This document shows positions 1-22,492 of a stretch of DNA of 22,492 nucleotides, piece by piece. The DNA is from a virus. The notes beneath the pieces were generated by a model, which was given only the letters and a program-made list of their open reading frames with translations, was not told the DNA's origin and made no database searches. The first letter of the stretch is position 1. Each line of letters starts with the position of its first letter. The position numbers and the translations under genes are program-made. The DNA lies in IMG/VR virus record IMGVR_UViG_3300043395_001504, positions 1 through 22,492 of that record, one strand, 5' to 3'.

Positions 1-148
1 CCCGCCTGTGCTGGAACTGGTGCCATGGCACTGCGGGTATCTTTTCCCCCCGCCGCACGGGCACCACGGACCACCCGCGCCGCAGGTAGTAAAGCGCCCA
101 TTCCTTGGCGGGCGCTGACAGGCTGGGTGCGTTGTATGGCGCGCTCAT
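1..148 (-). CDS. Primase-polymerase (Prim-Pol) N-terminus, partial at left edge
   Basis: Only the first 49 codons are in the window; the gene runs off the left edge. The residues after the start (about 15-40) read AKEWALYYLRRGWSVVPV followed by a basic stretch and KIPAVPW. This is the usual opening of the bifunctional primase/polymerase N-terminal domain, which makes RNA or DNA primers at a replication fork and in phages is often fused to a helicase. The catalytic residues lie outside the window, so activity cannot be judged. The ATG at 148 has GAGG six bases upstream and overlaps the stop of a 26-codon ORF (ATGA), suggesting translational coupling. It is the last visible gene of the left replication block. 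The family call rests on the opening motif alone. Confidence 0.72.
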   Translation of the reverse strand, partial: MSAPYNAPSLSAPAKEWALYYLRRGWSVVPVRRGEKIPAVPWHQFQHRR

Positions 149-225
149 TGGGGCCTCGGCTTTTTAACGGGGTACTCACTGTGCGGCGGGTAGGCCGGAT
201 CATCAAGTGGGATGCAGTTCTGCAT
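145..225 (-). CDS. Possible 26-residue leader peptide before the primase gene
   Basis: A 26-codon ORF starts at the ATG at 225, with AGGGGAAG upstream at usable spacing, and ends at 145 in an ATGA overlap with the primase-polymerase start. The peptide begins MQNCIPLDDPAYPPHSEY and ends in a short basic, proline-rich tail. I recognise no family. The good ribosome binding site and exact stop/start overlap argue that it is translated, either as a small protein or as a coupling leader that brings ribosomes to the primase gene. Its short length leaves real doubt. Confidence 0.45.
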   Translation of the reverse strand: MQNCIPLDDPAYPPHSEYPVKKPRPQ

Positions 226-253
226 GTTGTTTTCTTCCCCTTAATAAAGTTAA

Positions 254-278
254 GGGGCGCAACCTTTAATTGCGCCCC
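254..278 (-). terminator. Hairpin with weak T-rich tail between SSB-like and primase genes
   Basis: A perfect 9-bp stem (GGGGCGCAA with TTGCGCCCC) encloses a 7-nt loop. On the minus strand it is followed by TTAACTTTATT, which is T-rich but interrupted. It lies in the 71-nt gap between the stop of the SSB-like gene and the 26-codon ORF. It could be a leaky terminator or a processing/stability hairpin that sets the ratio of SSB-like protein to primase. Confidence 0.45.
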
Positions 279-296
279 CTCGCTATTTAAGCCTGC

Positions 297-974
297 TTAA
301 AACGGCAGCGGCTTGGCGGCCTGGGGCGTTGGCGGAGGTAGGCTAGGCGCCAGCGCGAGGGCAGCCGGAGCCACACTTTGCGGAACAGCAGCCGCAGGCG
401 CGCCCGCCGGAAGTTCGGCGGGACGAGGAACCCATTTGACGATCTGGAAATTCGGGCTGTAGTTGCTGCCATGTTTGCCCTTTACCTCCGTTGCCCCCTG
501 AAATTGCACCACTGGCAACATGCCTTGGCCGCGTTCTGGGGCATTCTCATAAACGGTATGCAAGGCATCAATGGCACTCAGAACTGAGCCAGCATTGCTG
601 CTGAACTCCCGTACCGTCCGGTTGCCATCTAGCACCCGCATGGCGAAACCCTGCTTTGGCTTATTGGCGTTGCCACGCTCATCCACGCCATAATCGCCCA
701 TGGGAACTGGCGGCAGTGGCTGACCGATCTTCACCAGTGCGCGCACTGGCGCCATACCGGCCTTAAAGAACAGCCAACCAACCTGGATGTTTTCCATATC
801 AGCCACGAAGGCAGGTTGTTGAAAAGAAACATCTTCTTCCTGCTTTTCCCAGCGACCATTGACCTCCACGCGTTGGGAAAACTTCAGCCGCCCTGCCTTG
901 GCATTGTAGCTGACCAGCGGCAGGAAATCGCTGCTGGCGGTTTCACTAGATGAATAAGAAAGACCTAAACCCAT
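297..974 (-). CDS. Conserved phage protein, candidate ssDNA-binding protein
   Basis: This 225-residue protein lies directly downstream of PD-(D/E)XK nuclease and RusA genes. I chose the ATG at 974 because GGAG sits six bases upstream; the in-frame ATG at 986 has no binding site. The first 170 residues look like a compact, beta-rich domain beginning MGLGLSYSSSETASSDFLPL. The C-terminal 45 residues are a flexible Ala/Pro-rich tail ending KPLPF. The combination of folded domain, disordered tail and hydrophobic tip recalls single-stranded DNA-binding proteins, although the acidic residues normally before the tip are missing. I recognise it as the kind of protein found beside nuclease and primase genes in phages, but the SSB role is inference from shape and neighbourhood. 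Confidence 0.5.
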   Translation of the reverse strand: MGLGLSYSSSETASSDFLPLVSYNAKAGRLKFSQRVEVNGRWEKQEEDVSFQQPAFVADMENIQVGWLFFKAGMAPVRALVKIGQPLPPVPMGDYGVDERGNANKPKQGFAMRVLDGNRTVREFSSNAGSVLSAIDALHTVYENAPERGQGMLPVVQFQGATEVKGKHGSNYSPNFQIVKWVPRPAELPAGAPAAAVPQSVAPAALALAPSLPPPTPQAAKPLPF

Positions 975-998
975 AACAGGCTCCATATGTCTAAAAAT

Positions 999-1023
999 GC
1001 GCCAAATTTGAACACGTTGGCGC
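999..1023 (-). terminator. Terminator-like hairpin after the nuclease gene
   Basis: GCGCCAA and TTGGCGC form a 7-bp stem with an 11-nt loop. On the minus strand the stem is followed by ATTTTTAG, a short T-run. It lies in the 56-nt gap between the nuclease stop and the SSB-like start. The stem is short, so partial read-through is likely and it may act as an attenuator. Confidence 0.45.
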
Positions 1024-1030
1024 GTCGTGT

Positions 1031-1795
1031 TTACATCCCGTAGATTTCTTTACGGGCTGCCTCTGCGGCTGGTTCGGACCAGTAGAAGCTATCTACGTCC
1101 GGCACCAGCAAACCGATTAACTCATTCTTATCCGCCGAAATCGCCAGAAACCGCTTCATCCGTTGGGCAATGGCCTGCATATGTGTCCAATGATCTTGGA
1201 CACCTTCCAACTGATATACGGCGATCTTCTTTGGTGATGCGTAGGCAAACCGGCAGATGTTGTTTGTATTGACAACGTACCCACACCCCTGGCGCGCATG
1301 GGCGCTGGAAATCTGGCCAGGCACACGCTCTGTGGTCTTTAAGTCTAACACCAGCCCGTGTTCCTGCCAGTAGAAATCCAGATAGCCAACCAAGTCTGGC
1401 AGCCCATCGCCCAGCGGCTTGCTGATCCGGTGCTGGTGTTGCCCCTCTTCTGGCGGTGTCGGGCGGCCATATTGGCGCAGTTCGGCCAGTGCCACCGGCA
1501 CGGTGTCTTGCACCACTTTACGCTGTGCGTCGCGACGGGGATCACCGGATAGCGCGGTAAGCCGGTCATACTCTGCCACGGCGATTGCAATGCAATCATC
1601 CACGGGCTTTTCGGGATCAAACAGCCCAGCCGATACGCCCGCTTCAATAGCGGTACCACGATGGGCCGCAGCCCCCACCGGCAAGCGCCGCTTCAGCAGG
1701 TAAGACATCGCCCAGGCAGCAGGTTGGCTGGCGTAGGTATTCAGCGATGATGCCGACAAGTGGTGGATGCCATGGGCGGCGAAGGGATCATTCAT
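1031..1795 (-). CDS. PD-(D/E)XK nuclease (Cas4/RecB-like exonuclease family)
   Basis: This 254-residue protein starts HHLSASSLNTY then a Trp/Tyr-rich helix and a G-rich segment with E51 (residues 11-51), the usual N-terminal pattern of RecB/Cas4-type nucleases. The catalytic core is visible as GYLD with D140, then VLDLKTT with D151 and K153, the (D/E)xK signature. A Gln and Tyr near 169-173 fit the last family motif. Such enzymes degrade or process DNA ends; in phages they serve recombination, host DNA breakdown or genome maturation. The ATG at 1795 overlaps the rusA stop by 8 nt and has GGGAG upstream; an in-frame GTG at 1816 is less likely. Only four cysteines are plausible and they are scattered (C171 and C181 among them), so an iron-sulphur cluster like that of Cas4 is not supported. 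Confidence 0.82.
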   Translation of the reverse strand: MNDPFAAHGIHHLSASSLNTYASQPAAWAMSYLLKRRLPVGAAAHRGTAIEAGVSAGLFDPEKPVDDCIAIAVAEYDRLTALSGDPRRDAQRKVVQDTVPVALAELRQYGRPTPPEEGQHQHRISKPLGDGLPDLVGYLDFYWQEHGLVLDLKTTERVPGQISSAHARQGCGYVVNTNNICRFAYASPKKIAVYQLEGVQDHWTHMQAIAQRMKRFLAISADKNELIGLLVPDVDSFYWSEPAAEAARKEIYGM

Positions 1796-2201
1796 CGGTT
1801 TTGTATTCTCCCACACTCAGAATATACCCAGGCTTCCCGCCATAGGCTTTGCATAGGTCAAGCTTCACAATCTGGCTATCATCACGCCACAGGATTTCGT
1901 TGGCGGCATCTAGGACCAGCTTGCAGATGTTATCCAAGTCTGGCTTGCCAGTTGGCGAGATCAACCCCGCCAGTGCATCAGCCTGCTTTGCCTTCGCCCA
2001 AGATGGCGGGATCGGCATGATGGCGAATACTGACACATCCAGCGGGCCTTCACGCGGTTCAACGCCAAGGCTCATCAGATACGCCTTAATGGCGTTCTCT
2101 GCTAACCGCGTCTTAGCTGGCGTATAGGCCCGGCCCTGGCGCGTCATACGCGGGCGGCCCTTGGCTACCGGCGTAAACGGGATGGCGATGGTCAGTTTCA
2201 T
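1788..2201 (-). CDS. rusA: RusA-like Holliday junction resolvase
   Basis: The 137-residue product is the expected length for RusA, which cuts four-way DNA junctions as a dimer and resolves recombination and replication intermediates. Near the start is PVAKGRPRMT (residues 11-20), matching the family's basic N-terminal motif. The acidic catalytic motif is KPDLDN (86-91, with D88 and D90), and WRDDSQ follows (105-110, with D107 and D108), then K118. The ATG at 2201 follows GGGGG by eight bases; the GGGGG lies inside a strong hairpin (see 2210-2254). The gene overlaps the nuclease start downstream, so the two are probably co-translated. All key residues appear intact. Confidence 0.88.
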   Translation of the reverse strand: MKLTIAIPFTPVAKGRPRMTRQGRAYTPAKTRLAENAIKAYLMSLGVEPREGPLDVSVFAIMPIPPSWAKAKQADALAGLISPTGKPDLDNICKLVLDAANEILWRDDSQIVKLDLCKAYGGKPGYILSVGEYKTDE

Positions 2202-2359
2202 ATAACTAACCCCCGCCGGACGCTCGGGGGAGCGGCTGTTATATCCGGCGGGGGATGATGCCACCTCGGCACCAATTGACCGGCAGCCTGTCGCGGGTTC
2301 GTAGTATTCGCGCCGGGCTGCCGGGCGCGCGGCTGTGGGAGGCTAGTCACCGCGCGCAT
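2198..2359 (-). CDS. Possible 53-residue coupling ORF before rusA
   Basis: This ORF starts at an ATG at 2359, overlapping the end of the HTH gene by 17 nt, and ends at 2198 in an ATGA overlap with the rusA start. GAAGGA lies directly before the ATG, closer than ideal. The peptide is Arg/Pro-rich, starts MRAVTSLPQPRARQ and resembles no family I know. Its amino-acid make-up is what a GC-rich non-coding stretch would give. Its value may lie in being translated, since a ribosome crossing it would melt the hairpin over the rusA binding site. It fills the 141 nt otherwise empty between the HTH and rusA genes. Confidence 0.3.
   Translation of the reverse strand: MRAVTSLPQPRARQPGANTTNPRQAAGQLVPRWHHPPPDITAAPPSVRRGLVI
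2210..2254 (-). promoter_or_regulatory. Hairpin that hides the rusA ribosome binding site
   Basis: CCCCCGCCGGA (2210-2220) pairs perfectly with TCCGGCGGGGG (2244-2254), an 11-bp GC-rich stem. A smaller hairpin, CGCTC/GAGCG, is nested at 2221-2234. In the minus-strand transcript the last five bases of the outer stem are the GGGGG that serves as the rusA Shine-Dalgarno, eight bases before its ATG. Folding should therefore block rusA translation unless ribosomes arrive from upstream. No T-run follows, so it is not a simple terminator. Confidence 0.55.
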
Positions 2360-2618
2360 TCCTTCGGGGCAGATGTCCATCCAGGGTTCCTGTGCAGACA
2401 TGCGCCCAAACCTGTCCATAAGTATAATCATCGCTGCGACACATTTCCATAATGGTGGCGACCTGTGTGAGTGGCGGCGGCGTACCGGCATTCCGATACG
2501 TTAGCCACACAATCCACCGCCCAGCGGTTGGCACGGACACACCGCACCTTTCCGCCAGGTCTTTTAAAGTGAAGCCGTTGCTGCGAAGCAGACGGCGGTA
2601 GGGAACGTGATCCAACAT
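2343..2618 (-). CDS. Small helix-turn-helix DNA-binding protein, possible early regulator
   Basis: The 91-residue product has a helix-turn-helix at about residues 16-36 (FTLKDLAERCGVSVPTAGRW), of the type found in Cro/excisionase-like phage regulators. The rest is predicted helical with a basic C-terminus. It is the first gene of the minus-strand replication block and sits beside the divergent control region, the usual place for an autoregulating repressor or activator. The ATG at 2618 has no clear ribosome binding site and lies only a few bases from the putative promoter, so its message may be leaderless. I see no dimerisation or protease domain, so it is not a full CI-type repressor. Confidence 0.68.
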   Translation of the reverse strand: MLDHVPYRRLLRSNGFTLKDLAERCGVSVPTAGRWIVWLTYRNAGTPPPLTQVATIMEMCRSDDYTYGQVWAHVCTGTLDGHLPRRNARGD

Positions 2619-2620
2619 AA

Positions 2621-2653
2621 ACGATACATGGCATGATAAAAAAATCGTGTCAA
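2621..2653 (-). promoter_or_regulatory. Candidate minus-strand promoter for the replication block
   Basis: TTGACA at 2653-2648 (minus strand) matches the sigma-70 -35 box perfectly. A clear -10 box is lacking: CATGTA lies at 17-nt spacing and TATCGT (2626-2621) at 21 nt. A start here would put the first base almost at the HTH start codon, giving a leaderless or very short leader. Confidence 0.45.
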
Positions 2654-2674
2654 GCGCGTTTTTTCACTTGACGA
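2647..2674. repeat. Inverted repeat between the divergent promoters, possible operator
   Basis: CGTGTCAAG and CTTGACG face each other across 12 nt, each arm containing one of the two divergent TTGAC boxes. A dimeric HTH protein binding here could switch both promoters at once. The two -35 boxes alone would produce much of this symmetry, so the operator role is inference. Confidence 0.4.
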
Positions 2675-2697
2675 TCTTTTCCACATCCCATTATTGT
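2668..2697 (+). promoter_or_regulatory. Candidate promoter for the plus-strand cassette
   Basis: TTGACG (2668-2673) is followed after 18 nt by TATTGT (2692-2697), a reasonable sigma-70 pair. It lies about 35 nt upstream of the first plus-strand gene, which has GGAG before its ATG at 2732. It is the only credible start for this cassette in the window. Confidence 0.5.
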
Positions 2698-2731
2698 CCA
2701 TTTCAGGCAAGCAAGCCTCGGGAGAAAGCAA

Positions 2732-2845
2732 ATGGAATACCTTAAATACCGTTCCGCCATGTGGTGGATTTTAATGGTGCTGCAAATGATTGGCGCCGCA
2801 GCATTCATCTTTTTCTTCGCCATTCTCATTGCGTTGTTTGGGTGA
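2732..2845 (+). CDS. 37-residue single-span membrane peptide
   Basis: A short ORF with a good ribosome binding site (GGGAG, about seven bases before the ATG) opens the plus-strand cassette. After a charged start, MEYLKYRSAMWW, residues 10-36 form one continuous hydrophobic segment rich in Ile, Phe, Leu and Ala, so the product is very likely a single-pass inner-membrane peptide. No charged tail follows. Position first in an early operon fits small phage peptides that act on the host membrane or its proteins, but no function can be named. Confidence 0.6.
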   Translation: MEYLKYRSAMWWILMVLQMIGAAAFIFFFAILIALFG

Positions 2846-2849
2846 CGCC

Positions 2850-3080
2850 ATGCAGCACCCACAGCAAACAACTCTAGATGAACTGCGTCGCCGGTTAGCC
2901 GAGGCAGAAGATGAAATCGTCCGTATCGAATGGGCTGACGATATGGCGTTCACCAATGGATCATATGCCCGTGCCGTCAGGGTGCGGGATGAATTTAAAC
3001 ACGCGGTGGAAGCAGCGGAGCAAGAAGCCCGCTTGCGGGCTGCCGGTATCGCAACAGCAAGTGGAGAACCCGGACTATGA
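2850..3080 (+). CDS. 76-residue helical (coiled-coil) protein of unknown function
   Basis: I start this at the ATG at 2850, four bases after the stop of the membrane peptide gene; an in-frame upstream ATG at 2790 would overlap that gene. The product is almost entirely charged helix: LDELRRRLAEAEDEIVRIEW (residues 9-28) has a heptad-like pattern, then RVRDEFKHAVEAAEQEARLR continues it. It ends in an ATGA overlap with the next gene. No family is recognised; an oligomerising or adaptor protein is plausible. Confidence 0.62.
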   Translation: MQHPQQTTLDELRRRLAEAEDEIVRIEWADDMAFTNGSYARAVRVRDEFKHAVEAAEQEARLRAAGIATASGEPGL

Positions 3081-3400
3081 ACAAGCTTGAAATCCTGCGT
3101 ATGGCTTTCGACAAAGCCAAAGACCCGCAAGAAGCTATGAGCTTGGCGCGCCAGATGGCGGCCTTCATTGGTGAGGGACAGCCAATCCAAGGCGCCATGA
3201 TCTTGGAAGCACCGCGCCCAAAAAACAACCGCAAGCCATGGTCTAAGGCTGACATTAGGTTATTGCTGGCATCCATGAGTGCTGGGAAGTCAGTTTCTGA
3301 AATCGCCAAGGAACTGCACCGCACTACAAAGTCAGTTGAGGTGGCGATGTATAAATTGGCGACCAATCGCGAACTCGGGCCACGAAAGAAAGCCGCATGA
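3077..3400 (+). CDS. 107-residue HTH (SANT/GcrA-like) DNA-binding protein
   Basis: The N-terminal 45 residues are helical. Residues 53-95 form a DNA-binding tri-helix: KPWSKADIRLLLASMSAG opens like Myb/SANT or GcrA-type domains, followed by SVSEIAKELHRTTKSVEVAM, a recognisable helix-turn-helix. A basic tail follows. GGAG lies ten bases upstream of the ATG, and both ends overlap neighbours by four bases, so it is translated as part of a chain. A role as a phage regulator of host or early phage transcription is likely; its target is unknown. Confidence 0.65.
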   Translation: MNKLEILRMAFDKAKDPQEAMSLARQMAAFIGEGQPIQGAMILEAPRPKNNRKPWSKADIRLLLASMSAGKSVSEIAKELHRTTKSVEVAMYKLATNRELGPRKKAA

Positions 3401-3801
3401 CCCGCGCCGTAAAGGTAAACGTCCTAAAAACGGACAACCACAACCATCGGTCTGATCTGTTCGTAGAAATCGACGACATAAGCAACCGCGTCTGGAAGCC
3501 AATTGCTGCCTTCGCCAGCCTGAAGGCGGCGGCCAAGTGGTTGGAAGATGAGGGGTTCAAATACGTTCATGGCAGTAATGGGATTTGGATAAATGACGCC
3601 CCAACAAAGGGAAAGAATGCGGAGACTGACAGCGGTGTACCAACTGGCGAAGGAAGCACTAACGGACAGGGCAACACGGGTAAACAACAACAAGCCTGTG
3701 GCGTTCGACGGCTTACGGGAACACTGGGACGTTTGGGTCCGACTCTCCGTTCTGGATCGGGCAATGTGGCGAAAAATCAAATCAGTGGAAGATCAGATTA
3801 A
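3397..3801 (+). CDS. 134-residue unknown protein with overlapping, low-complexity tail
   Basis: The start overlaps the previous stop (ATGA). Residues 1-68 look like a normal small domain, with VFEIDD-like strands and a helix, AFASLKAAAKWLEDEGFKYV. From about residue 69 the protein becomes rich in Gly, Thr, Ser, Asn and Gln and overlaps the next gene in another frame for 209 nt. Either the tail is a disordered extension encoded opposite a second gene, or the true product is shorter or fused to the next frame by a +1 shift. I recognise no family. Confidence 0.5.
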   Translation: MTRAVKVNVLKTDNHNHRSDLFVEIDDISNRVWKPIAAFASLKAAAKWLEDEGFKYVHGSNGIWINDAPTKGKNAETDSGVPTGEGSTNGQGNTGKQQQACGVRRLTGTLGRLGPTLRSGSGNVAKNQISGRSD

Positions 3802-3835
3802 GGAGACATGGGAAAATGAAGACGGCAGTAATTGA
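3593..3835 (+). CDS. 80-residue helical protein overlapping the previous gene in +1 frame
   Basis: This ORF starts at the ATG at 3593, directly after an in-frame TAA, deep inside the preceding gene. The product looks like a real soluble helical protein: MTPQQRERMRRLTAVYQLAK at the start, a Trp-rich middle (HWDVWVRLSV) and a charged helix, MWRKIKSVEDQIKETW. GGGAT and GGAT motifs lie upstream but no strong binding site. It ends 20 nt inside the next gene. Of the two overlapping frames this is the better protein over 3600-3801. Confidence 0.55.
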   Translation: MTPQQRERMRRLTAVYQLAKEALTDRATRVNNNKPVAFDGLREHWDVWVRLSVLDRAMWRKIKSVEDQIKETWENEDGSN

Positions 3836-4052
3836 AAAAGACATCCCGCTTCCGGCACGCAAGCGTGGCAGGAAGCCTGGATCACGGAAATACCCATTCG
3901 CTGAACTGGCACTTGGCGATAGCTTCTTTGTGCAAGCAAAGAAGGTGATGTCTGTCTATTCGGCAGTAAGCCGCGCCAACAAAGCCTATTCCCCCAAGAA
4001 ATTTACCGCCCGCAACATCGACAACGGTGTCCGTATCTGGCGGTATGTGTAA
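3816..4052 (+). CDS. 78-residue conserved small phage protein with basic N-terminus
   Basis: AAGGAG lies about 11 bases before the ATG. Residues 12-25 are basic (ARKRGRKPGSRKYPF, AT-hook-like), followed by FAELALGDSFFVQ, a motif I associate with a widespread small phage protein, then a helix with Ser/Ala/Lys and a closing strand VRIWRYV. It is probably a compact alpha/beta nucleic-acid-binding or protein-binding domain; the closing IWRY strand is typical of such small folds. No function is established. Confidence 0.6.
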   Translation: MKTAVIEKDIPLPARKRGRKPGSRKYPFAELALGDSFFVQAKKVMSVYSAVSRANKAYSPKKFTARNIDNGVRIWRYV

Positions 4053-4071
4053 CGCGGCATAGTGCCACGCT

Positions 4072-4126
4072 CCCCCGCGCCAACCGGAAAGGAATCTCGC
4101 CTGTTTTGACCGAACATGCGCGGGGG
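4072..4126 (+). repeat. Inverted repeat in the plus-strand leader region
   Basis: CCCCCGCGC (4072-4080) and GCGCGGGGG (4118-4126) are perfect 9-bp arms separated by 37 nt, in the 94-nt gap before the gene at 4147. The ribosome binding site AAGGAG (4134-4139) lies just outside the right arm. It may form a long-looped hairpin or bind a protein. No T-run follows, so termination is unlikely. Confidence 0.45.
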
Positions 4127-4146
4127 CCATAACAAGGAGAAATACC

Positions 4147-4362
4147 ATGCAAATACAAGCCGAAAACACCGCATCAGTTGCGGCGGAAACCGTTGAAGCC
4201 AAGGCGCAGTTGCAGGTTGCGCTGGCCCGCATCGCGGAATTGGAAGCGGCGCTGCGAAACCTTGACGACCTAATCGTGGATTTGGACATGGGCTTCAGGG
4301 AACTGTACCAAGTATCAGATTTTATCGACGCCGCGCTGGCAGGAGGGAAGAAAGATGGATGA
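4147..4362 (+). CDS. 71-residue coiled-coil protein of unknown function
   Basis: AAGGAG sits eight bases before the ATG, the best ribosome binding site in the cassette. Residues 8-45 form an Ala/Glu/Leu-rich helix (VEAKAQLQVALARIAELEAA) with a clear heptad pattern, followed by an acidic turn and a second helix. It overlaps the next gene by 8 nt, which implies coupled expression. It resembles small accessory coiled-coil proteins common in phage early regions; no family is assigned. Confidence 0.62.
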   Translation: MQIQAENTASVAAETVEAKAQLQVALARIAELEAALRNLDDLIVDLDMGFRELYQVSDFIDAALAGGKKDG

Positions 4363-4759
4363 GGACCAACCAGACCTCTTCACTTATGAACCGCCACCAC
4401 AAGACCCGGCTTTACCACCAATGCGCCACGGCCCTGGGAAAGCCGTGCATCCAGAGGTGCGGCGACAGCGGGAAGCATATATAGAAGCCGCCTTGGAACG
4501 CGGCGAAACCCTGGTGCAGATTGCCCGCGCTGCTGGCGTCGCGGTGGACACTGTAAAACGGTGGCGTGACAAAACACATTTTTCGACGAAATTTGAAAAT
4601 AGATTTGATAAAGAGCGTAAATGCCTGTCTTGCCTGGAAATGTTCTGGTCAGAAGGCCCGCATAACAGAATGTGTGCGGATTGCCGACTGAAGAAAGGCA
4701 CCAATCCATATGAACCTGGCGCACATGGTACGTCTGGCAGGCAGAGGCAGCGGTTATAA
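4355..4759 (+). CDS. HTH plus zinc-ribbon DNA-binding protein
   Basis: This 134-residue protein joins two nucleic-acid-binding parts. Residues 51-72 (TLVQIARAAGVAVDTVKRW) form a helix-turn-helix. Residues 90-110 hold a zinc ribbon with C90, C93, C107 and C110 in a CX2C-X13-CX2C arrangement around SEGPHNRMC, a motif repeatedly seen in small phage zinc proteins. The N-terminus is Pro-rich and acidic. It is the last plus-strand gene and ends six bases before the shared terminator. A transcription regulator acting on phage or host promoters is the likeliest role; the target is not visible. Confidence 0.65.
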   Translation: MDEDQPDLFTYEPPPQDPALPPMRHGPGKAVHPEVRRQREAYIEAALERGETLVQIARAAGVAVDTVKRWRDKTHFSTKFENRFDKERKCLSCLEMFWSEGPHNRMCADCRLKKGTNPYEPGAHGTSGRQRQRL

Positions 4760-4764
4760 AAAAA

Positions 4765-4785
4765 GACCCGGCACAAGGCCGGGTC
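4765..4785 (-). terminator. Intrinsic terminator of the late operon
   Basis: GACCCGGC and GCCGGGTC (with the ends pairing GACCCGGC-acaag-GCCGGGTC) form an 8-bp GC-rich stem with a 5-nt loop. On the minus strand it is followed by an uninterrupted run of eight T residues. It lies between the convergent operons; the plus strand has only AGTTT after the stem, so it should work mainly on the late (minus) transcript. Confidence 0.85.
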
Positions 4786-4810
4786 AGTTTCAGAAGGGAG
4801 AAAACGTCAT

Positions 4811-4829
4811 GCTGCCCCAGGGAGGCAGC
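4811..4829 (-). other. Second hairpin just after the last late gene
   Basis: GCTGCC pairs with GGCAGC, with a few further weak pairs inside, to give a short stem ten bases past the stop of the DUF6496-like gene. The minus strand then reads ATGACGTTTT, a poor T-run. It may back up the main terminator or protect the 3' end of the late message. Confidence 0.35.
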
Positions 4830-4838
4830 GCCACTATA

Positions 4839-4997
4839 TCATTTCTTGCGGGCTTTTCCAGCCTCAGAAAGTGCAATGGCCAGGGCCTGCTTTTCTGATT
4901 TGACCATAGGACCTTTCTTGCTGCCGGAATGCAGTTTTCCGGCTTTGTATTCGCCCATAACCTTACCGATCTTTTTCTGCGCCTTAGTCTGTTTCAT
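4839..4997 (-). CDS. DUF6496-like basic small protein
   Basis: A 52-residue, lysine-rich protein too short for many ORF callers. It begins MKQTKAQKKIGKVMGEYKAG and continues with KLHSGSKKGP and a helix, KQALAIALSEAGKARKK. I recognise this as the DUF6496 pattern, common in phages and bacteria, whose function is unknown; the LHSGSK and QALAIALSEAG segments are its hallmarks. The start overlaps the endolysin stop (ATGA), so it is translated with the lysis genes. It is the final gene of the late operon. DNA binding or a virion role would suit the charge, but neither is shown. Confidence 0.8.
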   Translation of the reverse strand: MKQTKAQKKIGKVMGEYKAGKLHSGSKKGPMVKSEKQALAIALSEAGKARKK

Positions 4998-5515
4998 GTG
5001 AAACTCTCCACCATATCTTTTGCCTTGGCTTCGACTTCATCGACGCGGCGAAGCCATCCGCGTCCAAACACATCAAAGGTTTTCAGCGACTTATAAAACC
5101 GCCGCCGCTCTTCCGCGTACTGGCGGATTAGAGATAGTGTGTCCTGTTCCGCAACCGCTGCCAAAGTGCGCGGCCCCAAGACTCCATCTGGCGTACTGCC
5201 GACAATTTCTTGAAGCATTCGCACAGAACGACTAACGCCTGCATTAACGGCCATATCAAACACAGATAAATCAAGGCCAGAAGATAACCTATCGCCAGCA
5301 ACGCGGCCCCAATAGTTGCGGTGATAAATGGCGTTAATTTGTTCATCGCTAATATTCCTGAGTTCATCTTTTGTGGCTGGGCGCCCAAGGAAATTACTGA
5401 AAGTGGCTAGTGTAACGCCCTTCATAGTGGCGCCACCAGGGTCATCTTTATGGTCAGACCATCCCCCCTCATGGTGAAGCACTACTTCCAAGCAAGCGGG
5501 AAAATTGTCTTTCAT
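4994..5515 (-). CDS. Endolysin, GH108-type muramidase
   Basis: The 173-residue enzyme cleaves peptidoglycan to release progeny. HHEGGWSDHKDDPGGATMKG (residues 14-33) is the glycosyl hydrolase 108 signature, with E16 as the catalytic acid. YWGRVAGDRL (68-77) and the FDMAVNAGVSRSVRMLQ stretch (86-102) follow, then a C-terminal peptidoglycan-binding part with TPDGVLGPRTL (108-118). Length and order match the family. There is no signal peptide, so it needs a holin. The ATG at 5515 overlaps the holin stop by four bases; longer in-frame starts would run into the holin gene. Confidence 0.92.
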   Translation of the reverse strand: MKDNFPACLEVVLHHEGGWSDHKDDPGGATMKGVTLATFSNFLGRPATKDELRNISDEQINAIYHRNYWGRVAGDRLSSGLDLSVFDMAVNAGVSRSVRMLQEIVGSTPDGVLGPRTLAAVAEQDTLSLIRQYAEERRRFYKSLKTFDVFGRGWLRRVDEVEAKAKDMVESFT

Positions 5516-5904
5516 CGGCGCCGCATTGCCTCCGCCACCATTGGCGCTATCTTTTCTGCCGAACGCCCAATGACGTAGCCACCCAGCCCGATCTCCACGA
5601 TACCCCATAACTTCAGCGCCTCTGCTTCCGAAATACCTGGCGCGCTATAGCCCATCCACCGGGCCACAATCATCCCCGTTAGGGTCAACATCACAATCGG
5701 ACGCCATGTGGCGGTGAGCCAATGCTCTGACTGTGCCTCTGTCTTTACGATATCAGCGGCGGCTTGTTCAATCTGGCTGCTGCGCTGCATGAGCAAAAGC
5801 TGTGCTTCGGCTTCTGCCTTGGCCTGGGCTTCTCCATCTGGGACCACACGGCGGATAACATCGCTAAGAATCGGCCCAAGAACGGGCAACAGGGCGGCAA
5901 TCAT
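5512..5904 (-). CDS. Holin, 3TM (GTA-type) family
   Basis: This 130-residue membrane protein permeabilises the inner membrane so the endolysin can reach the wall. It opens with a hydrophobic helix (MIAALLPVLGPILSDVI), then a long Gln/Glu/Ala helix, then SEHWLTATWRPIVMLTLTGM (about 59-78), the characteristic E-S-x-W-x4-WRP region of 3TM holins, and a third span (about 97-113). The C-terminus is basic (MRRR). It overlaps both neighbours by four bases, giving the usual holin-endolysin pair. The family is best known from alphaproteobacterial gene transfer agents and phages. Confidence 0.87.
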   Translation of the reverse strand: MIAALLPVLGPILSDVIRRVVPDGEAQAKAEAEAQLLLMQRSSQIEQAAADIVKTEAQSEHWLTATWRPIVMLTLTGMIVARWMGYSAPGISEAEALKLWGIVEIGLGGYVIGRSAEKIAPMVAEAMRRR

Positions 5905-6149
5905 TCGTCGTCCACCTCCTCAGATTTAATCCACATTTCCGAATAAGCCTGATCCGAAAGACCCCGCAGAACGGCATGGGAATAAGGAACAGCCCCGTAT
6001 TTATACCCGGCTGGCGTTTCCCAAACCACCATGATTGCCACCGCGCCATCTGCTAGGGCAGTTGAGATCATCTGCTGGGCAGCCTCGGCAAACCCAACTT
6101 CATGGTGTTCACCAGGCTCGTCTGAATCGACAACCTTTATACGGCGCAT
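5901..6149 (-). CDS. 82-residue unknown protein beside the holin
   Basis: The ATG at 6149 follows GGGGG and starts two bases after the metallophosphoesterase stop. The protein begins MRRIKVVDSDEPGEHHEVGF, has a helix (AAQQMISTALADGA), two likely strands (AIMVVWETPAGYKYGAVPYS) and an acidic C-terminus ending VDDE. It is a small soluble alpha/beta protein with no transmembrane span, so it is not an obvious spanin or antiholin. No family is assigned; its place at the head of the lysis genes suggests a late role. Confidence 0.6.
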   Translation of the reverse strand: MRRIKVVDSDEPGEHHEVGFAEAAQQMISTALADGAVAIMVVWETPAGYKYGAVPYSHAVLRGLSDQAYSEMWIKSEEVDDE

Positions 6150-6151
6150 GG

Positions 6152-7168
6152 TTACCCCCGTCCGGCTTTCTTCCGTACACGCCCACAAACTAGCTGCCCA
6201 CGGAACCAGGCGGCCCCATCCGAAACCTCACAGATTTCTGGCGGCATCATCACGCCATCCTTCCAAGAGATAACGATAAAGCCCTGATTCTGGTGGCCTG
6301 GGATGCCCATACGGTAGTTGAACTGCGGCCAGTTTGGATCGCCCAGCATCCCGCACTGAACGCCCCAGATACGTTTGGACCAGTGATTAAGGGGCCGCAC
6401 ATCCAGGGCATGGGTGTCGCCACTGATAATGGTGCGCCCAGACTTCATGGCGTTGTTATACCCGGCATGGATGCCGCCATGATAACGGTGAACCATAGAC
6501 ACGTCGCCAACGTCCAGCCGGTAGCACATAGGCCAGTCTGGGAACTGGTCTTGCAGGCTAAAAGCGCCCATGCCTTCAAAGGCAGCGGCATTGGCGCTTA
6601 AAAACTTGTCGTACCGATCATCGTGGTTGCCCCGCACCCAGTAACATTCTGGATCGCCAGCAGCTTCTCGGATGTCCCGCAAATGGGTCTGGGCGGCAGC
6701 CAGTTCTTCCTTAACGGTTGGCTTCTTCACCTCAGACCACATCAGCGGCGGATGGCGAGAGATGGCGCCCATATCTACCGCATCACCAAGGCAGAATAAA
6801 AAACCCGGCTTAATGTGCCGGGCTACATGCAACAGGGCTTCATGGGATACGGAACGGGCCTGCGTTAATGATCGCCAATGGCAATCAGAGAAGCATATGG
6901 CAATGCCGTCCCTGATTGGCTCTAATTCCATTATCAACTCGGAATTGCGGCCTTGGTTTTCTGAATATGGGACAGCCAATGGCTCACGTCCCAGGCTGCG
7001 CGGTGTGGATCGCACATCGGGCTTATTCAGCAATTCAAGCGCCCGATTATAGCGGCGCCGGAAGGTTTGGTAGGGTATGCCCAAGGCAAGCGCGGCCTTG
7101 AAGATAGACCCATGAAGCGCGACGGCTTCATGGGCTTCTAGGAATACTTTTTTGTTATGTGGTGTCAT
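6152..7168 (-). CDS. Metallophosphoesterase with N-terminal helix-turn-helix
   Basis: The 338-residue protein has two parts. Residues 8-40 form a helix-turn-helix (GSIFKAALALGIPYQTFRRR). From about 85 there is a calcineurin-like phosphoesterase core with its metal ligands in order: FSDCHW (D95, H97), LGDAVDMG (D129), RGNHDDR (N181, H182), H227, and GDTHAL (D251, H253). All core motifs appear intact, so phosphatase or nuclease activity is expected, though the substrate is unknown. The ATG at 7168 lies two bases after the upstream stop. Sitting between virion and lysis genes, it may act on nucleic acid or nucleotides late in infection. Confidence 0.82.
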   Translation of the reverse strand: MTPHNKKVFLEAHEAVALHGSIFKAALALGIPYQTFRRRYNRALELLNKPDVRSTPRSLGREPLAVPYSENQGRNSELIMELEPIRDGIAICFSDCHWRSLTQARSVSHEALLHVARHIKPGFLFCLGDAVDMGAISRHPPLMWSEVKKPTVKEELAAAQTHLRDIREAAGDPECYWVRGNHDDRYDKFLSANAAAFEGMGAFSLQDQFPDWPMCYRLDVGDVSMVHRYHGGIHAGYNNAMKSGRTIISGDTHALDVRPLNHWSKRIWGVQCGMLGDPNWPQFNYRMGIPGHQNQGFIVISWKDGVMMPPEICEVSDGAAWFRGQLVCGRVRKKAGRG

Positions 7169-7169
7169 T

Positions 7170-9149
7170 CTATCGCAAAAGCCCCGGCATCGGCGCCTGT
7201 GGTGCGCCACCAATTTGCTGACCAGCTAAAGCAGAAACACCGCCAGGAATGGTGGTCATCAGCCGTTGCTGATTAGCCATTTCCCGCTGCCTGGCTTGCG
7301 CCATTTGAGTGAGGATTTTCATTTGCGCCATTGGATCAGTTTCCAGCAAACGTTGGCCCATAATATCCTGCGCCCGACCACCCGTGTAACCGCGAAGGCT
7401 ACGCAAGCCAGCACCAGCAGCAGCACCCATGGCTGCGGCGCTTGTTGGGTCATATCCGCCAAGATAACCAAGACCGGCACCACCAGCAGCACCACCGCCT
7501 GCACCAACCAGTTCCTGACCAAGCAAGCGGCGGGCAGTGGCTGAACCGCCAAGCATCTGCGACTGAAAGCCACGCATTCCGGTTTCAGTTTCCAAGAAGC
7601 GGCGCAGCAGTTCGAACTTCAGTTTGCCTGCATCCTTGTCGCCAGCTACGGCTTCCAAGGCAGTGCGGATCAATTCCTTCTGGCGCTGATCGCCAAAGAA
7701 GGAATTAACGATATTCCGCTCACCTTTTACCTTCTGGATTTGCTCCCTGATCTTGGACATCAGCCCATTGGAAAACTCCGAGAGTTCATCCGGCGACATC
7801 TTTGCCAGTCGATCCCGCAAATCCTGGGGGCGCATGGATGGTGAGAAAACATCCTGGCCAAGTTTCTGGGCGCGCAACAAGGCGGAAGGCTCCGCATATA
7901 GGGCGCGGGCTTCTTGGTACAGGCTGCGACCATCAACCCTGGTGACATCATCCAAGGTTCCCACAATCCGATCACGGAATGGCTTTAGAAGATTGGCAGC
8001 ACCAGCATCGCCAGCACGGAACAGGGTATCAATTTCCTGATCCAATCCCATCTTCAAATAATGAAGATCACGGGCTGTTGGTGTGCCTTTGAAATCAACC
8101 GTTTGCCCAACGGCCTGCGCTTCATCCCTAGCCCTGCGTTCTGCCCTGGAACGATAACGGGTTGGAATCCGTTCAATGGTGTCTTTTAATTCACCTTCAG
8201 CCAATGGCCGTGCAGACGAGAATGCAGCCTGATAAGCCGGAATAGCGTCCTGCTGGCGTTGCGCCCTGAGTGCCAGGCTGCGCTCATACGCATCTTCCAC
8301 ATCACCAAATACAGCCCGCAAACCCGCATCAACCCGATCACCAGCCCCCGCAGTACGCGCACGGAGTAGATCGGCAGCAGTTTGGCGGGTTGTGCCGGGG
8401 GCTTGCGCCAAGGCTTCAGCGGCAGTCATGCCCTGTTCACCAAGGCGCTCCGCCAATGTCACCGCTTGGCCAGGAACCCCGGCCTGTCGTGCAGCCAAAG
8501 CCGCCTCAATATCAGCCGCCGCAGTGCCTGGCGGAAGCCCAGCCAAGCGGCGTTCTGCCTCTGGCGCACCACCGCGAAGGCCACGGTAGAAGGTTTGTGC
8601 CCGTTCCACCGCAACTGGCGCAGCACCACCAATGACACCACCAGCAACGCCACCTAAAGCAGCGCCACCAACTGCGCTGGAAAGCCGTTCACCAAGGCCA
8701 CCTTCGCCTTCGCCAAAACCCTGTAAGCCACCAGTGGCGGCGCCAGTTACAACCCCTGTGCGGGCGCCCTGGGCAATCCTCGCCCCCATCCCAGCGGCAC
8801 GGGCCACATTAGCCGCACCAGCAGCAGCAGAAGCCCCGCCAGTGGCAGGAGTAGCAAGACCGGCAGCAATAGCGGTGGGTATAGCGCCAGCCACTTCAAA
8901 GGCAGCGGCCCTGCCAGGGTATTGTTCACGATATTGGGCCAAATTGGCCCGTTCTTCAGCCAATGCTTGCTCATATGGCGTTCTGCCAACTGCCGATCTC
9001 AATCCAGCAACGGCTTCCTCACCAAAACCAAAAGTTAGACCCTGCAAAGCAGCCGCAGCGCCCCCAGGAAGTACCGCACCAGCGGCCTGTTCCCGGCGAC
9101 GATCTTGGGCAATCAGTCGATCAATGATAGCTGATACGGATTCGCTCAT
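7170..9149 (-). CDS. Large Ala/Gly-rich internal virion (ejection) protein
   Basis: At 659 residues this is the second largest protein here. It starts MSESVSAIIDRLIAQDRRRE, then LTFGFGEEAVAGLRSAVG and YREQYPGRAAAFEVAGAIPT, an N-terminal pattern I associate with podovirus DNA-injection proteins. Several Gly/Ala zipper stretches (about 85-180 and 535-580) could insert into membranes, separated by long charged helices. It overlaps the transglycosylase gene by four bases. The likely job is to leave the capsid at infection and help build a channel across the cell envelope. No enzymatic motif is visible; the assignment rests on composition, N-terminal pattern and position. Confidence 0.66.
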   Translation of the reverse strand: MSESVSAIIDRLIAQDRRREQAAGAVLPGGAAAALQGLTFGFGEEAVAGLRSAVGRTPYEQALAEERANLAQYREQYPGRAAAFEVAGAIPTAIAAGLATPATGGASAAAGAANVARAAGMGARIAQGARTGVVTGAATGGLQGFGEGEGGLGERLSSAVGGAALGGVAGGVIGGAAPVAVERAQTFYRGLRGGAPEAERRLAGLPPGTAAADIEAALAARQAGVPGQAVTLAERLGEQGMTAAEALAQAPGTTRQTAADLLRARTAGAGDRVDAGLRAVFGDVEDAYERSLALRAQRQQDAIPAYQAAFSSARPLAEGELKDTIERIPTRYRSRAERRARDEAQAVGQTVDFKGTPTARDLHYLKMGLDQEIDTLFRAGDAGAANLLKPFRDRIVGTLDDVTRVDGRSLYQEARALYAEPSALLRAQKLGQDVFSPSMRPQDLRDRLAKMSPDELSEFSNGLMSKIREQIQKVKGERNIVNSFFGDQRQKELIRTALEAVAGDKDAGKLKFELLRRFLETETGMRGFQSQMLGGSATARRLLGQELVGAGGGAAGGAGLGYLGGYDPTSAAAMGAAAGAGLRSLRGYTGGRAQDIMGQRLLETDPMAQMKILTQMAQARQREMANQQRLMTTIPGGVSALAGQQIGGAPQAPMPGLLR

Positions 9150-11284
9150 TGGAAGAGCCTTTCAGCATTGGGGATGCCCATGCGGCGAGCGTAACTTCTG
9201 GCCTGATCCACTGACAAGGCGCCAGATTGGACGCGGTTCTGCAAATCTGCAATGGCAGCAGGGCGCTGGGCTTCACCAATTACCGCTTGCCCCGCTTCAG
9301 CCTCGCGGCTTCCAGGGATAGGCCGCGCAGCAGGCAAATCAGCCCGTGGCGGGATTACCCGGCCAGCCTCAACGCCATAACTGCGCGCAAGATCGCGATA
9401 GGCATTTGCTTCAACATCATAGGCTTCACGGGCGGAAGAATACCGGCTTTCTGCCTCACGCAACAACTGCGCCCGCAATTCAGGCGAGAAGGCAGCACCG
9501 CCATTAAGCCTGGAAATATATCCACCAAGCCGATCCATAACGCTCGCGCTAGCAACAATCTGACCAGCCTCGTTTTCCCGAACCACTGAGGTTGGATCAA
9601 GCATCTTGGCGAAGGCAAACGTCAGGTTAATGTCATTCAGGCGGCTTGGGTTTTCACGTGCAACGCCATCACGGATGGCGCGGATTTGTGGCCCCATCTG
9701 CAAGAATTCTTGAACCGGCTTCTGCGCGCCAAATTGAGTGCGAAGATCGCCTTCAAGTGCCGTCTGTTGCTGGCGTGTTGGCGTCTGGCTTTCACGGGTG
9801 CCAGGCACCACCGTAATCCCGCCTTCTTGGGTAACCTGATAGACCTTATCGGGGTCATAGGCTTCGCCAAGAATGCTGCGAGACTCAGCGCCAGAAAGAA
9901 TACGGGTGCCGCGTTGCTGTGCGGCCTGGAGATCAAGTTGCGTCAGCAACTTCAGCGCCTCCGCCGGGGGCAATGCCTGCAAAGTGGCCGCCAGTTGTGG
10001 CGTCATTTCAAGACCACGTGGGCGCAAAGCAGTACCAGGCGCACCAGCCGTAGGCGCCACAGTAGTCTGGGCAGCAACTGCACGCTGTTCTGGCGTTAAG
10101 GCGGCTGGGGCATATCGGTTGCCAAATTCACCAACGACATCGCCAGTGGTACGGCCAGCGAGATTTGGGTTAGCCCGCAAAACTGCTGGAGAAACCACAT
10201 CTTCAATCTTGGCATCAGCATTTGAACGCAAAATCTGAAGTGCGCCCTGCGGGCCAAACATATGGGCAACAGCAAGCGTTGCGTCATTAACCGGCAGATT
10301 GGCATTTGAAAGAACTTCAGAATTGCGGCGCGCATTCCATTGGGTAGCACGCGCACTCAGTTCTGGATTGGACCGTGCCGCCAGGATTTCATCCTGGGAC
10401 ATACCCTGGAACAATTCTGGATTAGCGCGGGCAAACTCATTCCAAGTGCTGGTGATGAATTGATTTGGCCCATACGCACTAGAACGCGGGTTTTGTGCTG
10501 TTGGAACGCCACCGCTTTCCATTTGGGTATTGATTGCCAAACCACGGGCAGAGAAACCCCCACCATAAGGCGCTTCTTGTGTTGCTTGCGGCGCAGTGCC
10601 AGCCTGCTGCACGGCATTACCAAGAATGGTAGCCTGCTGCGGCGTCAAAACGCCTTGCATACGCTGCCCGATAATCTGGTTTAGCGCCTGCTGTTGCGCC
10701 CGCTGCTGGGCAATTGGCGCCATTTGAGCCAGCATAGTGGGCTGCCTACCGCCAAGAATGGCGAAGGCATCCGTGATCGCCGCCAAGCCAAGCAGGGTAT
10801 TGCCTGAAGCGCCAGAAGATTGCTCTGGCATCTGCGGAACTTGTGGCGCCGGAACGGGAGGGGGTAAAGGCGCTGCCTGCTGGGGCGGGGCAGGGGGCTG
10901 ATAAGCCGGAACAGAAATGGGTTGCGTTACTGGCGTTACTACCCGCTCTTGAACAGGCGGAAGGGGCACCGCTGGTTGCCTATCGACATGGCGAAGTGGC
11001 GCCTGTTCTGACATACCCATACCGGGCGAATATACACCAGGCGCAGGCTGAACCGCCAAAGACCCAGGTAAATTACCTTCCATCCCAAGGAATGGTTGGT
11101 TTGCTTGGCTTGTATTCAGTAAAGCCCGCTGAGTCTGTGTTAAAACATCCAATTGATTCCGCAATTCTTCTTCAGAATACGGCGACCGAATACCCTGCGG
11201 CCCTGGTCCAAAACGCAATGCGCCAAGATATTGGGTGATCTCATCGCGGCTAAGTTCCCCAAGGGGGCGCAAGGTTTCGCTCAT
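9146..11284 (-). CDS. Internal virion protein with lytic transglycosylase domain
   Basis: The 712-residue protein has a helical N-terminus, a Pro-rich linker (about 104-155), and an Ala/Gln helix (165-225). A soluble lytic transglycosylase-like domain lies at about 245-395: INTQMESGG holds the catalytic E256, followed by NPRSSAYGPNQFITSTW (265-281), the classic Ser-Ala-x-Gly-x-x-Gln-Phe motif, and a later AHMFGPQGALQIL. The last 300 residues are helical. Such proteins, like T7 gp16, are ejected with the DNA and open peptidoglycan locally. It overlaps the next ejection-protein gene by four bases and follows the upstream gene by two. Confidence 0.84.
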   Translation of the reverse strand: MSETLRPLGELSRDEITQYLGALRFGPGPQGIRSPYSEEELRNQLDVLTQTQRALLNTSQANQPFLGMEGNLPGSLAVQPAPGVYSPGMGMSEQAPLRHVDRQPAVPLPPVQERVVTPVTQPISVPAYQPPAPPQQAAPLPPPVPAPQVPQMPEQSSGASGNTLLGLAAITDAFAILGGRQPTMLAQMAPIAQQRAQQQALNQIIGQRMQGVLTPQQATILGNAVQQAGTAPQATQEAPYGGGFSARGLAINTQMESGGVPTAQNPRSSAYGPNQFITSTWNEFARANPELFQGMSQDEILAARSNPELSARATQWNARRNSEVLSNANLPVNDATLAVAHMFGPQGALQILRSNADAKIEDVVSPAVLRANPNLAGRTTGDVVGEFGNRYAPAALTPEQRAVAAQTTVAPTAGAPGTALRPRGLEMTPQLAATLQALPPAEALKLLTQLDLQAAQQRGTRILSGAESRSILGEAYDPDKVYQVTQEGGITVVPGTRESQTPTRQQQTALEGDLRTQFGAQKPVQEFLQMGPQIRAIRDGVARENPSRLNDINLTFAFAKMLDPTSVVRENEAGQIVASASVMDRLGGYISRLNGGAAFSPELRAQLLREAESRYSSAREAYDVEANAYRDLARSYGVEAGRVIPPRADLPAARPIPGSREAEAGQAVIGEAQRPAAIADLQNRVQSGALSVDQARSYARRMGIPNAERLFQ

Positions 11285-11286
11285 AA

Positions 11287-11634
11287 TTAATTCCCCAACA
11301 AAGAAGGAACCCGAATCGCCGGGAGATTAGGTAAGCCATAAGACGGTAAACGCCTGCCGCCTTGAACATCAAACGCATTCATAAGCGAATTGGCCGCGTT
11401 ACCTTGGCGCCCGCCAATCTGCGAAAAGGCATCCATTAGATAACCGTAACCAATTTGCTGGCGCTGTTCTGGCGTGAAACGGCTATATAAATCAGCCCGT
11501 GGCGGAGTAAATTCTGTTCGCCCAGGATTAGCTTCTGCCCCCTGGTAACCAGCAGCCATTGGATTCAAAGCCTCTGGTGATTGCTGGTTAAATCCAAGCA
11601 ATCCACCAAGCCAATCAGCAACTTGCCCAAACAT
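11287..11634 (-). CDS. 115-residue unknown virion-region protein
   Basis: AAGGAA lies eight bases before the ATG at 11634. The N-terminus is a short amphipathic segment (MFGQVADWLGGLLGF), the middle has SRFTPEQRQQIGYGYLMDAF, and the C-terminus is Pro/Leu-rich. A similar DAFSQIGGRQG motif recurs as TDAFAILGGRQP in the transglycosylase protein next door, suggesting that the two proteins share a small structural element. Its position among internal virion genes suggests it is a minor virion or assembly protein. No family is assigned. Confidence 0.6.
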   Translation of the reverse strand: MFGQVADWLGGLLGFNQQSPEALNPMAAGYQGAEANPGRTEFTPPRADLYSRFTPEQRQQIGYGYLMDAFSQIGGRQGNAANSLMNAFDVQGGRRLPSYGLPNLPAIRVPSLLGN

Positions 11635-11646
11635 CAGCGTCGTTCC

Positions 11647-12540
11647 TTACGGGAGCAACCTATAACCAGTATAGGCTTGGGCCGCAGCCCCACCCAACCG
11701 GCTAATAACATCCATTGGCCCGAGCGTCTGGCGCTGCGTCGTTGTCCCTGTGGTGGTGATCGGATTTGGGAACAAACCAAGCGCGCCCTGCATGATCTGC
11801 AACTGCTCCAGCGGATACTGGCGCTCTTCAGCGAAGCGGCGGTAAGCATCTTCAAGCTGGGCTTGGGTAAGTTGTTGCTGGGCGCCACCGGCACCAAATA
11901 GCCCTTGTGCGCCCTGGGTAAGCGCCGCTTGCTGCGCCACACCAAGTTGACCAAGTTGTCCCGCCGCCGCAAGCCGCTGAGCTTCCGCCTGTTGGGCGGC
12001 GGCAATATCCCGCGCCCCAAGGCCAGCCGCCGTTTCAAAGCCAGATGCGCGCAATTGCGCGGCAGTGCGGGCCGCTTGCTCTAAAGCCGCCCGGTTGGTT
12101 TCTGCTTCCGCAACGGCTTGGCGCGTACCACCAAAAGCACCTGCCTTCGTGGCAGCCGCCGCCCCTTGCGTCTGGGCAATCTGGCGGGCGCGTTCAATAT
12201 CCGCCAGCGCCGTGTTTACTACCGATTCCTCATAAGGATTGGCGTAAGCCTGCATGGCTTCAGCAACCGTCTGTGGCTGATACCCACCAGCCTGGCGAGC
12301 CAATTCCTGTGCCTGAGTAATAGTTGGCTGGGCCGCCGTGGCTGCCTGCCCAAACATACTAAATGCCTGCTGCTGCTGTGGCGTGAAGCCAGCCACAAGA
12401 TCACCAGTATATGCCTGATAAGGCCGGTCAGCCACATTTTGCGCCCGGTTATAAACATCCAAAGCCCGTGCCTTGAACTCGGGATCAACAGACTGAGTTT
12501 GCGTCTGCGTTGTGGTCTGCTTGCCGCCGCCCTTACTCAT
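11647..12540 (-). CDS. Ala/Gln-rich internal virion protein
   Basis: A 297-residue protein starts MSKGGGKQTTTQTQTQSVDP at the ATG at 12540, preceded by AAGGAG; in-frame upstream starts overlap the GNAT-like gene and are unlikely. YANPYEESVVNTALADIERA (about residues 97-116) and AAATKAGAFGGTRQAVAEAE form a conserved segment that I recall from podovirus virion proteins. The rest is long Ala/Gln helix with heptad-like spacing. It probably belongs to the internal core or injection machinery. The neighbouring genes on the 5' side are the GNAT-like and nozzle-like proteins, as in T7-like virion blocks. Confidence 0.66.
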   Translation of the reverse strand: MSKGGGKQTTTQTQTQSVDPEFKARALDVYNRAQNVADRPYQAYTGDLVAGFTPQQQQAFSMFGQAATAAQPTITQAQELARQAGGYQPQTVAEAMQAYANPYEESVVNTALADIERARQIAQTQGAAAATKAGAFGGTRQAVAEAETNRAALEQAARTAAQLRASGFETAAGLGARDIAAAQQAEAQRLAAAGQLGQLGVAQQAALTQGAQGLFGAGGAQQQLTQAQLEDAYRRFAEERQYPLEQLQIMQGALGLFPNPITTTGTTTQRQTLGPMDVISRLGGAAAQAYTGYRLLP

Positions 12541-12911
12541 GGCGATAACTCCTTGGAAACCGTTGTCATTATACCTGTAAAACCATGTGCTTTTAAAGCA
12601 CGAACCCAGCCAGCACGGCCACACCCAGTTAATTTGGAACACCCAAAAGAACGCCCAAATACAACCAAAGCCGGTATCATATCCTCAATCTGTTCCAGCT
12701 TACCGCCAACCAGCCAAGCGTGAAGAACAGAGAACTTGGGATAAGTGATTATTTCCGTAACGATGGCGCCTTCTGGTGCTGGCCAGAAGTGATATTCACC
12801 AAGCGCGATGCCATGCTTAACATCCGCCAAATCATGCGTATTCCCCGCATAATCCAGGGCATCCTGAAGCCAGCCAGAACACCGCTCAAATTCCGCGTCA
12901 AACGGCTTCAT
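12537..12911 (-). CDS. GNAT-fold-like phage protein (T7 gp13-like)
   Basis: The 124-residue protein has strands and helices in a GNAT-like order. HFWPAPEGAIVTEIITYPKF (residues 41-60) is the central sheet, and MIPALVVFGRSFGCSKLTGC then GRAGWVRALKAHGF (79-112) resemble the C-terminal half of small phage acetyltransferase-fold proteins. The acetyl-CoA binding loop (Q/RxxGx-G/A) is not evident, so it may be a structural relative with no enzymatic activity. It overlaps both neighbours by four bases. T7 places a similar protein beside its ejection genes; that parallel is the main support. Confidence 0.55.
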   Translation of the reverse strand: MKPFDAEFERCSGWLQDALDYAGNTHDLADVKHGIALGEYHFWPAPEGAIVTEIITYPKFSVLHAWLVGGKLEQIEDMIPALVVFGRSFGCSKLTGCGRAGWVRALKAHGFTGIMTTVSKELSP

Positions 12912-13114
12912 AAGGCGGTAGCCGATATCACCCCTACATTGGAAACCTCGATGCTGTATCGGGTTCCATTGGGTGATTTAATAATCAAACGCCCAGGGGA
13001 TACTTCGATATCGCGGTTCCGCTTGTGGTTTTCCGCATCAGCGCGCTCAATCAAGCTGCGGGCCGTTTGGTCATCAACTTGGGCATAAGTTGGTTTGGAA
13101 GCCGGGAGCCTCAT
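12908..13114 (-). CDS. 68-residue conserved small protein
   Basis: Start and stop each overlap neighbours by four bases. The N-terminal half is charged helix (DDQTARSLIERADAENHKRN), the C-terminal half two or three strands (GRLIIKSPNGTRYSIEVSNV). I have an impression of similar ADAENHKR-xx-DIEV sequences in podovirus virion regions, but no function is known. A tail assembly or minor virion protein is plausible from the neighbours. Confidence 0.58.
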   Translation of the reverse strand: MRLPASKPTYAQVDDQTARSLIERADAENHKRNRDIEVSPGRLIIKSPNGTRYSIEVSNVGVISATAL

Positions 13115-14874
13115 CGCCTAGACCCCGGCACCGCTTCAAGACGGAAATTACCAACCCGCCAATCACCCAATTCCGCCGCCTCAATCCTAAAAGAGACCTG
13201 GCGCCCACTAAACCTCACATCCGTATATTTAGACGAAATGGTATAAGGACCATGGGTAGTTTCTGTGCCTTCTGGCGCAAATCTAGTTTTGAACTCAACG
13301 CTAACGCTACCTTGCGTCTTTTCATCCGGTATTACCTGGCGAGCCACCATAATTTGATCGCCATTACCGAACTCAATCGGACCACTTTCAGCGTAAATCA
13401 AAGCCCCATCATAGTTGAAGCCGATTTCATGGTCATAGAAATAACCAGACGGATCAAACATTAGCGGATATTCAAACACACCATTGGCGATACCAATGGT
13501 GCGGTTAAGTTCCCCGATCATCCAAGTATTTTCGCGAAAATTCCACACCACATAACTATCGCACTCAGACGCACCCTCAGACGGGTAATGCCACCAGACT
13601 TCTTGATAATCTATGTTCACCCAAGATGTGATCTTAGCGGCCTGCTGGTAATTAATGTTGCCAAAGATATAATCACTAACGCTTGAATCCAACTTCTTAA
13701 CAGTGCCGTCAAAAATAAAGAAGGCACCCTGGCCCATCCAGACAACGCCATTATCCAAGCTGACAGATGCCTGCGCCCCAATAGCCCCACAACCAAACCC
13801 AACACGCTCAAACCCATAGACGTATGGCGGCCCCTGATAGACCGCCAAATGAGCATCCGTAGTGGTCAGCAAAAACGTACCGTATCTGGTGCGCTCACCA
13901 CAGACCAATGAGCCAGATGTTGCTAGTTCATATTCGCCAGCCTGATTAGTTACTGATGGCGTCCAATCAGTATTATCTTCCTGATCTGACCACTGTACCT
14001 TGCGGGCATTACCACCAGCACCCAAAGCAAAGAGAAACCGCTCGCTAGTAACGATAATGGACTTATTTTGAGTTGGCGCCGCTGAAATCAAAGCGGCCCT
14101 AGTAGATCCACCTAAATCCCATTCATAAATTTTGCCTTCATCAGACCGGCAACCAACAAGATACTCCCCCCAGTTATCCAATGCCCATGTTGAGGCATCT
14201 AAAATACCTGAAGCATTTAATTGTGGCCTAGGTGTTCCGTATGAACTTGAACCATAAGTCCAAACACCATACCCAACAGCATTCTGGCTGTCTGTGCGGC
14301 CAACTGAAATCTCATAAGCGTAATTCGCGCTTCCCTTGCTGGTTTCAGTGGTTGAAGCATTAGTGGAAGCCTGCACCGTGTAGGTAGAAGAATTAGTGAC
14401 GGTAACAATGTAATCACCAGAAAGCGTGATCCCACTAGAACCAATCGCGGTGCCGGAAGTAAACCGTGCCGTATCACCAGTTGTTAACCCGTGAGAAGCA
14501 TCTGTTACAGTAACAACCGGCGAACCAGAAGAAGTGCTGAAGGCATTACTAAGTGATCCAGTTTCCCGAACTGGTGTAATGTTTTGCGGTTCTGTATTTG
14601 CCTTGAACGCATATAGTTTTGCAGCCCCGCCAGCCGCTGCCCAAGCCGTCCCGCTATTGGCCCGCCAAGCATGAATCCCACGCATGGCGCCAGTAATTTG
14701 GATGTCCACATAAGAACCACCAGAAGCATATTGGCGCTTATTCCAGCCCCCCACAGGGCGAAGTGTCCCTTCTGTCCACCGCACCAGATTGGCGTCATAC
14801 CAGTGATTAGCGGCTTGGTATTGCGTGCCTTGGCGGTAAATCCCAGGCGGTAATTTGAGGGGGATATAAGGCAT
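13111..14874 (-). CDS. Tail nozzle-like / tail hub structural protein
   Basis: At 587 residues and rich in beta strands, aromatic residues and Gly, this looks like a large tail structural protein. It opens MPYIPLKLPPGIYRQGTQYQ then a WYDANLVRW...LRPVGGW segment (25-44), a typical start for podovirus tail proteins of this size. Residues about 108-192 form an inserted beta module (VTVTDASHGLTTGDTARF) like the E1-FCCH-type insert seen in other phage structural proteins. The rest has beta-propeller-like strands. By size and position between adaptor/fibre and internal core genes it corresponds to the T7 gp12 nozzle, though I cannot show homology. Confidence 0.6.
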   Translation of the reverse strand: MPYIPLKLPPGIYRQGTQYQAANHWYDANLVRWTEGTLRPVGGWNKRQYASGGSYVDIQITGAMRGIHAWRANSGTAWAAAGGAAKLYAFKANTEPQNITPVRETGSLSNAFSTSSGSPVVTVTDASHGLTTGDTARFTSGTAIGSSGITLSGDYIVTVTNSSTYTVQASTNASTTETSKGSANYAYEISVGRTDSQNAVGYGVWTYGSSSYGTPRPQLNASGILDASTWALDNWGEYLVGCRSDEGKIYEWDLGGSTRAALISAAPTQNKSIIVTSERFLFALGAGGNARKVQWSDQEDNTDWTPSVTNQAGEYELATSGSLVCGERTRYGTFLLTTTDAHLAVYQGPPYVYGFERVGFGCGAIGAQASVSLDNGVVWMGQGAFFIFDGTVKKLDSSVSDYIFGNINYQQAAKITSWVNIDYQEVWWHYPSEGASECDSYVVWNFRENTWMIGELNRTIGIANGVFEYPLMFDPSGYFYDHEIGFNYDGALIYAESGPIEFGNGDQIMVARQVIPDEKTQGSVSVEFKTRFAPEGTETTHGPYTISSKYTDVRFSGRQVSFRIEAAELGDWRVGNFRLEAVPGSRR

Positions 14875-14885
14875 TGCCTACACCA

Positions 14886-15065
14886 TCACTTGCCGCGCTT
14901 GATAAAAGACTGAACCGTTTTGGTTTCGTAAATTCGAATAATCGTCCAAACGATTGTAAAAGCAGCCGCAATAGCCGGAAGAACCTGGGCTAGCGTCCCG
15001 ATAACCGTCACGACACTCACTGCATCCATCACATTCTTTGCCGCTTCGTGGTTATCCATGGCCAT
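14886..15065 (-). CDS. Second holin-like small membrane protein
   Basis: AAGGATAGGG precedes the ATG at 15065. The 59-residue product has a short polar N-terminus, a hydrophobic region (about 15-44: VSVVTVIGTLAQVLPAIAAA then FTIVWTIIRIYE), and a basic tail (VQSFIKRGK). A Pro in the middle suggests either one long span or a two-helix hairpin. The pattern of small size, positively charged end and IVWTIIRIYE closely resembles class II holins that I recall from podoviruses. It lies in the tail gene region, about 9 kb from the 3TM holin and endolysin. Confidence 0.65.
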   Translation of the reverse strand: MAMDNHEAAKNVMDAVSVVTVIGTLAQVLPAIAAAFTIVWTIIRIYETKTVQSFIKRGK

Positions 15066-15069
15066 AACC

Positions 15070-15360
15070 CTATCCTTCAAGCATCTTATGGCCACTGGCC
15101 GCTAACAACATGCGACTAGTAACCTCATTGGCCCGAACCATCTCATTTCTGAAACTCTCAACCGCCGCCCCAGTCTGGCGCTGTTGCTGGCTATTCTCAA
15201 TCATTAGAACTGGCATCCACGCCATAGCACACGCCCACTCATCCACTTCTTTACCGGTGTTTGGGTTTGTTCCACGCACCTGAATGAACCAGGCGCAATC
15301 CAACTTCCGACAGGGATTGAAGCCGTCCAGTGGGCAGTTATGCTTGGCTTCGATCTGCAT
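15070..15360 (-). CDS. 96-residue conserved cysteine-containing protein
   Basis: The ATG overlaps the collar-fibre stop (TAATG). Four cysteines lie in the first half (C9, C17, C22, C43), around CPLDGFNPCRKLDCAWFIQV, followed by a helix rich in Gln, Arg and Glu. The pattern could bind zinc or another metal. I have seen similar proteins in podovirus tail regions, always without a function. Its place before the small holin gene suggests a structural or chaperone role, but this is inference. Confidence 0.6.
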   Translation of the reverse strand: MQIEAKHNCPLDGFNPCRKLDCAWFIQVRGTNPNTGKEVDEWACAMAWMPVLMIENSQQQRQTGAAVESFRNEMVRANEVTSRMLLAASGHKMLEG

Positions 15361-16154
15361 TAGTCTTTGGTCGCCAAGATGACATCGACGTAAGAAACAG
15401 CGAGATTGATAGCGGTGCCGGTGAAGGTGTGATCGTGGGAGCCGCCGCCACCTGTGTTGGCGATGGTTATGCCAGTTGTTTTACTTCCAGTATCATACGT
15501 CCCTCCATTCGCATTGCCCGCATAACCAGTGCCGCCAGTTCCGCCGCCTGCTGTCATTATCAATGTATGAAAATGTCCAGGATCAACAACACTATGGCTG
15601 TGCGCTGGTATTTGATTGGTTGTAAGAGTTGTCGCCCCAACCGTGCCAGATACCACCTGAGAAGCAAAAGCCGTAGTAAATGCCACACTCCCGCCAGAAC
15701 TGGCGGAACCAGACACAACACGAAGCGCCTTATCATTATGTGTGGTTGATTTTGTCCAGCCAGTAGGCGCCGCCGTTTGGGCGAATAACATTACTGTGCC
15801 GGATGGAAAGGCATCCACCTTTGCCGTAGCGGCAGGGAAAGTTAGGGTATTAGTTCCAGAGACAGATGGGACGGCGAAGGTAATAGCCCCAGAAGTGGCC
15901 CCACTTATCTTAAAAGTGCCGGTGACATTTTGAGTGCCGGTGACATTTTGAGTGCCGGTGACATTTTGAGTGCCACCAACAGTTATGGTCTTACCCGCCC
16001 CAACATTCAAACCGACACTGGTGCCACTACCAGCCGCCGCAAAAACCGCGTCAATGGCGTCAAGATCGGTATTTAGCTTTGTACCCCAGCTATCCGCTGA
16101 AGCGCCAACTTCCGGCTTGGTCAGCCCCAGGTTGGTTGTGGTGGTATCAGCCAT
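15360..16154 (-). CDS. Short tail fibre with collar-like domain and HxH motifs
   Basis: The 264-residue protein opens with [20 protein letters not shown] and [18 protein letters not shown], a usual fibre attachment start. A tandem repeat GTQNVT follows (about 61-79). Residues 116-150 ([20 protein letters not shown]) are the phage tail collar motif. Three HxH motifs, H185-H187, H194-H196 and H240-H242, lie in a Gly-rich tip, the pattern that binds metal ions in trimeric fibre tips such as T4 gp37. It abuts the repeat-protein gene (TAA then ATG). It probably contacts the host surface. Confidence 0.82.
15916..15974 (-). repeat. Three tandem copies of an 18-bp unit within the fibre gene
   Basis: GTGCCGGTGACATTTTGA occurs three times in a row (15916, 15934, 15952), followed by a partial GTGCC. 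Each unit keeps frame and encodes six residues (GTQNVT). The copies are identical at DNA level, so expansion is recent or maintained; unit number may vary among relatives and alter fibre length. Confidence 0.85.
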
Positions 16155-16739
16155 TTATTGCACCCTCGTCCATATTTCAGAGCCATCCGGTACGATTGTC
16201 CACGTTGCAATCGCCGGGGCTGCTGAAGTCCAAGTTTCGGAACCGTCTGCAATCGGCGTCCAAGTTGTAGCAGAATCAGCCGATTGATTCCAGATTTCCG
16301 TACCGTCTGGGATATTATCCCACTTAAATACCCCGGTAACCACCATGGTGCCAGAGGCATCCATCTGCGCCCCGCTAAACTGAATGCGGTTGGCAGTTAT
16401 GGTTACAGACCCAATACCATCTATCTGGACACCAGAAAGGTAAACCACCGCCGCTGAGGCGTTTAGTTCGCCGGTAGCACTAATATCAACGGAGCCTGGC
16501 TGAATACGCTGCCCGGCGATTACAACCTCTCCGGCAGCTTGAATATCAATTACGCCAGCCTGGATACGTTGCCCCGCCACATCCAGAGTGGCAACGCCAT
16601 CAATCTGAGTGGCACCAACTAATATTGCATTTGCCGCAACTGTTACCGTTGCGGTTGCATCCATGACAACTTGAGCATCAACAAACGCTTCACGAAGTGC
16701 CGAAAATGGCGTTTCAGCGAATGTTGAAAAACCAAACAT
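16155..16739 (-). CDS. Virion-region protein built from two 20-residue repeat arrays
   Basis: This 194-residue protein begins MFGFSTFAETPFSAL, a start I recognise from phage structural proteins. Residues about 22-134 are six repeats of 20-21 residues, for example QIDGVATLDVAGQRIQAG and VIDIQAAGEVVIAGQRIQPG, likely a beta-solenoid or beta-prism-like stack. Residues 140-190 are three further 20-residue units of the form W-x2-(I/V)-x-D-G-(T/S)-E-x-W. It lies between fibre genes, suggesting an adhesin, fibre or decoration protein. No enzymatic residues are visible. Confidence 0.65.
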   Translation of the reverse strand: MFGFSTFAETPFSALREAFVDAQVVMDATATVTVAANAILVGATQIDGVATLDVAGQRIQAGVIDIQAAGEVVIAGQRIQPGSVDISATGELNASAAVVYLSGVQIDGIGSVTITANRIQFSGAQMDASGTMVVTGVFKWDNIPDGTEIWNQSADSATTWTPIADGSETWTSAAPAIATWTIVPDGSEIWTRVQ

Positions 16740-16742
16740 TTC

Positions 16743-16973
16743 TTATCCTAAAGCGGCTTTGATTTCATCTGGCGTGGCAGCAGCTTCAATCTGATCCTGC
16801 ATGGCAGCATACTTAGCACGAATGGCGGCACGGGCCGCTTCTGCCACCGCATTATCAGCGCCAGGAATTTGTTTCATGATGATTTCATCATGCGGCTTGA
16901 ACTCCTCCGCACGGGCAGCGCGGCGCCGGTCATGGGCAATGACTTTGGCCTTATCGATGTTAATCGTAATCAT
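16743..16973 (-). CDS. 76-residue helical protein in the fibre region
   Basis: The ATG at 16973 overlaps the upstream stop (ATGA); an earlier in-frame start is unlikely. The protein begins MITINIDKAKVIAHDRRRAA and is helical throughout, with Arg/Ala/Asp-rich segments and a closing TPDEIKAAL helix. Small proteins of this type occur beside tail fibre genes and may be fibre-assembly chaperones, but there is no direct evidence. No family is assigned with confidence. Confidence 0.6.
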   Translation of the reverse strand: MITINIDKAKVIAHDRRRAARAEEFKPHDEIIMKQIPGADNAVAEAARAAIRAKYAAMQDQIEAAATPDEIKAALG

Positions 16974-17161
16974 GATGTATATTCCCACGCTTCACGGAAG
17001 GTACGGTCTGACGGAATATCCGCCACGTCCACAATCTTAAATGGCTTGCCTTCCGGCACATCCTTGGCCGCGATTTCTTCAATCGTCAGACCGCACTCAG
17101 AGGCTGGGATAATGACGGCAACACCGCCTTCGTCTGTAGGGTAAATGATGCGTTGGTTCAT
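16970..17161 (-). CDS. 63-residue conserved protein downstream of the long fibre
   Basis: GAAGGAA lies seven bases before the ATG at 17161, overlapping the end of the upstream fibre gene. The product starts MNQRIIYPTDEGGVAVIIPA, then LTIEEIAAKDVPEG and PFKIVDVADIPSDRTFREAW. It looks like a compact alpha/beta protein. I recall close relatives beside tail fibre genes in several phages, with no function known. A fibre-assembly or minor tail role is the natural guess. Confidence 0.62.
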   Translation of the reverse strand: MNQRIIYPTDEGGVAVIIPASECGLTIEEIAAKDVPEGKPFKIVDVADIPSDRTFREAWEYTS

Positions 17162-17173
17162 TTGATTGTTCCT

Positions 17174-18628
17174 TCAGCGGAAGACTGCAACATTTAAATA
17201 TTTACAGTCTATCTGAGCGGAATTTGCTCCGTTGTTTATGAAAAACCGAAACGCCGACGTTGTTGGAGCAACTTCGGTTTGAGCGCCACCAGTCGCATTT
17301 AGTACCAATCTTGGGACATCGTTTGTGCTGCCAACACTCACGTTATATGAGTAGTTTGCGTCTGGCATAGCGTTGGTCATGTTGACCGTGTAGTCGCCGG
17401 TACCGTTATCCGTGATGCTGGTAACATTGCCGCTAGCGCGGATTGCCACCGTTCCCGTACCATTAAAGTTCACCCAAGCACGGCAAGCATAGGCTGTTGC
17501 AACAGAACCATAACCAGAGTTGAATTTAAGATTCTGAGAAGAATCAAGCTGCAATGCAGCCGTTCCACCTGTTGCTATATCAATTGTATTTGCAGCAGAA
17601 AAATAAATTCCTGTATCTAAATCACCAGTATTGGTGATACCAGGCGCAGAAACAGAACCATCCCCAAAAGCGCCAACACCATTAACGGTAAGTTTTGCAT
17701 CTGGTGAAGTTGTGCCAATACCAAGCCTTGTATTTGTGTTATCCCAAAAAAACTGAGAATTATTTTGATTATAAATCCCAGAGGAATTGGCAAACACTAC
17801 AGACCCAGTAGTGAAAGCTGTTGCAGTTCCGGTACCGCCATTACCAACTGGAAGAGTACCAGTAACCATAGTAGTAAGGGTTACCGCCCCCCAAGATGGG
17901 GTTGTTCCACCAATCAGAACTTGGCTTGTTGTGCCAGCAGCCAACCGAGTGTTGCTGCTTGCCCCGCGATATATAATATCGCCCTGTGTTGTAGTTGGGG
18001 CAAGATTATCAAATCCAGCCGCAGCGGTTGTTCCATTAGTGCCGCCATTAGCAACAGGCAGCGTTCCACTTACATGGGTGGTAAGCCCAATCTTCCCATA
18101 TGACGGGGCAACACCAACACCACCAGAAATAAGCGCATTGCCCGTAGCAACGTCAGCCAATTTAGATAGCGCCGTGGTGGTGCTGGCATAAAGGAGATCA
18201 CCAACTGCAAAACTTGTCTGGCCTGTACCACCATTTGAGGCAGCCAATGTGCCAGCCAGTGTAACGTTCCCATAAGTTGCACTAGATGGCGTTAACCCAG
18301 TTGTCCCACCGCTTATAGAAGTAACCGTTCTCGGCGCAGGAAGCGTAATAAACACATCCCTGGTGCCAGTCGTAAAATTAACCGCGTTCCCACTATTTGA
18401 AGATGAAAGGATTGTAGTACGCGCCAAAGTAGATGGCGCTGTAAATGTCCCAATACCAACTTCCCAATCAGTCCCAGACTGATCGACGATAGAATAATAA
18501 GTGGTATCGCCAGTGCTGAGTACGGCAGAAAATGCCCGAAACTTACCGACCGCTCCGGCAAGTGTAATATTACCAGTTCCGGTAGTAGTGGTTGTTTCCC
18601 GAACCCGGTCAGCAATAACAAAAGCCAT
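17174..18628 (-). CDS. Tail fibre / receptor-binding protein
   Basis: The 484-residue protein is rich in Thr, Ser, Gly and Asn. It begins MAFVIADRVRETTTTTGTGN, the usual start of a virion-attached fibre. The centre carries the fibre repeats NGGTGQTSF, GTLPVANGGTN and GTLPVGNGGTG (about 130-265), then RLGIGTTSPDAKLTVNG (about 300-320), a common fibre module. The C-terminal 105 residues (ACRAWVNFNGTGTVAIRASG onward) resemble a fibre tip domain found in many phages. There is no chaperone protease motif. It very likely forms the main host-contact fibre, with receptor specificity in the last third. Confidence 0.85.
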   Translation of the reverse strand: MAFVIADRVRETTTTTGTGNITLAGAVGKFRAFSAVLSTGDTTYYSIVDQSGTDWEVGIGTFTAPSTLARTTILSSSNSGNAVNFTTGTRDVFITLPAPRTVTSISGGTTGLTPSSATYGNVTLAGTLAASNGGTGQTSFAVGDLLYASTTTALSKLADVATGNALISGGVGVAPSYGKIGLTTHVSGTLPVANGGTNGTTAAAGFDNLAPTTTQGDIIYRGASSNTRLAAGTTSQVLIGGTTPSWGAVTLTTMVTGTLPVGNGGTGTATAFTTGSVVFANSSGIYNQNNSQFFWDNTNTRLGIGTTSPDAKLTVNGVGAFGDGSVSAPGITNTGDLDTGIYFSAANTIDIATGGTAALQLDSSQNLKFNSGYGSVATAYACRAWVNFNGTGTVAIRASGNVTSITDNGTGDYTVNMTNAMPDANYSYNVSVGSTNDVPRLVLNATGGAQTEVAPTTSAFRFFINNGANSAQIDCKYLNVAVFR

Positions 18629-18639
18629 CGGCTTTTATC

Positions 18640-19032
18640 CTATTCCAACGTGATATCGAGATCGCCAGCAGGAATACGGAACACATCGCCAGAAGCAATC
18701 GTCTTGCTTGCGGTAAGTTCGCCATAAGCCAGCAAATTGCCAGAAGTTAGTGCGTCAAACACGCCAGCATAAGTAACCGTACCCCAAGAGCCAGTTGCGG
18801 TATCAAACTCAACCGCAGCGCTGTTAGTGCTGGCGTTTCCGCTGGTGGTCATGGTTACCGACTTGCGGGCATACCCATTACCAGATACCTCAGTGCCACC
18901 ACCAGCTTCGCCTGGCGCCGCAGTAAACAACCCAACATACAGACTTGCAGACGGCGACGAATATGCCGTGCCGCTAAACACATAAGCCATGATCTTGTTT
19001 TCAAGATAGTTGGTAAATGCGTTGGTGGTCAT
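18640..19032 (-). CDS. Small tail fibre-like protein
   Basis: This 130-residue protein starts MTTNAFTNYLENKIMAYVFS and continues with YVGLFTAAPGEAGGG, EVSGNGYARKSVTMTTSGN, GSWGTVTYAGVFDALTSGN and a closing ITLE. I recognise this as a compact family usually annotated as phage tail fibre protein, found between adaptor and fibre genes. It is beta-rich. Its start overlaps the adaptor stop (TAATG). It may form a connecting or decorating piece rather than the receptor-binding tip. Confidence 0.74.
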   Translation of the reverse strand: MTTNAFTNYLENKIMAYVFSGTAYSSPSASLYVGLFTAAPGEAGGGTEVSGNGYARKSVTMTTSGNASTNSAAVEFDTATGSWGTVTYAGVFDALTSGNLLAYGELTASKTIASGDVFRIPAGDLDITLE

Positions 19033-19658
19033 TAACCAAGGCTCCTTGCCCGCATACGAAGTGAACTAGTCGCCATTCGGCTGCGCTGATCTGATACAGC
19101 GATATCATCAATCAGACGCTGATAAATGGCAGCCCAGGTATTCAACCGCTGGTCATCCTGCAAATACGGCGCCGATTGCAGCAATGAACCATAAAGGTAA
19201 ATATCCGGCGAATCAGCCAGAAGCCAATTGCTGGTATTACTAACCGATAAAGCCGGTATCTTGGCGTAATAGGTCAATTCGCCCGTATAGGCAGACCCAC
19301 TATCAGGCCCTGGGATAACCTGAAACTGCTGCCCAATTTGGCTATAGAAGATTGGCTTCCCACTGGTAGAATAAGCCCCCTTCAAGACCGCTGCCTGGTC
19401 AGGGGAAACAAACTCCATCACCGTGATTGGATTGGTGTTAATCTGATAGCGGATGCTTTCCAGCCAATCCGCAGGCATGGCGCTATATTCACTATCCAAC
19501 GTAGCCGTGGCACGCTCCACCATTTTCCGGTGGCGCAAAACGCGGTTGAACTGCGATTCAGCCAAAGCAATGAAATCAGGGATTACAGTCGTTAAATCAG
19601 ACCGATTGAGCCAATCGCCCACCGCAGTCTGCAACGTGCTATAGCTGGTGATCGCCAT
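19032..19658 (-). CDS. Head-tail adaptor protein (SU10-type)
   Basis: The 208-residue protein begins MAITSYSTLQTAVGDWLNRS, then VIPDFIALAESQFNRVLRHR and a TLDSEYSAMPADWLESIRYQ segment, the usual order of podovirus adaptor proteins that ring the portal and join it to the tail. The C-terminal half is helical (SPDIYLYGSLLQSAPYLQDD) and ends in a basic tail. The upstream glycosyltransferase-like gene ends two bases before it, with GGGTGA as ribosome binding site. It plays the part of T7 gp11. Confidence 0.8.
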   Translation of the reverse strand: MAITSYSTLQTAVGDWLNRSDLTTVIPDFIALAESQFNRVLRHRKMVERATATLDSEYSAMPADWLESIRYQINTNPITVMEFVSPDQAAVLKGAYSTSGKPIFYSQIGQQFQVIPGPDSGSAYTGELTYYAKIPALSVSNTSNWLLADSPDIYLYGSLLQSAPYLQDDQRLNTWAAIYQRLIDDIAVSDQRSRMATSSLRMRARSLG

Positions 19659-19660
19659 AA

Positions 19661-20287
19661 TTATTCACCCTTCGCCGCAAACGCATGGGCATTAGAGAAC
19701 TCAAACGCCCCAGAATGGCGCACATCCTGGCTTAGATCGTGGTCGATAAATACCTCAAAACCCATTTCCCGCGCGCCCCGGCAAAACCAAATGTCTTCGC
19801 CACTATATACACCATTTTGGTAGTGAATGTGGAACCAAGGCTTCGGCATCTTCTCAAAAACCTCCGCCTTAATCGCCATTAAGCCCATACCAACCGCCGC
19901 AACAGCCTGTAAGCCCGTGTCATCAGGGCCAGAATATACCCGCTCTTGGCTACTATCGTCAGCAAACGCCACAGACCGTAAAGGTAGTTTTCTTGTGCAG
20001 TAATTAGCTGCAACAATATCCTTATCAGCCATTAGCAACTTGAAAATAGAATCCTTTGGGAATCGCATATCGGCATCAATAAAGATGATATGGGTGGCGC
20101 CCGCATCCAAAGACGCCTGAGCCAGTTCCTGGCGCTGGTTTACAATCAGCGTCCCTTGGTTCTGGAACAGCAGAACCCGGTCATTGGTAGAAGCCGTATG
20201 GGCCGCCATACACCGGGCCAAATCAAAGGCAAACCCGCTATCCACCACATCCCGGCAAGGGACACACACTGAAATTGTCTTTCTCAT
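19661..20287 (-). CDS. Glycosyltransferase-like (GT-A) protein in the capsid block
   Basis: The 208-residue protein has a GT-A fold signature. The N-terminus (KTISVCVPCRDVVDSGFA) is the nucleotide-binding strand and loop. THIIFIDADMRFPKD (65-79) holds the D-x-D metal site, D71-D73. VAAVGMGLMAIKAEVFEKM (129-147) and GEDIWFCRGAREMGF (163-177) with E164-D165 complete the usual active-site order, and H191 may be a last ligand. All key residues are intact, so activity is plausible. It could modify virion proteins or host surface sugars. The start overlaps the preceding stop (TAATG), so it is made with the capsid proteins. Confidence 0.8.
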   Translation of the reverse strand: MRKTISVCVPCRDVVDSGFAFDLARCMAAHTASTNDRVLLFQNQGTLIVNQRQELAQASLDAGATHIIFIDADMRFPKDSIFKLLMADKDIVAANYCTRKLPLRSVAFADDSSQERVYSGPDDTGLQAVAAVGMGLMAIKAEVFEKMPKPWFHIHYQNGVYSGEDIWFCRGAREMGFEVFIDHDLSQDVRHSGAFEFSNAHAFAAKGE

Positions 20288-20592
20288 TAAACCCGCCCCG
20301 CCCTGGTGCGGAAATACCTATTATCTGGGTCATTCAACCACTTCTTGAAGGCAACCGGATCATCGGCAATGCCCTTCATCTTCAAATCATAGTAAACACT
20401 CAGCGGAATGGTCGCCACCTTATTCCATTCGCCGTAGCGCCCATGATCTTCATTCATCGCCGCCTTGTTAGCCTCAACAATGGCGGTAACGTCCTGGCGC
20501 TTTTCGATAAAAGCGGTGTCCGTGGCATCATCATAATGCCAAACCGATTTAATCCCGCTTAGCGGATCAATATTGAAAATCTTTTCGGTCAT
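20287..20592 (-). CDS. 101-residue conserved protein after the capsid gene
   Basis: The protein begins MTEKIFNIDPLSGIKSVWHY and continues with DDATDTAFIEKRQDVTAIVE, a helix, and a closing LNDPDNRYFRTRAGRV. This order is familiar from podoviruses, where it lies between capsid and tail genes, but no function is established. GAGG is very close to the ATG, after a hairpin that follows the capsid gene. It may be a capsid-associated or assembly protein. Confidence 0.66.
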   Translation of the reverse strand: MTEKIFNIDPLSGIKSVWHYDDATDTAFIEKRQDVTAIVEANKAAMNEDHGRYGEWNKVATIPLSVYYDLKMKGIADDPVAFKKWLNDPDNRYFRTRAGRV

Positions 20593-20608
20593 GCCTCACC
20601 CATGAAGT

Positions 20609-20634
20609 GGGGCTGGCAGTTACCCGCCAGCCCC
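20609..20634 (-). other. Hairpin after the major capsid gene
   Basis: GGGGCTGGC and GCCAGCCCC form a perfect 9-bp stem with an 8-nt loop in the 49-nt gap after the capsid stop. The minus strand continues ACTTCATGGG without a T-run. It could slow decay of the capsid message or act as a weak attenuator, raising capsid output over the genes that follow. Confidence 0.5.
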
Positions 20635-20641
20635 TATCAAA

Positions 20642-21607
20642 TTACGACGCGTTCAAGTCAGCAGCAATGCCGTGCGCGGCTTCCTGGCGAACCATCAGGC
20701 CATATTCGCAAAGCATCATGCGCTTTTCCGCATCACCCGTTTTCGCCAGGTCCATCGTCTGGATCGGGCGAAGGATGGCAGTGGCCGCATATTCCGGGTC
20801 AAGCACGAACGCATCACGCTCACGCTGGAAGCGGTTGGGAACCACAGACACTGCGCCAAAGTCAGACACATAAACGTCAGCAGCGCCGATAATCACAGTC
20901 GGGCGAGGGGTCGCCTGATTGTAACGGATTTCGGCAATGCCAGCGAAACCAGAAACCGCCTGCTTGTTGAACGGGCCAACCATCAGGATTTTCGGCGTAC
21001 CGCCCTGCGTCCACACCTTGGAAATAACATCCTTCAGGATGGTTTCCGTGAAAGTGCGCTGCGTGCCATCAACACGGGTGGCGTTCACAACACCGTTAGA
21101 AACGGTGGGGTCAGAACCGCCCGAACCCTTGTTGGTATTGGTGCGCAGGAACGCGGGAAGGCCCGCAGTCTGGCGCGCCGTGGTGTTGTTACCGGCATTC
21201 GCGGCCTTGGACGCCAGAAGAATGGCCTCCATATCGCGCTTCAGCTCGGCACCGTTCTTCGCCATCTGATAGGCGAGTTCCGAACGGCGGCCAGCCTTGT
21301 CCACACTCTCCAGGGTACCGGAGATCACAACCGTCTTACGGCTGATCTGCGTGTAGTTACCCAGGCGGGTTGTGGCGGTAACGGCATCGAAGGACGAAAT
21401 GTCATCACCTTCAAGCGCCGCATTGGTGGTGGAAGCCGCCGCCAGGCTATCGGTCTGCCATTCAAAAAACGTGTTCTTCACGTTCACGCGGGCAGTGTTA
21501 GACTGGAACGGGGTTTCTTCCGGCGAGATGTTATAGATCACATTCGCCAGGTCTTCACGGATGCCCTTGGCATCATACCGCGTGAAGGTATTGGTAACGA
21601 TAGTCAT
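20642..21607 (-). CDS. Major capsid protein, SU10 type
   Basis: The 321-residue protein builds the icosahedral shell (HK97 fold). It starts MTIVTNTFTRYDAKGIREDL, then ANVIYNISPEETPFQSNTAR, the N-terminal pattern of the SU10-like major head protein family. FFEWQTDSLAAASTTNAALE (47-66), EGDDISS and TRLGNYTQISRKTVVISGT follow in family order, and the length fits. The ATG at 21607 follows GAAAGGAAA; an in-frame start at 21691 would overlap the scaffold gene. It lies 13 bases downstream of the scaffold stop, the expected arrangement. No N-terminal protease propeptide is evident. Confidence 0.9.
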   Translation of the reverse strand: MTIVTNTFTRYDAKGIREDLANVIYNISPEETPFQSNTARVNVKNTFFEWQTDSLAAASTTNAALEGDDISSFDAVTATTRLGNYTQISRKTVVISGTLESVDKAGRRSELAYQMAKNGAELKRDMEAILLASKAANAGNNTTARQTAGLPAFLRTNTNKGSGGSDPTVSNGVVNATRVDGTQRTFTETILKDVISKVWTQGGTPKILMVGPFNKQAVSGFAGIAEIRYNQATPRPTVIIGAADVYVSDFGAVSVVPNRFQRERDAFVLDPEYAATAILRPIQTMDLAKTGDAEKRMMLCEYGLMVRQEAAHGIAADLNAS

Positions 21608-21620
21608 AGCCGATTTCCTT

Positions 21621-22492
21621 TCAGAGCATTGCCGCCAAAACGCTGGCGGCGTCGTTGACAGTCCCGGTCTTAGCGAGACGCTGCTTTGCACGGGTTACAT
21701 CTGTCACACTCTTACTACCGGGTGCCACCGCAGCGGAGCCAGGTTTAACCGGCCTTGTCGCTACTGGTTGCGGCTTTACTGCGGCTTGAGCCTTACGCTG
21801 GCCCAAATCATAAAGCATGGCCTTCCGCAAAATTGAAACGTGTTCCGCCTTGTGCAGAGAGTTGACTTCAACTTCATTCAACCCTTGGTCCACAAGCCAG
21901 TTACGCAACTGCTTCTTGCCTTCAGCCGCCACCTTTTCATCCTTCCACTCAGGAATGATTTCAGGCAACCGCTGCGCTTCGTTAATCAGTATAGCCTTCA
22001 TCTGCTCGGCAGTTTGCTGTTCAAGCGCCTGTCCGACACGCTGTTGTTCGGCTTGGATAGCCGCCAACTTAGCTTGCCGATCTTCCTGCGCTTTACGCCA
22101 CTGGCGCTCTAACTTGGTCGCATGAATGGGGTCTTCATCATAAAGACGGTCCCAATCAGGCTGTTGGTCAAGTTGAGTGGTGGCCTGCAACTGCTGCTGG
22201 AGGGCAGTAAGAAGCGTGGCATATTGTGCCCGCTCCTGCCGAATGGCTTCAGCTTCAGACAGAAAAGCCTTGCGCTCTTCCGCTAGTTGCTGCGTCTTTC
22301 GGCTGTAATCCGCCTGCCGTGAATAACCTTTCTGCAATTCATCCAGGGTGACCTCAACCTCTTCGCCATTCACCTTAACCTTTAAGGTGGTTGGCAGTTG
22401 GGGTTCCTGTTCGACTTGCTCCTCTGCTTCTTCACTTTCAGCGGTTTCCTCAACAGATTCATCCGGTTGAACTTCAACCGTTTCCTCTGTCT
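21621..22492 (-). CDS. Capsid scaffolding protein, partial at right edge
   Basis: The reading frame is open to the right edge, so the true N-terminus is missing. The visible part begins with a very acidic stretch (Glu-rich, about 35 residues), then LKVKVNGEEVEVTLDELQKG, YSRQADYSRKTQQLAEERKA, a long Gln/Glu/Arg coiled coil, and a basic, Lys/Ala/Pro C-terminus with VTDVTRAKQRLAKTG. This acidic head, central coil and basic tail is standard for phage scaffolds, which guide capsid assembly and then leave. An in-frame GTG at 22373 is not the start, because the conserved acidic part continues upstream of it. Confidence 0.85.
   Translation of the reverse strand, partial: TEETVEVQPDESVEETAESEEAEEQVEQEPQLPTTLKVKVNGEEVEVTLDELQKGYSRQADYSRKTQQLAEERKAFLSEAEAIRQERAQYATLLTALQQQLQATTQLDQQPDWDRLYDEDPIHATKLERQWRKAQEDRQAKLAAIQAEQQRVGQALEQQTAEQMKAILINEAQRLPEIIPEWKDEKVAAEGKKQLRNWLVDQGLNEVEVNSLHKAEHVSILRKAMLYDLGQRKAQAAVKPQPVATRPVKPGSAAVAPGSKSVTDVTRAKQRLAKTGTVNDAASVLAAML

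Follow-up and report, generated by a model that had tools for sequence, protein, structure and literature searches.

A putative accessory early operon with an exchangeable middle in a podovirus-type phage

Eight small genes at 2732-4759 of the window (the whole stretch of viral DNA analysed, 22,492 nt; IMG/VR record IMGVR_UViG_3300043395_001504, positions 1 to 22,492) probably constitute an accessory early operon that, by analogy, would work like the PL exo-xis region of phage lambda. The genome is of the podovirus type, with an SU10-type capsid. All eight open reading frames (g1 to g8) lie on the plus strand and the recognisable neighbours on the left and right on the minus strand, confirming the arrangement described in the original prediction. 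None had been recognised there as a replication or virion gene, and both the comparison of loci and the profile searches supported the view that the operon is accessory and that its products are probably neither virion nor replication parts. The constant products (g1, g2, g4/g5, g6 and g8), together with the optional g3 and g7-type proteins, would act, soon after entry, on the host and on transcription of the phage. What was an unlabelled region in a metagenomic phage is now a defined and comparable locus, with a constant core, an exchangeable middle and one shared putative promoter core.

Layout, distribution and gene content

The cassette was compared in 15 loci, 13 of which were reached via the neighbouring exonuclease gene; the other two are L003 and its duplicate L002. 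Of 32 exonuclease loci, 13 were usable at the cassette, L112 lies in the record of L003 itself, L098 includes the gene HTHm only in part, and the remaining 17 stop too early or come from other phages. The pairs L103/L105, L108/L109, L104/L107 and L002/L003 are nearly identical and their members were counted separately, so that counts out of 15 are not independent. The full set of genes recurs, with its order and orientation kept, in the 13 further loci and in L003/L002, and for this reason chance ORFs were rejected. Judged from the sequence, the eight ORFs are real genes and make up a single operon that begins at a putative divergent promoter region and ends in a hairpin terminator. The hairpin (4765..4785, T-run on the minus-strand side) separates g8 from the minus-strand genes that converge on it, and a perfect-stem search recovered the stem at this position in 11/13 loci. 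Searches for RNA elements and tRNA found none.

Wherever the contig extends, g1, g2, g4/g5 and g8 are constant (15 loci). The g5 profile matched 15 of the 34 records searched, which are the 15 holding the cassette stretch. Neither the g5 nor the g8 profile matched any of 43 records picked by capsid, phage or exonuclease relatedness (34 of 80 capsid-related loci, being the longer contigs, and 9 others). No near-identical phages were present in named records. The exonuclease had no match in phage records and five relatives among 211 stretches of bacterial genomes; the cassette genes are absent from all five.

The labels originally given to individual products were borne out. The first gene, g1 (2732..2845), encodes a 37-aa single-span membrane peptide in which YLKxRSAxWW is followed by a hydrophobic stretch, and g2 (2850..3080) a helical, coiled protein of 76 aa; both are kept in 15/15 loci. 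The optional g3 (3077..3400) encodes a 107-aa helix-turn-helix (HTH) protein, present in 8 of the 15 loci and cleanly absent from 7. It matched the profile phrog_323 ('transcriptional regulator, D5-like'; E 3.5e-7), PHROGs having no curated cut-off for such matches. Neither g3 nor g4 had a match in phage records.

All eight genes had been called unknown. This stands in so far as no function is assigned to them, but g6 (3816..4052), with an RGR(P/K) motif near its N-terminus, is not an orphan: it belongs to DUF7303 (PF23978; E 3.5e-8, 33.6 bits versus a Pfam gathering score of 27.0), a family without assigned function with relatives in 72 phage records. A literature search found no paper naming the family. 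The gene is present in 12 of the 13 loci reaching its position; one lineage, that of L003 with its duplicate L002, lacks it.

The last gene, g8 (4355..4759), is constant (13/13 loci reaching its position) and encodes a 134-aa protein combining an HTH with a C-x2-C ... C-x2-C zinc ribbon. Residues 73-121, the C-terminal half over the ribbon, matched phrog_13335 (E 4.5e-11, likewise a profile lacking a curated cut-off). The AF2 model (mean pLDDT 62.5) has helices at 33-48, 53-60 and 64-72 and strands at 86-89 and 96-99, with a pLDDT of ~73-84 in the predicted three-helix HTH. Neither the g4 nor the g8 model had a Foldseek match at E<=0.001; the g8 hits (best E 0.32) were mostly DNA-binding proteins. 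Sequence searches of solved structures with g8, g4 and g6 gave nothing convincing, and every Pfam HTH match of g3, g8 and HTHm was below the gathering score. The single phage record matched by g8, weakly and in part, was that of Thiobacimonas phage vB_ThpS-P1 (E 1e-3); in bacterial genomes none of 120 candidate stretches matched. Of the cassette products g8 would be the likeliest transcription regulator.

Overlapping pair, variable array and junctions

The predicted overlapping pair was found in g4 (3397..3801) and g5 (3593..3835; 80 aa, in a frame other than that of g4), which overlap by 209 nt in the window. The AF2 model of g4 has a folded N-terminal domain (approximately residues 3-67; pLDDT mostly ~80 over residues 1-67) and a tail (residues 70-134, ~40) overprinted on g5, which starts at the end of the g4 fold. 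The g5 gene is present in all 14 loci reaching its position, and across it the g4 frame is open in 14/14, over 194-224 nt. In this frame 3.3 stops were expected per sequence, and at most 5e-5 of simulations lacked a stop in all four representatives. T occupies 6.5% of g5 third positions versus 20-23%, but it is low too (16/191) at g5 positions where no stop would arise. A strong claim of dual coding was weakened by two controls: within the overlap the synonymous sites of g5 were not clearly slower (p<0.05 in 1 of 6 sequence pairs), and of 6674 off-frame windows of 69 codons in neighbouring genes 405 were open. Both controls favour the view that the g4 frame over g5 is an untranslated or useless overhang, kept open by codon bias, against which stand its openness in every locus, the stop simulations and, with the reservation given, the scarcity of T; such an overhang is possible, if rather doubtful. 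It is very unlikely that g4 and g5 are a toxin-antitoxin-like or otherwise coupled pair with the other genes as passengers: the two are inseparable and overlapping in all 14 loci, but no toxin-antitoxin family was matched and the g4 tail is predicted to be disordered.

Between g6/g5 and g8, the 13 loci contain 0 to 4 interchangeable genes, mostly coiled-coil, with no such module in 3 of them. The window has one, the coiled-coil gene g7 (4147..4362), whose N-terminal 54 aa are 36% identical to module 3 of L111 (E 5.6e-8; BLASTP among 13 sequences, composition correction off). Exchange also occurs within genes: in module 1 of L101, residues 1-39 are 82% like module 1 of L111 and residues 33-81 are 92% like module 2 of L104. 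None of eight modules matched a Pfam family above its cut-off, nor Ead/Ea22 at E<=0.1. The original prediction suggested checking for variation between similar phages, and this was found (g3, the loss of g6 in one lineage, the array); the cassette is not invariant among its relatives, and its genes do not all map to housekeeping families.

The constant C-terminal tail of the modules (LGEKE) comprises the Shine-Dalgarno sequence of the next gene and a stop/start overlap. In 13 distinct tails of the form GEK[EQ]-stop the Gly codon is GGA in 13/13, which, given their shared ancestry, are not 13 independent events; in flanking genes GGA occurs at 57 of 594 Gly codons. The tail of g2 (ASGEPG) also encodes the Shine-Dalgarno sequence of the next gene, with GGA or GGG as Gly codon in 15/15 loci. 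Among 15 lambdoid Ea22/Ead records examined, a Shine-Dalgarno sequence lay within the tail in all 12 with an abutting next gene. A role of the module tail as peptide signal is disfavoured, because the rare GGA is used in 13/13 and because the lambdoid tails swap residues yet keep the Shine-Dalgarno sequence.

The cassette would evolve by whole-gene exchange at conserved junctions, in which the last codons of the upstream gene hold the next Shine-Dalgarno sequence and its stop overlaps the next start; a module could therefore be swapped without harm to its neighbour. As a tentative generalisation, phages may build early operons as recombinase-free gene-cassette arrays, in which the unit of exchange runs from one embedded Shine-Dalgarno/stop-start junction to the next, so that every module, of any function, ends in the same few residues. 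The coiled coil, joining heads to C-domains, would be a second joint, at which these parts can be swapped within one module. The tails LGEKE, K/R-G-E and ASGEPG would be translation signals, not protein motifs, and the arrangement a general device by which unrelated phages fit a changing set of host-directed genes to a constant operon and hold them in phase with it. If this is general, constant tails could be used for finding early accessory arrays in other phages.

Putative promoter region, CI/integrase slot and alternative functions

Upstream of g1, HTHm (2343..2618, minus strand) encodes a 91-aa helix-turn-helix protein that heads the divergent RusA/exonuclease operon, in the position of Cro. 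It matched HTH_23 (E 2e-4) and HTH_3 (E 6.2e-4), all below Pfam cut-offs, and was found in 15/15 loci with that stretch, the L003 copy being 87% identical. Between HTHm and g1 lies the putative divergent promoter core (2648..2673), a likely operator with two facing TTGAC boxes: TTGACA on the minus strand (2653-2648) faces TTGACG on the plus strand (2668-2673), and the core carries the inverted repeat GTCAAG/CTTGAC. The core, GTCAAGCGYRTTTTTTC followed by TTGACG, could be aligned in 15/15 loci. A regular expression for it gave exactly one match per record in 6/6 cassette records and none in 5/5 cassette-less relatives, of which G011 is too short to judge. In a consensus scan the plus-strand site scored 9 of 12; over 7 kb the scan gave 3 sites versus 4.6 expected, no excess over shuffles. 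Rightward transcription of the cassette would be early, as from a PL-type promoter, and would start from a promoter (2668-2697) facing that of the RusA/exonuclease operon across the short conserved inverted repeat, and HTHm probably binds this repeat and shuts off both promoters.

In a temperate relative, G013, the slot of the cassette on the chromosome is filled by a CI-type repressor and an integrase. G013 has a capsid protein 89% identical to that of the window and lacks g5 and g8. Its integrase is of the tyrosine family (PF00589, E 6.5e-20) and its repressor of the S24 family (PF00717, E 1.2e-9), and a small HTH ORF faces the repressor. Neither family was found in 13 other records searched, and the window and the cassette records were negative. 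In the bacterial-genome locus L148 the strand opposite the exonuclease carries an S24-like repressor, whose match (E 8.9e-5) narrowly misses the cut-off. G013 and L148 point to alphaproteobacterial relatives. Since G013 has its repressor and integrase in the same slot, the cassette would be on the lysogeny side of a divergent promoter of the Cro/CI type. It resembles the lysogeny module of G013 in slot, strand and divergence from a small HTH gene, and differs in that no cassette gene matches a repressor or integrase family.

The cassette could itself be an unrecognised lysogeny or immunity module, in which g3 or g8 represses the HTHm operon in CI's stead and maintenance needs no tyrosine integrase. 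The exact CI slot, the CI strand and the divergence from a Cro-like gene agree with this, but g3 is missing in 7/15 loci, g8 stands at the end of the operon remote from the promoter, and the cassette records gave no match to the tyrosine integrase and S24 repressor families, the two looked for, which makes such a module unlikely. We consider it similarly improbable that the variable genes serve counter-defence or superinfection exclusion and that the array is a counter-defence island. A single locus with 0 to 4 exchangeable genes and mosaic heads and tails is a pattern typical of conflict genes, and g1 is a small membrane protein; against this, no match to any described family points there and 3/13 loci have no module. 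PADLOC-DB 2.0.0 matched 0/8 cassette proteins at E<=0.1, its models being for defence, not counter-defence, so that this search says little on the matter. An anti-defence role, as originally suggested, may exist but is backed by no result. A role in host takeover, also suggested, would follow from the analogy with the exo-xis region, and the g7-type proteins would be the likeliest adaptors to varying host partners.

Comparison with lambda exo-xis and with SAS

According to PMC10834534, PMC8614690 and PMC7093339, the exo-xis region is driven by PL, is among the earliest transcribed and starts with a conserved block, after which come variable genes; Ea22 has a variable head and a C-domain around a coiled coil, and Ea8.5 is a homeodomain/zinc-finger hybrid. 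The cassette shares with this region (orf60a, orf63, orf61, orf73, ea22, ea8.5) the small accessory genes, probably early here too, beside an exonuclease gene, the divergence from a Cro-side operon, the conserved block and, behind it, variable genes whose coiled-coil proteins are mosaic, a DNA-binding/zinc hybrid protein (Ea8.5 there, by prediction g8 here) and a constant gene tail carrying the next Shine-Dalgarno sequence. It differs in having no detectable sequence relation: comparison with Ead/Ea22 and Ea8.5 revealed no homology, hhalign giving a probability of 1.8% for g8 versus Ea8.5. The cassette operon faces the exonuclease, whereas that of lambda contains it, and there is no integrase or CI near the cassette, in a podovirus-type genome with an SU10-type capsid. 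Since the cassette lineage has no repressor or integrase of the two families searched, it may have no lysis/lysogeny role of the kind played by Ea22.

The K/R-G-E tail of Ea22 is described as 'of unknown significance' in PMC7093339, and a literature search found no paper treating ea22 together with a Shine-Dalgarno sequence; the reading as a translation signal offers a simple explanation for this tail in lambdoid phages. The start-associated sequence (SAS) of Cluster K mycobacteriophages (PMC3203893) is a similar case, being a short conserved sequence with a Shine-Dalgarno sequence just ahead of many small early genes. There it is a 13-mer located between genes, 3-7 bp ahead of the start, whereas the LGEKE-type repeat is contained in the 3' end of the upstream gene, with the stop/start overlap, and is confined to the cassette.

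Genomic setting of the cassette and the same place in relatives

The window (record G000) is a linear fragment of 22,492 bases comprising the whole IMG/VR virus record, and its minus-strand genes form a podovirus-type phage set. On one side of the cassette these encode an SU10-type capsid protein, a scaffold, tail genes, a metallophosphoesterase, a GTA-type holin and a GH108 endolysin; on the other side lie a RusA resolvase, a PD-(D/E)XK exonuclease and a 229-aa protein. The original prediction of eight plus-strand genes (2732–4759; here g1 to g8) between two minus-strand blocks was confirmed on the window. The lysis operon ends with a DUF6496 protein (E 4.1e-9; 4839–4997, minus strand), convergent with g8 and kept in all loci covering that place. 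In the longest reading, the endolysin and holin ORFs (4994–5608 and 5512–5904, within 4994–5904, minus strand) overlap by 93 nt; the endolysin probably starts internally, at 5515. A glycosyltransferase-like 208-aa protein is encoded among the tail genes (19661–20287, minus strand), and distant capsid relatives keep one (51–92% identity).

Profiles of g5 and g8 gave no match in a further 43 records, made up of 34 capsid relatives, 3 named phages and 6 distant-exonuclease contigs. As a positive control, the g5 profile matched 15 of 34 records of the exonuclease set, namely those holding the cassette stretch. One record negative for both profiles, G013 (35,290 bases), has a capsid protein 89% identical to that of the window. 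The stretch separating its lysis end from its exonuclease operon encodes, on the opposite strand, a tyrosine integrase and a repressor of S24 type; a small HTH ORF (32168–32431, minus strand) faces the repressor. An S24-like protein, with a match just under the Pfam cut-off, also lies on the strand opposite a related exonuclease in a contig of a Xanthobacteraceae metagenome-assembled genome (L148). Neither the repressor nor the integrase family was found in the other 13 records searched. Since two cassette genomes, G003 and G004, have direct terminal repeats (40-base check), these at least look complete, and a missing end does not explain why no integrase is found there. We conclude that the cassette occupies the place of a temperate relative's lysogeny genes.

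G013 has 66% GC vs 54% in the window, yet the two share head-tail genes, including that of the 89% identical capsid protein, while the phosphoesterase and exonuclease of G013 are only 39–48% identical to those of the window. We read this as a recent exchange of head genes between temperate and apparently lytic lineages. The replication operon of G013, which lies beyond the divergent promoter, also contains an ORF that carries two g3-like HTH repeats (L140:10753–11286, minus strand).

Variation of the cassette and its gene junctions

Starting from g8 and the genes beside it, we first obtained two near-identical contigs, L003 and L002. The neighbouring exonuclease, used as query, returned 32 loci, of which 13 extend into the cassette. 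The window, L003 and these 13 make up the 15 loci compared, several of them near-identical, so that the counts below represent few distinct lineages, about three (the window, L003 and the rest). The gene order was g1 - g2 - [g3] - g4/g5 - [g6] - [0 to 4 modules] - g8. Both g1 and g2 were present in 15/15 loci, g4 and g5 in all 14 that reach them and g8 in all 13 that reach that gene, g3 in 8/15 and g6 in 12/13. In all six loci of the larger group for which ORFs were compared, an extra 77-aa gene is present between g1 and g2 (split in one); the window and L003 lack it. The stretch from g6 (or g5) to g8 held no module in L003, L099 and L114, one in the window, L101 and L113, two in L104 and L107, three in L103 and L105, and four in L108, L109 and L111. 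Modules also show internal mosaicism, as in module 1 of L101, which combines a head like L111 module 1 with a C-part like L104 module 2.

Despite differing bodies, the modules end in LGEKE or a similar sequence, with the exception of L111 module 2, which has a different end. The tail codons CTG GGA GAA AAG GAA TGA form a Shine-Dalgarno sequence and a TGA/ATG overlap with the next gene; the Gly codon was GGA in all 13 distinct tails, compared with 57 of 594 Gly codons in flanking genes. The g7/g8 junction of the window, GGAGGGAAGAAAGATGGATGA, is of the same design. The g2 tail, ASGEP, plays this role for g3, or for g4 in loci without g3, its Gly codon being GGA or GGG in 15/15 loci. A 26-base junction consensus occurred in 3 of 10 records searched, confined to the cassette, and in none of five shuffled copies of record G006.

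The g4/g5 overlap and the predicted products

The start of g5 coincides with the end of the folded part of g4, whose reading frame is open over the 194–224 nt of overlap in 14/14 loci. Under resampling of g5 codons by neighbour codon usage, each sequence is expected to hold about 3.3 stops; none occurs in any of four representatives, an outcome with a frequency of at most 5e-5 in 20,000 trials. Against this result we counted that synonymous sites inside the overlap change at about the same rate as elsewhere (p<0.05 in 1/6 pairs), that T is scarce at g5 third positions even where it makes no stop, and that 405 of 6674 off-frame windows of equal length in neighbouring genes are open. We read the g4 tail as a probably translated stretch whose sequence is under little constraint.

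Family searches gave nothing convincing for g1, g2, g4, g5 and g7. Matches were obtained for g3 (phrog_323 and other HTH profiles), g6 (DUF7303) and g8 (HTH and ribbon, phrog_13335). Near the N-terminus, g6 (3816–4052, plus strand) and its relatives have RGRP or RGRK, which we take to resemble an AT-hook. From shallow alignments (10 and 11 rows), AF2 predicted for g4 a beta-beta-beta-alpha-beta domain to about residue 67 followed by an unfolded tail (mean pLDDT 60.1), and for g8 a three-helix HTH with a short beta-hairpin at the cysteines (62.5). Neither model had a significant neighbour in Foldseek.

Control region, proposed role and the lambdoid parallel

The interval between the minus-strand HTH gene (2343–2618) and g1 has GTCAAGCG..TTTTTTC followed by TTGACG in 15/15 loci. 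This places two -35-like boxes opposite one another, and GTCAAG/CTTGAC form an inverted repeat; in L101 and L099 the right half has one base changed. Each of six cassette records held the pattern a single time, and it was not found in five cassette-less relatives, among them G011, a short contig in which the place may be missing. Because promoter-like sites were not in excess in a sigma-70 scan, the argument for promoters is conservation, not consensus. A hairpin follows g8 in 11/13 loci.

To judge from where the cassette lies, its divergence, the size and kinds of its genes and the way it varies, the closest known system is the exo-xis part of the lambda PL operon. The cassette is not a member by homology. 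Two papers describe the exo-xis genes as belonging to the earliest genes transcribed, as not needed for replication and as shifting host and phage development (PMC10834534, PMC8614690). On this likeness we propose that the cassette may be an early accessory operon, in which g8 would be a DNA-binding regulator, g1 a membrane-acting peptide and the coiled-coil modules changeable adaptors.

A K/R-G-E end is reported for all Ea22 proteins compared in one study, which gives its significance as unknown (PMC7093339). Our literature search, which was incomplete, found no paper joining ea22 with Shine-Dalgarno sequences, so priority is uncertain. Among 15 Ea22/Ead-type genes from non-Stx phages, seven have an exact KGE end, written AAAGGAGAG or AAGGGGGA(A/G), and phiV10 has KGGE. 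In 12/15 the following annotated gene abuts, at -4 to +1 nt, and the last codons of all 12 Ea22/Ead genes concerned carry a Shine-Dalgarno match 4 to 7 bases long, kept despite differing tail residues in HK140, HK106, CUS-3, ES18 and ev017. Phages mEpX1 and D2 have neither the tail nor an abutting gene. In lambda (locus L152), Ea22 (29847–30395) has the AAAGGAGAG tail, but 191 nt separate it from the next annotated gene, as if the gene after Ea22 had been lost.
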